Shown: positions 1 through 64,000 of the stretch, piece after piece
How positions within the stretch are numbered: the stretch's first letter is position 1
Layout: each line of letters opens with the position of its first letter
Source: Salinihabitans flavidus
GTDB taxonomy: Bacteria; Pseudomonadota; Alphaproteobacteria; Rhodobacterales; Rhodobacteraceae
Reading direction: 5' to 3'
DNA: 64,000 bases
Assembly: GCF_900110425.1 (NCBI RefSeq)
Contig: NZ_FODS01000003.1
Coordinates: 62,001-126,000, forward strand
Notes under the pieces: generated by a model
Database searches by the model: none
Told to the model about the DNA's origin: nothing
What the model saw: the letters and a program-made list of their open reading frames with translations, nothing else
Translations under genes and position numbers: made by a program

Positions 1-267
1 CTGACAAAAGGCTCCTATCGCGCCGAGATGCGGCCCGCGATCTCGCGCGATCAGGGGGGGCTATCCCTCTACGAACTTTTCAATCTTCTGGAGGACAAAG
101 AGGGTGAAGACGCACTGCGCGGTTTCTTCGAAGAAGTCTGCCTTGCCACCCCTGAGCACCTCCACCGACTGACGCAGGAGGGGTTGTTGCGCCGTTTCCA
201 TCTGGATCGGGACCGAAAGCGCCTCAAACATTTCCCGGGATTTCGTTCGGAGTGTCCGCAACCTTGA
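1..267 (+). CDS. C-terminal part of an unidentified protein (5' end outside window)
   Basis: The frame is open from base 1 to a TGA at 265-267, giving at least 88 residues, and an internal ATG at 28 is possible. The residues are charged and helical (LYELFNLLEDKEG, then RRFHLDRDRKRLKHFPGF) with no recognisable motif. Codon usage is plausible for this genome, with mixed but mostly G/C third positions. I take it as the end of a gene that starts before the window. No function can be assigned; a soluble enzyme tail is a guess. Confidence 0.5.
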   Translation: MTKGSYRAEMRPAISRDQGGLSLYELFNLLEDKEGEDALRGFFEEVCLATPEHLHRLTQEGLLRRFHLDRDRKRLKHFPGFRSECPQP

Positions 268-436
268 AATCGTTTTCCGGACTGGCCTGCGTAGTCCCCC
301 TGATTCATTGACGATTGGCCCGAGTAGAGATATACGCCTCGTCGTGGATCCCTTTTTGTGAACAAACACAGGGCCGACAGGGCCTGATCCACATCAGACG
401 CTACGGGCCAAACGTGTCCGTAAACCACGGATGCAA

Positions 437-1924
437 ATGACCAAATTTTCCGAACTCAACCTGAATCCGAAAGTACTCAAGGCCGTTGTAGAGGCCGGGT
501 ACGAGATACCAACCCCGATCCAGGAAGGGGCGATTCCCCCTGCACTGGAAGGCCGCGACGTTCTTGGCATTGCCCAGACCGGCACCGGCAAGACCGCTGG
601 CTTTACCCTGCCGATGTTGTCGCTTCTGGCCCGTGGGCGCGCACGCGCGCGGATGCCCCGCAGTCTGGTGCTATGTCCGACCCGTGAACTTGCCGCACAA
701 GTGGCCGAGAACTTTGACACCTATTCCAAGCACCTCAAGCTGACCAAGGCGCTGCTGATCGGCGGGGTGAGTTTCAAGGATCAGGACAAGCTCATTGACA
801 AGGGCGTGGATGTGCTCATCGCAACGCCGGGGCGCCTTCTCGATCACTTCGAGCGCGGCAAACTCCTGCTGACTGGCGTGCAAATCATGGTCGTGGATGA
901 GGCTGACCGAATGCTCGACATGGGTTTCATTCCCGATATCGAGCGGATTTTCTCGCTTACGCCCTTCACACGCCAGACCCTTTTCTTCTCCGCCACGATG
1001 GCACCTGAAATTGAGCGGATCACCAACACGTTTCTGCAAGCGCCTGTGCGGATTGAGGTGGCCCGTCAGGCAACCGCGTCAGAGACCATTGAACAAGGCG
1101 TGGTGATGTTCAAGGCATCCCGCCGAGATCGCGAAGCCAGCGAAAAGCGCGATTTGCTGCGCGCTATGATTGATGCCGAAGGTGACAAGTGCAGCAATGC
1201 GATCATCTTCTGCAATCGTAAGGTCGATGTGGATATCATCGCCAAATCGCTCAAGAAGTATGGCTATGACGCAGCGCCGATCCACGGCGATCTGGAGCAG
1301 TCGCAGCGCACCAGAACACTGGATGGCTTTCGCGCCGGGGACCTGCGCTTTCTCGTGGCCTCGGACGTTGCGGCGCGCGGGTTGGATGTGCCTGCGGTCA
1401 GCCACGTTTTCAATTATGACGTGCCCAGCCATGCCGAGGATTACGTTCACCGTATCGGCCGCACGGGTCGTGCCGGGCGTGCGGGCAAGGCCATGATGCT
1501 CTGCGCCCCGCGCGACGAAAAGAACTTCGAAGCGATAGAACGGCTTCTGCAAAAGGAAATTCCGCGACTCGCCTCTCCGATTGAGCAAAGCGAACCGGCC
1601 GAGTTGGCCGAAGACTCGGCCCCCACCCCAAAACCCAGGAAAGTCAGTACACGCGGACGCTCAAAACCAGCGCACCCTCCAGAAGATGCGGCTGAGGTGA
1701 ACCCGCCACAGGACGAACCGCTGGCCAAAGAGGCGGACAAGCCAAAGCCGAAACCTCGCGCAAAGGCGCAGGACAAACCACAGGCCAAAACGCAGGAATC
1801 CTCTGATCGCGGGAAATCCGGTGGACGCGGAAAATCCGATAAGGGCGGCAACAAGGTGGTTGGCATGGGTGATCATATGCCCAGCTTCATTGCGCTGAGT
1901 TTCGACGAGCGTCGCGCAGGCTGA
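437..1924 (+). CDS. DEAD-box ATP-dependent RNA helicase (RhlE-like)
   Basis: This is an ATP-dependent RNA helicase that remodels RNA duplexes in ribosome assembly or mRNA decay. From the ATG at 437 it is 495 aa. Visible motifs are the Q-motif region PTPIQEG, Walker A AQTGTGKT (about 46-53), DEAD (154-157), SAT (185-187) and HRIGRTGRAGRAG in the second RecA domain. The last 110 residues are a basic, Pro/Lys-rich disordered tail, typical of RNA-binding extensions in this family. An in-frame ATG lies 6 nt upstream at 431; 437 is preferred because GGA sits about 7 nt before it and related proteins begin MTKF. It stands alone and ends just before a strong hairpin. RhlE is favoured over other DEAD subfamilies on overall similarity. 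Confidence 0.93.
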   Translation: MTKFSELNLNPKVLKAVVEAGYEIPTPIQEGAIPPALEGRDVLGIAQTGTGKTAGFTLPMLSLLARGRARARMPRSLVLCPTRELAAQVAENFDTYSKHLKLTKALLIGGVSFKDQDKLIDKGVDVLIATPGRLLDHFERGKLLLTGVQIMVVDEADRMLDMGFIPDIERIFSLTPFTRQTLFFSATMAPEIERITNTFLQAPVRIEVARQATASETIEQGVVMFKASRRDREASEKRDLLRAMIDAEGDKCSNAIIFCNRKVDVDIIAKSLKKYGYDAAPIHGDLEQSQRTRTLDGFRAGDLRFLVASDVAARGLDVPAVSHVFNYDVPSHAEDYVHRIGRTGRAGRAGKAMMLCAPRDEKNFEAIERLLQKEIPRLASPIEQSEPAELAEDSAPTPKPRKVSTRGRSKPAHPPEDAAEVNPPQDEPLAKEADKPKPKPRAKAQDKPQAKTQESSDRGKSGGRGKSDKGGNKVVGMGDHMPSFIALSFDERRAG

Positions 1925-1952
1925 TTGTTCTTTCAAGTCGCCGCTACAGCAT

Positions 1953-1984
1953 AAGGCCGGGAAGCGTTTTCGCTTCCCGGCCTT
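1953..1984. terminator. Strong hairpin between convergent genes
   Basis: A perfect 14-bp stem (AAGGCCGGGAAGCG and its complement) with a TTTT loop lies 28 nt after the helicase stop and 60 nt from the end of the convergent RNase J gene. Only a short mixed T tract follows. Its position suggests a bidirectional terminator that ends both the helicase transcript and the long nuo-birA-coaX-rnj transcript. Confidence 0.8.
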
Positions 1985-2044
1985 TCGCTTTGTCCCGCTC
2001 GGGCGTGAGAGGCGGAATGGGCATCCGCCCGCCCCCGCCAGTTC

Positions 2045-3712
2045 TCAGCTCAACCGGCTGACAATGACTGTCACTTCCGGCTTGCGTCCAATCTCGGACA
2101 TGCAGGTGTTGCGGGCAATGCGGCGCAGTTCCGTATCAAGCTTGTCGTCGTCGGCCAGCGTCTTTGCCCCCGCCCGAGCAAGAAACTGTGTCAGATCCGC
2201 CTCAAGCACATCGACGAGGGATGCATTGCTGCTCCCCGTTTCGGGCAGCCCTTTGAGTTCGCACCATGCTTCTCCCAAGGGTTCGTCATCCTCGTCAAGT
2301 ATGACAGACACCACCAGATGCCCGTTAAGCGCCACGCGGATGCGATCCCGTACGATCCCATCCATAGCGCCGATCTGCACCGTTCCATCCAGATAGGTGC
2401 GTCCGGTTTCCACATAGTCGGCGACGACAGGCTCATCTCCGGTCAGGTCGATCATGGTTCCGTTGACCGCGACAATCGCGGCGCGTCCCCGCTCTTTCGT
2501 CAGCTTGGTGAGCTCGCGCAGGTGCCGATGCTCACCATGCATCGGGATCACCATCTGCGGCGCCACGATATCCTGCATCCTTTCCAGATCGGGCCGATTT
2601 GCATGCCCCGAAACGTGATAGGCACCGTCGTTGTCATCGACCACATCCACGCCCCGCTCCGAGAACTGGTTCATCACGCGGATCACACCGTTTTCATTGC
2701 CCGGAATGGTCTTGGATGAAAACAGAAACAGATCACCTTCCTTGAGAGTAATGCCCATATGCTTGCCACGGGCCAACTGCGCGCTTGCCGCGCGACGTTC
2801 CCCCTGACTGCCAGTCACGATGAGCATCAGCTCCTCCCGCGGAAGCTTGGCGGCCTCCTCTGGCGGGACAGTAGCCGGAAAATCTGTCAGAACACCTGTT
2901 TCCACCGATGCCTCGATCATCCGCTGCATGGCCCGTCCCATGAGACAGACCGTCCGCCCGGCACGTTTTCCGGCCTCGGCCAATGTCTTGACCCGCGCCA
3001 CGTTGGAGGCAAATGTCGTCGCCACCACCATCTTGGACGCCCCGGCCACGAGTTTTTCGATCTCGGGACCGACGGTCGCTTCCGATCGACCGGGATGCTG
3101 GGAAAACACATTGGTGGAATCACAAACGAGGGCCTTCACCCCGTCCTTGCTTACCTCGGCCCACAGGTCCGCATCGAACGGCTCACCGACCAGAGGCGTT
3201 TCATCGAGCTTGAAGTCTCCGGTATGAATCACCCGCCCGGCGGGTGTGTCGATTACAATGGACCCGCCTTCCGGAATGGAATGCGACACCGGAAGCACAC
3301 CGACCGAAAACGGCCCCGCCTTGGTTACTTCGGGCCAGGGTGATACGGTTTTCACCTCCGCCTCCGGTTGCCCGTTCTCGATCATCTTGCGGCGAATATG
3401 GTGCGCGGTAAAAGCACGCGCATAAACCGGAACGCCCAGCCGGGACCAATAGTGCCCCACGGCGCCGAAATGGTCTTCGTGGGCGTGGGTGATGAAAATC
3501 GCCTCCAGCCGGTCCTTGCGTTCTACCAGCCAGGAGATGTCGGGGAAGATAAGATTCACCCCCGGACTTGTTTCCATGTCCGGAAAAGTGACGCCGAGAT
3601 CGACAAGGATCAGCCTTTCTTTTCCCGGCTTTCCCCAGCCATAGACATAGGCGTTCATGCCGATTTCACCGGCGCCTCCAAGGGGAAGATATATCAAACG
3701 TTCATTGCTCAT
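2045..3712 (-). CDS. rnj: Ribonuclease J
   Basis: This is a metallo-beta-lactamase/beta-CASP ribonuclease with endo- and 5'-3' exoribonuclease activity, used in rRNA maturation and mRNA turnover. It has 555 aa, the usual RNase J length. The zinc-binding HAHEDH is at residues 76-81 in FITHAHEDHFGAVGH. The beta-CASP region includes VTGSQGE and SGHANRPDL, and a C-terminal domain follows. It is the last gene of the minus-strand run. Its ATG lies 1 nt past the coaX stop, so the two are translationally close, and the gene ends 60 nt before the shared hairpin at 1953-1984. The birA-coaX-rnj tail behind complex I genes is a familiar Rhodobacterales arrangement. Confidence 0.95.
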   Translation of the reverse strand: MSNERLIYLPLGGAGEIGMNAYVYGWGKPGKERLILVDLGVTFPDMETSPGVNLIFPDISWLVERKDRLEAIFITHAHEDHFGAVGHYWSRLGVPVYARAFTAHHIRRKMIENGQPEAEVKTVSPWPEVTKAGPFSVGVLPVSHSIPEGGSIVIDTPAGRVIHTGDFKLDETPLVGEPFDADLWAEVSKDGVKALVCDSTNVFSQHPGRSEATVGPEIEKLVAGASKMVVATTFASNVARVKTLAEAGKRAGRTVCLMGRAMQRMIEASVETGVLTDFPATVPPEEAAKLPREELMLIVTGSQGERRAASAQLARGKHMGITLKEGDLFLFSSKTIPGNENGVIRVMNQFSERGVDVVDDNDGAYHVSGHANRPDLERMQDIVAPQMVIPMHGEHRHLRELTKLTKERGRAAIVAVNGTMIDLTGDEPVVADYVETGRTYLDGTVQIGAMDGIVRDRIRVALNGHLVVSVILDEDDEPLGEAWCELKGLPETGSSNASLVDVLEADLTQFLARAGAKTLADDDKLDTELRRIARNTCMSEIGRKPEVTVIVSRLS

Positions 3713-3713
3713 A

Positions 3714-4490
3714 TCAGGTCGAATTATCCCTGTTGTATTTGTGAATCACGGTCAGGCCGTGCATGGTAAGCTCATCTACATAGGCGTCGAAAAGCGCCTC
3801 TGTCTGCTGGAACAAGGGCGCCAGCCCGCCCGTCGAAATAATCTTCATGGGACGATCGCGTTCCGCCCGGATCTGGCTGCAAATCTCGCGCACCAATCCG
3901 ACATACCCCCAGAACACCCCCGACTGCATACAGGCCACCGTATTAGTGCCGACAACGGCTTGTGGCTTGGTGATATCCACATGCGGAAGCGCCGCGGCCG
4001 CCTCGTGCAGCGCCTGTAACGACAGGTTTACGCCGGGCGCAATCGCCCCGCCGATATAAGCCCCATCCGCCGCCACCACGTCAAACGTAGTCGCTGTCCC
4101 GAAATCCACAACGATCAAGTCGCCACCGTAGAGATCGAACCCCGCCACCGTGTTGACAAGCCGATCAGGCCCCACGGCCGTGCCCTCATCGACACGGACA
4201 TCCACCGGAAGCCGGCACTCCGGCTTGCCGACGACAAGCGGACGGCAATTAAAATACCGATCCGACAGAACCCGCAAGTTGAATACCACTCTCGGTACCG
4301 TCGAGGAGATGATCACATCGGTGATATTCGCCTCGATCCGCTGAAACGCCATCAACGTGGACAGCCAGACATAATACTGATCGGCGGTGCGCTGATGTTC
4401 TGTCGCCGTGCGCCATGTGGCAACGAAATCCACACCGTTCCAGATGGAGAACACCGTATTCGTGTTACCGCAGTCAATCGCCAGAAGCAT
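3714..4490 (-). CDS. coaX: Type III pantothenate kinase
   Basis: This enzyme phosphorylates pantothenate, the first step of coenzyme A synthesis. The protein of 258 aa begins MLLAIDCGNTNTVFSIW, the family's N-terminal phosphate-binding motif. GPDRLVN and VVDFGTATTFDVV carry the other ASKHA-type nucleotide-binding and catalytic aspartates. The frame extends 19 codons upstream into birA, but the ATG at 4490 is chosen because the conserved N-terminus starts there and a GGGGGCGG stretch precedes it. It lies 19 nt after birA and 1 nt before rnj. CoaX type kinases are not inhibited by CoA, unlike CoaA (known of the family). Confidence 0.94.
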   Translation of the reverse strand: MLLAIDCGNTNTVFSIWNGVDFVATWRTATEHQRTADQYYVWLSTLMAFQRIEANITDVIISSTVPRVVFNLRVLSDRYFNCRPLVVGKPECRLPVDVRVDEGTAVGPDRLVNTVAGFDLYGGDLIVVDFGTATTFDVVAADGAYIGGAIAPGVNLSLQALHEAAAALPHVDITKPQAVVGTNTVACMQSGVFWGYVGLVREICSQIRAERDRPMKIISTGGLAPLFQQTEALFDAYVDELTMHGLTVIHKYNRDNST

Positions 4491-4509
4491 GGGCCGCCCC
4501 CCGGGCTTT

Positions 4510-5265
4510 TCAGAAGAAGATTTCGGCAGCCGGGATGGCCTCGGCACCCTTTGGGGTCTTCAACACCAGATTGCCCGCATTGTCCACCGTCTCGAAAACT
4601 CCGGTCCGGCACTGGTGCGCCGTGCGTGCGGTGATGACCTCGCCAAGCCGCGCCGCCCGGTCGAGCCATGCGGTTCGGATCGGCGCGAACCCGTAGGTGA
4701 CAAACTGGGTCTCGCGTGTGGCGAAGGCAACGGCGAGATAATCCAGAAACGTCTCGGGATCAACCTCCACGCCGGTCTCGGACATAAGCGAGACCGGCCT
4801 GACGGCCCCTGTCTCCAGGCCTTCGGGATTCGGCGCCGACACCAGGTTAACCCCGATCCCGATGGCGATATGGCTCATGCCTGCCCCGGACACGCCACCA
4901 CCTTCGAGAAGAATGCCCGCCACCTTGCCCCCGTTGACCAGAACGTCATTGGGCCATTTGAGCGCCAGCCCTTCAACCCGTCCTGTCACGGCGGCAAGGG
5001 TATCGAATAGCGCAAGCGCCGCCACGAATGACCGCAGTGCGACACGGTCGGGCGTTTCACTCGGCCGCATCACGAGCGTGGCGGCAAAATTGCCTTCCAG
5101 ATCTGACCAGGCACGTCCGCGCCGCCCCCGTCCAGACATCTGGCGCCGCGCAAGGATCCACTCCGGTCCGTTCAGTTGCGGCGCGATCCGGGCCGCCTCG
5201 GCGTTGGTGCTGTCCACCTCCGCAAGGACCCGTCGGCCATAGCCCTCGGGCCAGTTTTGCTTCAT
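4510..5265 (-). CDS. birA: Biotin--[acetyl-CoA-carboxylase] ligase (BirA, monofunctional)
   Basis: This enzyme adenylates biotin and attaches it to carboxylase carrier lysines. Its targets would include acetyl-CoA carboxylase and the methylcrotonyl-CoA carboxylase encoded at 26912-28864. It has 251 aa with the ligase core: EVDSTNAEA, QMSGRGRRGR (biotinyl-AMP loop), LKWPNDVLVNGGKVAGILLE, GIGVNL. There is no N-terminal helix-turn-helix, so it should not act as a repressor. The start is set at the ATG at 5265, 10 nt after the nuoN stop, behind CCCGAGAAA; a TTG start at 5286 would overlap nuoN. It shares the nuo transcript. Confidence 0.93.
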   Translation of the reverse strand: MKQNWPEGYGRRVLAEVDSTNAEAARIAPQLNGPEWILARRQMSGRGRRGRAWSDLEGNFAATLVMRPSETPDRVALRSFVAALALFDTLAAVTGRVEGLALKWPNDVLVNGGKVAGILLEGGGVSGAGMSHIAIGIGVNLVSAPNPEGLETGAVRPVSLMSETGVEVDPETFLDYLAVAFATRETQFVTYGFAPIRTAWLDRAARLGEVITARTAHQCRTGVFETVDNAGNLVLKTPKGAEAIPAAEIFF

Positions 5266-5275
5266 TTTCTCGGGC

Positions 5276-6715
5276 TTAGTTGACAAGCGTTGCCGCTGCC
5301 GCCTGCGCCACGCTCTCGATCCCGAAGAGGTTCACAACCCCCACCAGCATGGCCGCGGCGGAGCCCATCAGAAGCGTCCAAAGCACAGCAGAACGGTTTC
5401 TGTCGAGTGCCTCGCCTTCTTCGCCGAAATACATGTAATAGACGATTCTCAGATAGTAGAACGCCCCGATCACGGAGGCGATCACCCCTGCCACCGCGAG
5501 CCAGATCAAGCCGGCATCATAGGCCGCGCGCAAAACATAGAACTTCCCGAAAAAGCCCACCAGCGGCGGCACCCCTGCCAAAGAGAACAAAAGGATCAGC
5601 ATGGCAAGCGCCCGACCCGGATCGCGCTTGGAATACATGTTGAGCGCGCTAATGCTCACCACGGGCTGACCGTCCTTTTCCATCGACAGGATAAACGCAA
5701 AGGTTCCCACGTTCATCGTCACGTAGATCGCCATGTAGATGAGCATCGCCTGCACACCGAAGGCGGTCCCCGCTGCCAGCCCCATCAAGGCATAGCCCAT
5801 ATGCGCAATTGATGAATAGGCCATCAGTCGCTTGATATTGCGCTGGCCAATCGCGGCAATGGCCCCAAGGAACATCGACAGGACCGACAGCAACGCCAGA
5901 ATTTGTTGCCAATCGCCCACGACACCGCCGAAGGCATCATGCAGCACCCGTGCCAGAAGCGCGATGGCCGCCACCTTGGGGGCTGTGGCGAAAAACGCGG
6001 TAATCGGTGTTGGCGCCCCTTCATAGACGTCCGGCGTCCACATGTGGAAGGGCACTGCGGAGACCTTGAATGCCAGCCCCGCCACTACAAAGGCCAACCC
6101 GAACAGCAATCCAATCGAAATCTGACCGCTTCCCACCGCCTCGATGATCCCGGAGAAGAGCGTTGTTCCGGCAAAGCCATAGACCAGCGACGCCCCATAG
6201 AGCAACAAACCGGAGCTGAGCGCGCCAAGCACGAAGTACTTCAGACCCGCCTCGGTCGATTTCACGCTGTCCCGGCGCATCGCGGCCACCACGTAAAGCG
6301 CCAGTGACTGAAGTTCCAGCCCCATGTAAAGTGCCATCAGGTCGCCAGCGGAAACCATGACCATCATGCCCGTGACGGCCAGCGTCACAAGCACGGGATA
6401 CTCGAACCGAAGCAATCCCCGGCGCGACATGTAGTCCTGTCCCATCACCAGAACGGCCGCCGCGCTGAGCAGGATCACGACCTTGGCGAAGCGCGCAAAT
6501 CCGTCATCGTGGAACATGCCACCAAAGGCCACCCGAGCCCCGGATCCATTCACCCCGATCCAGACAGCCAGCAGCACGAAAAGCACCGCCGTGAACCACG
6601 TCAGGGCCGGCGCCAGCCGGTCCTTGCCGGTATAGACCACCCCGACAAGAGCGCCCATGGCAAAGAGCGCCAGGACAATCTCGGTCAGAATAATGTTGAG
6701 ATCGGCAGAGATCAT
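5276..6715 (-). CDS. nuoN: NADH-quinone oxidoreductase subunit N
   Basis: This is an antiporter-like membrane subunit of respiratory complex I that carries one of the proton channels. At 479 aa and about 14 hydrophobic helices it has the usual NuoN size. The family core is visible in [24 protein letters not shown] (split here over two helices) and in [40 protein letters not shown] is the second signature, shared with NuoM and NuoL. It is the final complex I gene, 14 nt after nuoM and 10 nt before birA. Confidence 0.97.
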
Positions 6716-6729
6716 GCCATTCGCTCCTG

Positions 6730-8274
6730 TCAGTGCCCCGCAACCTGATTCATCGCCGGTGCGTGAACCAGTGCAGTGTCATAATTCGAGATCAGCGCCT
6801 CGACCGAAGGGCCAATGATGTCGGTCACAAGCGCGGGATAGACGCCGAGGATCAGGGTCATCGCCACGAGCGGCGCAAAGATCCACTTCTCGCGCATGCT
6901 CATGTCCCGAATGGTCTTCAGGCTCTCCTTGATCAGATCCCCAAACACCACCCGGCGATACAGCCAGAGCGCGTAGGCCGCCGACAGGATCACGCCCGAA
7001 GTCGCGACCAGCGCCACCCAGGTGTTGACCTGGAAAATCCCCATCAGCGTGAGGAATTCCCCAACGAAGCCCGACGTGCCGGGCAACCCCACATTGGCCA
7101 GGGTGAAGAACATGAAGATCAGCGCATAAATCGGCATCCGATTCACCAGACCACCATAGGCGTCGATCTCGCGGGTGTGCATCCGGTCGTAGATGACACC
7201 AACGCACAGAAAGAGCGCGCCAGAGATGAAACCGTGGCTGATCATCTGAAATATCGCCCCATCGATCCCTTGCTGGTTCGCCGCGAATATCCCCATTGTC
7301 ACATATCCCATATGCGCGACCGAGGAATAGGCGATCAACTTCTTCATGTCCTCCTGAACCAGCGCCACCAGCGAGGTATAGACAATGGCTATCGCGCTGA
7401 GCCAAAGGACAAGCGGCGTCATCACGTCGGCGCCAACCGGGAACATCGGGAGCGAAAAGCGCAGGAAGCCATACCCCCCCATCTTCAGAAGGATCGCCGC
7501 CAGCACGACCGATCCCGCCGTCGGGGCCTGAACGTGCGCATCGGGCAACCAGGTGTGAACCGGCCACATCGGCATCTTGACCGCGAAGCTGGCAAAGAAC
7601 GCCACAAACATGAGCGTCTGCATCCCGCCCACAATCTGAATACCCAGAAGACTGAAACTGTCCGCGGCGAACTGATGCCGCATCAGCGTGGGAATATCGG
7701 TCGTGCCCGCATCAGAATACATCGCCACCATCGCAACCAGCATCAGCACGGAACCGAGGAAGGTGTAGAGGAAGAACTTGAAGCTGGCGTAGATGCGATC
7801 CTTGCCGCCCCAGATCCCGATGATCAGGAACATCGGGATTAGCCCGGCCTCGAAGAACAGGTAGAAGAGCACAAGATCAAGCGCCATGAACACGCCGAGC
7901 ATCAGCGTCTCGAGCACCAGAAAAGCGATCATGTATTCCTTCACCCGTGAGGTGACAGTCCACGATGCAGCGATGGCCAGCGGCATGATGAATGTGGTCA
8001 GCATCACGAAAAGAACGCTGATCCCGTCCACGCCGAGCTTGTATTTCAGACCCAGAAGCCAATCGCGCTCTTCCACGAACTGAAAACCCGTGTCCGAGGG
8101 GTCGAACTGCACGAGGATGAACAGCGACACCATAAACGTCAGGCCGGTGGCCAGAAGCGCGACCCACTTGGCGTTGCGCTGCGCCGCCGCATCCTCTCCG
8201 CGCAGGAAGATCAGCAGGATCAGGGCTGCCAGCGCGGGAATGAACGTGACAAGGGAAAGCAAGCTGTCGTTCAT
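6730..8274 (-). CDS. nuoM: NADH-quinone oxidoreductase subunit M
   Basis: This is an antiporter-like proton-pumping subunit of complex I in the inner membrane, 514 aa with about 14 transmembrane helices. Family signatures are [18 protein letters not shown] and [19 protein letters not shown], and the mid-helix [17 protein letters not shown] motif is intact. The ATG overlaps the nuoL TGA by one base (TGATG), which implies translational coupling. The C-terminal region ends in a short soluble tail, as usual. Confidence 0.97.
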
Positions 8275-10316
8275 CAGTTCGCTCCTCCGCTGAGCGTGAT
8301 CCAGGTGATCAGAATGGCGATGCCGAGCACCATGGCAAAGGCGTAGGTGAAGATGTAGCCGGACTGCGCCCGCCCCGCGAGGCGGGTAAAGAAGGGAATG
8401 ATCCCCATAGCCACGCCATTGAGAAAGCCATCAATCACGCTGCCGTCGCCACGTTTCCAAAGCAGCCGCCCCAGAGACTTGGCCGGCCGAACGAAAATGA
8501 CGTCATACGCCTCGTCGAAATACCACTTGTTCAGCAGGAACAGGTAGAGCGGACGCTGCGCCTCCGCTAGGCGCCGGGGCAGCGACGTGTTCACGATGTA
8601 GAACAGATAAGCCACCGCAAGACCGATCAGCATGGCAATGAACGGGCTCACCTTCACCCAAGTCGGGGCGTGGTGGGCGTCGTCCATGACATGATTGTCC
8701 GGCGCCATGAAGATCGCCCCCTGCGGCGCGGTCATCGCGGCGGCGTCGCCGGCTTCCGCGGTATCGTCCGATGCTTCCGCGTGATGCTCGGGAATGCCGA
8801 AGAAGCGGTTTACCTGATCATGATCGCCAAAGAAGCTACCATACCAGATCATTCCCGAAAACACCGCGCCCAAGGCGAGAACGCCAAGCGGTGCAATCAT
8901 GACCATCGGGCTTTCATGTGCATGATCATGGGTTTTCTTGTTGCCTCGCGCCTCTCCAAAGAAGGTCAGGAACATGAGCCGCCAAGAATAGAAGCTTGTG
9001 AACAGAGCCGCGATGACCAACATCCAGAAGGCATAGCCTCCCGCCGTGCCGGCCCATGCGCTCTCGATCACCGCATCCTTGGACAGGAACCCGGCAAAGC
9101 CGATCTGGGTCAGCGGGATGCCGACACCTGTGATGGCAAGCGTGCCGATCATCATCGCCCAGAAGGTATAGGGCAGCTTCTTGCGAAGCCCGCCATAGTT
9201 TCGCATGTCCTGCTCGTGATGCATTCCATGAATGACGGAACCCGCCCCGAGAAACAGCATCGCCTTGAAAAATGCGTGCGTGAAGAGGTGGAACATCGCG
9301 ACCGAATAGACCCCGACACCGGCGGCCACGAACATGTAGCCAAGCTGCGAACAGGTCGAATAGGCGATCACCCGCTTGATGTCATTCTGCACAAGCCCCA
9401 CCGTCGCCGCGAAAAAGGCGGTGGTGGCGCCGATGAAGGTCACGAAGATCAGAGCCTCGGGCGCATACTCGAACAGCGGCGACATGCGGCAGACAAGGAA
9501 CACGCCCGCCGTCACCATCGTCGCGGCATGGATCAGCGCCGACACCGGGGTCGGACCCTCCATCGCGTCGGGAAGCCATGTGTGCAGGAAAAGCTGCGCC
9601 GACTTGCCCATGGCCCCGACGAACAGCAGGAAGGCGAGAAGGTTCGCCGCGTTCCACTCGGTCCAGAGGAACGCCACCTGCGTTTCGGCCAGCATCGGAC
9701 CGGCGGCGAAAATGTCGTCAAGCCTGACACTGTCCACCAGAAAGAACAGCCCCGCGATACCAAGCGCGAAGCCGAAATCCCCCACCCGGTTGACCACGAA
9801 GGCCTTGATCGCGGCGGCATTGGCCGACGGCTTGCGATAGTAGAAGCCGATCAACAGGTAGGAGGCGACACCGACCCCTTCCCAGCCGAAGAACATCTGC
9901 ACAAGGTTGTCCGAGGTCACCAGCATCAGCATGGCGAAGGTGAAGAACGAAAGATACGCAAAGAAGCGCGGCTTGTAGCTCTCATGCTCGCGGAAATTTT
10001 CGTCATGCGCCATGTAGCCGAAGCTGTAGAGATGCACGAGCGCCGAAACCGTGGTGACAACGATCAACATGATCGCGGTCAGTCGATCCAGCCGGATCGC
10101 CCAGTCACTCTGAAATGTGCCGCTCTCGATCCAGCGAAGGATCTGAATCTGCTCGGTCACGCCGTCATGGCCAAGAAAGACGATCCAGCTGAGCAGGCAG
10201 GCCAGAAACAGAAGGCCGGTGGTGACCCATTGCGCGGCAACCTCACCGATGACACGCCAGCCGAACCCCGCGATGATCGCCCCGACAAGGGGCGCGAACA
10301 GGATGATGGTTTCCAT
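8274..10316 (-). CDS. nuoL: NADH-quinone oxidoreductase subunit L
   Basis: This is the largest antiporter-like subunit of complex I, at the distal end of the membrane arm, 680 aa. Signatures are [39 protein letters not shown] and [21 protein letters not shown] hydrophilic His/Asp/Ala-rich stretch (about residues 510-545, including [17 protein letters not shown]) precedes the last helices, which include the long lateral helix known for NuoL. It sits 6 nt after nuoK and overlaps nuoM by one base. Confidence 0.97.
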
Positions 10317-10322
10317 GTCGCG

Positions 10323-10628
10323 TTATCCCTTCATCATGTTGACATCTTCCACCGCGATCGTGCCGCGATTGCGGAAGAAGGACACCAGAATCGCGAGGCC
10401 GATGGCCGCTTCGGCGGCAGCCACGGTCAGCACGAAAAGTGTGAAGACCTGCCCCACCAGATCACCCAGAAAGGACGAAAAGGCGACAAGATTGATATTC
10501 ACCGACAGGAGTATCAGCTCGATCGACATCAACAGGATGATCACGTTCTTCCTGTTCAGGAAAATCCCGAAGATGCCTATGACAAACAGCGTCGCCGCCA
10601 CTGTCAGGTAATGTTCAAGTCCGATCAT
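10323..10628 (-). CDS. nuoK: NADH-quinone oxidoreductase subunit K
   Basis: This is a small membrane subunit of complex I, 101 aa with three helices. The conserved [26 protein letters not shown] carries the key membrane glutamate, and a second lies in [14 protein letters not shown] gap of 75 nt separates it from nuoJ, the longest inside the J-N part of the operon. That gap contains an imperfect AT-rich inverted repeat (10679-10702, CCGGAA arms) and might modulate the J/K ratio. Confidence 0.96.
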
Positions 10629-10703
10629 GTCTCACGTCCCATCGCCTTTCCCGGTTCCGTTTCCTCGCAGGGATACGGCCCGGAAATTATGAATAATTCC
10701 GGT

Positions 10704-11312
10704 TCAGAGACCCTGCCCCGGTTTCACGTCTTTCAGTTCCATCGCCTTCGCCGGATCACGCCACATCTGCGCCAGCACGTTCTGACGCTTCACGTCGCGA
10801 CGGTGGCGCAGCGTCAGCACGATCGCCCCGATCATCGCCACCAGAAGAATCAACCCGGCAAGCTGGAACAGCAGAAAATATGTATCGTAGAGCAACATCC
10901 CGAGTGCGGCGGTATTCTCCACCCCCTCCGGAATCGGGGCCGCGCGCAAGCCTTCGGCCGCATCCGAATGCTGCCAGGCCCCAATCGCGACCGCGAATTG
11001 CATAAGCAGAACAATTCCAATCAGAAGCGCAAGCGGCAAATACTGTGCCATCTGCGCCTTCAACTCGGCAAAGTCCACGTCGAGCATCATGACCACGAAC
11101 AGGAACAACACGGCCACCGCGCCCACGTAGACGATGACCAGAAGCATCGCCACGAATTCTGCCCCCAGCAGCACGAAAAGCCCCGCCGAACTCAGAAATG
11201 CAAGGATCAGCCAGAGCACCGAATGCACCGGGTTGCGGCTGATCACGGTGAAAAGCCCGCCCGTGATCACCCCGATCGCGAACAGGTAAAAGGCCAGCGC
11301 AGCAATGGTCAT
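10704..11312 (-). CDS. nuoJ: NADH-quinone oxidoreductase subunit J
   Basis: This is a membrane subunit of complex I, 202 aa with five predicted helices. The typical [20 protein letters not shown] helix (with the pi-bulge region) is present. The soluble C-terminus [19 protein letters not shown] matches the alphaproteobacterial form. The start overlaps the stop of the upstream CMD gene by 4 nt (ATGA). Confidence 0.96.
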
Positions 11313-11725
11313 GTCTCACTTTCCTCGTTCTCGGCCAGAACCTCCTGCGCGATATGCATCACGCGGGTCATGGCGGGAATGCCGGCGAACATCGACATCT
11401 GGCCGATGGTCTCGACGATCTCCTGTTTGCGCGCCCCGGCTTCGACGGCATGGCGCACGGTCACCCGGACTTGCGCATCGGCCTGCCCGCCCAGAACAGT
11501 CAGCGCGGCCAGCGTCAGCAACATCCGGGTCTTGGCGTCCAGTCCGTCCCGGTTGAGCATGTTGCCGAAGAACAGATCCATCATGTCCTTGGGCATGGTC
11601 GGCCAGAGCTTCTCGAATCCCTGGGGCGTGAACGACTCGAACCCCTCCAGTCCGGGGCTCATGCTCTTGGCCATCTCCCGATACTGGGCGATCATCGCCT
11701 CAAAGGGGTTCTTCTCAACGCTCAT
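11309..11725 (-). CDS. Carboxymuconolactone decarboxylase (AhpD-like) family protein inside the nuo operon
   Basis: The protein of 138 aa resembles the all-helical CMD/AhpD fold: [49 protein letters not shown]. The CxxC-x3-H peroxidase motif of AhpD is absent and there is no cysteine at all, so peroxidase activity is unlikely. It overlaps nuoI upstream and nuoJ downstream by 4 nt each and is therefore fully embedded in the complex I operon. A role in complex I assembly or a neighbouring quinone reaction is possible but only inferred from position. Confidence 0.82.
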
Positions 11726-12216
11726 CGGTAGGGTGCATCCAGTTCAAGGTTTCGGGCAATCTCGGCTTCCCAGCGGTCGCCGTTTTCAAGGAGCTTGGCC
11801 TTGTCGTAGAACATTTCTTCCCGGGTCTCCGTGGCGAATTCGAAATTCGGGCCTTCCACGATGGCATCCACCGGGCAGGCTTCCTCGCAGAAACCACAAT
11901 AGATGCACTTGGTCATGTCGATGTCATAGCGCGTCGTGCGGCGGCTTCCATCCTCGCGCGGCTCCGCGTCGATGGTGATCGCCTGCGCCGGGCAGATTGC
12001 CTCGCAGAGCTTGCAGGCGATGCACCGCTCTTCACCATTGGGATACCGGCGCAGCGCATGTTCGCCCCGGAACCGCGGGCTCAGCGGCCCCTTTTCATGC
12101 GGATAATTGATCGTGGCTTTGGGCGCGAAGAAATACTTCAGTCCCACCCGGAACCCGGCGATGACATCGGATAAAAGAAAATATCCCGCAGCGCGTTTAT
12201 AGTCGATAGCCGCCAT
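11722..12216 (-). CDS. nuoI: NADH-quinone oxidoreductase subunit I (two [4Fe-4S])
   Basis: This is the peripheral ferredoxin-like subunit that holds clusters N6a and N6b and passes electrons towards N2 in NuoB. It has 164 aa. The first cysteine set is C65-x2-C68-x2-C71-x3-C75 ([12 protein letters not shown]) and the second is C104-x2-C107-x2-C110-x3-C114 ([12 protein letters not shown]). The open frame runs upstream into nuoH, but the ATG at 12216 is chosen: it follows GGAGG at 6-nt spacing and lies 2 nt beyond the nuoH stop. It overlaps the CMD gene by 4 nt. Confidence 0.97.
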
Positions 12217-12218
12217 GT

Positions 12219-13256
12219 TCAGCCTCCAATCGTCCAGCGGGCATAGGCCCCGCCGAATGCTTCGAATTTTGCCAGAAATGCCACGATCACGACCCATGCC
12301 AAGGACAACGGAAGAAAGACCTTCCAGCCGATGCGCATAAGCTGATCATAGCGGTAGCGTGGTGTTATCGCCTTCACCATCGCGAAGATGAAGAAGAAGA
12401 ACGCCATCTTGCCGACCATCCACAAAACCCCGTCGGGCAGCCCCGGAATCGGGGAAAGCCAGCCACCGAAGAACAAAAGCGAGGTAAGCGCGCACATCAG
12501 GAACATCGCTATATACTCGCCCGCCATGAACAGCAGGAACATCGTCGAGGAATACTCGACCTGATACCCGGCCACGAGTTCCGATTCCGCCTCCGGCAGG
12601 TCAAAGGGGGGCCGGTTCGTTTCGGCCAGAGTCGATATGAAAAACAGGAACACCATCGGGAAATGCGGCAGCCAATACCAGGAGAAGAAGCCGTAGCGGC
12701 CGTCCTGCGCCATCACGATATCACCGAAATTCAGCGACCCGGTGGAAATGATCACCCCGATGATGATCAGACCGATGGACACCTCATAGGAGATCATCTG
12801 CGCCGCAGAGCGCAGAGAGCCAAGGAAGGCGTATTTGGAATTCGACGCCCAGCCCCCCATGATCACGCCGTAAACCTCCAGCGAGGAGATCGCGAACACA
12901 TAGAGAATGGCCACGTTGATATCCGCCAGGACCCAGCCCTCGTTGAACGGGATCACGGCCCATGCCACCAGGGCGAGAACGAAACTGGTCAGCGGTGCCA
13001 GAATGAACACAGGACGATCCGCACCCGCCGGGATGACAACTTCCTTCAACACGTATTTGAGTGCATCGGCAACCGATTGAAGCAGGCCGAAGGCACCGAC
13101 CACGTTCGGCCCGCGCCGCATCTGCACTGCGGCCCAGATCTTGCGATCCCCGTAGACGAGAAACAGAAGCGAGATCATCACGAACCCAATGACCGCAAGC
13201 ACCTGCGCCACGATCAGAACGCCTATGCCGAGCGGAGTGGTAAAGAAATCAGCCAT
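12219..13256 (-). CDS. nuoH: NADH-quinone oxidoreductase subunit H
   Basis: This membrane subunit at the junction of the arms of complex I helps form the quinone site. It has 345 aa and eight helices. Conserved loops are seen: [20 protein letters not shown], then [35 protein letters not shown], here named by key residues [28 protein letters not shown] follows near the C-terminus. It comes 6 nt after a small lipoprotein gene. Confidence 0.97.
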
Positions 13257-13262
13257 TGGTCC

Positions 13263-13685
13263 TCACACCGTAGGTATTCCGTTTTCTGCGCAGCTTGAAA
13301 CGGTGACTTCGGCGTCAATCGTCTTCAGCCCGCGGGGCAGCGCAGACGAGATGGTGTAAACCGCATCTCCCCTCCAGATTCCACCCTCAATATCAACTGT
13401 CGTCCGAACGTGCCGCGCAAAACCAAAGCCCCGGATCAAAGCATATTGCGCTGCGGCGCATTCGGCATAGGCATCCACATCCTGATGGTCGCGCGCGCCC
13501 GTCATGGCAACCCGAAAATTCACCAGATCCCCATCCAGAAGCCGCGTTTCGACGCCCTTGTAGTCTGGATCGAAGGCAACGCGATCACGCGCCACGCTCT
13601 CCCCGTCCGAAGCGGCGCATGCTGCGACCCCGGCGGCAACCAGCGGCATCAGAATGGATATGATCGCCCGTCCTGACACTGTCAC
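13263..13685 (-). CDS. Small putative lipoprotein between nuoG and nuoH
   Basis: The protein is 140 aa. The N-terminus has a basic start, a hydrophobic stretch and a lipobox VAAC with the cysteine at residue 23, so it is probably exported and lipid-anchored. The mature part has three further cysteines (ECAAAQ, SSCAEN and the lipobox Cys aside) and no motif I recognise. It overlaps the nuoG stop by 4 nt and precedes nuoH by 6 nt, so it is co-translated with complex I. No function is assigned. Confidence 0.75.
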
Positions 13686-15667
13686 TCCGCCGCGATCGCC
13701 TTGTCGCGCCGCGCCTTTGCATTGGCCGAAAGCTCTGCCATCAATTCCGACGCCCGCGCAATCGGGTTGGTCAGGTAGAAATCGGTAATTGCGGTGCGGA
13801 ACTCCGCGTTCCCAAGCGGCTCTTTCGGCAGCGGCTCGTCGGTGTTTTCAGGAACCTCGTCGATCTGCGCGAGATGCGGAACCTCCGCCACCAGTTTCTG
13901 ACGAAGCTGTGCAAGGCTGTCATAGGGCAGCGTGGCATCAAGCTCTGCCGACAGGGCCCGCAGGATGGCCCAGTTCTCCTTGGCCTCGCCGGGCGGGAAG
14001 CCCGCGCGCATGGCAAGCTGCGGGCGCCCCTCGGTATTGACGAAAACCGCGTTCTCTTCGGTATAGGCCGCAGAGGGCAGGATCACGTCGGCACGATGCG
14101 CCCCGCGATCACCGTGGCTGCCCTGATAGATGACAAACACGCCCGGGTCGATCTCCACCTCGTCGGCCCCAAGGTTAAAGATCACCTCCGCCCCGTCGAT
14201 CGCGGTGGCGAGCCCGCCGTCGGTCACGGCGCCCACATCCATCGCGCCGACCCGCGCCGCCGCGGTATGCAGCACCAGCATCCGGCCCGAAAGCGCCTGC
14301 GCCGCGGCCAGCACGGCAAGCCCGTCCGCCTCGCGCAGCGCGCCCTGACCGACGATGACGATGGCTTCGTCGCCGGCCCGAGCGCGCGCAAGCGCATCGC
14401 GTCCGGTGCCAAGATGTTCATAGTCATAGGTCAGATCCACCGCCTGCCCGATCACCTTCACCGTAGCCCCCTTGATCCACGCCTTGCGAATACGGGCATT
14501 GAGGACCGGCGCCTCGTCACGCGGATTGGCGCCGATCAGGATGATTTCTTTCGCCGAATCAATCTCTTCCACGGCGACATTGCCGACATATCCGGCGCGG
14601 TTACCAACCGGCAGGCGCGCATTGTCGGTGCGGCATTCCACCTTGCCCCCAAGCCCCTCGACAAGCTGTCGAAGCGCGAACGCCCCCTCAACCGGCGCCA
14701 GATCCCCGATCAGGCCGGCAATCTTCTTGTCTTTCATCGCGGCCGCCGCCGCCGACAGCGCCTCCGGCCAGCTTGCCGGGCGTAGCTTGCCGTTTTCCCG
14801 CACATAGGGGCGGTCCAGACGCTGTTTGCGCAGCCCATCATAGACAAAACGCGTCTTGTCGGAGATCCATTCCTCGTTCACGCCATCATGGTTGCGCGGC
14901 AGGATACGCATGACCTCGCGCCCTTTGGTATCCACGCGGATATTCGACCCCAGAGCATCCATCACGTCGATGCTTTCGGTCTTGGACAATTCCCAGGGCC
15001 GGGCGGTAAAGGCATACGGCCTGCTCACCAGCGCGCCCACCGGGCACAGGTCGATGATGTTGCCTTGAAGATTGCTGTCCAGCGTCTCGCCCAGATAGCT
15101 GGTGATCTCGCTGTCCTCGCCGCGTCCTGTCTGGCCCATCTGCTCGATGCCCGCCACCTCGGTGGTGAAGCGCACGCAGCGCGTGCAGGAAATGCAGCGC
15201 GTCATATGGGTTTCCACCAGCGGGCCAAGATCGAGATCCTCGACCGCGCGCTTCGGCTCGCGAAACCGCGAGAAATCGACGCCATAGGCGATCGCCTGAT
15301 CCTGAAGATCGCACTCCCCGCCCTGATCGCAGATCGGGCAATCGAGCGGATGGTTGATCAGCAGGAATTCCATCACTCCCTCGCGCGCCTTCTTGACCAT
15401 CGGGGAATTGGTGCTCACCTGCGGCGGGCTGCCATCGGGAAACGGACGCATGTCGCGCACCTGCATCGCACAGGAGGCGGCAGGCTTTGGCGGTCCCGGT
15501 TGCACTTCGACAAGGCACATCCGGCAATTGCCCGCGATCGACAGACGCTCGTGATAGCAGAACCGTGGCACTTCGACCCCGACCTGCTCACAGGCCTGTA
15601 TCAGGGTCAGCGCCCCCTCCACTTCGACTTCCCGGCCGTCGATGATGATCTTGCGTAGGTCAGACAT
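13682..15667 (-). CDS. nuoG: NADH-quinone oxidoreductase subunit G
   Basis: This is the large iron-sulphur subunit of the peripheral arm, 661 aa from the ATG at 15667. An N-terminal [2Fe-2S] ferredoxin domain has Cys37, 48, 51 and 66. Next comes the His-Cys3 [4Fe-4S] site [17 protein letters not shown], then [13 protein letters not shown] for a second [4Fe-4S]. A degenerate molybdopterin-oxidoreductase domain ([23 protein letters not shown]) forms the rest. A GTG two codons upstream (15673), overlapping the previous stop as GTGA, is an alternative start. The spacing of AAGGG could serve either. Confidence 0.95.
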
Positions 15668-15669
15668 GT

Positions 15670-16116
15670 TCACTTCGCCCTTAGCAGCGCGCCGATCTGG
15701 CTTGATTTCTCGATTTCCGCGCGCCCTAGCGCGCAGTAGCTCTTCGCGTCGTCTTCAACGACGCCACGGGCCCGCATGTAGTCCGCGCCAATGGCGCGCA
15801 GCCGCTTCTCCTCGGCCTTGTCATCAACATAGGCGTCGATCTCGTCCTGGCTGTATCCAAGCTTTTTCGCATGATTCTCCAGCCCGTGGAGATAGCGCAG
15901 CGCCCGAAACAACCGGGCCGAGATCGTGGGGCAATTCTTGCGGATCTCATCGGCGACCCCCACCGCAATCAAACCGTCCCGCACGGGCCTGACCTCACTC
16001 AACGGCGGGTTGCTCGCCAAAGCAGGCGAACCCGACAAGAGAAAAATCGCCAAAACGACCGCCAATGCCCGGCCCAGCGTAAATGGATATGTCGTTCCGC
16101 CCGTCAAATCTTGCAC
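15670..16116 (-). CDS. DUF5333-like secreted/membrane-anchored small protein
   Basis: The protein of 148 aa begins at a GTG that overlaps the upstream lipoprotein gene by 13 nt. A hydrophobic N-terminal stretch ([18 protein letters not shown]) ending in ALA suggests a signal peptide. The mature part is helical and charged, with two cysteines (KNCPT and SYCAL). I recognise it as the DUF5333 type found in Rhodobacterales nuo operons. The true start is uncertain because no strong ribosome binding site stands out. Function is unknown; the placement directly before nuoG suggests an assembly or stability factor for complex I. Confidence 0.7.
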
Positions 16117-16448
16117 GTCCCTTCATAGGTCAGCGTGTCATTTTCAAGCCGCAGAAGGGCGGCGTCCGTCTCCGGTCCGGTTTTCCACTCGATACGAGAG
16201 GTGCCGAAATGCGTCACGCAATACCGGATGCCACCATATTCCGCCGCCTCGCGCGCGCCCTCGAATGTGCGACTGGCGTTCCGGACCTCGACGGTGAAGC
16301 TCATGCGGTTATCGGAGGCAAGCGGAGCCGACCTCGGCCGGAACACCTCACCGTCAAAGGCGATCTCGCTCTGCTTGCGAATACGGTCACAGGCGCCAAG
16401 CGCGGTTGCCGCACACAAGGACAAGATCAGAACGGTCCGTACTGTCAT
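16104..16448 (-). CDS. Small putative lipoprotein between nuoF and the DUF5333 gene
   Basis: The protein is 114 aa with a clear lipobox: hydrophobic VLILSLCAATALGAC with the modified cysteine at position 20. The mature part is a small beta-rich domain (MSFTVEVRNASRTFEGAREAAEYGGIRYC) with two further cysteines that could pair in the periplasm. It lies 59 nt after nuoF and overlaps the next gene. No known domain is recognised. It is another envelope protein expressed with complex I. Confidence 0.72.
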   Translation of the reverse strand: MTVRTVLILSLCAATALGACDRIRKQSEIAFDGEVFRPRSAPLASDNRMSFTVEVRNASRTFEGAREAAEYGGIRYCVTHFGTSRIEWKTGPETDAALLRLENDTLTYEGTCKI

Positions 16449-16507
16449 GCCGTCATTTCCCCTTCAACTGCGTTCGCCGCGGGGCTCCTTGCCCGTGGTG
16501 ACACCTT

Positions 16508-17806
16508 TCACTCCGCCGCCATCGCGCCCATGCGGCCCGATTTCTTCGCCTTGATCCGATCCTCGATCTCATCGCGGAAATTTCGGATCAGACCCTGTAT
16601 CGGCCAGGCCGCCGCATCGCCAAGCGCACAGATGGTATGCCCCTCGACCTGCTTGCTCACATCCCAGAGCATGTCGATTTCCTTAATCTCGGCCTCGCCG
16701 CACACAAGTCGCTCCATGACCCGCATCATCCAGCCGGTTCCCTCCCGGCAGGGTGTGCACTGACCACAGCTTTCGTGCTTGTAGAATTTCGCAAGTCGCC
16801 AGATCGCCTGCACGATGTCGGTGGACTTGTCCATGACAATCACCGCCGCCGTGCCAAGCCCCGACTGAAGATCCTTCTGAAGATAATCATAGTCCAAGAT
16901 CGCGTCGCGCATCTTCTCGCCGCGCACGCAGGGCACCGATGATCCGCCCGGGATCACCGCCATGAGGTTGTCCCACCCGCCACGGATGCCGCCGCAGTGT
17001 GTCTCAATCAACTCCTCGAAAGAAATCGACATCGCCTCTTCCACGACGCAAGGGGTGTTGACATGGCCAGAGATCGCAAAAATCTTCGTGCCCGCGTTGT
17101 TGGCGCGCCCAAAACTGGAAAACCACTCCGCCCCGCGACGCAGAATTGTCGGGACGACCGCGATCGACTCGACGTTGTTCACCGTGGTCGGGCAACCATA
17201 GACCCCCGCCATCGCCGGGAACGGCGGCTTCATCCGCGGCATCCCCTTCTTGCCCTCAAGGCTCTCGAGAAGCGCCGTCTCCTCACCGCAAATATAGGCC
17301 CCCGCACCGTGATGCAGGAACAGGTCGAAATCCCAACCCGATCCGGCGGCGTTGCGTCCCAGAAGTCCGGCGTCATAGGCCTCATCAATAGCCGACTGAA
17401 GCGCCTCGCGCTCGCGGATGTATTCGCCGCGAATATAGATGAAGCAGCTATGCGCATTCATCGCGAAGCTGGCGATCAGGCACCCTTCGATGAGCGTATG
17501 CGGATCGTGGCGCATAATCTCGCGGTCCTTGCAGGTGCCCGGCTCGGATTCATCGGCGTTGACCACCAGATAAGCGGGCCGCCCGTCGCTTTCCTTCGGC
17601 ATGAACGACCACTTGAGCCCGGTCGGAAAGCCCGCGCCGCCCCGTCCGCGCAGGCCTGACGCCTTCATCTCCTCGATAATCCAGTCGCGCCCCTTGCCGA
17701 GTATATCGCTCGTTCCGTCCCAATGGCCCCGCGCCTTCGCCCCGGCAAGCGTGCGATCGTGCATGCCGTAGAGATTGGTAAAGATACGGTCCTGATCCTT
17801 GAGCAT
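16508..17806 (-). CDS. nuoF: NADH-quinone oxidoreductase subunit F (NADH/FMN site)
   Basis: This subunit binds NADH and FMN and holds cluster N3; it is where electrons enter complex I. It has 432 aa. [13 protein letters not shown] (54-66) is the nucleotide-binding signature, [14 protein letters not shown] is part of the flavin/NADH site, and [12 protein letters not shown] provides the [4Fe-4S] cysteines. The frame extends 10 codons upstream, but the ATG at 17806 follows AGGGGTAACGGG and the conserved N-terminus MLKDQDRIF. It starts 4 nt after the small membrane protein gene. Confidence 0.97.
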
Positions 17807-17810
17807 CCCG

Positions 17811-18044
17811 TTACCCCTGCAATGTCCGGCGCGCACGCCAGATCTGATAGATGTTGACCAGCGCCCAGATCAGCGCGGCGATTGCGGCAAAATCGAACAG
17901 GAACGCATAGCGCCCCGGCAACCCGACCGATTGGCCGATCCACTGGGCGGCCAACCACACCAGCATCGTCCCCGCGATCACAAGGGCGACGATCCTGCCC
18001 CTGCGCGCCAGCCGCTCATGCTGCCTTGTGTCCGCCCTGGTCAT
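17811..18044 (-). CDS. DUF5337-like two-helix membrane protein
   Basis: The protein is 77 aa: a basic N-terminus, then two hydrophobic segments ([19 protein letters not shown] and [21 protein letters not shown]) and a basic tail. I recognise the DUF5337 type, restricted to Rhodobacterales nuo operons as far as I know. It sits 3 nt after nuoE and 4 nt before nuoF, so it is co-expressed. It may be a small accessory subunit of complex I; this is inferred from position only. Confidence 0.72.
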
Positions 18045-18047
18045 GGC

Positions 18048-19223
18048 TCAGTCCTTGTATAGATCGCCCTTGGCGACCCGTTTCGAGAACTCGGTGTCTC
18101 CGCCTTCGGCCAGCGTTCTGGCCTGCTCGATCCATCCATCCCGCTCGATCCGGCCCTTGAATTTCAACCGCGCATCAACCCAGGCGACCTCCGCCTCCGT
18201 CCACTTGGCGATCTGGTCGAAGTGGAAAAAACCAAGCTCGTTGAGCTTCTCTTCCAGCTTCGGGCCGACGCCCTTGAGTTGTTTGAGGTCATCGGGCTTG
18301 CCATCCCGCGCCGCGCTAAGTGTTTCGGGTTTCACCTCGGCAACATCGGCGGCGGATTTTTCCGGCGCAATCGGCTTGGCAGAGGGCTTCTGATCGCTCT
18401 TGTCGACCTCGGGCCTGCCCTTTTCCTTCGCCTTCGCTTGCTTGACGGCCGGTTTCGGCGTCGGCACAGGTTTTGGTGGCGTCTCGCCGGTGTCGCGGCT
18501 GGCAACCTTGCCGTCTTTGCCGATCCACGGCGTCAGAAGTGGCACTTCACTGCCATCGATCCGCTTGATCGTGTCGTCCATGTCGACGGCCAGCTGAGCG
18601 GAGGCATTGTATTTGGTATGCCCGCTGTCGAACTCCTTCAGGCTCGTCAGTCCCGACAGCGGCTCCGACGCATAGCGCCCGTTCTGAGGCCCCGGCACCG
18701 GAACCTTGCCCGCCGCCAATTCGTCGAGGATCTCGGCAAATCGTTCCGCGGTCAGATCCTCATAGTAGTCCTTGCCGATCAGCGCCATCGGCGCATTGGC
18801 ACAGGCGCCCAGACACTCCACCTCTTCCCATGAAAACTTGCCGTCCGGCGAAAGCGCGTGCGGCTGCCCGGCGATCTTGTCCCGGCAGACGTCAATCAAC
18901 TCTCCGGCACCGCAGATCATGCAGCTGGTTGTGCCGCAGATCTGGATATGGGCGACGCTCCCGACCGGCTGAAGCTGGAACATGAAATAGAACGACGCCA
19001 CCTCAAGCCCGCGGATATATGCCATGCCGAGCAGATCGGAGACGTATTCAATCGCTGGACGCGACAACCAGCCTTCCTGCTCCTGCGCGCGCCACAAGAG
19101 CGGGATGATCGCGCTGGCCTGCCGGCCTTCGGGGTACTTGCTGATCTGCCCCTCGGCCCAGTCCAGATTCTCCGGCGTAAAGGCAAAGCTTTCCGGTTGT
19201 TCATGATGCAGACGGCGCAGCAT
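18048..19223 (-). CDS. nuoE: NADH-quinone oxidoreductase subunit E with long C-terminal extension
   Basis: The thioredoxin-fold [2Fe-2S] subunit (cluster N1a) works next to NuoF. The first 190 or so residues are a normal NuoE with Cys96, Cys101, Cys137 and Cys141 ([15 protein letters not shown]). The protein is 391 aa, about twice the usual length. The extra part is a Lys/Pro/Ala-rich linker (about 235-300) followed by a compact domain with a helix-hairpin-helix-like [16 protein letters not shown] and [18 protein letters not shown] recall a similar domain at the C-terminus of some alphaproteobacterial L21 proteins. The start overlaps the nuoD stop by one base (TAATG). Confidence 0.95.
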
Positions 19224-20446
19224 TAGCGGTCAACCTCTCCAAAAACGATGTCCATCGTACCGATGATCGCAGCCACGTCGGCGAGTTGATGCCCACGGGT
19301 CACATGTTCCATGGCCTGCAAATGCGAAAACCCCGGCGCGCGGAGCTTGGCGCGATAAGGCCGGTTCGTTCCGTCGGCCACAAGATACACCCCGAACTCG
19401 CCCTTGGGGGCCTCCACCGCGGCGTAGACCTCACCCTCGGGCACATGGAACCCTTCGGTATAAAGCTTGAAGTGATGGATCAGCGCCTCCATCGAGGTCT
19501 TCATCTCACCGCGCTTGGGCGGGCCGATCTTGCCGCGTGTCATCACGTCGCCCGTCGCTTCGCGCAGCTTCACGATGGCCTGACGAATGATCGAAGTCGA
19601 TTGCCGCATCTCCTCCATCCGGCACAGATACCGGTCATAGCAATCGCCGTTCTTGCCCACGGGGATCTGGAACTCGAATTCGTCATAGCATTCATAGGGC
19701 TGTGCCCGGCGCAGATCCCATGCAAGCCCCGATCCGCGAACCATCACACCCGAAAAACCGTAAAGCTGGATATCCTCTTCACTCACCACGCCAATATCGG
19801 CGTTGCGCTGCTTGAAGATGCGGTTCTCGGTCAGAAGTGCATCAATGTCGTCAAGCACCTGCGGAAAATGCAGAGTCCATTCCTCGATATCGTCGATCAG
19901 CTTGTCGGGAAGATCCTGATGCACGCCGCCGGGCCGGAAATAGGCCGAATGCAGCCGCGCCCCGCAGGCCCGCTCATAAAAGATCATGAGCTTTTCGCGC
20001 TCCTCGAACCCCCAAAGCGGAGGCGTGAGCGCACCCACGTCCATCGCCTGCGTCGTCACATTCAGAAGGTGGTTCAGAATACGCCCGATCTCGGAATACA
20101 GCACCCGGATCAACTGTGCCCGGCGCGGCACCTCCACGCCCGTCAGCTTTTCGATCGCGAGACACCAGGCATGTTCCTGATTCATCGGCGCCACGTAATC
20201 GAGCCGGTCGAAGTACGGAAGGTTCTGAAGGTACGTCCGGCTCTCCATGAGCTTTTCGGTTCCACGATGCAGCAGGCCGATATGCGGATCGCACCGCTCA
20301 ACAATTTCACCGTCCAACTCCAGAACCAGTCGCAACACGCCATGCGCCGCCGGGTGCTGGGGGCCGAAGTTCAAGTTGAAATTGCGAATTTCCTGCTCAC
20401 CGGACAGGGCGTCGGTGCTGCCGTCATCGAACTTGGAGCCGTCCAT
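19223..20446 (-). CDS. nuoD: NADH-quinone oxidoreductase subunit D
   Basis: This 49-kDa subunit forms the quinone-binding pocket with NuoB. It has 407 aa from the ATG at 20446; a GTG directly before it is an alternative. Signatures are [23 protein letters not shown] (here the conserved H-P-A-A-H-G) and [26 protein letters not shown] and the C-terminal DIVFGEVDR are also conserved. It overlaps the preceding small gene by one base and nuoE by one base. Confidence 0.97.
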
Positions 20447-20649
20447 CACGAGGCGCCTCCGTCAATCTTGTCCTTGAACGCCATGACCCAAAGCAGGATG
20501 AGCGCCACCAGCGGGAAGATGGCAAGGATCGCCACCCAGTTCGGGATGCCGTAGCGCGGAAGAAGGCGCCAGAACGGGATCACCACCAGCGCCGCGAATA
20601 TCGCAATCCAGAGGAATCCCCCGCCGCCCATGCCATAGTCGCCCATCAT
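20446..20649 (-). CDS. Small two-helix membrane protein between nuoC and nuoD
   Basis: The protein is 67 aa from the ATG at 20649, which overlaps the nuoC stop as ATGA. The Gly/Met-rich start (GDYGMGGGG) is followed by two hydrophobic helices, [20 protein letters not shown] and [21 protein letters not shown]. No named domain is recognised, though similar short proteins occur in roseobacter nuo clusters. Overlap on both sides makes co-translation near certain. Confidence 0.75.
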
Positions 20650-21254
20650 GTCGCGTCTCCTTCTTTCTCGTCCCCGGGAAGGATGTAGTCCGCGCCTTCC
20701 CACGGGCTCATGAAGTCGAATTGCCGGTATTCCTGAACGAGGCTCACCGGCTCGTAAATCACGCGCTTCTGCGCCTCGTCGTAGCGCACCTCGGTATAAC
20801 CCGTGGTCGGAAAATCCTTGCGAAGCGGGTGCCCTCGAAACCCGTAGTCCGTCAGAAGGCGGCGCAGATCGGGATGTCCCGAAAACAGGATGCCAAACAT
20901 GTCGAACACCTCGCGCTCGAACCAGTTGGCCCCGGGATGCACCGCGGTCACCGAGGGGACCACCTCATCCTCACGGATACTGGCCCGCAGGCGAACCCGC
21001 TGATTTTGATACATCGACAGCAGATGATAGACCACGTCGAACCGCTTGGGCCGCTCGGGGTAATCCACGCCCGTCAGGTCGATCAGGGTGGAAAACCGAC
21101 AGGTCGGATCGACCTTCAAAAACTCCACGAACCCGGCGATATTGGCCGGGGTCACGTCGATATTCAGTTCGTCATGGGTCACATCCCAGCCCAGCACGCA
21201 ATCCCCGCGCTTGGCCTCGATATGTGCGCCCAGTTCTTTCAAGGCTTCACTCAT
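20646..21254 (-). CDS. nuoC: NADH-quinone oxidoreductase subunit C
   Basis: This is the 30-kDa peripheral subunit of complex I, 202 aa and not fused to NuoD. The family signature is clear: [30 protein letters not shown], with E-R-E-V-F-D-M-F-G as its core, and then [19 protein letters not shown]. It overlaps nuoB upstream and the small membrane gene downstream by 4 nt each. Confidence 0.97.
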
Positions 21255-21775
21255 CTCACGATCGTCCCCGTGCGGCGGATTTTGCGTTGCAGCTGCATGA
21301 TCCCGTAAAGCAGCGCCTCGGCGGTCGGCGGGCAGCCCGGCACATAGATATCGACCGGAATGACCCGGTCACACCCGCGCACCACACTGTAGCTGTAGTG
21401 ATAGTAACCGCCCCCGTTCGCGCAGGACCCCATCGAGATCACGTAACGCGGCTCGGGCATCTGGTCATAAACCTTGCGCAGTGCCGGCGCCATCTTGTTG
21501 GTCAGCGTTCCGGCCACGATCATCACATCCGATTGACGCGGGCTGGCGCGCGGCGCGACCCCGAACCTCTCTGCGTCGTAGCGCGGCATGGAAGTGTGCA
21601 TCATCTCGATTGCGCAGCAGGCCAAGCCGAAGGTCATCCAGTGAAGTGAGCCGGTGCGCGCCCAGTTGATCAGATCCTCGGTAGAGGTGATCAGGAAGCC
21701 CTTGTCCTGCAATTCGGAATTGAGCGATTGGGTCGCCGTTTCCGGATCGCGGCCCGCCGTGTTCGCTCCGGTCAT
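21251..21775 (-). CDS. nuoB: NADH-quinone oxidoreductase subunit B (cluster N2)
   Basis: This subunit holds the terminal [4Fe-4S] cluster N2 next to the quinone site. It has 174 aa from the ATG at 21775. The ligands are the tandem cysteines in [12 protein letters not shown], then MGSCANGGG and [11 protein letters not shown]. The frame is open 10 codons further (ATG at 21784, GTG or other codons beyond), but 21775 gives the TGATG junction with nuoA seen at other junctions of this operon, and the N-terminus MTGANTAG matches relatives. An ATG at 21784 is the main alternative. Confidence 0.95.
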
Positions 21776-22140
21776 CACTGCCATTCCAATGCCCCTTTCT
21801 TCCACTCATAGGCAAAGCCGATCGTCAGAACAGCCAGAAAGACCATCATCGACCAGAACCCCACCATGCTCACATCCTTGAACGCCACCGCCCAAGGGAA
21901 CAACATCGCAATCTCAAGGTCGAAAATCACGAACAGGATCGCCACCAGATAGTACCGGACATCGAATTTCATCCGTGCGTCGTCGAAGGCATTGAAGCCG
22001 CACTCGTAGGCGCTCACCTTCTCTGGATCGGGATTGCGAACGGCCAGAACAACAGCGGCCAGGATCAGAACGAGGCCAAGACCGATAGCAATGGCCAGAA
22101 AGACGAGAATGGGAAGGTATTCCCTCAGCATCTCTTCCAC
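21775..22140 (-). CDS. nuoA: NADH-quinone oxidoreductase subunit A
   Basis: This is the first gene of the complex I operon: 121 aa with three helices and the conserved loop [22 protein letters not shown] place the start at the GTG at 22140 ([14 protein letters not shown]) because AGGAG lies 7-8 nt before it. The longer frame would begin with a GTG at 22161, inside the leader hairpin and without a binding site. The C-terminal [12 protein letters not shown] is typical. Confidence 0.94.
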
Positions 22141-22156
22141 GGGGTGGCTCCTTTCA

Positions 22157-22176
22157 TGCACGGGGATGCCCGTGCA
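22157..22176 (-). promoter_or_regulatory. Leader hairpin just upstream of nuoA
   Basis: A perfect 8-bp inverted repeat (TGCACGGG / CCCGTGCA) with a 4-nt loop ends a few bases before the AGGAG ribosome binding site of nuoA. In the nuo transcript it would fold right at the translation start and could influence initiation or mRNA stability. No riboswitch family is recognised. Confidence 0.45.
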
Positions 22177-22203
22177 GTCAGATGGCTGCAGCGATTGAGG
22201 GAC

Positions 22204-22232
22204 GGTTTACTCCTGCCCCCCGGCAGGGTCAA
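22204..22232 (-). promoter_or_regulatory. Candidate sigma-70-type promoter for the nuo operon
   Basis: On the minus strand, TTGACC (22232-22227) is separated by 17 nt from TAAACC (22209-22204), a fair match for a primary-sigma promoter. The spacer contains a CTGCC/GGCAG inverted repeat. A second TTGACC at 22328-22323 with a weaker -10 lies farther upstream. Either would drive nuoA and the genes behind it. Confidence 0.35.
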
Positions 22233-22463
22233 CCAAGCCTGAACATATTCAGCTTCGTGCAATCGTGCATCTTTTCACCTCTCTCAGTCTCTTGGTCCAA
22301 AAGTTGGAGCCATGCGGCATTTGGTCAACCCGTTCCCCGTGCCGATTCGGCGAATTTGTCGCCCAATCATGCGCCATCCCGAGAAAACATCACCAGCCGC
22401 CAAAACCAGTGCAAAAACGCAGGGAATATCAGCAATCGTGTTGGTTTGAGAGGAACTTTCCTG
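22233..22463. other. Intergenic region upstream of the nuo operon
   Basis: This is the rest of the 320-base gap between nuoA and the DUF2332 gene. It is less G+C-rich than the coding DNA around it. Apart from a second TTGACC hexamer (22323-22328, minus strand) I see no gene, RNA or clear terminator. Short frames here lack ribosome binding sites. Confidence 0.5.
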
Positions 22464-23546
22464 TTAGCTCTCGAGGAGAGGAAAGAAGGATCTCTCCGCA
22501 GCCTCCGGAAACCATTCGATCCAGTCCACATGAAAGTGCGCGCGGCCGAGCCGGGCTTGCCGTGGAGCGCCTCCGCTCCAAAGCGTCGCCGTAAGGCCGG
22601 CACCAGGCTCGCTGCCATCGGCCTCCATCGAAAGGTGCAAGAGCGGTGCTTCTGCCGACGCGGCCATGCCGGCGTCTTGGAGAGTCTCGGCGATGGCTTT
22701 GCGGGTCGCATCGGGGAAGTATTGCGCCGCGATAGTCGTGTAGACGACATGAAGAGCACCGAGCCTGGGCTTGCTGAGGCGGCGGGCAAGCCAAGGCGCC
22801 GCATCCCCAGCATCCGGCCGCACTGACGCGACGGCTATGGCAGCGCGGGTCCGGGCCAGACGATCAGGCTGGTCGGGCCATATATAGGCGAGCAGTCGAA
22901 GCCTGTCCGATGGGTTGGCGGGGTCGAGGGGGGCGAGATCCACGCCGCTGCGGTCCTTTACCGTGATTGGATGTGGATCGGGGCGCTTGTGTCCGCGCCA
23001 TTCAGGTGTAAGCACAATGGCAGGGTCTGCGGGACCGTAATCAGACCCATTCACCGCCACGCAATAGCGATCCAATGCCAAGTTCAGACCGGCGCTCGCC
23101 CCCATTTCAGACAGCACCACGGGTCGGACACCAATCTCGCCCAGGGCCCACCACAGGCCAGCAATCACCGCTGCAGCCCGGCGCACCTCATTGGTTTGCG
23201 GTGCCCGGTCGAGCCAGGTGAGAATCCGGGCTTCACGCGCCTGCAGTGCATCCTCGACCGCCGCCCAGAGTTTGTAATCGGACGCCGAATGAGGCGGATA
23301 GACAGCGGCAAGGCCGGGCGCGCTGCCATCAAGGACCAAGGCGTGGAGCGCACCGGCAAGTCGGAGCGGAACCGATTGTCCGGAAGGACCAACGTCACCT
23401 TGCCAAGCCAGACACCGCGCGCCGACAGTCGTGTTCTCGCCAAGCCTTTCGCCGATGAGTGGCATCAGCCGCCCCATGAAAGCAGACCCAAGGCTCGCGC
23501 ATGCACGTCCTTGCTGCACGAACGCAACGCGGACACCCTCGCTCAT
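22464..23546 (-). CDS. DUF2332 family protein
   Basis: The protein of 360 aa is recognised as DUF2332. Visible conserved parts are LYPPHSASDYKLWAAVEDAL-like VYPPHSASD, TNEVRRAAAVIAGL, LSEMGASAGLNLALDRY and VVYTTIAAQYFPD. The family resembles a methyltransferase-like Rossmann layout around E-M-G-A-S-A-G-L-N, but activity has not been established to my knowledge. It stands alone between the nuo promoter region and a gene-poor patch. Its third-position G+C looks lower than in the neighbouring operons, so recent acquisition is possible. Confidence 0.85.
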   Translation of the reverse strand: MSEGVRVAFVQQGRACASLGSAFMGRLMPLIGERLGENTTVGARCLAWQGDVGPSGQSVPLRLAGALHALVLDGSAPGLAAVYPPHSASDYKLWAAVEDALQAREARILTWLDRAPQTNEVRRAAAVIAGLWWALGEIGVRPVVLSEMGASAGLNLALDRYCVAVNGSDYGPADPAIVLTPEWRGHKRPDPHPITVKDRSGVDLAPLDPANPSDRLRLLAYIWPDQPDRLARTRAAIAVASVRPDAGDAAPWLARRLSKPRLGALHVVYTTIAAQYFPDATRKAIAETLQDAGMAASAEAPLLHLSMEADGSEPGAGLTATLWSGGAPRQARLGRAHFHVDWIEWFPEAAERSFFPLLES

Positions 23547-23926
23547 CAGCCACTATCCCCCGTATGTCGCAAACGCTCAGTGATACTGTAGAGGATAGGA
23601 CCAGTTGGCAATGGGCCCCGGCGAAGGGCCGCCCTGCGATATGATGGCGCGAAATACCGGCAACGGTTCTGCGCTCCGACGAGCGACCATCCAGCGTGTG
23701 TGCCCCTCCAGAGACTTGCGGACCGGACCACGCCACCGCTTGCGGACGTCGCCCTTCCATTGTGCGTAGAGGCTGTTCACGGTGTTCAGGTGTTAGGTCT
23801 TCGGCGTGGGACTGCTGCGGCGGGACAGAAGAAGCAATACTGGCTTCCGACGACAGAACGAAGTCCGACCAACACCGATTGCTGACATTCCCCAAACGCA
23901 CAATAAAGGGTTGTCCGTCGGAAGAC
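23547..23926. other. Gene-poor patch, possible remnant DNA
   Basis: This stretch of 380 bases between the DUF2332 gene and the hydratase gene holds only short overlapping frames. The best is a 67-aa minus-strand frame (23577-23780, MNSLYAQWKGDVRKRWRG...) without a recognisable domain or binding site. Base composition is more even than in the operons on either side. It could be decayed foreign DNA; I cannot tie it to any insertion sequence. Confidence 0.35.
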
Positions 23927-24709
23927 TCACGCTATCCAAGGCGCCTTGCGCTTGTCAAAGAACGCCGCGATCCCCGCGCGCGCCTCCTCGCTCTCCCAAC
24001 AGGCGACAAGCTGTGAGATCGTGTGGTCGATCACCGCATCGTCAATCACCGGGCCAAGCCGCCGGGTCAGCGCCTTGGCCCGCGCCACGGCCCCCGGAGC
24101 GCAGGACAGATAGGGCACGATCTCCGCCTCCACCGCCGCATCCAGATCACCGGCGGGCACCGCCCGCGCCAGAAGGCCGAGCGTTACCGCCTCCTGCGCG
24201 CCGAAAAGCCGCGCCGACATGAACACCCGCCGCGCCATCGCCTCCCCCATGCGCGACAGCACATAGGGCGCGATCGTCGCCGGGATAAGTCCCAGCTTCG
24301 TCTCGGTCAGCCCCATCTTCAGATGATCGGCGCCGATCGTCACGTCACAGACACTCGCCATACCCACACCGCCACCGAAGGCATTGCCCTGCACCCGCCC
24401 GACAAGCGGTTTGGGCATCAGGTTCAGAGCGTGCAGCGCTTCGGCCAGCTTGCGCGCCTCGGTGAAGCGGGTCGCGGAATCGGCGGCCATCTGCGCCTGC
24501 ATCCACCCCAGATCGCCGCCCGCGCAGAATGTCTTGCCCGCCCCGGTGAGCACCACGACCCGCACCGCGTCATCCGCCCCCAGCGCCTCTGCCGCCTGCC
24601 GCAATTCCACGATCATCCGCCCGGACATGGCGTTGTGTTTTTCCGGCCGGTCGAGCGTCAGCGTCGCCACCCCCCGCGCATCGCGTGTTATATCCAGCGT
24701 TTCATACAT
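23927..24709 (-). CDS. Enoyl-CoA hydratase/isomerase, probable methylglutaconyl-CoA hydratase
   Basis: The protein is a crotonase-fold enzyme of 260 aa. The oxyanion-hole segments are TFCAGGDLGWMQ and GNAFGGGVGMASVCDV, and the acid-base region is ETKLGLIPATIAPYV. As the last gene of an operon with isovaleryl-CoA dehydrogenase, methylcrotonyl-CoA carboxylase and HMG-CoA lyase, it most likely hydrates 3-methylglutaconyl-CoA to HMG-CoA (LiuC role). The start is set at the ATG at 24709 (MYETLDITRD) after GGGGA; the frame extends 7 codons upstream. Confidence 0.88.
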   Translation of the reverse strand: MYETLDITRDARGVATLTLDRPEKHNAMSGRMIVELRQAAEALGADDAVRVVVLTGAGKTFCAGGDLGWMQAQMAADSATRFTEARKLAEALHALNLMPKPLVGRVQGNAFGGGVGMASVCDVTIGADHLKMGLTETKLGLIPATIAPYVLSRMGEAMARRVFMSARLFGAQEAVTLGLLARAVPAGDLDAAVEAEIVPYLSCAPGAVARAKALTRRLGPVIDDAVIDHTISQLVACWESEEARAGIAAFFDKRKAPWIA

Positions 24710-24739
24710 TTCCGCGTCCCCGCTAACCAAGATTTCACC

Positions 24740-25594
24740 TCACGCGGCGCGCATCGCCCGCGCCATCTCCGCTGCCCGCATCAGCACGGCCCGGTCCAGC
24801 CCGGTCTCATAGCCCAGAGCCGACAGCCGGTCATGCACCGCCTCGGTGGCCACATTGCCCGCCGCGCCGGGCGCATAGGGGCATCCCCCCAGACCGCCCG
24901 CGGCGGCATCAAACACCCGCAGCCCCAGCGCCAGTGACGCCTCGATATTGTCCAGCGCCCGGTGCGCCGTGTCATGGAAGTGTCCAGCCAGCCGAGCCGC
25001 CGGCACCTCCTGCACCACCGCCTCCAGCATCGCGGTTACGCTCTCGGGGCGAGCCTGTCCGATGGTGTCGCCAAGGCTGATCTCATAGCAGCCCATGTCG
25101 CGCAACGCCGCCGCCACCCGCGCGACCGCTTCGGGCGGCGTCGGCCCGTCATAGGGGCAGTCGGTCACGCAGGAAATATAGCCCCGCACCGGCACCCCAG
25201 CCGCCTGCGCCGCCTCCGCGACAGGGACGAACCGCTCAAGGCTTTCGGCAATCGTGGCGTTGATATTGGCCTTCGAGAACCCTTCCGAGGCCGACCCGAA
25301 AATCGCGACCTCGTCGGCCCGCGCCGCCAGCGCCGCCTCGAAGCCGCGCATGTTGGGGGTCAGCGCCGCATAGGACACCCCCGGCGCCCGCGCGATCCCC
25401 GCCAGAACCTGCGCCGAATCGGCCATCTGCGGCACCCATTTCGGGCTCACGAAACTGGCCACCTCGATGCGGCGAAATCCCGCCCTGCTCAGACAATCGA
25501 CCAACGCGATCTTCTCGGCGGTGGGGATCTGCCGGGCCTCGTTCTGCAACCCGTCGCGCGGACCGACCTCGAAAATCTCGACCGTTTCAGGCAT
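24740..25594 (-). CDS. Hydroxymethylglutaryl-CoA lyase
   Basis: This enzyme splits HMG-CoA to acetoacetate and acetyl-CoA, the end of leucine degradation. It is a TIM-barrel HMGL-like protein of 284 aa. It has EVGPRDGLQNE at the N-terminus, the GYISCVTDCPYDGP catalytic-loop region, HFHDTAHRALDNIEASL for metal binding, and GGLGGCPYAPGAAGNVATE with the family's active-site cysteine. The frame extends far upstream into the GST gene; the ATG at 25594 (MPETVEIFEVG) is chosen on homology and overlaps the GST stop by 8 nt. Confidence 0.93.
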   Translation of the reverse strand: MPETVEIFEVGPRDGLQNEARQIPTAEKIALVDCLSRAGFRRIEVASFVSPKWVPQMADSAQVLAGIARAPGVSYAALTPNMRGFEAALAARADEVAIFGSASEGFSKANINATIAESLERFVPVAEAAQAAGVPVRGYISCVTDCPYDGPTPPEAVARVAAALRDMGCYEISLGDTIGQARPESVTAMLEAVVQEVPAARLAGHFHDTAHRALDNIEASLALGLRVFDAAAGGLGGCPYAPGAAGNVATEAVHDRLSALGYETGLDRAVLMRAAEMARAMRAA

Positions 25595-26252
25595 CGGGCA
25601 CCTCATAGAAGTCCTGTGCATAGATCCGGCGCGCGTCCGCCTCCGGCTGCGCCGCCTGAAACGCGGGCCGCGCGCACAGCCGCTCCAGATACTCCGCCAC
25701 CCCCGGCAATTCATCCAGCCGCACAAACCGCCGCGCCAGATCGACACCATAGCCCACGGCGCAATCCACCCCGGAAAACCCGGTTTCCATCAGATACTCG
25801 CGCCCATCGACAAGCAGCAACTCGATCCGCTCCAGCACCTTGGACAGCCGCCGCGCCTCAAGGCTCATCTGCGTGGAGGACCGCATCCACGGCTCATAAA
25901 GCACCACATGCGCCTGCGTCAGGTTCGCGCAATGCTGCCCGATGGTCTCGGCATAATGCAGCCAGTCGAGCCATTCCATCCGCTCCGGATCGCCCGGCGG
26001 CCGTCCCAATCCGGCCTCTGGGAAGAGCTCGCACAGATACTCGATCATCGCGCCGCTTTCGCACATCACCGCGCCGTCGATCTCGAGCGCAGGCACCCGC
26101 CCCGCCGGGTTGAGCATCAGGTACTCCGCCGTGCGCAGCGACTTGTCGAAAAAATCATAGCTCACAAGCTCGAAATCAACCTCAAGCTCTTCCAGCAGCC
26201 ACAGCACCCGCACAGAGCGCGACTCGTCCACATGATGCAGCCTGATCTCCAT
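25587..26252 (-). CDS. Glutathione S-transferase family protein (second of tandem pair)
   Basis: The protein of 221 aa has an N-terminal thioredoxin-like GST domain (LHHVDESRSVRVLWLLEELEVDFELV, NPAGRVPALEIDG, ESGAMIEYL) and an all-helical C-terminal domain. It is clearly a paralogue of the adjacent gene upstream, sharing AGRVPALEIDG, ESGA and PGDPER. The start lies immediately after the other GST stop. Co-transcription with leucine-catabolism genes suggests a role in handling electrophilic acyl intermediates, but the substrate is unknown. Confidence 0.88.
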   Translation of the reverse strand: MEIRLHHVDESRSVRVLWLLEELEVDFELVSYDFFDKSLRTAEYLMLNPAGRVPALEIDGAVMCESGAMIEYLCELFPEAGLGRPPGDPERMEWLDWLHYAETIGQHCANLTQAHVVLYEPWMRSSTQMSLEARRLSKVLERIELLLVDGREYLMETGFSGVDCAVGYGVDLARRFVRLDELPGVAEYLERLCARPAFQAAQPEADARRIYAQDFYEVPDA

Positions 26253-26915
26253 TCACGCCTCCTCCGGCACCGGGTAGAACGGCTTACTGTAGAATTGCTG
26301 CACCCCGTCCTTCTCACGCGCCCGCACATAGGCGGGCCGCGCCTCGATCCGCGCGATATGGGCGCGCAGCGCCCCGAAGCGGGCGAAATCCACGAAATAC
26401 GGGGCGGAAAAGAGGTTGAATCCCATCATCGTGTCGGCGGCCGAAAACCCCGACGGCAACAGCCAGTCGCGCTTTTTCATCACCGCCTCCATCGGCTTGA
26501 GCGTGGAGGCCAGCCGCGCCGCTTCAAGCCGCAGAACCGCCGGCGACGCCGGGCTCGGATCGCCCATGAACAGATGCTGCATGTTGAGAGAGGCCAGAAT
26601 GCTCGCCTGCGTTTCGGCAAATCCCAGCCATTCCAGGAACGGCACCCGCTCTGGATCGCCCGGCAGACGCCCCAGCCCATGCTCGGGCCGCGTTTCGCAG
26701 AGATATTCCACGATGGCCCCGCTTTCATGAATGGTGATTCCGTCGATCTCGAGTGCGGGCACACGCCCAGCCGGGGAAATCGAGCGGTATTCCTCGGCTC
26801 GCAACGATCCGTCGGTCAGCCCATAGTGCCGGATCTCCGCCTCGAGGCCCATCTCTTCCAGAAGCCAGAGGATACGGAACGACCGGGAAAAGGCGACGTG
26901 ATGCAACCGGATCAT
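26253..26915 (-). CDS. Glutathione S-transferase family protein (first of tandem pair)
   Basis: The protein of 220 aa has the GST fold: FSRSFRILWLLEEMGLEAEI, SPAGRVPALEIDGITIHESGAIVEYL, and a helical C-terminal half. It overlaps the MCC alpha stop by 4 nt (ATGA) and abuts its paralogue with no gap. The pair probably arose by tandem duplication and then diverged, since the C-terminal halves differ strongly. Function inside the leucine pathway is inferred only from the operon. Confidence 0.88.
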   Translation of the reverse strand: MIRLHHVAFSRSFRILWLLEEMGLEAEIRHYGLTDGSLRAEEYRSISPAGRVPALEIDGITIHESGAIVEYLCETRPEHGLGRLPGDPERVPFLEWLGFAETQASILASLNMQHLFMGDPSPASPAVLRLEAARLASTLKPMEAVMKKRDWLLPSGFSAADTMMGFNLFSAPYFVDFARFGALRAHIARIEARPAYVRAREKDGVQQFYSKPFYPVPEEA

Positions 26916-28864
26916 GCCGCCGCCTCCGCGTCGTCGTCCTCAAGCCGGATGAGCGCCGCGCCCGCCTCCACCTGCGTGCCCGCACCCGCCAGCACCTCGG
27001 CCACCACGCCATCACGCGCGGCCAGCAGTGAATGTTCCATCTTCATCGCCTCCAGAATCGCAAGCCTGTCACCCTTTGCCACCGTCTGCCCGGCCTCGGC
27101 AAAGACAGCCTTCACCATGCCCGGCATCGGGGCGATGACGATATGGCCCGCATCCGCCGCATGGGCATCGCGCGCCAGCGGGTCGATCACCTCGAACCCG
27201 ATCCCGTGATGGGCGAACACCGTCACATGCAACCCGTGCCGCACCACCGGCGCGCCGCGCTCCCCATCCAGAAGCCAGCCCGCGCCGCGGCGAAGCGCCT
27301 CGACGGTGATCCCGTCCACCTCCACCAGATGATCGCCCGGACCGCGCGAGCGCACCACCGCCGTGAATTCCTCTCCATCGTGTCGAAGGTGGGCAGAGCG
27401 CCCCAACGCCTCCCAGAGGGTGAAGCCCGTCATCGGGTCGGTCTCACCCTCCAGCCCGAGCGCGGCCAGCGCGGCCAGCGCCTTGACCTGCGCGCCGGGA
27501 ACGGGCTCTTTCACCAACTCGTAGAGATCGCGCGCGATCAACCCGGTATCCACCTCCCCCCGTACAAACCCCGCATGCGCGCAGAGCGCACCGAGGAACG
27601 CGAGGTTCGTCACCGTCCCGGCCACCTGCGTGCGATCCAGTGCCGCGCGCATCCGCGCCAGCGCCACCGCCCGCGTCGGCCCGTGAGTGATGATCTTGGC
27701 AATCATCGGATCGTAGAACGGGCTGATCGTGTCGCCCGCCCGCACGCCGGTATCGGCCCGCGCGCTGCCCGGAAACACCAGATGCGACAGCGTGCCGGTG
27801 GCCGGCAGGAATCCCTTGGGCACATCCTCGGCATAAAGCCGCACCTCGAAGGCGTGACCATTGATTGACAGGTCCTCCTGCCGCGCCGGAAGCGTCTCTC
27901 CCGAGGCGACGCGAAGCTGCCATTCCACCAGATCGACGCCGGTGATCGCCTCGGTCACGGGGTGTTCGACCTGAAGGCGCGTGTTCATTTCCATGAACCA
28001 AAACCCGTCGGGCCGAAGCCCGCCCGCGCTGTCCACGATGAACTCCACCGTGCCCGCGCCCTTGTATCCGATGGCTTCGGCGGCGCGCACCGCCGCCGCC
28101 CCCATCGCGGCGCGCATCTCGTCTGTCATGCCGGGGGCCGGAGCTTCCTCGATCACCTTTTGGTGGCGCCGCTGCAGCGAACAGTCCCGCTCGAACAGAT
28201 GCACGGCGCGGGTGCCGTCGCCGAACACCTGCACCTCGATATGGCGCGGTCTCTGGATGTACTTCTCGATCAGGACATCGGCGTTGCCAAAGGCGCCCCG
28301 CGCCTCGCTCTGCGCGCTTTCCAGCGCGTCCAGGAAGTCCTCCGCACGCTCGACCAAACGCATCCCCTTGCCGCCGCCGCCCGCCACGGCCTTGATCAGC
28401 ACCGGGTAGCCGATACCGTCCGCAACGCCCCACAGATGTTCGGGGTCCTGGTTGCGGCCGTGATAGCCGGGTACCACGGGCACGCCCGCCTCTTCCATCA
28501 GCGCCTTGGCGGCATCCTTCAGCCCCATCTTGCGGATCGCCTCGGCCGAGGGGCCGATGAAGGTCAGACCGGCCTTTTCCACCGCCTCGACGAAATCGGG
28601 GTTCTCGCTCAAAAAGCCATAGCCGGGATGGATCGCCTGCGCGCCCGTCTCACGCGCCGCCGCGATGATCACATCGCCCTTCAGATAGCTGTCCGCCGGG
28701 GCTGCGCCGCCGATATGCACCGCCTCGTCGGCCATCGCCACATGGCGCGCGCCCGCGTCCGCCTCCGAATAGACAGCCACCGTGCGCACCCCGAGCGCGC
28801 GCGCGGTCTCAATCACCCGGCAGGCAATCTCGCCCCGGTTGGCAATCAGGATCTTGTCAAACAT
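26912..28864 (-). CDS. Methylcrotonyl-CoA carboxylase, biotin-containing alpha subunit
   Basis: This subunit carboxylates its own biotin with bicarbonate and ATP for transfer to 3-methylcrotonyl-CoA. It has 650 aa. The biotin carboxylase domain starts FDKILIANRGEIACRVI. The ATP-grasp has AVAGGGGKGMRLV and ERDCSLQRRHQKVIEEAPAP (E-R-D-C-S-L-Q-R-R-H-Q-K-V). At the C-terminus the biotinyl domain has EAMKMEH with the biotin lysine at 608. The start is the ATG at 28864 after GGGGAGAAACGGAA. A gap of 100 nt, filled by a 51-bp repeat element, separates it from the beta gene. Propionyl-CoA carboxylase is a less likely alternative given the neighbours. Confidence 0.94.
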   Translation of the reverse strand: MFDKILIANRGEIACRVIETARALGVRTVAVYSEADAGARHVAMADEAVHIGGAAPADSYLKGDVIIAAARETGAQAIHPGYGFLSENPDFVEAVEKAGLTFIGPSAEAIRKMGLKDAAKALMEEAGVPVVPGYHGRNQDPEHLWGVADGIGYPVLIKAVAGGGGKGMRLVERAEDFLDALESAQSEARGAFGNADVLIEKYIQRPRHIEVQVFGDGTRAVHLFERDCSLQRRHQKVIEEAPAPGMTDEMRAAMGAAAVRAAEAIGYKGAGTVEFIVDSAGGLRPDGFWFMEMNTRLQVEHPVTEAITGVDLVEWQLRVASGETLPARQEDLSINGHAFEVRLYAEDVPKGFLPATGTLSHLVFPGSARADTGVRAGDTISPFYDPMIAKIITHGPTRAVALARMRAALDRTQVAGTVTNLAFLGALCAHAGFVRGEVDTGLIARDLYELVKEPVPGAQVKALAALAALGLEGETDPMTGFTLWEALGRSAHLRHDGEEFTAVVRSRGPGDHLVEVDGITVEALRRGAGWLLDGERGAPVVRHGLHVTVFAHHGIGFEVIDPLARDAHAADAGHIVIAPMPGMVKAVFAEAGQTVAKGDRLAILEAMKMEHSLLAARDGVVAEVLAGAGTQVEAGAALIRLEDDDAEAAA

Positions 28865-28916
28865 TTCCGTTTCTCCCCGTATCGGCGGCAAGATCGAAGG
28901 CTCTGGGCTCCGCGCC

Positions 28917-28967
28917 ACCGACGCAATACCGACAAAATACCGACGTTATACCGACGTTGCATTTTCA
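28917..28967 (+). repeat. 51-bp element, copy A: four 11-bp ACCGAC units plus TTTTC block
   Basis: ACCGAC begins at 28917, 28928, 28939 and 28950, an exact 11-bp period, with AT before units 2 to 4. GCATTTTCA follows at 28959-28967, and its last three bases are the MCC beta stop codon. The element fills the gap between the MCC beta stop and the MCC alpha start (53 nt from that ATG). It matches copy C at 41 of 51 positions and copy B at 40 of 51 by my count. Confidence 0.85.
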
Positions 28968-30569
28968 CATCCGGAACACGCCAAAGCGTGTCTCCTCGAT
29001 CGGCGCGTTGAGGGCCGCCGACAGCGACAAAAACAGTGCGTCGCGTGTCTTGCGCGGGTCGATTATTCCATCATCCCAAAGCCTTGCACTGGCGTAGAGC
29101 GGATGGCTCTGCTCCTCGAACATCTCGACCGTGGGGCGTTTGAACTCGGCCTCCTCCTCGGCGCTCCACTCCTGCCCGGCCCGCTCCATCGCATCGCGCC
29201 TGACAGTCGCCAAAACCCCCGCCGCCTGCTCCCCGCCCATCACGGAAATGCGGCTGTTGGGCCATGTCCACAGGAATCGCGGCTGATACGCGCGGCCGGC
29301 CATGCCGTAGTTTCCGGCGCCGAACGAGCCGCCCACCAACATCGTGACCTTGGGCACCCGGGTCGTGGCAACCGCAGTCACCAGCTTGGCACCATTGCGC
29401 GCTATTCCTTCATTCTCATACTTCCGCCCGACCATGAAGCCGGTGATATTCTGAAGGAAAATCAGGGGGATATTTCGCTGAGAACAGAGTTCGACAAAAT
29501 GCGCTCCCTTCTGGGCGGCCTCGGAAAACAGCACCCCGTTGTTGGCGATGATCCCCACCGGGCAGCCTTTCACATGCGCAAATCCGGTCACCAGCGTCTC
29601 GCCGAAACGCGGCTTGAACTCATCGAAACGCGATCCGTCCACCACCCGTGCGATCACCTCGCGGATGTCATAGGGCGTGCGCAAATCCGCGGGCACGACG
29701 CCAAGGAGCTCTTCGGGATCATAGGCCGGCTCTTCCGGTGTTTCCCACTTTACCGTTCCCGGTTTCTCGCGGTTGAGGTACCCCACCGCACGGCGAGCCA
29801 GCGCCAGCGCATGCGCATCGTCCTCGGCCAGATAATCGGCCACGCCCGACAGGCGCGTGTGAACATCACCGCCACCCAGATCCTCGGCGCTGACAACCTC
29901 CCCAGTTGCTGCTTTCACCAACGGCGGTCCGGCAAGGAAGATGGTGCCCTGATTTTTAACAATAATAGTGACATCCGACATCGCCGGCACATAGGCGCCG
30001 CCTGCTGTGCACGATCCCATCACCACAGCGATCTGCGGAATGCCCCGGGCCGACATGTTCGCCTGATTGTAGAAAATACGCCCGAAATGATCCCGGTCCG
30101 GGAAAACCTCGTCCTGCTGCGGCAGGTTGGCCCCGCCACTGTCCACAAGGTAGATGCAGGGCAGTTGGCATTCCGAGGCGATCTCCTGCGCACGCAGGTG
30201 CTTCTTGACCGTCATGGGGTAGTAGGTACCACCCTTCACGGTGGCGTCATTGCATACCACCATGACCTCCTGCCCCTGCACCCGGCCGATCCCGGCAATC
30301 ACCCCTGCGCCGGGCGCGGACCCGTCATACATACCATGCGCCGCCGTCGCGCCGACCTCCAGAAACGGAGAGCCGGGATCGAGCAGGTTCGCCACCCTGT
30401 CTCGCGGCAACATCTTGCCGCGAGACAGGTGCCGCTCCCGTGCCTTGTCCCCGCCGCCCGCAGCGGCCAGCGCGGCAGCCTCCCTCACCTGCGCCAGTGC
30501 TTCGAGGTGGGCGGCACGATTTGCCTCCGCGGCATCCGAGCCGGGCAGGAAGGCAGAATTCAGTTTCAT
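28965..30569 (-). CDS. Methylcrotonyl-CoA carboxylase, carboxyltransferase beta subunit
   Basis: This subunit transfers the carboxyl group from biotin to 3-methylcrotonyl-CoA, giving 3-methylglutaconyl-CoA. It has 534 aa with two crotonase-like carboxyltransferase halves: the N-terminal half includes [23 protein letters not shown] and [20 protein letters not shown] (D-S-G-G-A), and the C-terminal half has [15 protein letters not shown] and [16 protein letters not shown]. These match MCC beta closely. It overlaps the flavoprotein gene upstream by 4 nt. Its stop codon lies inside repeat element A. Confidence 0.94.
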
Positions 30570-31279
30570 CGGCGATACTCCGGGTTTTCGAAATCAAATC
30601 GCGCGCCTGCATCCCAGGCCCGCCGATCGTTGCCGGTGCTCGGCAGACCATCACGCAAGAGCCAGGCCATATGCATCAGGTTCCATGTCATGATGGTGGT
30701 ATTGCGCTGCGTGAAATCGTTATCGAATCCGGCTCTTTCGCCGGACTCCAGCCTGTCGCCATAGGATGGGCCCGGTCCCGCCTCACCGATCCAGCCACAA
30801 TCAGCCTGCGGTGGAATGGAATAGCCCAGATGGTTCAACGCGAAACCCACCGCCATGGCACAATGCTTGACCCCGTCCTCGTTGCCTGTGACCACTGTGC
30901 CACCGACCTTGCCGTAGAACACTGACTGCCCCGCGTCGTTCAACTCCCCCGACATGGCATAGAGACGTTCGATCAGAACCCTGCAAACCGAGCTTTCCTC
31001 GCCCAGCCAGATCGGCGTGCCGACCACCAGAATGTTGGCCGCCGCCACCTTCTGCCACAGTGCGGGCCAGTCGTCGCGCGCCCATCCATGTTCGGTCATG
31101 TCCGGATAGACACCGGGGGGCACCTGGTAATCGAGCATGTGCAGATGCTCTACAGCGACGCCCTGCTTGGCCATAAGGGCAGCGCTGGCCTCAAGCAGAA
31201 GCCGTGTGTGACTGTCCTCGGTCCGCTTCTGTAGCGACGTATTGATGAACAGCGCTCGTAGTCCGGTGTAGTCGGTCAT
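30566..31279 (-). CDS. NAD(P)H-dependent FMN reductase / flavodoxin-fold protein
   Basis: The protein of 237 aa has a flavodoxin-like fold: [23 protein letters not shown] (N-terminal phosphate-binding loop), [21 protein letters not shown], and [28 protein letters not shown]. It belongs to the NADPH-dependent FMN reductase group. It lies between isovaleryl-CoA dehydrogenase and MCC beta in the leucine operon, a placement I also associate with related genomes. The role is unknown; flavin recycling or a quinone reductase is possible. The ATG at 31279 is chosen with GGAGG upstream; the TTG two codons earlier is less likely. Confidence 0.85.
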
Positions 31280-31346
31280 TGGCAAGCCTCCTCCTGGTCA
31301 TGCTCCCCGATGCGGTGCGAATCGCGCTCCTGCCTCCGATGCACGT

Positions 31347-32510
31347 TCAGGCCATTGCCCCGAGCATCTCTCGCCCAATCAGCATCCGGCGAATTTCGCT
31401 TGTCCCCGCGCCGATCTCCATCAGCTTGGCATCGCGGAAGATGCGGCCGACGGGATTGTCGGACAGATACCCCGCTCCGCCAAGCGCCTGCACCGCCTGA
31501 TGTGCCACATTCATGGCTTCTTCTGAAGAATACAGCACACAGGCCGCCGCGTCCTGCCGCGTGACCTCGCCCCTGTCGCAGGCTTTCGCCACCTCGTAGA
31601 CATAAGCGCGGGAGGTATTCATCGCGGTATACATATCGGCGATCTTGCCCTGCATAAGCTGGAAACTCCCGATGCTCTGTCCGAACTGCTTGCGCTCGAC
31701 CATATAGGGCATGACCTCGTCGAGGCAGGCCGCCATGATCCCAGTGCCGATCCCCGAAAGCACCACCCGTTCATAATCGAGTCCCGACATGAGCACGCGC
31801 ACGCCCTTGCCCTCTTCGCCCAGCACGTTCTCGAAGGGAACTTCCACATCCTCGAAGATCAACTCGGCGGTGTTGGACCCGCGCATTCCGAGCTTGTCAA
31901 AATGCGGGCTCGTGGAGAATCCTTTCATCTCCTTCTCGATCAGGAAGGCGGTGATACCCTTGCTGCCAGCCTCCGGATCGGTCTTGGCATAGACGACGAG
32001 AGTATCGGCATCGGGGCCGTTGGTGATCCAGTATTTGTTGCCGTTGAGAATGTAACGGTCGTTTTTCTTCTGCGCGCGCAGCTTCATGCCCACCACGTCA
32101 GAGCCGGCATTGACTTCACTCATCGCCAGCGCGCCGACATGTTCACCTGAAATCAGCCGCGGCAGATAGCGGGCTTTCTGCTCTTCGCTCCCGTTGAGTT
32201 TTATCTGATTGACACACAGGTTCGAATGCGCCCCGTAGGACAATGACACACTGGCCGAAGCGCGGGCGATCTCTTCGACCGCAACGACATGCGCGAGATA
32301 CCCCATTCCCGCCCCGCCGTATTGTTCCGGGACAGTGATCCCCAGAAGGCCCAGCCCGCCCATGTCCTGCCACAGCTCGTTGGGAAAGGCGTTGTCACGG
32401 TCAATCTTTGCCGCCATCGGCTTGATGCGCTCCTGGGAGAAGCGATGCACCATGTCGCGCAATGCGTCGATGTCTTCCCCAAGATCGAATTTCATCGTGT
32501 GCATGAACAT
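31347..32510 (-). CDS. Isovaleryl-CoA dehydrogenase
   Basis: This FAD enzyme oxidises isovaleryl-CoA to 3-methylcrotonyl-CoA and hands electrons to ETF. It has 387 aa, the family length. The acyl-CoA dehydrogenase signatures [13 protein letters not shown] and [22 protein letters not shown] are present. Glu247 in [11 protein letters not shown] is at the position of the catalytic base peculiar to isovaleryl-CoA dehydrogenases, which supports this over short-chain homologues. It is the first gene of the eight-gene leucine operon. GGGAGG stands 7-8 nt before the ATG and a palindrome lies 21 nt upstream. Confidence 0.95.
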
Positions 32511-32530
32511 CGCGCCGTTCCTCCCGTTAT

Positions 32531-32544
32531 TGAACGCTTGTTCA
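32531..32544. promoter_or_regulatory. Palindromic operator candidate in front of the leucine operon
   Basis: TGAAC-GCTT-GTTCA has perfect 5-bp arms and lies 21 nt upstream of the isovaleryl-CoA dehydrogenase start, in the region shared with the divergent L,D-transpeptidase gene. Its position suits a repressor of the leucine operon. The regulator is not encoded next door and I could not match the motif to a known LiuR or LiuQ site. Confidence 0.4.
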
Positions 32545-32713
32545 TATAACTACGCCAGCCGTGACGCCCGATCAAGACAATTCGTGCGGGTGTGGCGGCT
32601 TGCCTGCGTCACAAGATGAACATCGCGGATAAAGCATATGTGAGTTGCTTCTTGCCTGATTCCCTGACTAACAGTCTGTGGATTCAGATCGATCAGGACA
32701 GAAAGTCAGGCCA

Positions 32714-33301
32714 ATGACCCATACCCCGTTCTCACGCCGCCGGCTTCTTGGCACGGCGCTGTGTTTCACTGCCACTCCGGCGTTGCTACGCGCCCAGGAA
32801 ACCGTCGAGACCGATGCCGCCGACATTCGCGGAACCGCGAGACGCAATATCTCCAGCTTCCGCCGTCAGGACTGGCGCGACCATTTTGACGAATTGGGGG
32901 TCGCCTGCATCGTCGCCGACACGGTTTCGCGCGCGCTGCACTATTGGAGCGAGGATGGCAGTGATTACCGCATCTATCCCACATCCGTGCCGATGTCGGA
33001 CGCGTTGACCAAACGCGGCTATACAAAAGTGGTGCGCAAGCGTGTCGGGCCTGACTGGACACCGACAGCCGCCATGCGCGAACGCGATCCCGACCTTCCC
33101 GCTTATATGCCGCCCGGCCCGGGTAACCCGCTGGGCACCCATGCGATGTATCTGGGCTGGCCCGCCTATCTGATCCACGGCACCCATGATACGCGCAAGA
33201 TCGGGCGGCGATCATCCTCGGGCTGCATAGGGCTGTATAACGAAAAGATCGCCGAGCTTTTCGAGATCACCCCCGTCGGTACTCAGGTGCGTGTTATCTG
33301 A
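32714..33301 (+). CDS. L,D-transpeptidase (YkuD family), exported
   Basis: This periplasmic enzyme makes 3-3 peptidoglycan cross-links or attaches proteins to the wall. It has 195 aa from the ATG at 32714. The N-terminus [22 protein letters not shown] is a signal peptide with a twin-arginine-like motif and an Ala-X-Ala-type cut near residue 28. The YkuD active site is His155 (IHGTHD) and Cys171 in [10 protein letters not shown]. The usual motif has Arg after Ile (S-x-G-C-I-R), but Gly is seen here. It is transcribed away from the leucine operon. An upstream in-frame ATG at 32678 would bury the signal peptide. Confidence 0.88.
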
Positions 33302-33423
33302 TACCCCTGCGTGGATCGCCGGCCCCGCCGGCTCCCGTAGAAATACGCGATGCGCCCCGCGTCGTTGACTTCGGCGCGCGTCGGGGTCAAAACCGGGGCA
33401 ATTCCGTGCAAGGGGAGACAGGC

Positions 33424-34128
33424 ATGAAGAAGGTTTACGACAACGCGACAGAGGCACTCGACGGGCTTTTGCATGACGGTATGCTGATCGCAGCGGGGGG
33501 CTTTGGCCTCTGCGGTATTCCGGAGCTGTTGATCTCGGCGATCCGCGACAGCGGGGTGAAGGATCTCACGGTCGCGTCGAACAATGCCGGCGTGGACGAC
33601 TTCGGCCTTGGCCTGCTGCTTGAGACCAAGCAGGTCAAGAAAATGATGTCCTCCTATGTGGGCGAAAACGCCGAATTCATGCGCCAGTTTCTCTCGGAGG
33701 AACTGGAGCTGGAGTTCAACCCGCAGGGCACGCTGGCAGAGCGGATGCGCGCCGGGGGGGCCGGAATCGCGGGCTTTTACACCAAGACTGGCTATGGCAC
33801 CCAGATCGCCGAGGGCAAGGAGGTCAAGGTGTTCGACGGGGAGCACTACATCCTTGAACGCGGCATCTTCGCGGATCTGTCCATCGTCAAGGCGTGGAAG
33901 GCCGATGACACCGGCAACCTCGTGTTCCGCAAGACGGCGCGCAACTTCAACCCGGCGGCGGCGATGTGCGGCAAGGTCTGCGTTGTCGAGGTCGAGGAGA
34001 TCGTGCCACGCGGCAGTCTCGACCCCGATTGCATCCATCTGCCCGGCGTCTATGTGCATCGCCTGATCGAGGGGCAGCACGAAAAACGCATCGAAAAAGT
34101 GACCACCCGTCAGCGTGAGGAGGCTTGA
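33424..34128 (+). CDS. scoA: 3-oxoacid CoA-transferase subunit A
   Basis: This is the alpha subunit of succinyl-CoA:3-ketoacid CoA-transferase, which activates acetoacetate with succinyl-CoA. It has 234 aa. Typical parts are [20 protein letters not shown] (glycine-rich CoA site), [15 protein letters not shown], and [35 protein letters not shown] precedes the ATG at 33424. The gene is followed almost at once by subunit B. HMG-CoA lyase from the leucine operon supplies acetoacetate, so the two loci probably act in one pathway. Confidence 0.93.
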
Positions 34129-34130
34129 TC

Positions 34131-34757
34131 ATGGCTTGGGACCGCAACCAGATGGCCGAACGCGCCGCGCAGGAACTCGAGGACGGCATGTATGTGAACC
34201 TCGGCATCGGAATCCCGACGCTGGTGGCTAACTATGTGGGAGATAAGGATATTACCCTGCAATCGGAGAACGGGATGCTGGGTATGGGCCCCTTTCCCTA
34301 TGAGGGGGAAGAGGATCCCGACCTGATCAATGCCGGCAAGCAGACGATCACGGAACTCAACCGCACCTCATACTTCGACAGCGCCATGTCCTTTGGCATG
34401 ATCCGGGGCGGCAAGATCGCGGCGGCGATCCTTGGCGCGATGGAAGTGTCCGAAGAGGGCGATCTGGCGAACTGGATGATTCCCGGCAAGCTCGTGAAGG
34501 GCATGGGCGGCGCGATGGATCTTGTCGCCGGGGTGCGCAAGGTGATCGTGGTGATGGACCACACCAACAAGGCCGGAGAGTCCAAGCTGTTGAAATCATG
34601 CACGCTTCCTCTCACGGGAAAGGGTGTGGTGAACCGGATCATCACCAATCTCGGTGTGCTCGACGTGGTCGAGGGCGGCCTTCGCATTGTCGAGACCGCC
34701 GACGGGGTGACCGAGGAAGAGATCCGCGCCGCGACCGACGCGACCATCGTGACCTGA
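34131..34757 (+). CDS. scoB: 3-oxoacid CoA-transferase subunit B
   Basis: This is the catalytic beta subunit of the CoA-transferase, 208 aa. The active-site glutamate is Glu46 in QSENGMLGMGP, part of the S-E-N-G signature. GMYVNLGIGIPTLVANY and KGMGGAMDLVAGVRKVIVVMDHT are also typical. The start is the ATG at 34131, 2 nt after the scoA stop; a TTG two codons earlier is possible. A good intrinsic terminator follows 26 nt after the stop. Confidence 0.94.
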   Translation: MAWDRNQMAERAAQELEDGMYVNLGIGIPTLVANYVGDKDITLQSENGMLGMGPFPYEGEEDPDLINAGKQTITELNRTSYFDSAMSFGMIRGGKIAAAILGAMEVSEEGDLANWMIPGKLVKGMGGAMDLVAGVRKVIVVMDHTNKAGESKLLKSCTLPLTGKGVVNRIITNLGVLDVVEGGLRIVETADGVTEEEIRAATDATIVT

Positions 34758-34783
34758 TCGCCGAAGCACAAACGTTAACGCAG

Positions 34784-34810
34784 GGCCCGCCGATGACGGC
34801 GGGCCTTTTT
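34784..34810 (+). terminator. Intrinsic terminator after scoAB
   Basis: A 9-bp perfect G+C stem (GGCCCGCCG / CGGCGGGCC) with an ATGA loop is followed directly by TTTTT. This is a textbook rho-independent terminator and ends the scoAB transcript. Confidence 0.9.
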
Positions 34811-35162
34811 CGTTGCCCGGCCCGAATCGGGGGCAGAGCCTTGGTTAACAAGGAAAACCCCACGTCGGCAAAACGTCGGTATCACATCGGTATCGCGTCG
34901 GTACCAATGTCAGAATTCGCATGATGAACAGGGCGTTCGGTCGCCATGCCGTTAAGATTTGATTGAAACGCCACGAGCCCCCCGACCGTGAGGCACCTGC
35001 GATCCGGGCGACGGGACGCAAACGCGCCCTCCGGGGCCGCAAGCCAGCTTCGAGCCTCGACTGACCGATGCGGCACGAGTGACTGCTTCACTCTTCGCTG
35101 AGGATGCTTTTCGCGGAGTTGCTCATGGGGTACGCTGAAGGAAAGAAAAAGGGAAAGAGCAG
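34811..35162. other. Intergenic region holding repeat copy B
   Basis: The region lies between the scoAB terminator and the lytic transglycosylase gene. It contains a near-palindrome centred on GTTAA (34839-34853, CCTTG/CAAGG arms), then repeat element B. About 180 bases before the ribosome binding site show no gene I can support. Reading frames here are short and overlap in all directions. The promoter of the transglycosylase gene should lie in this stretch, but no strong hexamer pair stands out. Confidence 0.5.
34852..34902 (-). repeat. 51-bp element, copy B (inverted relative to A and C)
   Basis: Read on the minus strand, units start at 34902, 34891, 34880 and 34869: ACCGAC, ACCGAT, ACCGAC, GCCGAC, again at exactly 11-bp steps. 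GGGTTTTCC follows where copies A and C have GCATTTTCA. Identity is 40 of 51 to each of the other copies by my count. Bases outside the 51 bp are not conserved. Confidence 0.85.
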
Positions 35163-36314
35163 ATGAACCTGACCCGCAGAACCACACTTCTGGGGCTTTT
35201 AGGCCTTGGCCTGACAGCCTGCGGCAACGGTGGCGGCACGCTTGGGCCACGCGCCCGCACGGGTGGCGGCAATTTGCCCGTTGACCTGCGCCCTGTGCCA
35301 AATGCAGCCTACGACGCATGGGTCGCGAGTTTTCGCCGTCGCGCGGGCGGTCAGGGGATATCGGCGGCCACCCTCGACGCGGGTTTTCGCGGCGCGGGCT
35401 ACCTGCCGGGCGTCGTGAAGCGCGACCGAAACCAGACCGAATTCACCCGGACGCTTGAAGACTACCTTGCCATTGCCGCCTCGGAGGAGCGAATCTCCAA
35501 GGGCCGCGCGGCCTTTGCCCGTCACCGCAGCACGCTGTCGGCGGTCGAGGCACGCTATGGCGTCCCGGCGGAGATCGTTACAGCAGTGTGGGGTCTGGAG
35601 AGCTTTTACGGAGAGCGGCGCGGTGACGTGCCGGTCATTTCTTCCACATCCACGCTTGCCTTTGACGGGCGTCGCGGCGCGTTCTTTGAAAAACAATTGA
35701 TCGCTGCGCTTGAAATACTGCAAAGCGGTGACACCACGGCAGCCAACCTCAAGGGGTCCTGGGCGGGGGCGATGGGTCATACCCAGTTTATTCCAACCAG
35801 CTATCAGGCCTTTGCAGTCGACTTTAACGGAGACGGTCGCCGCGACATCTGGTCGGAAGACCCCGCAGATTCTCTGGCGTCCACCGCAGCGTACCTTGCG
35901 CGCAACGGGTGGTTTGCTGGCACCCGCTGGGGCGGAGAAGTTGGCAGCGGTGCGCCGCAGGGGCGTATCATACAACCCCAGCCGGGTGGCCCACGCTTTG
36001 CCGTGACAAACAATTTTGACGTCATCAAACGCTATAACAACTCCGACAGCTACGCGATTGGTGTTGGCCATCTGGCCGACCGTATTGCGGGCGGCGGGCC
36101 GATCAGGGGCAGCTTTCCGGCTGACAAATTCGGCCTGACCAAGGAGGATCGAGTCCGTTTACAACAACGTTTGACCGCACGGGGATTCGACACCAACGGC
36201 ACCGACGGCGTGATCGGACCCGATACCCGCAGGGCGATCAGCGCCTACCAGTCCAGCATCGGCGTTTCGGCAACGGGCGATCCGTCACAAGAGCTGCTTG
36301 GCACCCTCGGCTAG
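35163..36314 (+). CDS. Lytic murein transglycosylase B-type lipoprotein with peptidoglycan-binding domain
   Basis: This enzyme cleaves the glycan strand of peptidoglycan to 1,6-anhydro products at the outer membrane. It has 383 aa. A lipoprotein signal ends LGLGLTAC with Cys20. The MltB-type catalytic domain has the glutamate Glu146 in AVWGLESFYGE, GSWAGAMGHTQFIPTSY, and DFNGDGRRDIW. A C-terminal PG_binding_1 domain (RLQQRLTARGFDTNGTDGVIGPDTRRAI) covers the last 60 residues. GGGAAAGAGC precedes the ATG. An imperfect hairpin (36320-36343, GCTTTCG/CGAAAGC) follows the stop without a T run. Confidence 0.92.
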   Translation: MNLTRRTTLLGLLGLGLTACGNGGGTLGPRARTGGGNLPVDLRPVPNAAYDAWVASFRRRAGGQGISAATLDAGFRGAGYLPGVVKRDRNQTEFTRTLEDYLAIAASEERISKGRAAFARHRSTLSAVEARYGVPAEIVTAVWGLESFYGERRGDVPVISSTSTLAFDGRRGAFFEKQLIAALEILQSGDTTAANLKGSWAGAMGHTQFIPTSYQAFAVDFNGDGRRDIWSEDPADSLASTAAYLARNGWFAGTRWGGEVGSGAPQGRIIQPQPGGPRFAVTNNFDVIKRYNNSDSYAIGVGHLADRIAGGGPIRGSFPADKFGLTKEDRVRLQQRLTARGFDTNGTDGVIGPDTRRAISAYQSSIGVSATGDPSQELLGTLG

Positions 36315-36603
36315 GTCTCGCTTTCGGGGAAATCTGCGAAAGCACGCTCGCCCGCGCGGGGGCGCAGGTGAAACAGGAAACCCGAGACTGGATCGCTTGA
36401 TGCGGCGCGAGGCGTTCCGTGACGGGTGCGATGTCGATTTGGGGTCGATGCTGCTCATGGCCGAACGACGAGGTGGAATATCTTGTGTGATCCGGCCGGG
36501 CAGGTCTACAATGAAACCATGGCCTGATCACGATATTGCGATCTTGCGGGGCCATGGCGCGTGGACGTGCTACCTGTGAAGGTGGTTGAAAGGGAGCGAG
36601 AAA

Positions 36604-38124
36604 TTGCCACCGGATCACCACAACGGCTTCTTCCGTCTCGGAACGCTCCTGCGCAAGCTGGGCGCGCGCGCGGTTTTCGCGCTGGCGCTGCTGCTGGGGG
36701 CGTTCAGCCTGTCCGCGCAGGAGCCGCAGCCGTCCGCCCCGGCGATGGTGCTGGAATTCGACGGCGCGGTGAGCCCGGCCTCGGCCGATTACATCACGCG
36801 CGCGCTTGACGAGGCGGCAGAGCGCAATCTGCCGCTCGTGATCTTGCGGATGGACACGCCCGGCGGGCTCTCTTCCTCGATGCGCGAGATCATTCGCGCG
36901 ATCCTCGCCTCGCCGGTGCCTGTGGCAAGCTATGTCAGCCCATCGGGGGCGCGCGCCGCCAGCGCCGGCACCTATATCATGTATGCCAGTCACGTCGCCG
37001 CCATGGCGCCCGCGACGAATCTGGGCGCGGCGACACCGGTCGCCATCGGCGGTGGCGGCGGTGGCGGCGGAGGGGATGACGGCGACAGCCCCATGCCCTT
37101 CCAGTTGCAGGCGGACGGCGAGGCGCAGGACGCGGCGCGGCAGAACGGCGCCTCCGGCGGCGATACAACCGACGCGGAGGAAGCCGGCGCCGACGCCGGC
37201 CCGGACAGGCCCGAAGAGTTCACGCCCGGCACCGCCTCGGAGGCGAAGGCGATCAACGACGCCGTGGCCTATATCCGCGGGCTGGCGGAGTTGCGCGGGC
37301 GCAATGCCGACTGGGCCGAAAGCGCCGTGCGCCGCGCCGAGAGCCTCAGTTCCCGCGAGGCGGCGGAGCTTGGCGTGATCGACTTCGTGGCCGGCAGCTT
37401 CAACGATCTGCTGGCGCAGGCGGATGGCATGGTGGTGGAAATGTCCGATGGCAGCGAGGTCACGCTGGCGACGCAGGGGCTTTCGTTGGAGCATGTGGAG
37501 CCGGACTGGCGCACTCAATTGCTTTCGATCATCACCAACCCCAATGTCGCGCTGATCCTGATGCTGGTGGGCATTTACGGGCTGATCTTCGAGTTTCTCA
37601 ACCCCGGCGCGCTCGTGCCCGGCACGGTCGGGGGAATCAGCCTGATCATGGGCCTTTATTCGCTGGCGCTCCTGCCGCTCAACTGGGCCGGGGTCGGGCT
37701 GATCCTGCTGGGGCTTGGATTGATCGTGGCCGAGGCGTTCGCCCCCTCCTTCGGTATTCTGGGAATTGGCGGAACGGTGGCGCTTGTCATGGGCGCTGTG
37801 ATCCTGGTGGATACGGATGTGGAGGGTATCGCGGTGTCTGAACCCCTGATCGCGGCGACGGCGGTGGCCGGTGTGGTGGTGACCTATATCGTCGTTTACC
37901 TCACGGCCGGTTCGTTCCGGGCCCGGATCGTGAGCGGAAGCGAGGAGCTTGTGGACGCCGAGGCACGGGTGACCGACTGGCAGGGCGACACTGGGCATGT
38001 CTGGCTGCACGGAGAACGATGGAAGGCACGCGGCCCGCGCGATCTGGCCCCCGACGACAGGGTGCGGGTGAGCAAGGTGACGGGGCTCGTGGTTGAAGTG
38101 AAACCGCTGGAACGGACGGGCTGA
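36604..38124 (+). CDS. NfeD family membrane-bound serine protease (long, ClpP-like form)
   Basis: The protein of 506 aa works with SPFH/stomatin proteins in membrane quality control. A signal sequence is followed by a ClpP-class (1510-N-like) serine protease domain with DTPGGLSSSMREII and the nucleophile Ser120 in ARAASAGTYIMYASH. Next come several transmembrane helices and a C-terminal OB-fold NfeD domain (ARVTDWQGDTGHVWLHGERWKA). A run of nine glycines plus an acidic/Ala-rich stretch (about 149-205) is inserted in the protease domain. The start is taken as the TTG at 36604 after AGGGAG; an in-frame TTG at 36586 is less likely. Confidence 0.88.
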   Translation: MPPDHHNGFFRLGTLLRKLGARAVFALALLLGAFSLSAQEPQPSAPAMVLEFDGAVSPASADYITRALDEAAERNLPLVILRMDTPGGLSSSMREIIRAILASPVPVASYVSPSGARAASAGTYIMYASHVAAMAPATNLGAATPVAIGGGGGGGGGDDGDSPMPFQLQADGEAQDAARQNGASGGDTTDAEEAGADAGPDRPEEFTPGTASEAKAINDAVAYIRGLAELRGRNADWAESAVRRAESLSSREAAELGVIDFVAGSFNDLLAQADGMVVEMSDGSEVTLATQGLSLEHVEPDWRTQLLSIITNPNVALILMLVGIYGLIFEFLNPGALVPGTVGGISLIMGLYSLALLPLNWAGVGLILLGLGLIVAEAFAPSFGILGIGGTVALVMGAVILVDTDVEGIAVSEPLIAATAVAGVVVTYIVVYLTAGSFRARIVSGSEELVDAEARVTDWQGDTGHVWLHGERWKARGPRDLAPDDRVRVSKVTGLVVEVKPLERTG

Positions 38125-38158
38125 ACGGTCACGTCCGCCCTAAACAATGGAGAACGTG

Positions 38159-38926
38159 ATGGATATCCTGTACGATATGGGCTTCTACGGCGTATTGGCG
38201 ATCCTGCTGATCGTCTTTCTGGCCTCGGCTATCAAGATCCTGCGCGAATATGAACGCGCGGTCGTCTTCACGCTGGGTCGCTTCACCGGCACCAAGGGGC
38301 CGGGGCTGATCATCCTGATCCCCGGCATCCAGCAGCTCGTGCGGGTGGACATGCGCACGATCGTTCTCGACGTGCCCAAGCAGGACGTGATCTCCAAGGA
38401 CAACGTCTCGGTCAATGTCTCGGCTGTGATCTATTTCCGCGTGATCGACGCCGAGAGGTCCACGATCCAGGTCGAGGATTTCATGTCCGCCACGAGCGAG
38501 CTTGCGCAGACGACGCTGCGCGCGGTCCTGGGCAAGCACGAGCTTGACGAGATGCTGGCGGACCGCGACAAGCTCAACGACGACATCCAGGAGATCCTCG
38601 ACAGCCAGACCGAGGCCTGGGGCATCAAGGTCGCCAATGTGGAGATCAAGCATGTCGATATCGCCGAGTCGATGATCCGCGCCATCGCGCGTCAGGCCGA
38701 GGCGGAGCGCGAACGCCGCGCCAAGGTCATCAACGCCGAGGGCGAACAGCAGGCGGCGCAGAAGCTTCTGGAAGCCGCGGAGATCATGGCCAAGGAGCCG
38801 GGCGCGATGCAGCTGCGCTATCTCAGCTCGCTCAACTTCATCGCCGGGGACAAGAATTCGACCATCGTCTTCCCCTTCCCGATGGAACTGGCGAGCATGG
38901 TTCCGGGCATGAACAAGGACAGCTGA
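38159..38926 (+). CDS. SPFH/Band 7 (slipin-type) membrane protein
   Basis: This is a stomatin-like protein of 255 aa: an N-terminal membrane anchor ([21 protein letters not shown]), then the SPFH domain ([38 protein letters not shown]), a coiled-coil rich in E/R/A, and the C-terminal [23 protein letters not shown]. It follows the NfeD gene by 34 nt, the classic NfeD-slipin pair thought to form a membrane protease-scaffold complex. The ATG at 38159 is chosen because GGAGAA lies 7 nt before it; the ATG at 38147 overlaps that site. Confidence 0.94.
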
Positions 38927-39360
38927 GCGCACTCGCTGGGCGCGGCGCGGCACACCCGCCCCCGCCCAGCCCCGGCCGGATCCGTCTTGCGGGCACGGTC
39001 CAGGAGTGACCGGGGGGCACATTGGCCTCGATGGTGCGGCGGCGCGGGCCGACGTGAGCAGATGCCATTCGCGGACCAACAGCAAATTTTCCACGCAAAA
39101 GCCGACATGGATCAGTATCGGAGCCGATCAACTGGCTTATTGATGCGCCTATCGACCCAGATGCCGGAAGCAAACCCCTCTGCCGCGAAGACCGGCGCAT
39201 GGGTGCAGCGAACCGGCCCGTGGAATCGGCGTTCGGATCAGGCGTTCAGGACATCCCTGCGCGGTGCGGATCAAACCGCCCCAACACGGCTGACACCCGA
39301 AATATCGGGGCAGCCTCGACCGAACGCCTTGCTCGCAATTCAATCTCAAGGAGAGAAGAC
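38927..39360. other. Gap of 434 bases without a supported gene
   Basis: Downstream of the SPFH gene the DNA is first very C/G-rich, then more balanced from about 39060. The reading frames seen on both strands lack ribosome binding sites and are low in coding character. The final 20 bases hold the strong AAGGAGAG binding site of the next gene. No terminator with a T run was found. Confidence 0.5.
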
Positions 39361-39651
39361 ATGGATGAAATGGAAGAAAAGAAGACTCCGGACTCCACGC
39401 ACACGACGATCATCCAGACAAAAGAGAAGCCCTCCGGTGGCGGCGCCATGCTCTGGTTCCTGATCGGGGGTATCGTGGTCGTCGTCGCGATTGTTGCCTA
39501 TATCGTCTTCGGCGCCGGAATGATGACCCCCCGCGCATCCGAGTCGACGGGAGGTAATCTGTCCATAAGTGTCGAGACAAACGAAGCCCCTGCCAGCGAA
39601 CCGGCACCGGAGACCGAATCTGCGCCTGAACAGCAGCCGCAAGAGGAGTGA
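39361..39651 (+). CDS. Small single-pass membrane protein with acidic tail
   Basis: The protein is 96 aa. A charged N-terminus (MDEMEEKKTPDSTHTT) is followed by one strong helix (AMLWFLIGGIVVVVAIVAYIVFG) and an acidic, Pro/Glu/Ala-rich tail ending EQQPQEE. The frame is open upstream, but AAGGAGAG sits about 8 nt before the ATG at 39361, so the start is firm. No domain is recognised. It may be a third member of the NfeD-SPFH locus, though 434 bases separate them. Confidence 0.75.
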   Translation: MDEMEEKKTPDSTHTTIIQTKEKPSGGGAMLWFLIGGIVVVVAIVAYIVFGAGMMTPRASESTGGNLSISVETNEAPASEPAPETESAPEQQPQEE

Positions 39652-39712
39652 ATGCCGGGCCGGGCCCGACAACTGACGGCGCCCTTGACATGACCCGGCC
39701 GGAATCGCCGTG

Positions 39713-39737
39713 GTAGGGTGGGTTGCGCCCACCCTAC
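39713..39737. terminator. REP-like inverted repeat between convergent genes
   Basis: GTAGGGTGGG and CCCACCCTAC form a perfect 10-bp stem with a TTGCG loop. It lies 61 nt after the small membrane protein gene and 25 nt before the convergent EcsC gene end. Sequences of this GTAGGGTGGG type are common dispersed hairpins in proteobacteria. It may serve as a bidirectional terminator, although no T run follows. Confidence 0.6.
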
Positions 39738-39762
39738 GCAAATCCGGACGTCCCGGTCCTAT

Positions 39763-40521
39763 TCAGTCGCTTACGTCCAACCCGGGCCGGATCTTCGTGC
39801 GGAAACGTTGCAGGAGCTGGTCGTGCGGCTCGTCTGCCTCGATGGCCAGACGGCGCAGGCCGAAGTGGACATGCGCCATCTGCTGATAGTAGCCGATGAA
39901 GGCATAGTTGGTCGCCGCCCCCGCCGCGGCGCCGACGAGCGGGACCGCCTGCGCGGCGAGTTTCTGGCCCAGCACCACCGCCAGACGCGGCGCGACCCAG
40001 GCCGCGAGCCTCTGCGCGCCGCCCGCGCTCAGCGCGACGCGGGAGCCGAGGAACGCCAGATCCGCGCCATCGTCGCTTTTCAGCGGACCGGAGGCGGCGA
40101 AGACCTGAACACAGTCGAATTGCACGTTCTCGGCAGCCGGATCGAAACCAAGTCTCATTGCCTCCGACTGGATCGCGCGCAAGAGCACGGTCGTGGTGAC
40201 CGGCAGTTCGGCCAGCGACGTGGGCAACCCGCCCGCCCCGCCGGCCGCGCCCATCGCGGTGGCCAGCGCGCGCGTCATCCAGCCCGGCCCCTCGCCCACC
40301 ATCCGGCGCGAGCCATGCGCGGCGCGGATCGCCCGGTGCAGCGCGATCAGTGTCGCCTCCTCCAGCCGGGGGCGCACGCCGGGGGGAAGCCGCGCGAGCA
40401 GGTCCTCGGCCGAATTGCCGATGGTGTTGAGCAGCCTGATCGCCGGGCCGTCGGCGCCGCGGTAGCGCGCGACGAGCCGGTCAAGCTCTGCCTCTGTCCC
40501 GGTCTGCGGGGTTTGGGTCAT
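39763..40521 (-). CDS. EcsC family protein
   Basis: The protein of 252 aa resembles the EcsC domain family (alpha/glycine-rich: ATAMGAAGGAGGLPTSLAELPVTTTVLLRAIQSEAMRLGFDP, with LPVTTT-x-LLRAI as its core). FLGSRVALSAGGAQRLAAWVAPRLAVVLGQKLAAQAVPLVGAAAGAATNYAFIGYYQQMA forms a second glycine-rich helical hairpin. Family function is poorly understood and membrane association is likely. The start is at the ATG at 40521; the frame extends 12 codons upstream. It has no operon partner in view. Confidence 0.85.
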   Translation of the reverse strand: MTQTPQTGTEAELDRLVARYRGADGPAIRLLNTIGNSAEDLLARLPPGVRPRLEEATLIALHRAIRAAHGSRRMVGEGPGWMTRALATAMGAAGGAGGLPTSLAELPVTTTVLLRAIQSEAMRLGFDPAAENVQFDCVQVFAASGPLKSDDGADLAFLGSRVALSAGGAQRLAAWVAPRLAVVLGQKLAAQAVPLVGAAAGAATNYAFIGYYQQMAHVHFGLRRLAIEADEPHDQLLQRFRTKIRPGLDVSD

Positions 40522-40593
40522 CGCGGTTTGCCTTTGGCTGGCGCGCGGCGGCCGCACGCGATGCTCAATAGATCGGGGATTTGCGCGCCGCTT

Positions 40594-41088
40594 TCAAGGC
40601 TGATCGGTCCAGGGGGTGACATCACCGCGCACCCCGTCCCATGCGCCGGGCGCCAGCGCGCGGCCCAGAACACGGTCGGGGTTGGTGGGGGGCGGCATGG
40701 TCACGCCCTCCAGCCGGTCGAATCCGAACCGCCCGTAATAGGGCGCATCGCCCACCAGCATCGCCCGGCGCCAGCCCAGATCGACGGCCAGTGCAAGGCT
40801 GTCGCGGATAAGAAGCGCGCCCAGCCCCTCGCCCTGATGGGTGGGATGGACCGCCACCGGACCGAGCAGAAGCGCCGCGCGTCCGCCGACGCGCACGGGC
40901 CAGAAGCGGATCGCGCCGGCAAGAATGCCGTCCGCGTCACGCGCCACCAGCGACAGATCCGGCACCGGCGGCACGCCCTCGCGCAGGCGATAGGAGGAGA
41001 GCGCCTCGCGCCCCGGGGCGAAGCAGAGGTCGAAGAGCGCCTCCACCTCCCACCAGTCCTCTGCCCGTTCCGCCGCCAGAGTGATCAC
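40594..41088 (-). CDS. GNAT family N-acetyltransferase
   Basis: The protein is about 164 aa. The acetyl-CoA-binding motif A is LGPVAVHPTHQGEGLGALLIRDSLALA, with Q-x-x-G-x-G/L. ARDADGILAGAIRFWPV and GDAPYYGRFGFDR (Y-Y-x-R-F-G-F) match the YhbS-like group. The open frame begins at a TTG at 41160 that would overlap the divergent flavin reductase leader, so I prefer the GTG at 41088 (start VITLAAERAEDWWEVEALF), where the domain begins. Substrate unknown. Confidence 0.82.
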   Translation of the reverse strand: MITLAAERAEDWWEVEALFDLCFAPGREALSSYRLREGVPPVPDLSLVARDADGILAGAIRFWPVRVGGRAALLLGPVAVHPTHQGEGLGALLIRDSLALAVDLGWRRAMLVGDAPYYGRFGFDRLEGVTMPPPTNPDRVLGRALAPGAWDGVRGDVTPWTDQP

Positions 41089-41170
41089 CCGCCGCCCCGC
41101 CTTTTCGAGTTTTTCGTGGCACGCCCCGTAGCACGGCGTTATCCCTTGGGCAAACAGCAAGGAGCGGACA

Positions 41171-41776
41171 ATGTTCTATCGTCCCGAAGACGGCCACGGG
41201 CTGCCGCACAACCCGTTCAACGCGCTGATCACGCCGCGTCCGATCGCGTGGATCTCGACCCGCGACGGCGAGGGGCGGGCCAATCTCGCACCCTACAGTT
41301 TCTTCAACGGCACCGCCTATGTGCCACCGCAGGTGATGTTCGCCTCCACCGGGCAGAAACCCGACCGCGAGGGCACCAAGGACAGCCTTGCCAATATCCG
41401 CGAGACCGGGGTGTTCTGCATCAACGTGGTCGAAGAGGCGATGCGCGACGCGATGAACGTCACCACCGAGATGCTGCCGCGCGAGGTCGATGAATTCGAG
41501 CGCGCGGGGCTTGAAAAGGCCGAATGCGAGAGCATCGACTGCCCGCGTATCGCCGGGGCGCCGGCGAGTCTTGAGTGCCGGCTCGATCAGGTCATCCGGC
41601 TTCATGGCGAGGCGAATTACATCACGCTGGGCACGGTGACGGGGATTCAGCTGCGCGACAATTGCCTTCGGGACGGGATTTTCGACGTGACCACCTTCCG
41701 CCCGCTGTCGCGGCTGGGCTACCGCGATTACGCGGTGGTGGAGAATGTCTTCACGCTGGCGCGACCCGACGACTGA
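41171..41776 (+). CDS. Flavin reductase-like (FMN-binding split barrel) protein
   Basis: The protein of 201 aa has the flavin-reductase-like split-barrel fold: NALITPRPIAWISTRDGEGRANLAPYSFFNGTAYVPPQVMF binds FMN (core P-R-P-I-A-W-I-S-T). NIRETGVFCINVV follows and GEANYITLGTVTGI lies in the C-terminal half. AAGGAG precedes the ATG. It is divergent from the GNAT gene. Such proteins can be stand-alone flavin reductases or act with oxygenases; no partner is visible. Confidence 0.87.
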   Translation: MFYRPEDGHGLPHNPFNALITPRPIAWISTRDGEGRANLAPYSFFNGTAYVPPQVMFASTGQKPDREGTKDSLANIRETGVFCINVVEEAMRDAMNVTTEMLPREVDEFERAGLEKAECESIDCPRIAGAPASLECRLDQVIRLHGEANYITLGTVTGIQLRDNCLRDGIFDVTTFRPLSRLGYRDYAVVENVFTLARPDD

Positions 41777-41855
41777 GCGCCCGCGCGCGCCCTTGCCAAA
41801 GGGGGCGGGCCTTGCCACAAGTTCCGCCAGTGCCATTTCGGACAGGATATTGCTC

Positions 41856-42728
41856 ATGCCAGACACAATGATCGCCGTGATCGGCGGCTCGGGCCTATAT
41901 GACATCGACGGGCTGGAGGGCGCCAAATGGCAGGAGGTCGCAAGCCCGTTCGGCACACCGTCCGATGCGATCCTGACCGGCACGCTGGAGGGGGTGAAGA
42001 TGGCCTTTCTGCCCCGGCATGGGCGGGGGCATGTGCACACCCCGTCTTCCGTGCCCTACCGCGCCAATATCGACGCGCTCAAGCGGCTGGGGGCGACGGA
42101 TGTGATTTCCGTCTCGGCCTGCGGGTCGTTCCGCGAGCAGATGGCGCCGGGCGATTTCGTGCTCGTCGATCAGTTCATCGACCGCACCGTCGCCCGCGAG
42201 AACAGCTTTTTCGGGCCGGGCTGCGTGGCGCATGTGAGCGTGGCGCATCCGACCTGCCCGCGTCTGGGGGCGGCCTGCCGGACGGCGGCGCGCGCTGCGG
42301 GGATCACGATGCATGACGGGGGCACCTATCTGGCGATGGAGGGGCCGCAATTCTCCACCCTCGCGGAATCGCGGATCTATCGCGAACACTGGGGCGCCGA
42401 TGTGATCGGCATGACCAACATGCCCGAGGCCCGGCTCGCCCGTGAGGCGGAACTTTGCTATGCCTCGGTGGCGATGGTCACAGATTACGACAGCTGGCAC
42501 CCGCAGCATGGCGAGGTCGATGTGGCAGAGATCATTCGCACGCTGATGGGCAATGCCGACAAGGGGCGTGACATGGTGCGCCGGCTGCCCGCGCTTCTGG
42601 GGGCGGCGCGCATGCCCTGCCCGCATGGCTGCGACCGGGCGCTAAACAACGCCATCCTCACCGATCCTTCGGTGCGCGATCCCGATCTGGTGGAGCGGCT
42701 GGCGGCGGTGGCGGGGCGCGTCCTCTGA
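41856..42728 (+). CDS. mtnP: S-methyl-5'-thioadenosine phosphorylase
   Basis: This enzyme phosphorolyses methylthioadenosine to adenine and methylthioribose-1-phosphate, in methionine salvage. It has 290 aa. IAVIGGSGLYDIDGLEG is the N-terminal phosphate loop, PRHGRGHVHTPSSVPYRANI and MEGPQFSTLAESRIYR the substrate-binding regions, and YDSWHPQHGEVD is specific for MTA phosphorylases. The start is set at the ATG at 41856 (MPDTMIAVIGG), though 41868 is possible. The adenine phosphoribosyltransferase gene two genes downstream can recycle the adenine released. Confidence 0.92.
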   Translation: MPDTMIAVIGGSGLYDIDGLEGAKWQEVASPFGTPSDAILTGTLEGVKMAFLPRHGRGHVHTPSSVPYRANIDALKRLGATDVISVSACGSFREQMAPGDFVLVDQFIDRTVARENSFFGPGCVAHVSVAHPTCPRLGAACRTAARAAGITMHDGGTYLAMEGPQFSTLAESRIYREHWGADVIGMTNMPEARLAREAELCYASVAMVTDYDSWHPQHGEVDVAEIIRTLMGNADKGRDMVRRLPALLGAARMPCPHGCDRALNNAILTDPSVRDPDLVERLAAVAGRVL

Positions 42729-42760
42729 GGGCGGCACAATGACATCAGGGAGCTTTTCAG

Positions 42761-43387
42761 ATGCCTTTTGATCTCTGGCTGGCCTTCGCCGCCGCCTCTT
42801 GCGCGCTTGTGCTGATCCCCGGCCCCACGGTGCTTCTGGTGCTGTCCTACGCGCTCAGCCAGGGGCGGGCGGTGGCGCTGGCGACGGCGGCCGGGGTGGC
42901 GCTTGGCGATTTTCTGGCCATGAGCGCCTCGCTGGCCGGGCTGGGCGCGCTGGTGATGGCCTCGGCCACCGCCTTCACGGTGCTGAAATGGGCGGGGGCG
43001 GCCTATCTGGTGTGGCTCGGGCTGAAGATGCTGCACAGCGCGGGGGCGGCGCGGATGGGCGCGGTGGTGCGCGCCGAGGCCCTGCCCGCGCGCGGCGTGT
43101 TCGCCCATGCCGCCGCCGTGACCGCGCTCAACCCCAAATCCATCGGCTTTTTCATCGCCTTCGTGCCGCAGTTCGTGAACCCCGCGCATCCCGTCGCCCC
43201 GCAGTTCGCCACCATGATCGCCACCTTCGTGGGGATTGGCGCACTTAATGCGCTGGCCTATGCGCTGCTGGCGGACCGGCTGCGCGCGCGCATCGGGCGG
43301 CCCGGCGCAATCCGCTGGATGACACGCGCGGGGGGCGCGGCGCTGATCGGAATGGGCGTTCTGACCGCAACGCTGCGGCGGGGATGA
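42761..43387 (+). CDS. LysE/RhtB family amino-acid exporter
   Basis: This inner-membrane exporter has 208 aa and about six helices. The family N-terminus LIPGPTVLLVLSYALSQGRAVALATAAGVALGDF (core P-G-P-x-x-x-x-V) is clear, followed by KWAGAAYLVWLGLKML and ALNPKSIGFFIAFVPQF. It comes 32 nt after mtnP and 74 nt before apt on the same strand, so co-transcription in the adenine-salvage group is possible. Substrates cannot be told from sequence. Confidence 0.9.
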   Translation: MPFDLWLAFAAASCALVLIPGPTVLLVLSYALSQGRAVALATAAGVALGDFLAMSASLAGLGALVMASATAFTVLKWAGAAYLVWLGLKMLHSAGAARMGAVVRAEALPARGVFAHAAAVTALNPKSIGFFIAFVPQFVNPAHPVAPQFATMIATFVGIGALNALAYALLADRLRARIGRPGAIRWMTRAGGAALIGMGVLTATLRRG

Positions 43388-43461
43388 GCCATTCCGCTTG
43401 CGATGGCGCGCGCAATCGGCCAAACCCGCGCGCGTGACGCAACGAAGGGAGGCTCGGGTTC

Positions 43462-44001
43462 ATGCGCAAGCACAAAGACATCCGCGACTACATCCGCACG
43501 ATTCCCGATTTCCCGCACGAGGGCATCCTGTTCCGCGATGTCACCACGCTGTTCGCCGATACGCGCGGATTCCGCATGGCGATCGACCAGATGCTTCTGC
43601 CCTATGCCGGGATGCGGATCGACAAGGTCGTGGGGCTGGAGGCGCGCGGCTTCATCCTTGGCGGCGCGATCGCGCATCAGCTTTCGGTCGGCTTCGTGCC
43701 CGTGCGCAAGACGGGCAAGCTGCCGGGGCCGGTGCTTTCGCAAAGCTATCAACTCGAATACGGCGAGGCGGTGGTGGAGATCCACGACGACGCCATCGCG
43801 GCGGGTGAGACCATCCTCGTGGTCGACGATCTGCTGGCCACCGGCGGCACGGCAGAGGCGGGCATCCGGCTCATTGAACGGCTGGGCGGCGAGATCGTCG
43901 GCTGCACCTTCATCATCGACCTGCCCGAGCTTGGCGGGCGCAAACGGCTTGAGGGGCTGGGCATGGACGTTCACGCGCTTTGCGCCTTCGAGGGGGCATA
44001 G
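43462..44001 (+). CDS. apt: Adenine phosphoribosyltransferase
   Basis: This enzyme converts adenine and PRPP to AMP. It has 179 aa, the usual length. [17 protein letters not shown] is the family start, [15 protein letters not shown] follows, and [18 protein letters not shown] is the PRPP-binding loop. GGGAGG lies a few bases before the ATG. It completes adenine salvage with mtnP. Confidence 0.95.
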
Positions 44002-44016
44002 GACGCGGCCCCCGCC

Positions 44017-45432
44017 TCAGCCGTCCAGCACCGCACCGGGGTTCATGATCCCCGCCGGATCGAGCGCCTGTTTGATCGCGCGCATCGCCATGAGCTTGGC
44101 CGGATCGCCATAGCGGGCCAGATCGCCGGTCTTGAGCCGCCCGATGCCATGTTCGGCGCTGACCGAGCCGTCGAACTCCGCCACCAGATCATGCACCGCC
44201 CGCTTGATCGCGTCACGCTGGGTCTCGTGATCGGCGCGGCTTTTGCCCGGCATGGGAAAGACGTTGTAATGCAGGTTGCCATCGCCCAGATGGCCAAAAC
44301 AGTTGATGCGGAAGGCGCCGAGCGCGGCAATCGCCTCCCCGCCCTTCTCGATGAACTCCGGCACCGCGCCGAGGGGCAGGGAAATATCATGGCTGCTCAC
44401 CGATCCGATGCGGCGGTTCGCCTCGGGGATATGCTCGCGCACCGACCAGAAGGCGGCCCGCTGCGCCTCTGTCTGCGCGATCAGCCCGTCGGTGACAAGC
44501 CCGGCCTCTGCGGCCTCCTCGAACAGCGCCTCGAGCGCGGCGGGGGCGTTCAGCCCTTGCGCCAGCCCGACCTCCACCAGCACCATCCATTCGGGCAGAT
44601 CGTCAAAGGGCAGGCGCACATCGGGCAGGGTCTCGCGCAGGAACTCCAGCCCCTGCCGGTGGATCAGTTCAAATGCGCTCACCCCCTCGCCGAGCCGGCC
44701 GCGCGCCCGCGCCAGCAGATCGAGCGCGGCGCGCGGCCCGTCCACCACCATCAGCGCGGTGCCCTCTTCGGCGGGGCGGGGATAGAGCTTGAGCGCGGCG
44801 GCAGTGATCACGCCAAGCGTGCCTTCGGCCCCGATCAGCAGCCCGCGCAGGTCATAGCCGGTGTTGTCCTTGCGCAGGCGTTTGAGCCCGTGCCAGATCT
44901 CGCCGGTAGGCAGGACCGCCTCCAGCCCCAGGCACAACTCGCGGGCATTGCCATAGCGCAGCACGTTCACCCCGCCCGCGTTCGTCGCCAGAGTGCCGCC
45001 GATCCGCGCCGTGCCCTCCGCCGCGAGCGAAAGCGGAAAGAGGCGGTTCGCATCGCTGGCGGCGGCCTGGATGTCCGACAGGATGCAGCCCGCCTCCGCG
45101 ATGAGCACGTTTTCCTCGGTGTAGAGGGCGCGAATGGCGCGCATCCGTTCCAGCGACAGGATCACCGGCGCGGGGCCGGTCGTCATTACCTGCCCGCCGA
45201 CAAGCCCGGTGCCGCCACCATAGGGGACAACGCCGACGCGCGCCGCATTGGCCGCGCGCAGGATGGTGGCAACCTCCCCGGCGGTGCGCGGCAGGGCCAG
45301 AAGGCCGGACTTGGCGAAATAGCGCCCGCGCGGTTCCTCAAGGTGGCGCGGCTCTGGCGGGCGCACGGTATCGAACGGCAGAGCCGCGGCAAGACGCTCG
45401 GCAAAGGCGGAATCAGCGGGGTTGAGGGGCAT
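44017..45432 (-). CDS. FAD-linked oxidase (GlcD/D-lactate dehydrogenase type)
   Basis: This flavoprotein of 471 aa oxidises a 2-hydroxy acid. The PCMH-type FAD domain has VPYGGGTGLVGGQV, FPLSLAAEGTARIGGTLATNAGGVNVLRYGNARELCLGLE (G-T-A-R-I-G-G-T-L-A-T-N-A-G-G), and LIGAEGTLGVITAA. The C-terminal FAD-oxidase domain has CFGHLGDGNLHYNVF and SAEHGIGRLK with metal- or substrate-binding His residues. There are no GlcE/GlcF partners nearby, so the single-subunit D-lactate or D-2-hydroxyglutarate type is more likely than glycolate oxidase. An inverted repeat (CCTGTT/AACAGG, 45456-45475) lies upstream. Confidence 0.88.
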   Translation of the reverse strand: MPLNPADSAFAERLAAALPFDTVRPPEPRHLEEPRGRYFAKSGLLALPRTAGEVATILRAANAARVGVVPYGGGTGLVGGQVMTTGPAPVILSLERMRAIRALYTEENVLIAEAGCILSDIQAAASDANRLFPLSLAAEGTARIGGTLATNAGGVNVLRYGNARELCLGLEAVLPTGEIWHGLKRLRKDNTGYDLRGLLIGAEGTLGVITAAALKLYPRPAEEGTALMVVDGPRAALDLLARARGRLGEGVSAFELIHRQGLEFLRETLPDVRLPFDDLPEWMVLVEVGLAQGLNAPAALEALFEEAAEAGLVTDGLIAQTEAQRAAFWSVREHIPEANRRIGSVSSHDISLPLGAVPEFIEKGGEAIAALGAFRINCFGHLGDGNLHYNVFPMPGKSRADHETQRDAIKRAVHDLVAEFDGSVSAEHGIGRLKTGDLARYGDPAKLMAMRAIKQALDPAGIMNPGAVLDG

Positions 45433-45489
45433 CGCGGCTCCTGACGAAGATGGGTCCTGTTGCCCGGCGAACAGGCTTTGACCAGTCAG

Positions 45490-46305
45490 TTAGCGCAAAT
45501 AACGCGGGCGCAAAACCACGATTGTCGGACGGCGCGGCAGATCGCGCAGCGACACGGTGATCGCGCTTTGCCCGTCATCGACAACGGCGTAGTCGTCCGA
45601 CATGCCGTCAAGGAACCGCTGCAAGGTCATACCCGAGAACCAGTGCATCGGGATCACCACGGAGGAGCGCAGCCGCCTCAACACGCGCATCATGCTCGGC
45701 AGGTCGAGCGTCATGCCGCCATCGACCGCCGCCATCACCACGTCGAGCCGCCCGAGCGCGGCATATTGCGCCGCGTCCGGCTCATGGTGCAGATGGCCCA
45801 GATGCCCGATGCACAGGCCCGCCACCTCGAACACGAAGATGGAATTGCCGTCCTTCTCCACCCCGCCGAAGGACCGGATGTCGGTGGGCACGTTGCGGAT
45901 GAGCATTTCGCCCAGATCGAGGTGATGGTCTACCCCCTCGCCATACGGCCCCCAGCCACTGAGCACATGCGGGATGGAAGGATCGGGATCGGCGGTCCAG
46001 TGTGTGGCATGGGCGTGGTTCATCGTCACCACGTCGGGGGTGAACTCCACATTGCCCAGAAAGCCGGTATAGTCCGTCACCGCCGAGAGCCCGCCCGCCG
46101 TCTGGATCAGGAACGAGGCATGCGCGATATACGAGATGCGCACGGTATGATCGGGCAGCGGATCGCGGAACGAGGCGCGGTGAAGATACTGCGCGCCGGG
46201 GATCGCCCCGGCCAGCGCGATGCAATGGCTCGGGCGGCGATCCTGCGCGGCGGTGGCAGTGGCGCCCGTGGCAAGAAGCAGAACACAAAGAACGATGCGA
46301 AACAT
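45490..46305 (-). CDS. Secreted metallo-beta-lactamase-fold protein with altered metal motif
   Basis: The protein is 271 aa from the ATG at 46305, after GGAGGGG. A signal peptide (FRIVLCVLLLATGATATAAQ) is followed by a UlaG-like MBL domain: ISYIAHASFLIQT, TDYTGF, VVTMNHAHATHWT, and VDGGMTLDLPSMMRVLRRL then PMHWF. The normal HxHxDH is replaced by H-A-H-A-T-H, which lacks the Asp ligand, so metal binding may differ or catalysis may be lost. It lies 71 nt after the FAD/GcvT gene on the same strand. The long frame upstream (to 46911) is a shadow. Confidence 0.82.
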   Translation of the reverse strand: MFRIVLCVLLLATGATATAAQDRRPSHCIALAGAIPGAQYLHRASFRDPLPDHTVRISYIAHASFLIQTAGGLSAVTDYTGFLGNVEFTPDVVTMNHAHATHWTADPDPSIPHVLSGWGPYGEGVDHHLDLGEMLIRNVPTDIRSFGGVEKDGNSIFVFEVAGLCIGHLGHLHHEPDAAQYAALGRLDVVMAAVDGGMTLDLPSMMRVLRRLRSSVVIPMHWFSGMTLQRFLDGMSDDYAVVDDGQSAITVSLRDLPRRPTIVVLRPRYLR

Positions 46306-46376
46306 TTGGCCCCTCCTGTCTGGAAGGAAGATAGCACGGTTTCGTGATCTGCCCAGTTCACGTCCGCGACAGCGGA

Positions 46377-48797
46377 TCAGGCGCGCAGGCGGGTGCCCTC
46401 CGGATCGAAGGGCGGCGCGTGCAGGATGGTCGCGCCATGCGGGCGGCCCAGCACCATCACCTCCACCCGGTCGCCGGGGGCGGCGTCCGTCACGAACCCC
46501 AGCGCGAGGCTCATGCCGACGCCGTAGCCATAGGCGCCCGAGGTGACACGGCCGATACCGCGCCCGCCCTTGAAAACCGGCTCTCCGCCAGTGGCGTCGG
46601 CGTTGGAGGCGCGCGTGTCCTCTTCGTCCAGATGTAACAGGACAAGGCGTTCGCGCGGCGGGTTGGCGAGAGTCTGCGCGACGGCCCCCCTGTTGAGGAA
46701 ATCCTTGTCCATCTTGCACAACCGGTCGAGCCCGACCTCCTGCGGCCAGTATTCGGGGGAATACTCGCGCCCCCACGAGCCATAGCCCTTCTCGATGCGC
46801 AGGCTCATGAGCGCGCGGCTGCCCACCGGCCCCGCGCCGACGGCCTGCCCCGCCGCGATCAGCGCCGCGTAGAGCCGTGCCTGATCGGCGGCGGCGCAAT
46901 GCAGCTCCCATCCCAGATCGCCGGTGAAGGAGACCCGCAGCGCGAGGCAGTCCACGCCCGCCACGGTGATGCGCGCCGAGCGCATGAAGGGGAAATCGGC
47001 GGTCGCCAGAGAGGCCCCGGTCAGCCCTTGCAGCATCTCGCGCGAGCGCGGCCCGGCGACGTTGAAGCCGCAGAGCGACGCGCTCAGACTCTCGAACGTG
47101 GTGCCGCCGGGCAAGGGCACCTGCCGGAAGAATCGCTTGTGATAGCGTTCGGCCATGCCCGAGCCGATGACCCGGAATTCATCCTCGGCCAGCCGGGTGA
47201 CGGTGAAATCGCCGGCGATCCCCCCGCGTTTGCCGATCAGCGGCGTGAGGCACGACCGGCCCACCGCGCGCGGCATGGTGTTGGCGAAGACGGCGTTGAG
47301 CCAGTCCTCGGCCCCCGGCCCCCGCACCCGGTATTTGGCGAAGTTGGAGATGTCGATGATCCCTGCCCGCTCGCGCAGCATCCGGCACTCGTCGCCCACC
47401 GGCGCCCACCAGTTCTGACGGGTGAAGCCATTGGTGTCCTGCGCGCCCGGCTCATCCGCGAACCACAGCGGATGCTCCCACCCCGCGTTGAGACCGAAGA
47501 CCGCGCCCATCCGCCTTTGCGTCTCGTAAATGGGCCGCGTGCGCGCCGGGCGCCCGGCGCTGCGTTCCTCGCCCGGGAAATGGATGGCGAAGCGGTTGGC
47601 GTATTGATCCTTGACCCGCGCTCTCGTGAACGCCGGCGTGACCCAGTCGTCGAAACGCGCCAGATCCCATGCGAACATGTCATATTCCGTCTCGCCCTCG
47701 ACAATCCACTGCGCCGCCATCAGCCCCATGCCGCCCGACTGCGAGAAGCCGGGGATGATGCCGTTGCAGCAGAAGTAATTGTCCAGCTCGGGCACCGGGC
47801 CGAACAGCACGTTGGCGTCGGGCGACCAGATCATCGGCCCGTTGATCACCCGCTTGATCCCGGCGCGGCCCACGGCGGGCACCCGTTCGATCGCGTTCAT
47901 CATGTTGGCCTCGATCCGCTCCAGATCGTCGGGAAACAGATCATGCGCGAAATCGAGCGGCGTGCCCTCTTCGGCCCAGAGGCGCATGTCGCGCTCATAG
48001 GCGCCGACGAGCAGCCCCTGCCCCTCCTGCCGCAGATAGTATTCGCCGTCGCGGTCCGACACCGACGGCAGGCGGCGGTCCATCGCGGCGACGCCCTCGA
48101 TCGTGTCGGTGACGAAATACTGGTGCTCGGTCGGTTGCAGCGGCAGGGCGATCCCCGCGAGCGCCGCCACCTCACGCCCCCACAGGCCCGCCGCGTTGAC
48201 GACCCATTGCGTGCGGATCTCGCCCTTGGGCGTGTGCACGATCCAGCTTCCGTCCGGCTGCGCCTCGGTCGCGGTGACGGGCGTGAAGCGGTTGATTTCC
48301 GCCCCGCGCTGACGCGCTCCCAGCGCATAGGCATTGGTCACGCCCGACGGGTCCACGTTGCCGCCCTCGGGTTCATACATCACGCAGCGGATGCCGTCGA
48401 AATTCACCAGCGGGTGCAGTGCCTGCGCCTCTGCGATGGAAATCTCGTAGAACGTCATGCCGTAGAGCTTCGCCTTCGCCTCCTGAAGGCGAAGCTGATG
48501 CTCGCGCGCCTCGGTCTGCGCCAGATAGAGAGAGCCGGGCTGAAACACGCCGCAGGACTGTCCCGTCTCCTCTTCGAGTTGCTTGTAGAGGGACATGGTG
48601 TAGTGCTGGAGGCGGCTGATGTTGGTGCTGTCGTGCAGCCCGTGGATATTGGCCGCCGCATGCCATGTGGAGCCGCTCGTCAACTCGTCACGTTCGAGCA
48701 GAACCACATCGGACCAGCCCAGTTTCGTCAGATGGTAGAGGATCGAGCATCCGATCACACCGCCGCCGATCACGACGGCCCGCGCCTGGGTTCGCAT
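46377..48797 (-). CDS. FAD-dependent demethylating dehydrogenase, dimethylglycine/sarcosine dehydrogenase-like (paralogue 1)
   Basis: The protein of 806 aa has an N-terminal DAO-type FAD domain (AVVIGGGVIGCSILYHLTKLG; SGSTWHAAANIHGL, near the usual covalent-FAD histidine), a linker, and C-terminal GcvT N and C folate-binding domains (LSASLCGFNVAGPRSREMLQGL; GSRALMSLRIEKGYGSWGREYSPE). These enzymes oxidise an N-methyl group and pass formaldehyde to tetrahydrofolate. It is a close paralogue of the gene at 50250-52667. The operator-like CGACA-N5-TGTCG lies 75 nt before its ATG. Substrate could be dimethylglycine, sarcosine or another N-methyl amine. Confidence 0.88.
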   Translation of the reverse strand: MRTQARAVVIGGGVIGCSILYHLTKLGWSDVVLLERDELTSGSTWHAAANIHGLHDSTNISRLQHYTMSLYKQLEEETGQSCGVFQPGSLYLAQTEAREHQLRLQEAKAKLYGMTFYEISIAEAQALHPLVNFDGIRCVMYEPEGGNVDPSGVTNAYALGARQRGAEINRFTPVTATEAQPDGSWIVHTPKGEIRTQWVVNAAGLWGREVAALAGIALPLQPTEHQYFVTDTIEGVAAMDRRLPSVSDRDGEYYLRQEGQGLLVGAYERDMRLWAEEGTPLDFAHDLFPDDLERIEANMMNAIERVPAVGRAGIKRVINGPMIWSPDANVLFGPVPELDNYFCCNGIIPGFSQSGGMGLMAAQWIVEGETEYDMFAWDLARFDDWVTPAFTRARVKDQYANRFAIHFPGEERSAGRPARTRPIYETQRRMGAVFGLNAGWEHPLWFADEPGAQDTNGFTRQNWWAPVGDECRMLRERAGIIDISNFAKYRVRGPGAEDWLNAVFANTMPRAVGRSCLTPLIGKRGGIAGDFTVTRLAEDEFRVIGSGMAERYHKRFFRQVPLPGGTTFESLSASLCGFNVAGPRSREMLQGLTGASLATADFPFMRSARITVAGVDCLALRVSFTGDLGWELHCAAADQARLYAALIAAGQAVGAGPVGSRALMSLRIEKGYGSWGREYSPEYWPQEVGLDRLCKMDKDFLNRGAVAQTLANPPRERLVLLHLDEEDTRASNADATGGEPVFKGGRGIGRVTSGAYGYGVGMSLALGFVTDAAPGDRVEVMVLGRPHGATILHAPPFDPEGTRLRA

Positions 48798-48871
48798 GGA
48801 GTATCGCCCTGTTCCCGGTCCCTTGTTCGCGCCAGCCTGCCCGCCGCGGGTGGCGCCGAATTGCCCTTTTC

Positions 48872-48886
48872 CGACATATCATGTCG
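48872..48886. promoter_or_regulatory. Palindromic operator, copy 1: CGACA-TATCA-TGTCG
   Basis: A perfect 5-bp inverted repeat (6 bp if the next pair is counted, CGACAT/ATGTCG) lies 75 nt upstream of the first FAD/GcvT gene. The same pattern, CGACA-NATCN-TGTCG, occurs at 50171-50185 upstream of its paralogue. A site conserved in front of two paralogues suggests a common regulator. Confidence 0.6.
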
Positions 48887-48939
48887 AAAACCCGCGATGC
48901 GGGTCGGGGTGCGGGGGTAAATTCTCCCGCCACGCGCCC

Positions 48940-50139
48940 TCAGAGGCTCAAATCGCACCTTTCGGCGCAGGCGCGGGCCGCGCTCCGACCCGTGGAGCCG
49001 GAGGTGCGCGCGAGCATCGACAGCCGGTCCGAGAGCGCGCGGCACAGCTCCTGCGTGTTCGCCGCATCGCGCGCAATCACGTCGAAGGACAGCCGGTATA
49101 GCTCATCCAGTTCCACAGGCAGAACCCGAAGCCGGTCGTATTTCGGCGGCTCGGTCTCGATCCCCTCCTGCGGGTCGGCACGGAGCAGCAGCGCGCCCAG
49201 CCGGTTGACGATGTCGATGGCCGTCTGCGGATCGTTGACACCGGACGACAGTGCCCGGCTGGCGATTTCGGTCAGCACCGTGACGCCAAGGCGCGGATCC
49301 TGATCGAAGCTGCGGGTATCACCGATCACGAAGCTCTCGCGCAGCACCGTGAGCTTGGCCGGCTTGATCTCCGTGACCCGCTCGGTGAACATGAGCGGCA
49401 TCCCGCGGCAGATGTAGTCGCCCGGTCGCACCGCTATACATAGCGTGCGATCCAGCGCCGCCGCCTCCGATTGCAGGGCCCCTTGCAGGATGTGCTGGAC
49501 ATAGCCGTCGCGGCGGGCGCGAATGGCATCGCCACCGTCGCGGCAATCGCGTTCCTGCTCGCTCCAGCATCCGGCGCCGAGGCAGGGCGCGCGCGCATCG
49601 CGTTCGATGGCGACGGTCGCGCGCGCCTGCAATTGCCTGGCGGTCCTGTCGAGAGATCCAAGCCCCTCCAGATGGCCGATCCAGCGGATGATCGCCACGA
49701 TCACCTGCGCCACAACGAAAATGGTGAAAAGAAAGAGCACCACGCTCTCCTTCTCCCCCATGAGAGGGGTGGCGCGCAGGATGATGCCGATCATCGCGAA
49801 GAGAAACGCGCCGACGAAACTGGCCAGAACCGATTGCGTCACCCGATCCTCGCGCAGGACGAGCCGGGCGCGCGGCGTGGCGGTCCCTGCCGCCGCGTGG
49901 AGCGCCGACGTCATCACCGAAAGTGAGAAGGTCGTGACCGCGAGCATGGTCGTCGCCAGCACGTTCAGGATCGCGTCGAGAGAGCCGCTTCCCAGATAAC
50001 GCACGGCCCAATCGGGCACCAGAGGTTCGGCCACCACCGAAAGGCCAAGCGCGACAAGGGCAAGGCAGGCGAACAGCGCCACGCGCACCACGAGCCGCCG
50101 GGACAGGCGCCGCAGCAGACCAAGAAAGGATTCGATCAC
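48940..50139 (-). CDS. DUF2254 family membrane protein
   Basis: The protein of 399 aa has four N-terminal helices (VALFACLALVALGLSVV, ILNVLATTMLAVTTFSLSV, SVLASFVGAFLFAMIGIIL, VVLFLFTIFVVAQVIVAIIRWI with W-I-G-H-L) and a soluble C-terminal half containing DQDPRLGVTVLTEIASRALSSGVNDPQTAIDIVNRLG (core S-S-G-V-N-D-P-x-T-A). This is the DUF2254 layout. The start is taken as the GTG at 50139 with AGGAGG upstream; the ORF extends 41 codons further without a binding site. Function is unknown. It lies between the two FAD/GcvT paralogues, and the second operator is 31 nt in front of it. Confidence 0.85.
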   Translation of the reverse strand: MIESFLGLLRRLSRRLVVRVALFACLALVALGLSVVAEPLVPDWAVRYLGSGSLDAILNVLATTMLAVTTFSLSVMTSALHAAAGTATPRARLVLREDRVTQSVLASFVGAFLFAMIGIILRATPLMGEKESVVLFLFTIFVVAQVIVAIIRWIGHLEGLGSLDRTARQLQARATVAIERDARAPCLGAGCWSEQERDCRDGGDAIRARRDGYVQHILQGALQSEAAALDRTLCIAVRPGDYICRGMPLMFTERVTEIKPAKLTVLRESFVIGDTRSFDQDPRLGVTVLTEIASRALSSGVNDPQTAIDIVNRLGALLLRADPQEGIETEPPKYDRLRVLPVELDELYRLSFDVIARDAANTQELCRALSDRLSMLARTSGSTGRSAARACAERCDLSL

Positions 50140-50170
50140 GGTTTTCCCGCCTCCTGAGCTATCCGTTTTG

Positions 50171-50185
50171 CGACACATCCTGTCG
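50171..50185. promoter_or_regulatory. Palindromic operator, copy 2: CGACA-CATCC-TGTCG
   Basis: Perfect arms (GCGACA/TGTCGC when extended by one pair) lie 64 nt upstream of the second FAD/GcvT gene and 31 nt upstream of the divergent DUF2254 gene. Outside the arms it shares ATC in the spacer and TT before the left arm with copy 1 at 48872-48886. Confidence 0.6.
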
Positions 50186-50249
50186 CCCACTGACATGCGG
50201 CACCCCGGGGGCGCCCTGACAGTTGAGCCAAGCATATCGGGAGAATGAC

Positions 50250-52667
50250 ATGAAAACCACAACGCGCGTGGTGGTCATCGGTGGCGGCGTCGTCGGCTGT
50301 TCGGTTCTGTACCATCTGACCAAGCTGGGCTGGCCGGACGTGATGTTGATCGAGCGGAGCGATCTGACCTCCGGGTCCACATGGCATGCGGCGGGCGGGT
50401 TTCACACGCTCAACGGTGACACCAACATGGCCGCACTTCAGGGCTACACGATCAAACTCTACAAGGAGCTGGAAGAGATCACCGGCCTGTCGTGCGGGCT
50501 GCATCATGTCGGCGGCATCACGCTGGCGGACAATCGCGATCGGTTCGACATGCTTCTGGCCGAGCGCGCCAAGCACCGCTTCATGGGGCTGGAGACAGAG
50601 ATCGTCGGCCCTGAAGAGATCGGCAGGATCGCCCCCGTCACCAACGTCGATGGCATTCTCGGCGCGCTTTACGACCCGCTCGACGGGCATCTCGATCCCT
50701 CGGGCACCACCCACGCCTATGCGCGGGCCGCGCGGATCGGCGGGGCCGAGATCGAGGCCCACTGCAAGGTGGTGCAGACCAACCAGCGCCCCGACGGCAC
50801 CTGGGACGTGGTCACCGACAAGGGCACGGTCCATGCCGAACATGTGGTCAATGCCGCGGGCCTTTGGGCGCGCGAGGTGGGCGCGATGGCGGGGGTCTAT
50901 TTCCCGCTGCATCCGATGGAGCACCAGTATCTCGTGACCGAGGAGGTGCCCGAGATCGCCGCGATCATCGACGCGGGCGGAGAGCATCCGCATGTGATGG
51001 ACCCGGCTGGCGAAAGCTATCTGCGGCAGGAGGGGCGCGGGCTTTGCATCGGGTTCTATGAGCAGCCCTGCCGCCCCTGGGGCATCGACGGCACGCCCTG
51101 GGACTTCGGACACGAGCTTCTGCCCAATGACTTCGACAAGATCGAGGACAGCATCGCCTTTGCCTACCGCCGCTTTCCGGCGCTGGAGCGTGCGGGCATC
51201 AAATCGGTCATCCACGGCCCCTTCACCTTTGCCCCCGACGGCAACCCGCTGGTCGGGCCGGTGCCGGGGATGCGCAACTACTGGTCGGCGGCGGCGGTGA
51301 TGGCGGGCTTCAGCCAGGGCGGCGGCGTGGGCCTGATGCTGGCGCAGTGGATGACGCAGGGCGAGACGGAGCGCGACACCTTTGCCATGGATTGCGCGCG
51401 CTTCGGCGACTGGATCACGCCGGGCTATACCCGCCCCAAGGTGATCGAAAATTATCAGAAGCGGTTCTCCGTCAGCTACCCGAACGAGGAACTGCCCGCC
51501 GCGCGCCCGTTCCGCACCACGCCGATGTATGACATTTTTAATGGGATGGGCGCGGTCTGGGGCCATAAATACGGGCTGGAGGTGGTCAATTACTTCGCCG
51601 CAGAGGGGGAGCCGCGCCTTGAAATCCCGTCCTTCCGCCGCTCCAACGCCTTTGATCCCACCGCGCGCGAGGTGGCCGCCGTGCGCGGGGCCGTCGGCAT
51701 CAACGAGGTGCACAACTTCGGCAAATACCGTGTGACGGGGCGCGGGGCGCGCGCATGGGTCGACCGGATCATGGCCGGGCGCGTGCCCCAACTGGGGCGC
51801 GTGTCGCTTAGCCCGATGCTGTCGCCGCGCGGGCGGCTGATCGGGGATTTCACCATATCCTGCCTGTCGGAGGAGGAGTTTCAGCTCACCGCCTCCTATG
51901 GCGCGCAGGCCTTTCACTGGCGCTGGCTGCGTGCCAACCGCGACGAGGGCGTGGAGATCGCGAATATCTCCGACAGCCGCACGGGCTTTCAGATCGCGGG
52001 GCCCAAGGCACGCGAGGTGCTGGCCGCCTGCACCCGCGCGGACATCTCGGACATGCGGTTCATGGATGTGCGGCGGCTCACCGTGGGGATGGCGGACTGC
52101 ATCGTGCAGCGGCTGAGCTATACCGGCGATCTGGGGTTCGAGATCTACTGCGATCCGATGGCGCAGCGCGCGCTCTGGGATGCGCTGTGGAGTGCCGGAC
52201 AGGCGCACGGGATGCGCCCCTTCGGCATGCGCGCGATGATGAGCCTGCGGCTCGACAAGTTCTTCGGCGCGTGGCTGTCGGAGTTCTCGCCCGATTACAC
52301 CGCCGCCGAAACCGGGCTCGACCGGTTCATCGCCTTCGGCAAGGAGGCCAATTTCATCGGTCGCGCCGCCGCCGAAACCGAACGCGATGCCGGCCCCGCG
52401 CGGCGCCTCTGCGCCTTCGAGGTGGCGGCGGAGGATGCCGATGTGCACGCCTATGAACCGATCTGGCTCGATGGGGCGGTGGTGGGGTTCTGCACCTCGG
52501 GCGGCTATTCGCACCATGCGGGCAAATCGGTGGCGCAGGGGTTCGTGCCCGCCGATCGCGCGCAGCCCGGGCTGGAGGTGGAGATCGAGATTCTCGGGCA
52601 GATGCGCCCCGCCCGCCTGGTCACGGAACCGCTGTTCGATGCGGATGGCGCGCGGATGCGGGGGTAG
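50250..52667 (+). CDS. FAD-dependent demethylating dehydrogenase, dimethylglycine/sarcosine dehydrogenase-like (paralogue 2)
   Basis: The protein of 805 aa has the same architecture as the gene at 46377: FAD domain (VVVIGGGVVGCSVLYHLTKLGW; SGSTWHAAGGFHTLNGDTNM), then GcvT N/C domains (FQIAGPKAREVLAACTRADIS; GMRAMMSLRLDKFFGAWLSEFSPDYTAAETGLDRFI). It oxidatively demethylates an N-methyl compound with folate as one-carbon acceptor. GGGAG precedes the ATG at 50250. It ends one base before the convergent OxyR gene stop. Sequence differences from its paralogue in the FAD/substrate half suggest a different substrate. Confidence 0.88.
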   Translation: MKTTTRVVVIGGGVVGCSVLYHLTKLGWPDVMLIERSDLTSGSTWHAAGGFHTLNGDTNMAALQGYTIKLYKELEEITGLSCGLHHVGGITLADNRDRFDMLLAERAKHRFMGLETEIVGPEEIGRIAPVTNVDGILGALYDPLDGHLDPSGTTHAYARAARIGGAEIEAHCKVVQTNQRPDGTWDVVTDKGTVHAEHVVNAAGLWAREVGAMAGVYFPLHPMEHQYLVTEEVPEIAAIIDAGGEHPHVMDPAGESYLRQEGRGLCIGFYEQPCRPWGIDGTPWDFGHELLPNDFDKIEDSIAFAYRRFPALERAGIKSVIHGPFTFAPDGNPLVGPVPGMRNYWSAAAVMAGFSQGGGVGLMLAQWMTQGETERDTFAMDCARFGDWITPGYTRPKVIENYQKRFSVSYPNEELPAARPFRTTPMYDIFNGMGAVWGHKYGLEVVNYFAAEGEPRLEIPSFRRSNAFDPTAREVAAVRGAVGINEVHNFGKYRVTGRGARAWVDRIMAGRVPQLGRVSLSPMLSPRGRLIGDFTISCLSEEEFQLTASYGAQAFHWRWLRANRDEGVEIANISDSRTGFQIAGPKAREVLAACTRADISDMRFMDVRRLTVGMADCIVQRLSYTGDLGFEIYCDPMAQRALWDALWSAGQAHGMRPFGMRAMMSLRLDKFFGAWLSEFSPDYTAAETGLDRFIAFGKEANFIGRAAAETERDAGPARRLCAFEVAAEDADVHAYEPIWLDGAVVGFCTSGGYSHHAGKSVAQGFVPADRAQPGLEVEIEILGQMRPARLVTEPLFDADGARMRG

Positions 52668-53609
52668 TCAGGCGCTCTTGCGCGCGACATCGCGCGTGCG
52701 CTCCACCAGCGCCGCGCCGACCTCGCGCAGCACCCCGGCCAACTCGCTGAACCAGCCGTCATCGAAGCTGCCGCGCCGCCGGACAAGCCCGATCTGGCGC
52801 GCGGGTTCCGGCGCGCCGAAGCGGTGCAGCGCAAGGCCGGGCGTCGCTGTCGCCTCCACCGGCGCGGCAAGCTCCGGCATCAGTGTGAGACCGAACCCCG
52901 CCGCCACAAGGCGCGAGAGCGTCGCCAGAGAGGACGCGCCCATGTCGATCTGCGCATGGCCCCGGCCGCGCCCGCAGACGTCCAGCGCCTGATCGGTCAG
53001 GCAATGCCCGTCCTCCAGAAGCAGAAGCTGATGCGCCTCAAGCCCGGTGGGGCGCAGGACCGAGTCCCCGCCGGCGAGCGCGGCGACACGCTCAGGCGTT
53101 CCGGCCAGTAAAAAGCGATCCTCAAAAAGCGGCTCCGCAGTCAGCCCGTCCACTTCTGCCGGAAGCGCCATCACCACCGCGTCGAGCGCCCCCGATTGCA
53201 GCATCGCAAGCAACACGGCCGTCTTGCCCTCGCGCACATACAGATCGAGGGAAATGTCGCGCGTGCGCAGCGCCGCGAGCGCATCGGGTAGAAGATAGGG
53301 CGCCACCGTGGGAATCACCCCCAGAGACAGATGCCCGGCCAGACCTTCGCGCCAGCGCGCCGCGCGTTCCAGCGCCTCGGCCTCGCGCAGCATGGACTCG
53401 GCATGGTGCAGCGCCTGCCGCCCGAACGGGGTGAGCACGACACCGCGGGCATGCCGTTCCACCAGCGGGCCGCCAAGATGTGCCTCAAGTTCGCGGATCT
53501 GCACCGACAGGGCGGGCTGCGAGACGTTGCACGACAGCGCCGCGCGCCCGAAATTCCGGTGCTCGGCCAGCGCCTTGAAATAGGACAGTTGCCTGAGAGT
53601 AATCTTCAT
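52668..53609 (-). CDS. oxyR: LysR-type hydrogen peroxide sensor OxyR
   Basis: This transcription activator of peroxide defence has 313 aa. The N-terminal winged HTH is LRQLSYFKALAEHRNFGRAALSCNVSQPALSVQIRELE, with S-Q-P-A-L-S-V-Q-I-R-E-L-E as the recognition helix. The sensor domain has LLLLEDGHCLTDQALDVC with Cys203 and Cys212, nine residues apart as in E. coli OxyR (Cys199/Cys208), so the disulfide switch should work. No catalase gene is beside it. Its start codon lies inside a perfect inverted repeat (53604-53631). It is convergent with the FAD/GcvT gene. Confidence 0.9.
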   Translation of the reverse strand: MKITLRQLSYFKALAEHRNFGRAALSCNVSQPALSVQIRELEAHLGGPLVERHARGVVLTPFGRQALHHAESMLREAEALERAARWREGLAGHLSLGVIPTVAPYLLPDALAALRTRDISLDLYVREGKTAVLLAMLQSGALDAVVMALPAEVDGLTAEPLFEDRFLLAGTPERVAALAGGDSVLRPTGLEAHQLLLLEDGHCLTDQALDVCGRGRGHAQIDMGASSLATLSRLVAAGFGLTLMPELAAPVEATATPGLALHRFGAPEPARQIGLVRRRGSFDDGWFSELAGVLREVGAALVERTRDVARKSA

Positions 53610-53631
53610 ATGAAAATCCTATCATATGAAG
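53604..53631. promoter_or_regulatory. Perfect 10-bp inverted repeat over the oxyR start
   Basis: CTTCATATGA and TCATATGAAG flank an 8-nt spacer (AAATCCTA). The ATG of oxyR is within the left arm, and each arm itself holds the palindrome TTCATATGAA or a close form. It may be an autoregulatory operator or fold in the mRNA over the ribosome binding site (AGGA in the spacer on the minus strand). Confidence 0.55.
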
Positions 53632-53680
53632 TGGCATTCACAACCTGCACCTATTCACACGCGCATCTGAAGGCGCGGTG

Positions 53681-54781
53681 CTAGCCGATCATCTGCCCCT
53701 TCGATCCCAGCGCGGCGTAGTGCTCGCGCAGGCGGATCAGCGCGATGCGAAGCACGATCTTGCCCGACCGCGCCGACCAGCCAAGCCTGCGTTCCGCAGT
53801 CTCCAACCCTTCGAGATAGCAGCAGCAGCGCAGCGCCACATCGGCCAGCCCCTCGCCCAGATACTCCAGCGCGCCGGTCACGCGCCGGCGGGCGGCTTCG
53901 GGTCCGGTGCCATGCCCATCCCCGAAACTTCCGCCACCCCGCGACCCCGCGGTCAGAAAATGCTCCCAGTTCTGGGTCACCCGCACACCCATGTTGGCCA
54001 ACTCGAAATCCTCGCGCAGCCGCTCCCCCGCCGCCACGAGATCATCCGACAGGAAGGGCGCGCCGTCCTTGCCCCGGCGCCGGGCCAGCGCGCTGAGCGG
54101 CGATTCGGTCATGGCAAAGCGCATCCGGCGCGGGCGGGCCGCCGTTTCCTCCCGCCCGGTCCTGTCGCGGGCAGCGGGCCGCGTGGCAAAAGCGGCTTGC
54201 GCCTCCGCAAACCCCTGTGCGCGGTTCTCGGCCTCGGCCATCATCTCACCGAGCGCATTGCGCCCCGTCGTGGTGATCGCATAGCGCGACACACGGCCCG
54301 GCGCGTCGCAGGCGATCCAGTTCTTGAGCGCCATCGCCTGCGCCACCGACCGTGCCACCACCGCGGTGCGCATGGTCGCCCCGTCCGCCCCGTCGCGCAC
54401 CACCACCGCCTTTTCCATTTCGGACGCCACGGCGAGAACCGCGCCGGTCTCGCACAGCCGCCTCAGCACGCGCCGCGCCTCGCGCCGCAAGGTGGTTTCA
54501 TCAGGTGCATCGCATTCGGGTTCGGTTTTCTCGGCCATCGCGGACATCCCCTTCTGTTTCACTTGCCGGTCGCCCAGCGCGCAAAGCGCCGCATCCACAA
54601 GCGGATCATCGCGGCGCGCCTCCATCCTGCGGATCTGGCGCATCACGGTGGAGGCATGGCATTGCGCGTCCCGCGCCAGTTCGCGGATCGAAAGCCCCTT
54701 TTCGGTATGCTCAAGATACCGCCGCGCACCGGCGGGCACCCAGCCGGGCATCTCATTCTCTGTCACGATCTTCTGCGTCAT
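53681..54781 (-). CDS. DUF6456 helix-turn-helix protein
   Basis: The protein is 366 aa. An N-terminal HTH-like segment (RYLEHTEKGLSIRELARDAQCHASTVMRQIRRME) is followed by a second regulatory part and a C-terminal DUF6456 domain (FLSDDLVAAGERLREDFELANMGVRVTQNWEHFL; LGWSARSGKIVLRIALIRLREHY). I recognise the family from alphaproteobacteria, where I take it to be a DNA-binding regulator whose targets I do not know. A candidate CtrA-type box lies 85-99 nt upstream, shared with the divergent DUF6477 gene. There is no clear operon partner. Confidence 0.82.
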   Translation of the reverse strand: MTQKIVTENEMPGWVPAGARRYLEHTEKGLSIRELARDAQCHASTVMRQIRRMEARRDDPLVDAALCALGDRQVKQKGMSAMAEKTEPECDAPDETTLRREARRVLRRLCETGAVLAVASEMEKAVVVRDGADGATMRTAVVARSVAQAMALKNWIACDAPGRVSRYAITTTGRNALGEMMAEAENRAQGFAEAQAAFATRPAARDRTGREETAARPRRMRFAMTESPLSALARRRGKDGAPFLSDDLVAAGERLREDFELANMGVRVTQNWEHFLTAGSRGGGSFGDGHGTGPEAARRRVTGALEYLGEGLADVALRCCCYLEGLETAERRLGWSARSGKIVLRIALIRLREHYAALGSKGQMIG

Positions 54782-54865
54782 CCCCGATCCTCTGTTAGGT
54801 CTGAATCCGTGCCGTTGTTACACACAGGTTTTCCCTAAAATTTTCCACAAATTAGATCCGCTTTG

Positions 54866-54880
54866 TTACCTGTTCGTTAA
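54866..54880. promoter_or_regulatory. Candidate CtrA-type binding site
   Basis: TTAC-CTGTTCG-TTAA matches the CtrA consensus TTAA-N7-TTAA with one mismatch. It lies in the A+T-rich region between the divergent DUF6456 and DUF6477 genes. The match is short and one such site is expected by chance in DNA of this composition, so confidence is low. A short hairpin (AGAGG/CCTCT, 54956-54970) lies nearer the DUF6477 gene. Confidence 0.35.
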
Positions 54881-55018
54881 TAGTTAGCTCTGAATGGCAT
54901 CATTGTTTCATTTTGGTAAACGGCTGGAAAAACCTGCGAGCGGCGGGAATGTGATAGAGGCAACACCTCTTCAGGTTGTGCAATCCTGTGGTAACGCCAA
55001 CTTGAAAGAGGTAAGTCG

Positions 55019-55314
55019 ATGAAGGATATTCTGAGCGTTCTCAATGATCTGCGGCGCCCCCGGCTGCTTATCCGGGCGGCGCGCGCCGGCGCCGAGGACT
55101 ACCGGCGCGATGCGCATCTGCCGCGTCATCTGGGATACGGCACTCTGCCGCGCAGCGGCGCGGCGCTGATGAAACTGATGGAGATCGAGGGCACGCTCAA
55201 CGATCAGCGGCGCGCGGGCGACGGGGGTATTCCCTCGTGCGCCATGTGGACGTGCTGATCGCCATGATGGGCGAGGCGCGGCTTCTGCGCGCCTCGCATC
55301 CACCACTCACATGA
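55019..55314 (+). pseudogene. DUF6477-like gene with a frameshift at a G run
   Basis: The first frame (MKDILSVLNDLRRPRLLIRAARAGAEDYRRD...) stops at 55258 after 79 aa. Its last 11 residues (IPSCAMWTC end) do not fit. From the five-G run at 55223-55227, the next frame continues YSLVRHVDVLIAMMGEARLLRA to a TGA at 55312-55314, which is how this family normally ends. Six Gs would restore an intact protein of about 98 aa. AGAGG precedes the ATG. Either the gene is broken, or the run was misread, or slippage makes both forms. The end overlaps the convergent MttB-type gene by 8 nt. Confidence 0.72.
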
Positions 55315-56851
55315 AGGAATCGGGCGTTTCGGCCTTCTTGCGCGCGACATAATCGTTCAACGCGCCGAGAATCGCGGGATCGAGCGCGGGCTGCTGGTAA
55401 TCCGACACCATCTTTTCCACCCGCCGCGCGGCCAGTGTCTGGGTATCGCGCGCGCCCTCTTCATCCCATGTCTCGAAGGGCTTGTAGTCGAACAGGTCGG
55501 TCTTCCAGAAGGCCGACTTGAAGTGCGCCTGCGTATGGGCGCAGCCAAGGTAATGCCCGCCCGGGCCAACCTCGCGGATCGCGTCCATCGCCTGCGCCTC
55601 CTCGTCGGCGGTGACGCCTGCCGCCATCTTGTGCAGCACGCCAAGCTGATCGGCATCCATCACGAATTTCTCGAAGCTCGCCACAAGCCCGCCTTCAAGC
55701 CAGCCACAGCTATGCAGCATGAAATTCACACCGCCCAGAAGCGCCGCGTTGTGGGTGTGCGCGGTCTCATAGGCGGCCTGCGCATCGGGCAGTTTCGACC
55801 CGCACAGCCCCCCGCCCGACCGGAACGGCAGTCCCATCCGCCGGGCAAGCTGCCCCGCGCCATAGAGGATCTGCGACGCCTCCGGCGTGCCGAAGGTCGG
55901 GGCCCCCGAATTCATGTCGATCGAGGTGACGAAGGCGCCGAAGATCACCGGCGCGCCGGGGCGGATCAACTGACTGTAGGCAATGCCCGCCATCACCTCG
56001 GCCAACACCTGCGTCAGCGTCCCCGTCACGCTCACCGGCGCCATCGCGCCGCCGACGATGAAGGGCGAGATGATGCAGGCCTGATTGTTCGCAGCATAGA
56101 CCTCCAGCGCGCCCATCATCACCTCGTCGAAGGTCAGCGGGGAGTTCACGTTGATCAGCGAGGTCATCACCGTGTTGTCCTGCACGAAGTCCTTGCCGAA
56201 CAGGATCTCGCACATCTCAACGCAATCCTGCGCGCGGCTCGGATCGGTGACGGAGCCCATGAATGGCTTGTCCGAATATGTCATATGCGCCAGCAGCATG
56301 TCGAGGTGGCGCTTGTTCACCGGCACGTCCGTCGGCTCGCACACGGTGCCACCGGAATGGTGCAGCCATTTCGACATATAGCCCAGCTTCACGAACTTCT
56401 TGAAATCCTCCAGCGTCGCATAGCGGCGTCCGCCTTCGGTATCGCGCACGAAGGGCGGGCCGTAAACCGGCGCGCAGACAAGGGTCTTGCCGCCGATCTC
56501 GACAGAGCGTTCGGGGTTGCGCGCGTGCTGGGTAAAGGACGCCGGCGCGGTCTTGCACAGCTCCCGCGCCAAGCCGCGCGGAATGCGCACCCGCTCGCCC
56601 GTCACCTCGGCCCCCGCCGCGCGCCAACGTTCCAGCGCGCCGGGATTCTCCACGAAATTGACGCCGATCTCTTCAAGGATGATCTCGGCGTTGGTCTCGA
56701 TGGTCTCCAGCGCCTCGTCGGTGAGTATCTCGTAAAGCGGGATGTTCCGCTCGATATACTTCGCGGTTTCGATACTCACCGCGGTGCGTTCGGCCCGGCG
56801 TGCGGCCCCGCCTCCGCCTCGTGCCCGTTTGCGCGCGACTGCTTCTGCCAT
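55307..56851 (-). CDS. MttB-family (trimethylamine methyltransferase-like) corrinoid methyltransferase, non-pyrrolysine
   Basis: The protein of 514 aa belongs to the COG5598 family: EILTDEALETIETNAEIILEEIGVNF at the N-terminus, a TIM-barrel core (SGGTVCEPTDVPVNKRHLDMLLAHM; GAMAPVSVTGTLTQVLAEVMAG), and EVGPGGHYLGCAHTQAHFK near the end. The frame has no in-frame amber codon, so it is not a pyrrolysine enzyme. Non-Pyl members demethylate quaternary amines such as glycine betaine or proline betaine to a corrinoid protein (known for MtgB/MtpB). The corrinoid protein gene is not in view. Two FAD/GcvT dehydrogenases nearby could process the product. GAGGA precedes the ATG. Confidence 0.88.
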   Translation of the reverse strand: MAEAVARKRARGGGGAARRAERTAVSIETAKYIERNIPLYEILTDEALETIETNAEIILEEIGVNFVENPGALERWRAAGAEVTGERVRIPRGLARELCKTAPASFTQHARNPERSVEIGGKTLVCAPVYGPPFVRDTEGGRRYATLEDFKKFVKLGYMSKWLHHSGGTVCEPTDVPVNKRHLDMLLAHMTYSDKPFMGSVTDPSRAQDCVEMCEILFGKDFVQDNTVMTSLINVNSPLTFDEVMMGALEVYAANNQACIISPFIVGGAMAPVSVTGTLTQVLAEVMAGIAYSQLIRPGAPVIFGAFVTSIDMNSGAPTFGTPEASQILYGAGQLARRMGLPFRSGGGLCGSKLPDAQAAYETAHTHNAALLGGVNFMLHSCGWLEGGLVASFEKFVMDADQLGVLHKMAAGVTADEEAQAMDAIREVGPGGHYLGCAHTQAHFKSAFWKTDLFDYKPFETWDEEGARDTQTLAARRVEKMVSDYQQPALDPAILGALNDYVARKKAETPDSFM

Positions 56852-57036
56852 ATTCCGTCCTCACCAACAGGTGTTGCATCTGGCTGACGGTATACGCCCC
56901 CGCAGGGCCCGCCCGCCGAAGATTTGCGGCGCGTGCGGTTGAAAAGCGACATTCGCCGGGGTTTGCCGCGACATGCACCGATCGCCCGCCTCTCTGACCT
57001 CTTGCGCGGGCGGGCGGCGCGGACTACTAGGCGGAT

Positions 57037-58605
57037 ATGAGCCAGATTTCCCATGACCGCCTCCTGATCATCGACTTCGGAAGCCAGGTGACGCAGCTGA
57101 TCGCCCGCCGCCTGCGCGAGTTGAACGTCTATTGCGAAATTCACCCGTTTCAGAACGTCACCATGGACTTCGTGCGCGAGATGGCGCCCAGGGCGGTGAT
57201 CTTCTCGGGCGGGCCCGACAGCGTGACCCGCGACGGCTCCCCGCGCGTGCCGCAGGAGATTTTCGACTATGGCGTGCCGATCCTCGGCATCTGCTACGGC
57301 CAGCAGGTCATGATGGAGCAGCTTGGCGGCAAGGTCGTCTCGGGCCACGGCACCTCGGAATTCGGCCGGGCCTATGTCACCCCCACGAAAGAGCGGATCC
57401 CCCTTCTGGAGGGCTGGTTTGCCAATGACAGGGACCGCGAACAAGTCTGGATGTCGCATGGCGATCACGTCAGCGAACTGGCCCCCGGCTTTGCCGTCTA
57501 TGGCACCTCGCCCCACGCGCCCTTTGCCATCACCGCCGATGCGGAGCGCCATTTCTATGCGGTGCAGTTCCACCCGGAGGTGCATCACACCCCCAACGGC
57601 AAGACGCTCTACGAAAACTTCGTGAAACTCGCCGGGTTCACCGGCGACTGGACCATGGATGCCTACCGCGAGGAGGCGATCCGCCTGATCCGCGAACAAA
57701 TCGGCGACAAGAAGGTGGTCTGCGGCCTCTCCGGCGGCGTGGACAGTTCCGTGGCGGCCGTTCTGCTGCACGAGGCGATCGGCGATCAACTCACCTGCGT
57801 TTTCGTCGATCACGGGCTGTTGCGCAAGAATGAGAGCGAAGAAGTGGTCACCATGTTCCGCGACCACTACAACATCCCGCTCATCCACGCCGATGAATCG
57901 GAGCTTTTCCTTGGGGAGCTGGACGGCGTTTCCGATCCGGAAACAAAGCGCAAGATCATCGGCCGGCTTTTCATCGACGTGTTCCAGAAACACGCCGACG
58001 CCATCGAGGGCGCGGAATTTCTCGCGCAGGGCACACTCTATCCCGACGTCATCGAATCGGTGAGCTTTTCGGGCGGCCCCTCGGTGACGATCAAATCGCA
58101 CCACAACGTGGGCGGGCTGCCCGAGAAGATGGGCCTGAAACTGGTGGAGCCGCTGCGCGAGCTGTTCAAGGACGAGGTGCGCGCTCTGGGCCGCGAGCTG
58201 GGTCTTCCTGCGTCCTTTATCGGCCGCCACCCCTTTCCCGGGCCGGGCCTTGCCATCCGCTGCCCCGGAGAGATCACCCGCGAAAAGCTGGAAATCCTGA
58301 GAGAGGCGGACGCCGTCTATATCGACCAGATCCGCAAGCACGGCCTCTACGACGAGATCTGGCAGGCCTTCGTTGCCATCCTGCCCGTGCGCACCGTCGG
58401 CGTGATGGGCGACGGTCGGACCTATGATTTCGCCTGCGCCCTGCGCGCGGTGACAAGCGTGGACGGCATGACCGCCGATTACTACCCGTTCAGCCACGAT
58501 TTCCTTGGCGAGACGGCCACGCGCATCATCAACGAGGTCAAGGGCATCAACCGCGTCACCTATGACGTGACCAGCAAGCCCCCCGGAACCATAGAGTGGG
58601 AATAG
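57037..58605 (+). CDS. guaA: GMP synthase (glutamine-hydrolysing)
   Basis: This enzyme converts XMP to GMP with ATP and glutamine. It has 522 aa. The N-terminal class I amidotransferase has Cys86 in [10 protein letters not shown] and the catalytic His-x-Glu in VQFHPEVHH. The ATP pyrophosphatase domain has the P-loop [20 protein letters not shown]. The C-terminal dimerisation domain ends in [18 protein letters not shown], identical in kind to other GuaA proteins. It is divergent from the MttB gene with 185 bases between them. No purine riboswitch was recognised upstream. Confidence 0.97.
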
Positions 58606-58697
58606 CCCGGCGTCCCGCGCAGGGCACGCGACACGGCTTTTCCTGACAGGAACACGCCGCGGAACGTGTGACATTTCCGGCGACAGGAGGCCGCCGC

Positions 58698-59570
58698 ATG
58701 ACGCCGAAAACCGACATGATCAAGGGCGCGCTCTGGATGATCGGGGCGATTGCCTCTTTCACGTCGATGGCCATCGCCGGGCGTGAGGTCAGTTTCGAAC
58801 TCGATACCTTCGAAATCATGATGTATCGCAGCTTCGTGGGGCTGGCCATCATGGTGGCGGTCGGTGCCATGGCCGGGCGACTGCACGAATACCGCACGGC
58901 GCGCTTTCGCACGCATGTGACGCGCAATATCTTTCACTTCGCCGGGCAGAATTTCTGGTTCTACTCGATCAGCGTCATCCCGCTGGCGCAGGTCTTTGCC
59001 ATCGAATTCACATCGCCCCTCTGGGTCGTGGTGCTCTCCCCGCTCGTTCTGGGTGAGCGGCTGACCCCGGTGCGCGCGCTCTCGGCGCTGATCGGCTTTG
59101 CCGGGATTCTGATCGTCACCCGGCCCAGCGTTGGAACATTCGAGTTCGGACAACTCACCGCCGCCTTTGCCGCGATTGGGTTTGCCGGCTCCGCGCTTGT
59201 CACGCGGCGGCTGACGTGGACCGACTCGACCATCTGCATCCTGTTCTACATGACCCTCCTGCAGTCGGTCTTCGGCATTGTCTGCGCCTTCGCGGATCTG
59301 GATGTGGCGGTGCCCTCCGCCACCGCCATTCCCTGGCTCATCGTGATCGGCCTTGCGGGACTGGCGGCACATTTCTGCATCACCACCGCGCTGACCTTCG
59401 CGCCCGCCGCCGTGGTCATGCCGATTGATTTCGGACGCCTTCCCGTGATCGCCCTCGTCGGTTTCATCTTCTACGCCGAGACGGTCAGCCCCTGGGTGCT
59501 TGTTGGCGCGGTGGTCATCTTTGCCGGCAACTACCTTAACATCCGCGCAGAATCCCGCGCGCCGCGTTAA
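58698..59570 (+). CDS. EamA/DMT-superfamily transporter
   Basis: This inner-membrane carrier has 290 aa and about ten helices in two EamA repeats. Visible parts are GALWMIGAIASFTSMAIAGREVS, MYRSFVGLAIM, FHFAGQNFWFYSISVIPLAQVFAIEFTSPLWVVVLSPLVLGERL (conserved S-P-L-W, E-R-L) in the first half, and FAPAAVVMPIDFGRLPVIALVGFIFYAE in the second. AGGAGG lies 8 nt before the ATG at 58698; the frame extends ten codons upstream. Substrate unknown. Confidence 0.9.
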   Translation: MTPKTDMIKGALWMIGAIASFTSMAIAGREVSFELDTFEIMMYRSFVGLAIMVAVGAMAGRLHEYRTARFRTHVTRNIFHFAGQNFWFYSISVIPLAQVFAIEFTSPLWVVVLSPLVLGERLTPVRALSALIGFAGILIVTRPSVGTFEFGQLTAAFAAIGFAGSALVTRRLTWTDSTICILFYMTLLQSVFGIVCAFADLDVAVPSATAIPWLIVIGLAGLAAHFCITTALTFAPAAVVMPIDFGRLPVIALVGFIFYAETVSPWVLVGAVVIFAGNYLNIRAESRAPR

Positions 59571-59604
59571 CACAGGCCCACGCCGCCTTGGAGCGAACGG
59601 AGGC

Positions 59605-59655
59605 ACCGACGCGATACCGACGTAATACCGACTTTTTACCGCATAGGCATTTTCA
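59605..59655 (+). repeat. 51-bp element, copy C
   Basis: ACCGAC begins at 59605, 59616 and 59627; a fourth unit, degenerate (ACCGCA), begins at 59638, so the 11-bp period is kept. GCATTTTCA follows at 59647-59655, exactly as in copy A. The element lies 34 nt after the EamA transporter stop and about 105 nt before the P-loop gene. Confidence 0.85.
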
Positions 59656-59665
59656 GCGAAATCAG

Positions 59666-59677
59666 CGGGTTAACCCG
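59666..59677. promoter_or_regulatory. 12-bp palindrome CGGGTTAACCCG next to repeat copy C
   Basis: This perfect palindrome lies 10 nt after the TTTTCA block of copy C and 82 nt before the P-loop gene. A GTTAA-centred near-palindrome lies at the equivalent side of copy B (34839-34853) but none at copy A. It may be a regulator site or chance. Confidence 0.4.
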
Positions 59678-59759
59678 ATTCGCCAGCGGGGGTCGATTTG
59701 CATTTGACCCCCCTCGCCCCTGCCGCTACCAACATGCGACGGATCAGGGGGCCGGGAAC

Positions 59760-60629
59760 ATGATCTATCCGACCGCAACGGACTGGCGCGAGGCGCCAAA
59801 GAAACGGGTTCTTCTCTTTGGCATGTCGGGACTGGGCAAGACCCATCTCGCCAATCTCCTGCGGGCCGAGGGCAACTGGTTTCACTACTCCATCGACTAT
59901 CGCATCGGCACCCGATACATGGGCGAGCACATCGCTGACCTGTTCAAGCGGGAGGCCATGAAAGTTCCGTTTTTACGGGATCTTCTGATGTCGGATTCGA
60001 TCTACATCGGCTCCAACATCACCTTCGACAACCTCGCCCCGCTGTCGAAGTATCTCGGCAAGCCGGGCAATCCCGACAAGGGCGGGTTGCCGTTCGACGA
60101 ATACATGCGGCGGCAGGAACAGCACCGCGCGGCAGAGTCCGCCGCGCTGCTCGACACCGCGCATTTCATCACCCGCGCACAGGAGCTTTACGGTTACGAT
60201 CACTTCGTCTGCGACACCGGCGGCTCCATCTGCGAGGTGGTGGATCCCGCCGACGCCGACGATCCGGTGCTGAGCGCGCTGACCCGCCATACGCTCATGG
60301 TCTGGATCAAAGGTTCGGAGGCGCACACCGAAGAACTGATCCGCCGCTTCGACCGCGCACCAAAGCCGATGTATTACCAGCCCGATTTCCTCAGGGCCCA
60401 CTGGGCGGAATATCTCAGAATCAACAACCTTCAGGAGCATGAAGTTGATCCAGATGCCTTCGTGCGCTGGACTTACGCGCAGGCGCTGGAGCATCGCCAG
60501 CCGCGCTATGAGGCGATGGCCCGCTGGGGCGTGAGCGTCACCGCCGAAGAGATGGCACAGATCCGCACCGCCGCCGATTTCGAGGCGCTGATCGCCCGCG
60601 GCCTTGAGCGCCGCACCGCCGCGACCTAG
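59760..60629 (+). CDS. P-loop NTPase/kinase-like protein of unknown role
   Basis: The protein is 289 aa. Walker A is at 21-28 (GMSGLGKT) in KKRVLLFGMSGLGKTHLANLL. The YSIDYRIGTRYMGEHIADLFKREAM segment then resembles an acceptor-binding region, and HFVCDTGGSICEVV and LMVWIKGSEAHTEELIRRFDRAPKPMYY follow. It reads like a small-molecule or shikimate-kinase-type P-loop protein, with no transmembrane part. GGGGGCCGGG precedes the ATG. It lies 33 nt before metA on the same strand and downstream of repeat copy C. I recall related genes near metA in other Rhodobacterales, but not a function. Confidence 0.78.
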   Translation: MIYPTATDWREAPKKRVLLFGMSGLGKTHLANLLRAEGNWFHYSIDYRIGTRYMGEHIADLFKREAMKVPFLRDLLMSDSIYIGSNITFDNLAPLSKYLGKPGNPDKGGLPFDEYMRRQEQHRAAESAALLDTAHFITRAQELYGYDHFVCDTGGSICEVVDPADADDPVLSALTRHTLMVWIKGSEAHTEELIRRFDRAPKPMYYQPDFLRAHWAEYLRINNLQEHEVDPDAFVRWTYAQALEHRQPRYEAMARWGVSVTAEEMAQIRTAADFEALIARGLERRTAAT

Positions 60630-60662
60630 ATAACCGCTCACCTTCCAAGGAGACCCGACCCC

Positions 60663-61607
60663 ATGCCCATCAAGATCCCGTCCGACCTGCCCGCCTACAC
60701 CGTGCTCTCGCGCGAAGGCGTCATGGTCATGACCGAGGATCAGGCCATGCGGCAGGACATCCGCCCGCTGCGCATCGCGCTGCTGAACCTGATGCCCAAG
60801 AAGATCCAGACGGAGAACCAGTTCGCCCGGCTGATCGGCGCCACGCCCCTTCAGATCGAATTCAGCCTGATCCGCATGACCGAACACAAGACCCGCAACA
60901 CCGCCGCCGAACATATGGAAAGCTTCTATCGCCCCTTTTCCGAGGTGAAGGCGAGCGGCGAGAAATTCGACGGGCTGGTGATCACCGGCGCCCCCATCGA
61001 GCACCTGCCCTTCGACGAGGTGACCTATTGGGATGAGCTGTGCGAGGTGTTCGACTGGACCCAGACCCATGTGCAGTCCACCTTCGGCGTCTGCTGGGGC
61101 GGGATGGCGATGATCAACTATTTCCACGGGGTGAAAAAGCATATTCTCGACCAAAAGGCGTTCGGTTGCTACCGGCACCGCAACATGGCCCCGGCTTCGC
61201 CCTATTTGAGCGGGTTTTCAGATGATTGCGTGATCCCTGTCAGCCGATGGACAGAGATGCGGCAGGAGGAGATCGACGCCGTGCCGGGCCTTGTCACCTT
61301 GCTGAGCAGCTCCGAGGTCGGTCCCTGTCTGGTAGAGGATGCGGCGCATCGCGCGCTTTATATCTTCAATCATCTCGAATACGACAGAGACACGCTCAAG
61401 CAGGAATACGACCGCGACGCGGCCTCCGGTGCGGCGGTCAAGGTGCCGATCAACTACTATCCCGATGATGATCCAAGCTGCCCGCCGCTCAATCGCTGGC
61501 GCAGCCATGCGCATCTGCTTTACGGCAACTGGATCAGCGAGATCTATCAGACCACACCCTTTGATCTGGAAAAGATCGGGCTCGAAGTCACGGATTGGCG
61601 CCGCTGA
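60663..61607 (+). CDS. metA: Homoserine O-acyltransferase (MetA family; acetyl-CoA use predicted)
   Basis: This enzyme activates homoserine for methionine synthesis. It has 314 aa. The nucleophile is Cys144 in [15 protein letters not shown], with His237 and Glu239 in FNHLEYD completing the triad. In [15 protein letters not shown] the residue after Ile is Glu113, aligned with Glu111 of Bacillus-type enzymes that use acetyl-CoA; E. coli-type succinyltransferases have Gly there (known of the family). I therefore predict O-acetylhomoserine as product. AAGGAG lies shortly before the ATG. An alpha/beta hydrolase gene follows 5 nt later. Confidence 0.93.
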
Positions 61608-61612
61608 CCGGC

Positions 61613-62566
61613 ATGTGGCGTATTCTGGCTCTTCTCCTGTTGATCCTTGTCGCGGCCGCCGTTGTGGTGACTCTCTGGCGCGCGGCCCGGCACGAGGCGC
61701 GTGCAGAAGCCTCGCACCCACCCGAGGGCCGTCTCCTTGATGTGGACGGAAACAAGGTGCACGCCGTGGTGCGTGGCAGCGGACCCGATCTGGTCCTGAT
61801 CCACGGATCGAGCGGCAACCTGCGTGACTTTACCCACAGGCTGACAGAGCGCCTCGCGCCGCACTTCCGGGTGATCGCCTTCGACCGACCGGGGCTTGGC
61901 TATTCCGACCGCATTGATCGCAATGGCGCCAGCATCGTCCAGCAAGCCCGCCTTCTGTCGCTGGCGGCAGAGCAGCTTGGCGCCGAAACTCCCATCGTTC
62001 TCGGCCACAGCTACGGCGGCGCCGTGGCGCTGGCGTGGGCGGTGCATCATCCCGACCGCATTGCCGGGCTTGTGCCGCTGTCGGCGGCCTCGCACCCCTG
62101 GGACACCCCGCTCGATCCCTATTACCGGCTGACATCGCATCGCTGGCTCGGACCGCTTGCGATCCCGCTCATCACGGCATGGGTTGACGAAAACAGGGTC
62201 ATGCGCGCCATGCGGGAGGTGTTCGCGCCCCAGGCCCCGCCCGAAGGGTATGCCGCGCATTTCGGCCCCGGCCTGACGCTGCGCCGCAAAAGTCTGCGCG
62301 CCAATGCCCTGCAACGCGCCGGGCTGCTTGGCGAAATCGAGGCGTTGCACAGGCGCTACCCGGGCATCGCCGTGCCCACCGAGATCCTGCACGGCGACGC
62401 CGATACCACAGTCGGTCTCGACATTCACGCCCGCCCCCTCGTGCGCGCGATTCCCGGCGCCACGCTGACGGTGCTCGACGGGATCGGGCACATGCCGCAT
62501 CACGCAGCGCAGGACGATGTCATGGACGCGCTGCACCGTGTCGCGGAACGCGCCGGATTGCGCTAG
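61613..62566 (+). CDS. Membrane-anchored alpha/beta hydrolase
   Basis: The protein is 317 aa from the ATG at 61613. An N-terminal helix (ILALLLLILVAAAVVVTLW) anchors an alpha/beta-hydrolase domain with LIHGSSGNLRDF (oxyanion), AFDRPGLGYSDR, and nucleophile elbow GHSYGGAVALAWA. The acid and His regions are LHGDADTTV and GIGHMPHH. A weak binding site and the 5-nt gap from metA suggest co-translation. A TTG start at 61595 would overlap metA. Substrate unknown; the link to metA may be only positional. Confidence 0.87.
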   Translation: MWRILALLLLILVAAAVVVTLWRAARHEARAEASHPPEGRLLDVDGNKVHAVVRGSGPDLVLIHGSSGNLRDFTHRLTERLAPHFRVIAFDRPGLGYSDRIDRNGASIVQQARLLSLAAEQLGAETPIVLGHSYGGAVALAWAVHHPDRIAGLVPLSAASHPWDTPLDPYYRLTSHRWLGPLAIPLITAWVDENRVMRAMREVFAPQAPPEGYAAHFGPGLTLRRKSLRANALQRAGLLGEIEALHRRYPGIAVPTEILHGDADTTVGLDIHARPLVRAIPGATLTVLDGIGHMPHHAAQDDVMDALHRVAERAGLR

Positions 62567-62608
62567 CGGGCCGACAAGGCCATAGTCGTTCGAAAACGGA
62601 GAGGTTTC

Positions 62609-63478
62609 ATGGAGTTGCCCTTTGACGGCGCGATCAGCGCCTTCCACAAAAACGAGGCCCCGGAGGAGATCCGCGACGCCATCGTCCGGGCCGGCAAGGG
62701 TGACATTCTCTCGGACGACTACCCCCATCCCGCGCGCATGAACAAGACAGCCTACAAGGCGGAGCTTGAGGCGCTTCAGATCGAACTGGTGAAATTGCAA
62801 GCTTGGGCGAAAGACAGCGGAACCCGCATCGCCATCGTGTTCGAGGGCCGCGATGCCGCCGGAAAGGGCGGCACGATCAAGCGATTCCGGGAATACCTCA
62901 ACCCGCGCGGCGCGCGCGTCGTGGCCCTTCCCAAACCCTCGGACACGGAGCGCACGCAGTGGTATTTCCAGCGCTATATCGACCACCTGCCCTCGGGCGG
63001 GGAAATCACCTTCTATGACCGAAGCTGGTATAACCGCGCCGTTGTGGAAAAGGTTTTCGGTTTTTGCACCGATGACGAGCGCGAGCATTTTTTCAACCAG
63101 GTGCCTGACTTTGAGCGGATGCTGGTGGACGAGGGTATCCTGCTTTTCAAACTCTGGCTCAATGTCGGGCGTGGCGAGCAGCTCCGCCGCTTCCTCAAGC
63201 GTGAAAGCAACCCGCTCAAGCAGTGGAAGATCAGCCGCATCGACGTGAACGGGCTGCATCTTTGGGACGCCTACACCGAGGCGATCGGCGAAACCTTCGA
63301 GCGCAGCCACACCGGCCCGGCCCCCTGGACCGTGATCCGAAGCGACGACAAGCGCCGCGCCCGCCTCAACGCGATCCGACAGGTTCTGTGCAACATCGAC
63401 TATGCCCGCAAGAACGCGGCCGCGGTTGGGGCGATCGACCCGCTCATCTGTGGCGACCCGGGTATCTGGAATGGCTAA
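62609..63478 (+). CDS. ppk2: Polyphosphate kinase 2 family protein
   Basis: This enzyme transfers phosphate between polyphosphate and nucleoside diphosphates. It has 289 aa, a single-domain PPK2. Walker A is [11 protein letters not shown] (about 79-88), the lid lysine/arginine region lies in [16 protein letters not shown], and Walker B is [13 protein letters not shown] (135-147). [27 protein letters not shown] and [17 protein letters not shown] are conserved. The class I form is most likely from size. GGAGAGG precedes the ATG. The stop overlaps the TetR gene by 8 nt. Confidence 0.93.
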
Positions 63479-64000
63479 ACGCGGCTATCATCACGGCAAT
63501 CTGCGCCAGGCTTTGGTGGAGGCGGCGCTCCGTTTGATCGAGGCGCGCGGCCCGATGGGCTTTACCCTGACGGAGGCGGCCAAACAGGCCGGCGTGACCC
63601 CGGCCGCCGTCTATCGTCATTTCGAGGGGCGCGAAGACCTCATCGCGGAAGCGGCGCGTCAGGGCTATGAGATTTTTACCGATGTGATGCAGTTCGCCTA
63701 CGAGAAAGGGCAGCCCTCCGCGCTCGCCGCGTTCGAGGCGACAGGCCGAGCCTATCTCGCGTTCGCGCGCAAATACCCCGGCCACTACATCGCCATGTTC
63801 GAAAGCGGTATTTCGGTGAACCGCACGCCCGAACTTGCGGCGATCGCCACCCGCGCACGCGCCGTTCTGGAACGTGCCGCCGAAGATCTTTCACAGCATA
63901 TTCCGCCCGAAAAGCGCCCCCCCGCCTCGATGTTCTCGGCCCACATCTGGGCCATGAGCCACGGCGTTGTGGAGCTTTTCGCCCGCAACTCCCCCGGTAC
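63471..64000 (+). CDS. TetR/AcrR family regulator (3' end outside window)
   Basis: The frame opens at the ATG at 63471 inside the end of ppk2 and runs off the window (at least 176 residues). The translation starts [19 protein letters not shown], followed by a TetR HTH ([30 protein letters not shown]). The C-terminal part ([20 protein letters not shown]) is like the WHG/TetR_C_33 type. It is translationally coupled to ppk2 and may regulate it. The ligand is unknown. The C-terminus is not seen. Confidence 0.88.

Follow-up and report, generated by a model that had tools for sequence, protein, structure and literature searches.

Oriented arrays of 11-bp units suggest an undescribed chromosome-marking system in Rhodobacteraceae

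Short arrays of head-to-tail 11-bp units are dispersed between the genes of Salinihabitans flavidus (G000), mostly run with the local GC skew, and recur in other Rhodobacteraceae at orthologous sites where position and orientation are retained and the unit itself differs. We consider that these are probably the binding arrays of a putative protein marking replication polarity, rather than the sites of a regulon. Octamers such as KOPS are the main oriented landmarks known on bacterial chromosomes, and our analysis suggests that the arrays belong to an undescribed chromosome-marking system. If so, they would point to a new protein that organises the chromosome in a common family of marine bacteria.

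Anatomy, copy number and placement in Salinihabitans flavidus

In the window, by which we mean the whole 64-kb stretch of DNA that was analysed, a 51-bp repeat occurs three times, at the positions and on the strands proposed by the first-pass annotation, and with the pairwise identities given there (40, 41 and 40 out of 51 bases). The 11-bp phase is likewise borne out: at up to 3 mismatches, each copy in the window accommodates two three-unit placements, 6 in all, and 100 dinucleotide shuffles yielded 0. The features to which we refer are the following.

28917..28967, + strand: copy A, a core-only array of four 11-bp units starting at 28917, 28928, 28939 and 28950, with a T-tract at 28962-28965
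34852..34902, - strand: copy B, the four-unit core of a flanked element; it contradicts the local polarity rule
34818..34960, - strand: copy B, the full flanked element of about 143 bp (nhmmer 89.0 bits)
59605..59655, + strand: copy C, the four-unit core of a flanked element
59549..59691, + strand: copy C, the full flanked element of about 143 bp (nhmmer 108.0 bits)
26912..28918, - strand: MCC alpha ORF (longest open form; biotin carboxylase), the context of copy A
28965..30569, - strand: MCC beta ORF (carboxyl transferase), with its stop codon within copy A

Copy A lies between MCC beta and MCC alpha, a site common to other genera, and overlaps the stop codon of the MCC beta ORF (TGA, 28965-28967), as had been noticed. 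Among the neighbours named earlier, Pfam recognizes MCC alpha, MCC beta and the transglycosylase (SLT_2), but at E 1e-5 it returns no match for the supposed P-loop gene (59760-60629). The window as a whole has no match in Rfam at the gathering score.

The sharp 51-bp boundaries that had been described hold for copy A, which is core-only, but not for copies B and C, which lie inside flanked forms of about 145 bp. Similarly, the flanks had been called unconserved, and among the window copies they do share just 7-15 of 40 bases, but a genome-wide alignment places B and C in flanked subfamilies. This alignment resolves two forms: one is flanked, spans about 145 bp and carries GTTAAC and GATTCG blocks, and the other is core-only, with the core retained and flanks that fail to align. 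Among 41 sampled copies in G000, 29 are flanked and 12 core-only, the split being an nhmmer cut at 83 bits that we set ourselves. Copy C possesses 9-nt GTTAAC-containing arms (59563-59571 and 59669-59677) that are 89% complementary, and the GTTAAC and GATTC words in the flanks of the elements at 34818-34960 and 59549-59691 we take to be CtrA-like and CcrM-like. The flank motif GCGAATCANGGTTAAC is near-private to G000, with 39 matches there vs 1-2 each in 8 of 79 other genomes; being nearly confined to one genome, it was dropped as a candidate for a family-wide element.

Further copies, whose absence the first-pass annotation would have counted as a refutation, are present throughout the genome. 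Across the 4,088,599 bases of G000, 166 forward and 141 reverse three-unit placements were obtained at up to 3 mismatches with overlaps counted, that is, 307 for the true pattern vs 0 for a reversed-pattern control; at one mismatch the placements are 116 and 97. In 863,573 sampled bases, the window included, we located 41 arrays, or about 1 per 21 kb, a density that extrapolates to about 190 arrays in the genome. All 41 are intergenic according to our own ORF caller, in line with the earlier placement of the window copies in intergenic gaps, and in five other genomes 6 of 57 arrays fall within genes as judged by a crude ORF caller. Mismatches are few, at most one in 39 of the 41 arrays even though 4 were permitted. 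Four units are present in 31 of the 41 and three in the remaining 10, under a search that required three; in G283, G061, G095 and G009 together, 45 of 54 arrays have four units and 9 have five, counts that are biased to four because the detector there required four units. An A/T tract is found about one turn past the last unit in G000, G283, G061 and G095, and the TTTTC block of the window copies is hence an instance of a wider feature.

The period also emerges from a unit-free test based on lag autocorrelation over 12 lags. At lag 11 this returned 28 clusters in G000, 14 in G283, 19 in G061 and 12 in G095, and at lags 7, 8, 10, 13, 14, 16, 17 and 20 it returned 0 clusters in those four genomes. 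Lags 9 and 12 gave 4 and 6 clusters in G000 and 2 and 8 in G061 (up to 8 over the four genomes), and lag 22 gave up to 5. In the G000 sample, ACCGAC arrays account for 28 of the 28 lag-11 clusters.

Array strand and replication polarity

Of 98 arrays in six genomes, 89 lie on the strand expected from the local GC skew: 19/19 in G061, 13/13 in G095, 5/5 in G009, 3/3 in G161, 15/17 in G283 and 34/41 in G000. The stretches of the five other genomes were picked for holding arrays and not for orientation, and 3 of the 20 G283 stretches were omitted, no four-unit array being detected there. Agreement with skew is high whether both flanking genes are lagging (33/35), both are leading (22/27) or the two are mixed (33/35), and the mean coding share on the skew-leading strand is 0.515; the polarity is therefore not a gene-strand effect. 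Flanked copies are polar too (23 of 29).

The G-richer strand of most arrays runs from origin to terminus. On the closed chromosome of G009, 10 of 10 among the sites listed fit an origin and terminus placed by skew. On that of G283, also closed, a simple origin-terminus rule fits 31 of 43 sites: 19 of the 21 nearer the terminus agree with it and 12 of the 22 nearer the origin, and the density of these 43 sites is flat toward the terminus (KS p 0.90). A second polar signal is available for comparison: GGGNAGGG is polarised in most replicons of a set including Cereibacter and Paracoccus, according to PMC13342612. Leaving aside 7 ties, its strand is that of the array at 67 of 91 sites, but G283 is split 7 to 7. 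Co-orientation with the arrays is 42:4 in G095, 28:4 in G009 and 7:0 in G161. All nine arrays that run against the skew (9 of 98, copy B among them) contradict the GGGNAGGG strand as well.

Different units at shared positions

We surveyed 292 genomes of the order, G000 included, and found ACCGAC arrays in 21 of them, again counting G000. Other units are in use elsewhere. The backwards control led to G061, which carries dispersed 11-bp arrays of a different unit, GCCATACGCCA, and a looser ATAC pattern at 11-bp spacing matched 61 of the 292 genomes, 25 of them with at least five matches; the ATAC-type units are lineage-specific, as exemplified by ATACCGACNNN, CTATACCNNNC, CCATACCAGAC and CCATACGCAAG. 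A TGYAC pattern matched 70 of the 292, with at least five matches in 47 and few control matches except for 12 in G044; TGYAC is near-palindromic, so some of its sites are counted on both strands. The two tallies of genomes with at least five matches were made by hand from tables, and 221 of the 292 genomes have fewer than five matches of ATAC or TGYAC type. The contrast between genomes can be complete, with 55 ATAC and 0 TGYAC matches in G000 against 0 and 105 in G017. The type also changes inside single genera, as in g3, with G107 of ATAC type and both G036 and G137 of TGYAC type, and in g7. A single genome, G174, whose units are intermediate, belongs to both sets; chance alone would lead to about 4 shared genomes, and we accordingly give the mutual exclusion of unit types no weight.

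Run on reversed genomes, the detector returned 19 sites in G061, 13 in G095, 3 in G161 and 0 in G000; this control is void for CATAC-type genomes, since CATAC is identical when reversed. Backwards patterns also matched in G044 (12), G014 (5+7), G072 (2+4) and G133 (7+6), perhaps reflecting further unit types. All the unit types seen place one pyrimidine-purine step (TA, TG, CG or CA) in every turn, and the 11-bp phase, on whose persistence in related genomes the first-pass annotation had laid weight, is retained even where the unit is different.

Comparison of flanking proteins between genomes identifies orthologous sites at which position and orientation are retained and the unit differs, among them MCC, soeA/soeB and lpd; gene names at shared sites are our reading of the proteins, not database assignments. 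Arrays orthologous to copy A occur in G161, where the type is CCATAC, and in G354 and G356, where it is TGYAC, making four genomes with three unit types. The soeA/soeB gap holds arrays in G000, G061, G095, G354 and the genome of L114, and the lpd leader holds them in G000, G061, G095, G351, G352, G353, G356 and the genome of L111; the G356 array at lpd is near-palindromic, so its orientation is not assignable. Further shared sites are found at proS, gatB, the end of rpoA, gltD, a livG-like gene, dnaJ/radC, the end of hemE, icd and valS. G352 is apparently the same genome as G161, having identical coordinates, which means that G161 mixes CCATAC and TGYAC units; by the same token G355 is apparently G195. 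In valS, two genomes with different units (L169 9812 and L127 1500) each have an in-frame array, and the two arrays occupy the same position in the protein.

The lpd leader was followed through the best 80 of 590 relatives, those closest to the query at lpd, a species-level set with many MAGs. A lag-11 score of at least 20 occurs directly upstream of lpd in 17 of the 80 genomes, and periods 7, 8, 10, 13, 14, 16 and 17 reach it in 0, 1, 1, 0, 0, 0 and 0. Over all 502,441 bases of the lpd loci, a score of at least 23 yields 14 clusters at period 11, of which 12 are the lpd site itself, and none at nine other periods. The unit at lpd is ACCGAC in Roseovarius, Sediminimonas and Shimia, GTCCGAC in Celeribacter, TGYAC in Epibacterium, Heliomarina, a Cognatishimia and Roseicyclus, and TTCATATG in Rhodovulum marinum, and TTCCGAT is also among those seen. 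The labels were assigned by eye; mapped onto a tree of 84 lpd proteins, they require at least 18 changes, with 62 of the 84 rows labelled as having no array. The lpd unit predicts what is found elsewhere in the genome: TGYAC arrays beyond lpd are present in 6 of 6 genomes with a TGYAC lpd array (just one such array in G352) and in 0 of 6 genomes with other lpd labels, the control giving 0. This prediction covered six of the seven TGYAC rows, the seventh being a near-copy of one tested.

Arrays occur on plasmids as well. In a Leisingera RepABC plasmid, two TGYAC arrays in opposite directions flank repABC, where the skew flips; with this plasmid read up to 150 kb, period 11 did not stand out in the unit-free test, and at 2 of 4 plasmid loci the skew is near zero and of the wrong sign. 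Searched with blastn, plasmids and phages gave no ACCGAC-type relatives. A TGYAC array query matched Leisingera plasmids only, in 10 of 72,556 records, and these matches are weak and partial (E 0.007-0.3; 31-38 of 56 bases). In plasmids of two Leisingera strains (NZ_CP081065, NZ_CP081067, NZ_CP083554 and NZ_CP083556), TGYAC arrays stand at matching intergenic places, after puuD and before carnitine 3-dehydrogenase. IMG/VR contains 6 stretches with three exact units, two of which, L342 and L343, show the spelling of this family. The IMG/VR contigs L338 (10021-10048) and L341 (5946-5973) share one and the same four-unit ACCGAC array, with CCTTTT after it; L338 has no match in the phage collection.

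A putative reader, alternative explanations and known systems

Since the letters are fixed within a genome and differ between genomes, we infer a sequence-specific protein that binds head-to-tail. Such a putative protein would occupy the four 11-bp units on one face of the helix, and the A/T tract would adjoin the bound units about one turn further on. One trans-acting protein, assembling as a head-to-tail oligomer, would thereby mark polarity. With GC skew as the guide to the origin-to-terminus direction, most of the roughly 190 arrays (an extrapolated number) are oriented so that the GTCGGTAT strand follows the fork. Less certainly, the bound arrays might make the direction of the chromosome readable by a moving machine, which could be a translocase, a loop extruder, the replisome or the recombination machinery. 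The sequence preference of the reader would have changed repeatedly in Rhodobacteraceae, with the arrays changing along and many positions staying.

Quite possibly, though we stop short of calling it probable, this amounts to a polarity code of the Rhodobacteraceae: dozens to hundreds of oriented landmarks, many of them kept between genera, would be served by one putative oligomeric reader that switches its DNA preference, the arrays being rewritten in concert with places and directions constant, so that the landmarks would be CTCF-like and their turnover PRDM9-like. If true, the family would offer a natural series of reader-site pairs, in which a protein and its many sites change together, and the reading is directly testable by DNA pull-down, as each lineage supplies its own bait.

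Two candidate readers were considered. The recognition segment of the FtsK gamma domain is near-invariant across unit types and across genomes without the searched arrays (24 of 26 domains read) and has no variation matching the unit; as the domain hardly varies, FtsK is an unlikely reader and was rejected. All 36 genomes tested encode MraZ, whether or not they carry arrays of the searched types, and it was set aside as uninformative; judged by coordinates only, no array among those listed directly precedes mraZ, and the closest is about 0.7 kb upstream, in G283. G161 alone among 25 genomes has two matches to the FtsK gamma domain, the second being in an ORF of 745 aa (L227; G161:C2:61261-61437).

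The first-pass annotation had linked the 11-bp phase to OmpR/PhoB-family regulators and had considered a regulon site; on this view an OmpR/PhoB-type or similar regulator would bind as two dimers per array and control the adjacent promoters. The idea of 11-bp head-to-tail binding sites fits, given that the arrays are mostly of four units and that all lag-11 clusters of the G000 sample are ACCGAC, and a regulator of this kind would suit both the direct-repeat phase and those arrays that lie just upstream of start codons (lpd, soeB). The regulon itself, however, we find distinctly unlikely. Of the 40 G000 arrays whose neighbours were both called, 15 lie in convergent gaps, which make up 70 of the 474 gaps of at least 40 bp (Fisher p 0.0002); arrays also interrupt operons, as at MCC beta/alpha and soeA/soeB, and lie in frame within valS; the neighbours are unrelated housekeeping genes; and orientation tracks GC skew independently of gene strand. 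The structural or replication role that the annotation had offered as its alternative is better supported. A non-autonomous extragenic mobile repeat, REP- or MITE-like, could acquire polarity by inserting into lagging-strand DNA, and the amplification of 145-bp flanked subfamilies in G000 with their 39 motif matches, the polarity of the flanked copies and the GTTAAC-containing arms near both ends of copy C are in keeping with this. We nevertheless judge it unlikely, because core-only copies have non-aligning flanks, the unit differs at orthologous positions, and inverted arms of at least 8 nt are absent from the region of copy A and from flanked copy B (copy C has 2 pairs, in the GTTAAC flank and outside the core).

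Strong polarity and head-to-tail asymmetry would befit polar replication-fork barriers, that is, traps of the Tus-Ter kind, and arrays do lie on both arms of the RepABC plasmid; some 190 extrapolated copies in G000 and a terminus that is not enriched in G283 leave this explanation quite improbable. That the arrays are a lineage-specific KOPS read by FtsK gamma is very improbable: the G-richer strand does run from origin to terminus as in KOPS, and GGGNAGGG points the same way as the arrays at 67 of 91 sites, but the gamma recognition segment barely varies across unit types, the co-orientation of GGGNAGGG with the arrays in G095, G009 and G161 implies that a KOPS-like signal is already present there, and an 8-bp motif does not fit four 11-bp units. 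We give the same very low standing to the proposal that phased pyrimidine-purine steps create a bendable segment for a general nucleoid protein, for which the exact letters would matter little; every unit type seen has such a step per turn, but the letters are fixed within a genome (28 of 28 clusters ACCGAC in G000, and the opposite ATAC and TGYAC counts of G000 and G017).

With binding arrays of a putative polarity-marking protein as the preferred reading, we compared the arrays with known systems. In alphaproteobacteria, the CtrA site TTAA-N7-TTAA and the LexA site GTTC-N7-GTTC have an 11-bp direct-repeat phase, with two half-sites at promoters; the arrays share this phase, but are genome-wide, polar and of four units. 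REP and REPIN sequences are intergenic, patchily distributed, high-copy extragenic repeats, and the arrays resemble them in being mostly intergenic, patchy between species and numerous, with flanked forms amplified in one genome. REP and BIME units, however, are palindromic hairpins and the array units are direct repeats; in addition, the array core is retained without flanks, and orthologous positions carry changed units. Two proteins that bind direct repeats offer further comparisons. MraZ operators, like the arrays, consist of short tandem direct repeats bound by one protein, the known sites being at the mraZ promoter (PMC8475190). BldC, as the putative reader would, occupies direct repeats asymmetrically and head-to-tail, giving a polar complex; it serves a Streptomyces developmental regulon with sites of varying length, whereas the arrays are mostly of four units and are not promoter-linked (PMC5859096).

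KOPS and AIMS, as presented in PMC5993296 and PMC13342612, are similar to the arrays in being dispersed and strand-biased, with the G-richer strand running from origin to terminus, and in occurring on secondary replicons too. They are octamers, whereas the arrays comprise 44 bp of phased units, and both their abundance and their bias rise toward the terminus; in G283 the density of arrays is flat, and 19 of 21 terminus-half sites fit the rule as against 12 of 22 near the origin. Moreover, the letters of the arrays differ between related species at shared positions, and FtsK gamma shows no matching change. A description of the arrays was not found in the open-access literature, sequence-string queries included, a search from which subscription papers mostly fall outside. 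We rate the array as new as a DNA element, one that shares its strand bias with KOPS and AIMS and its extragenic placement with REP.
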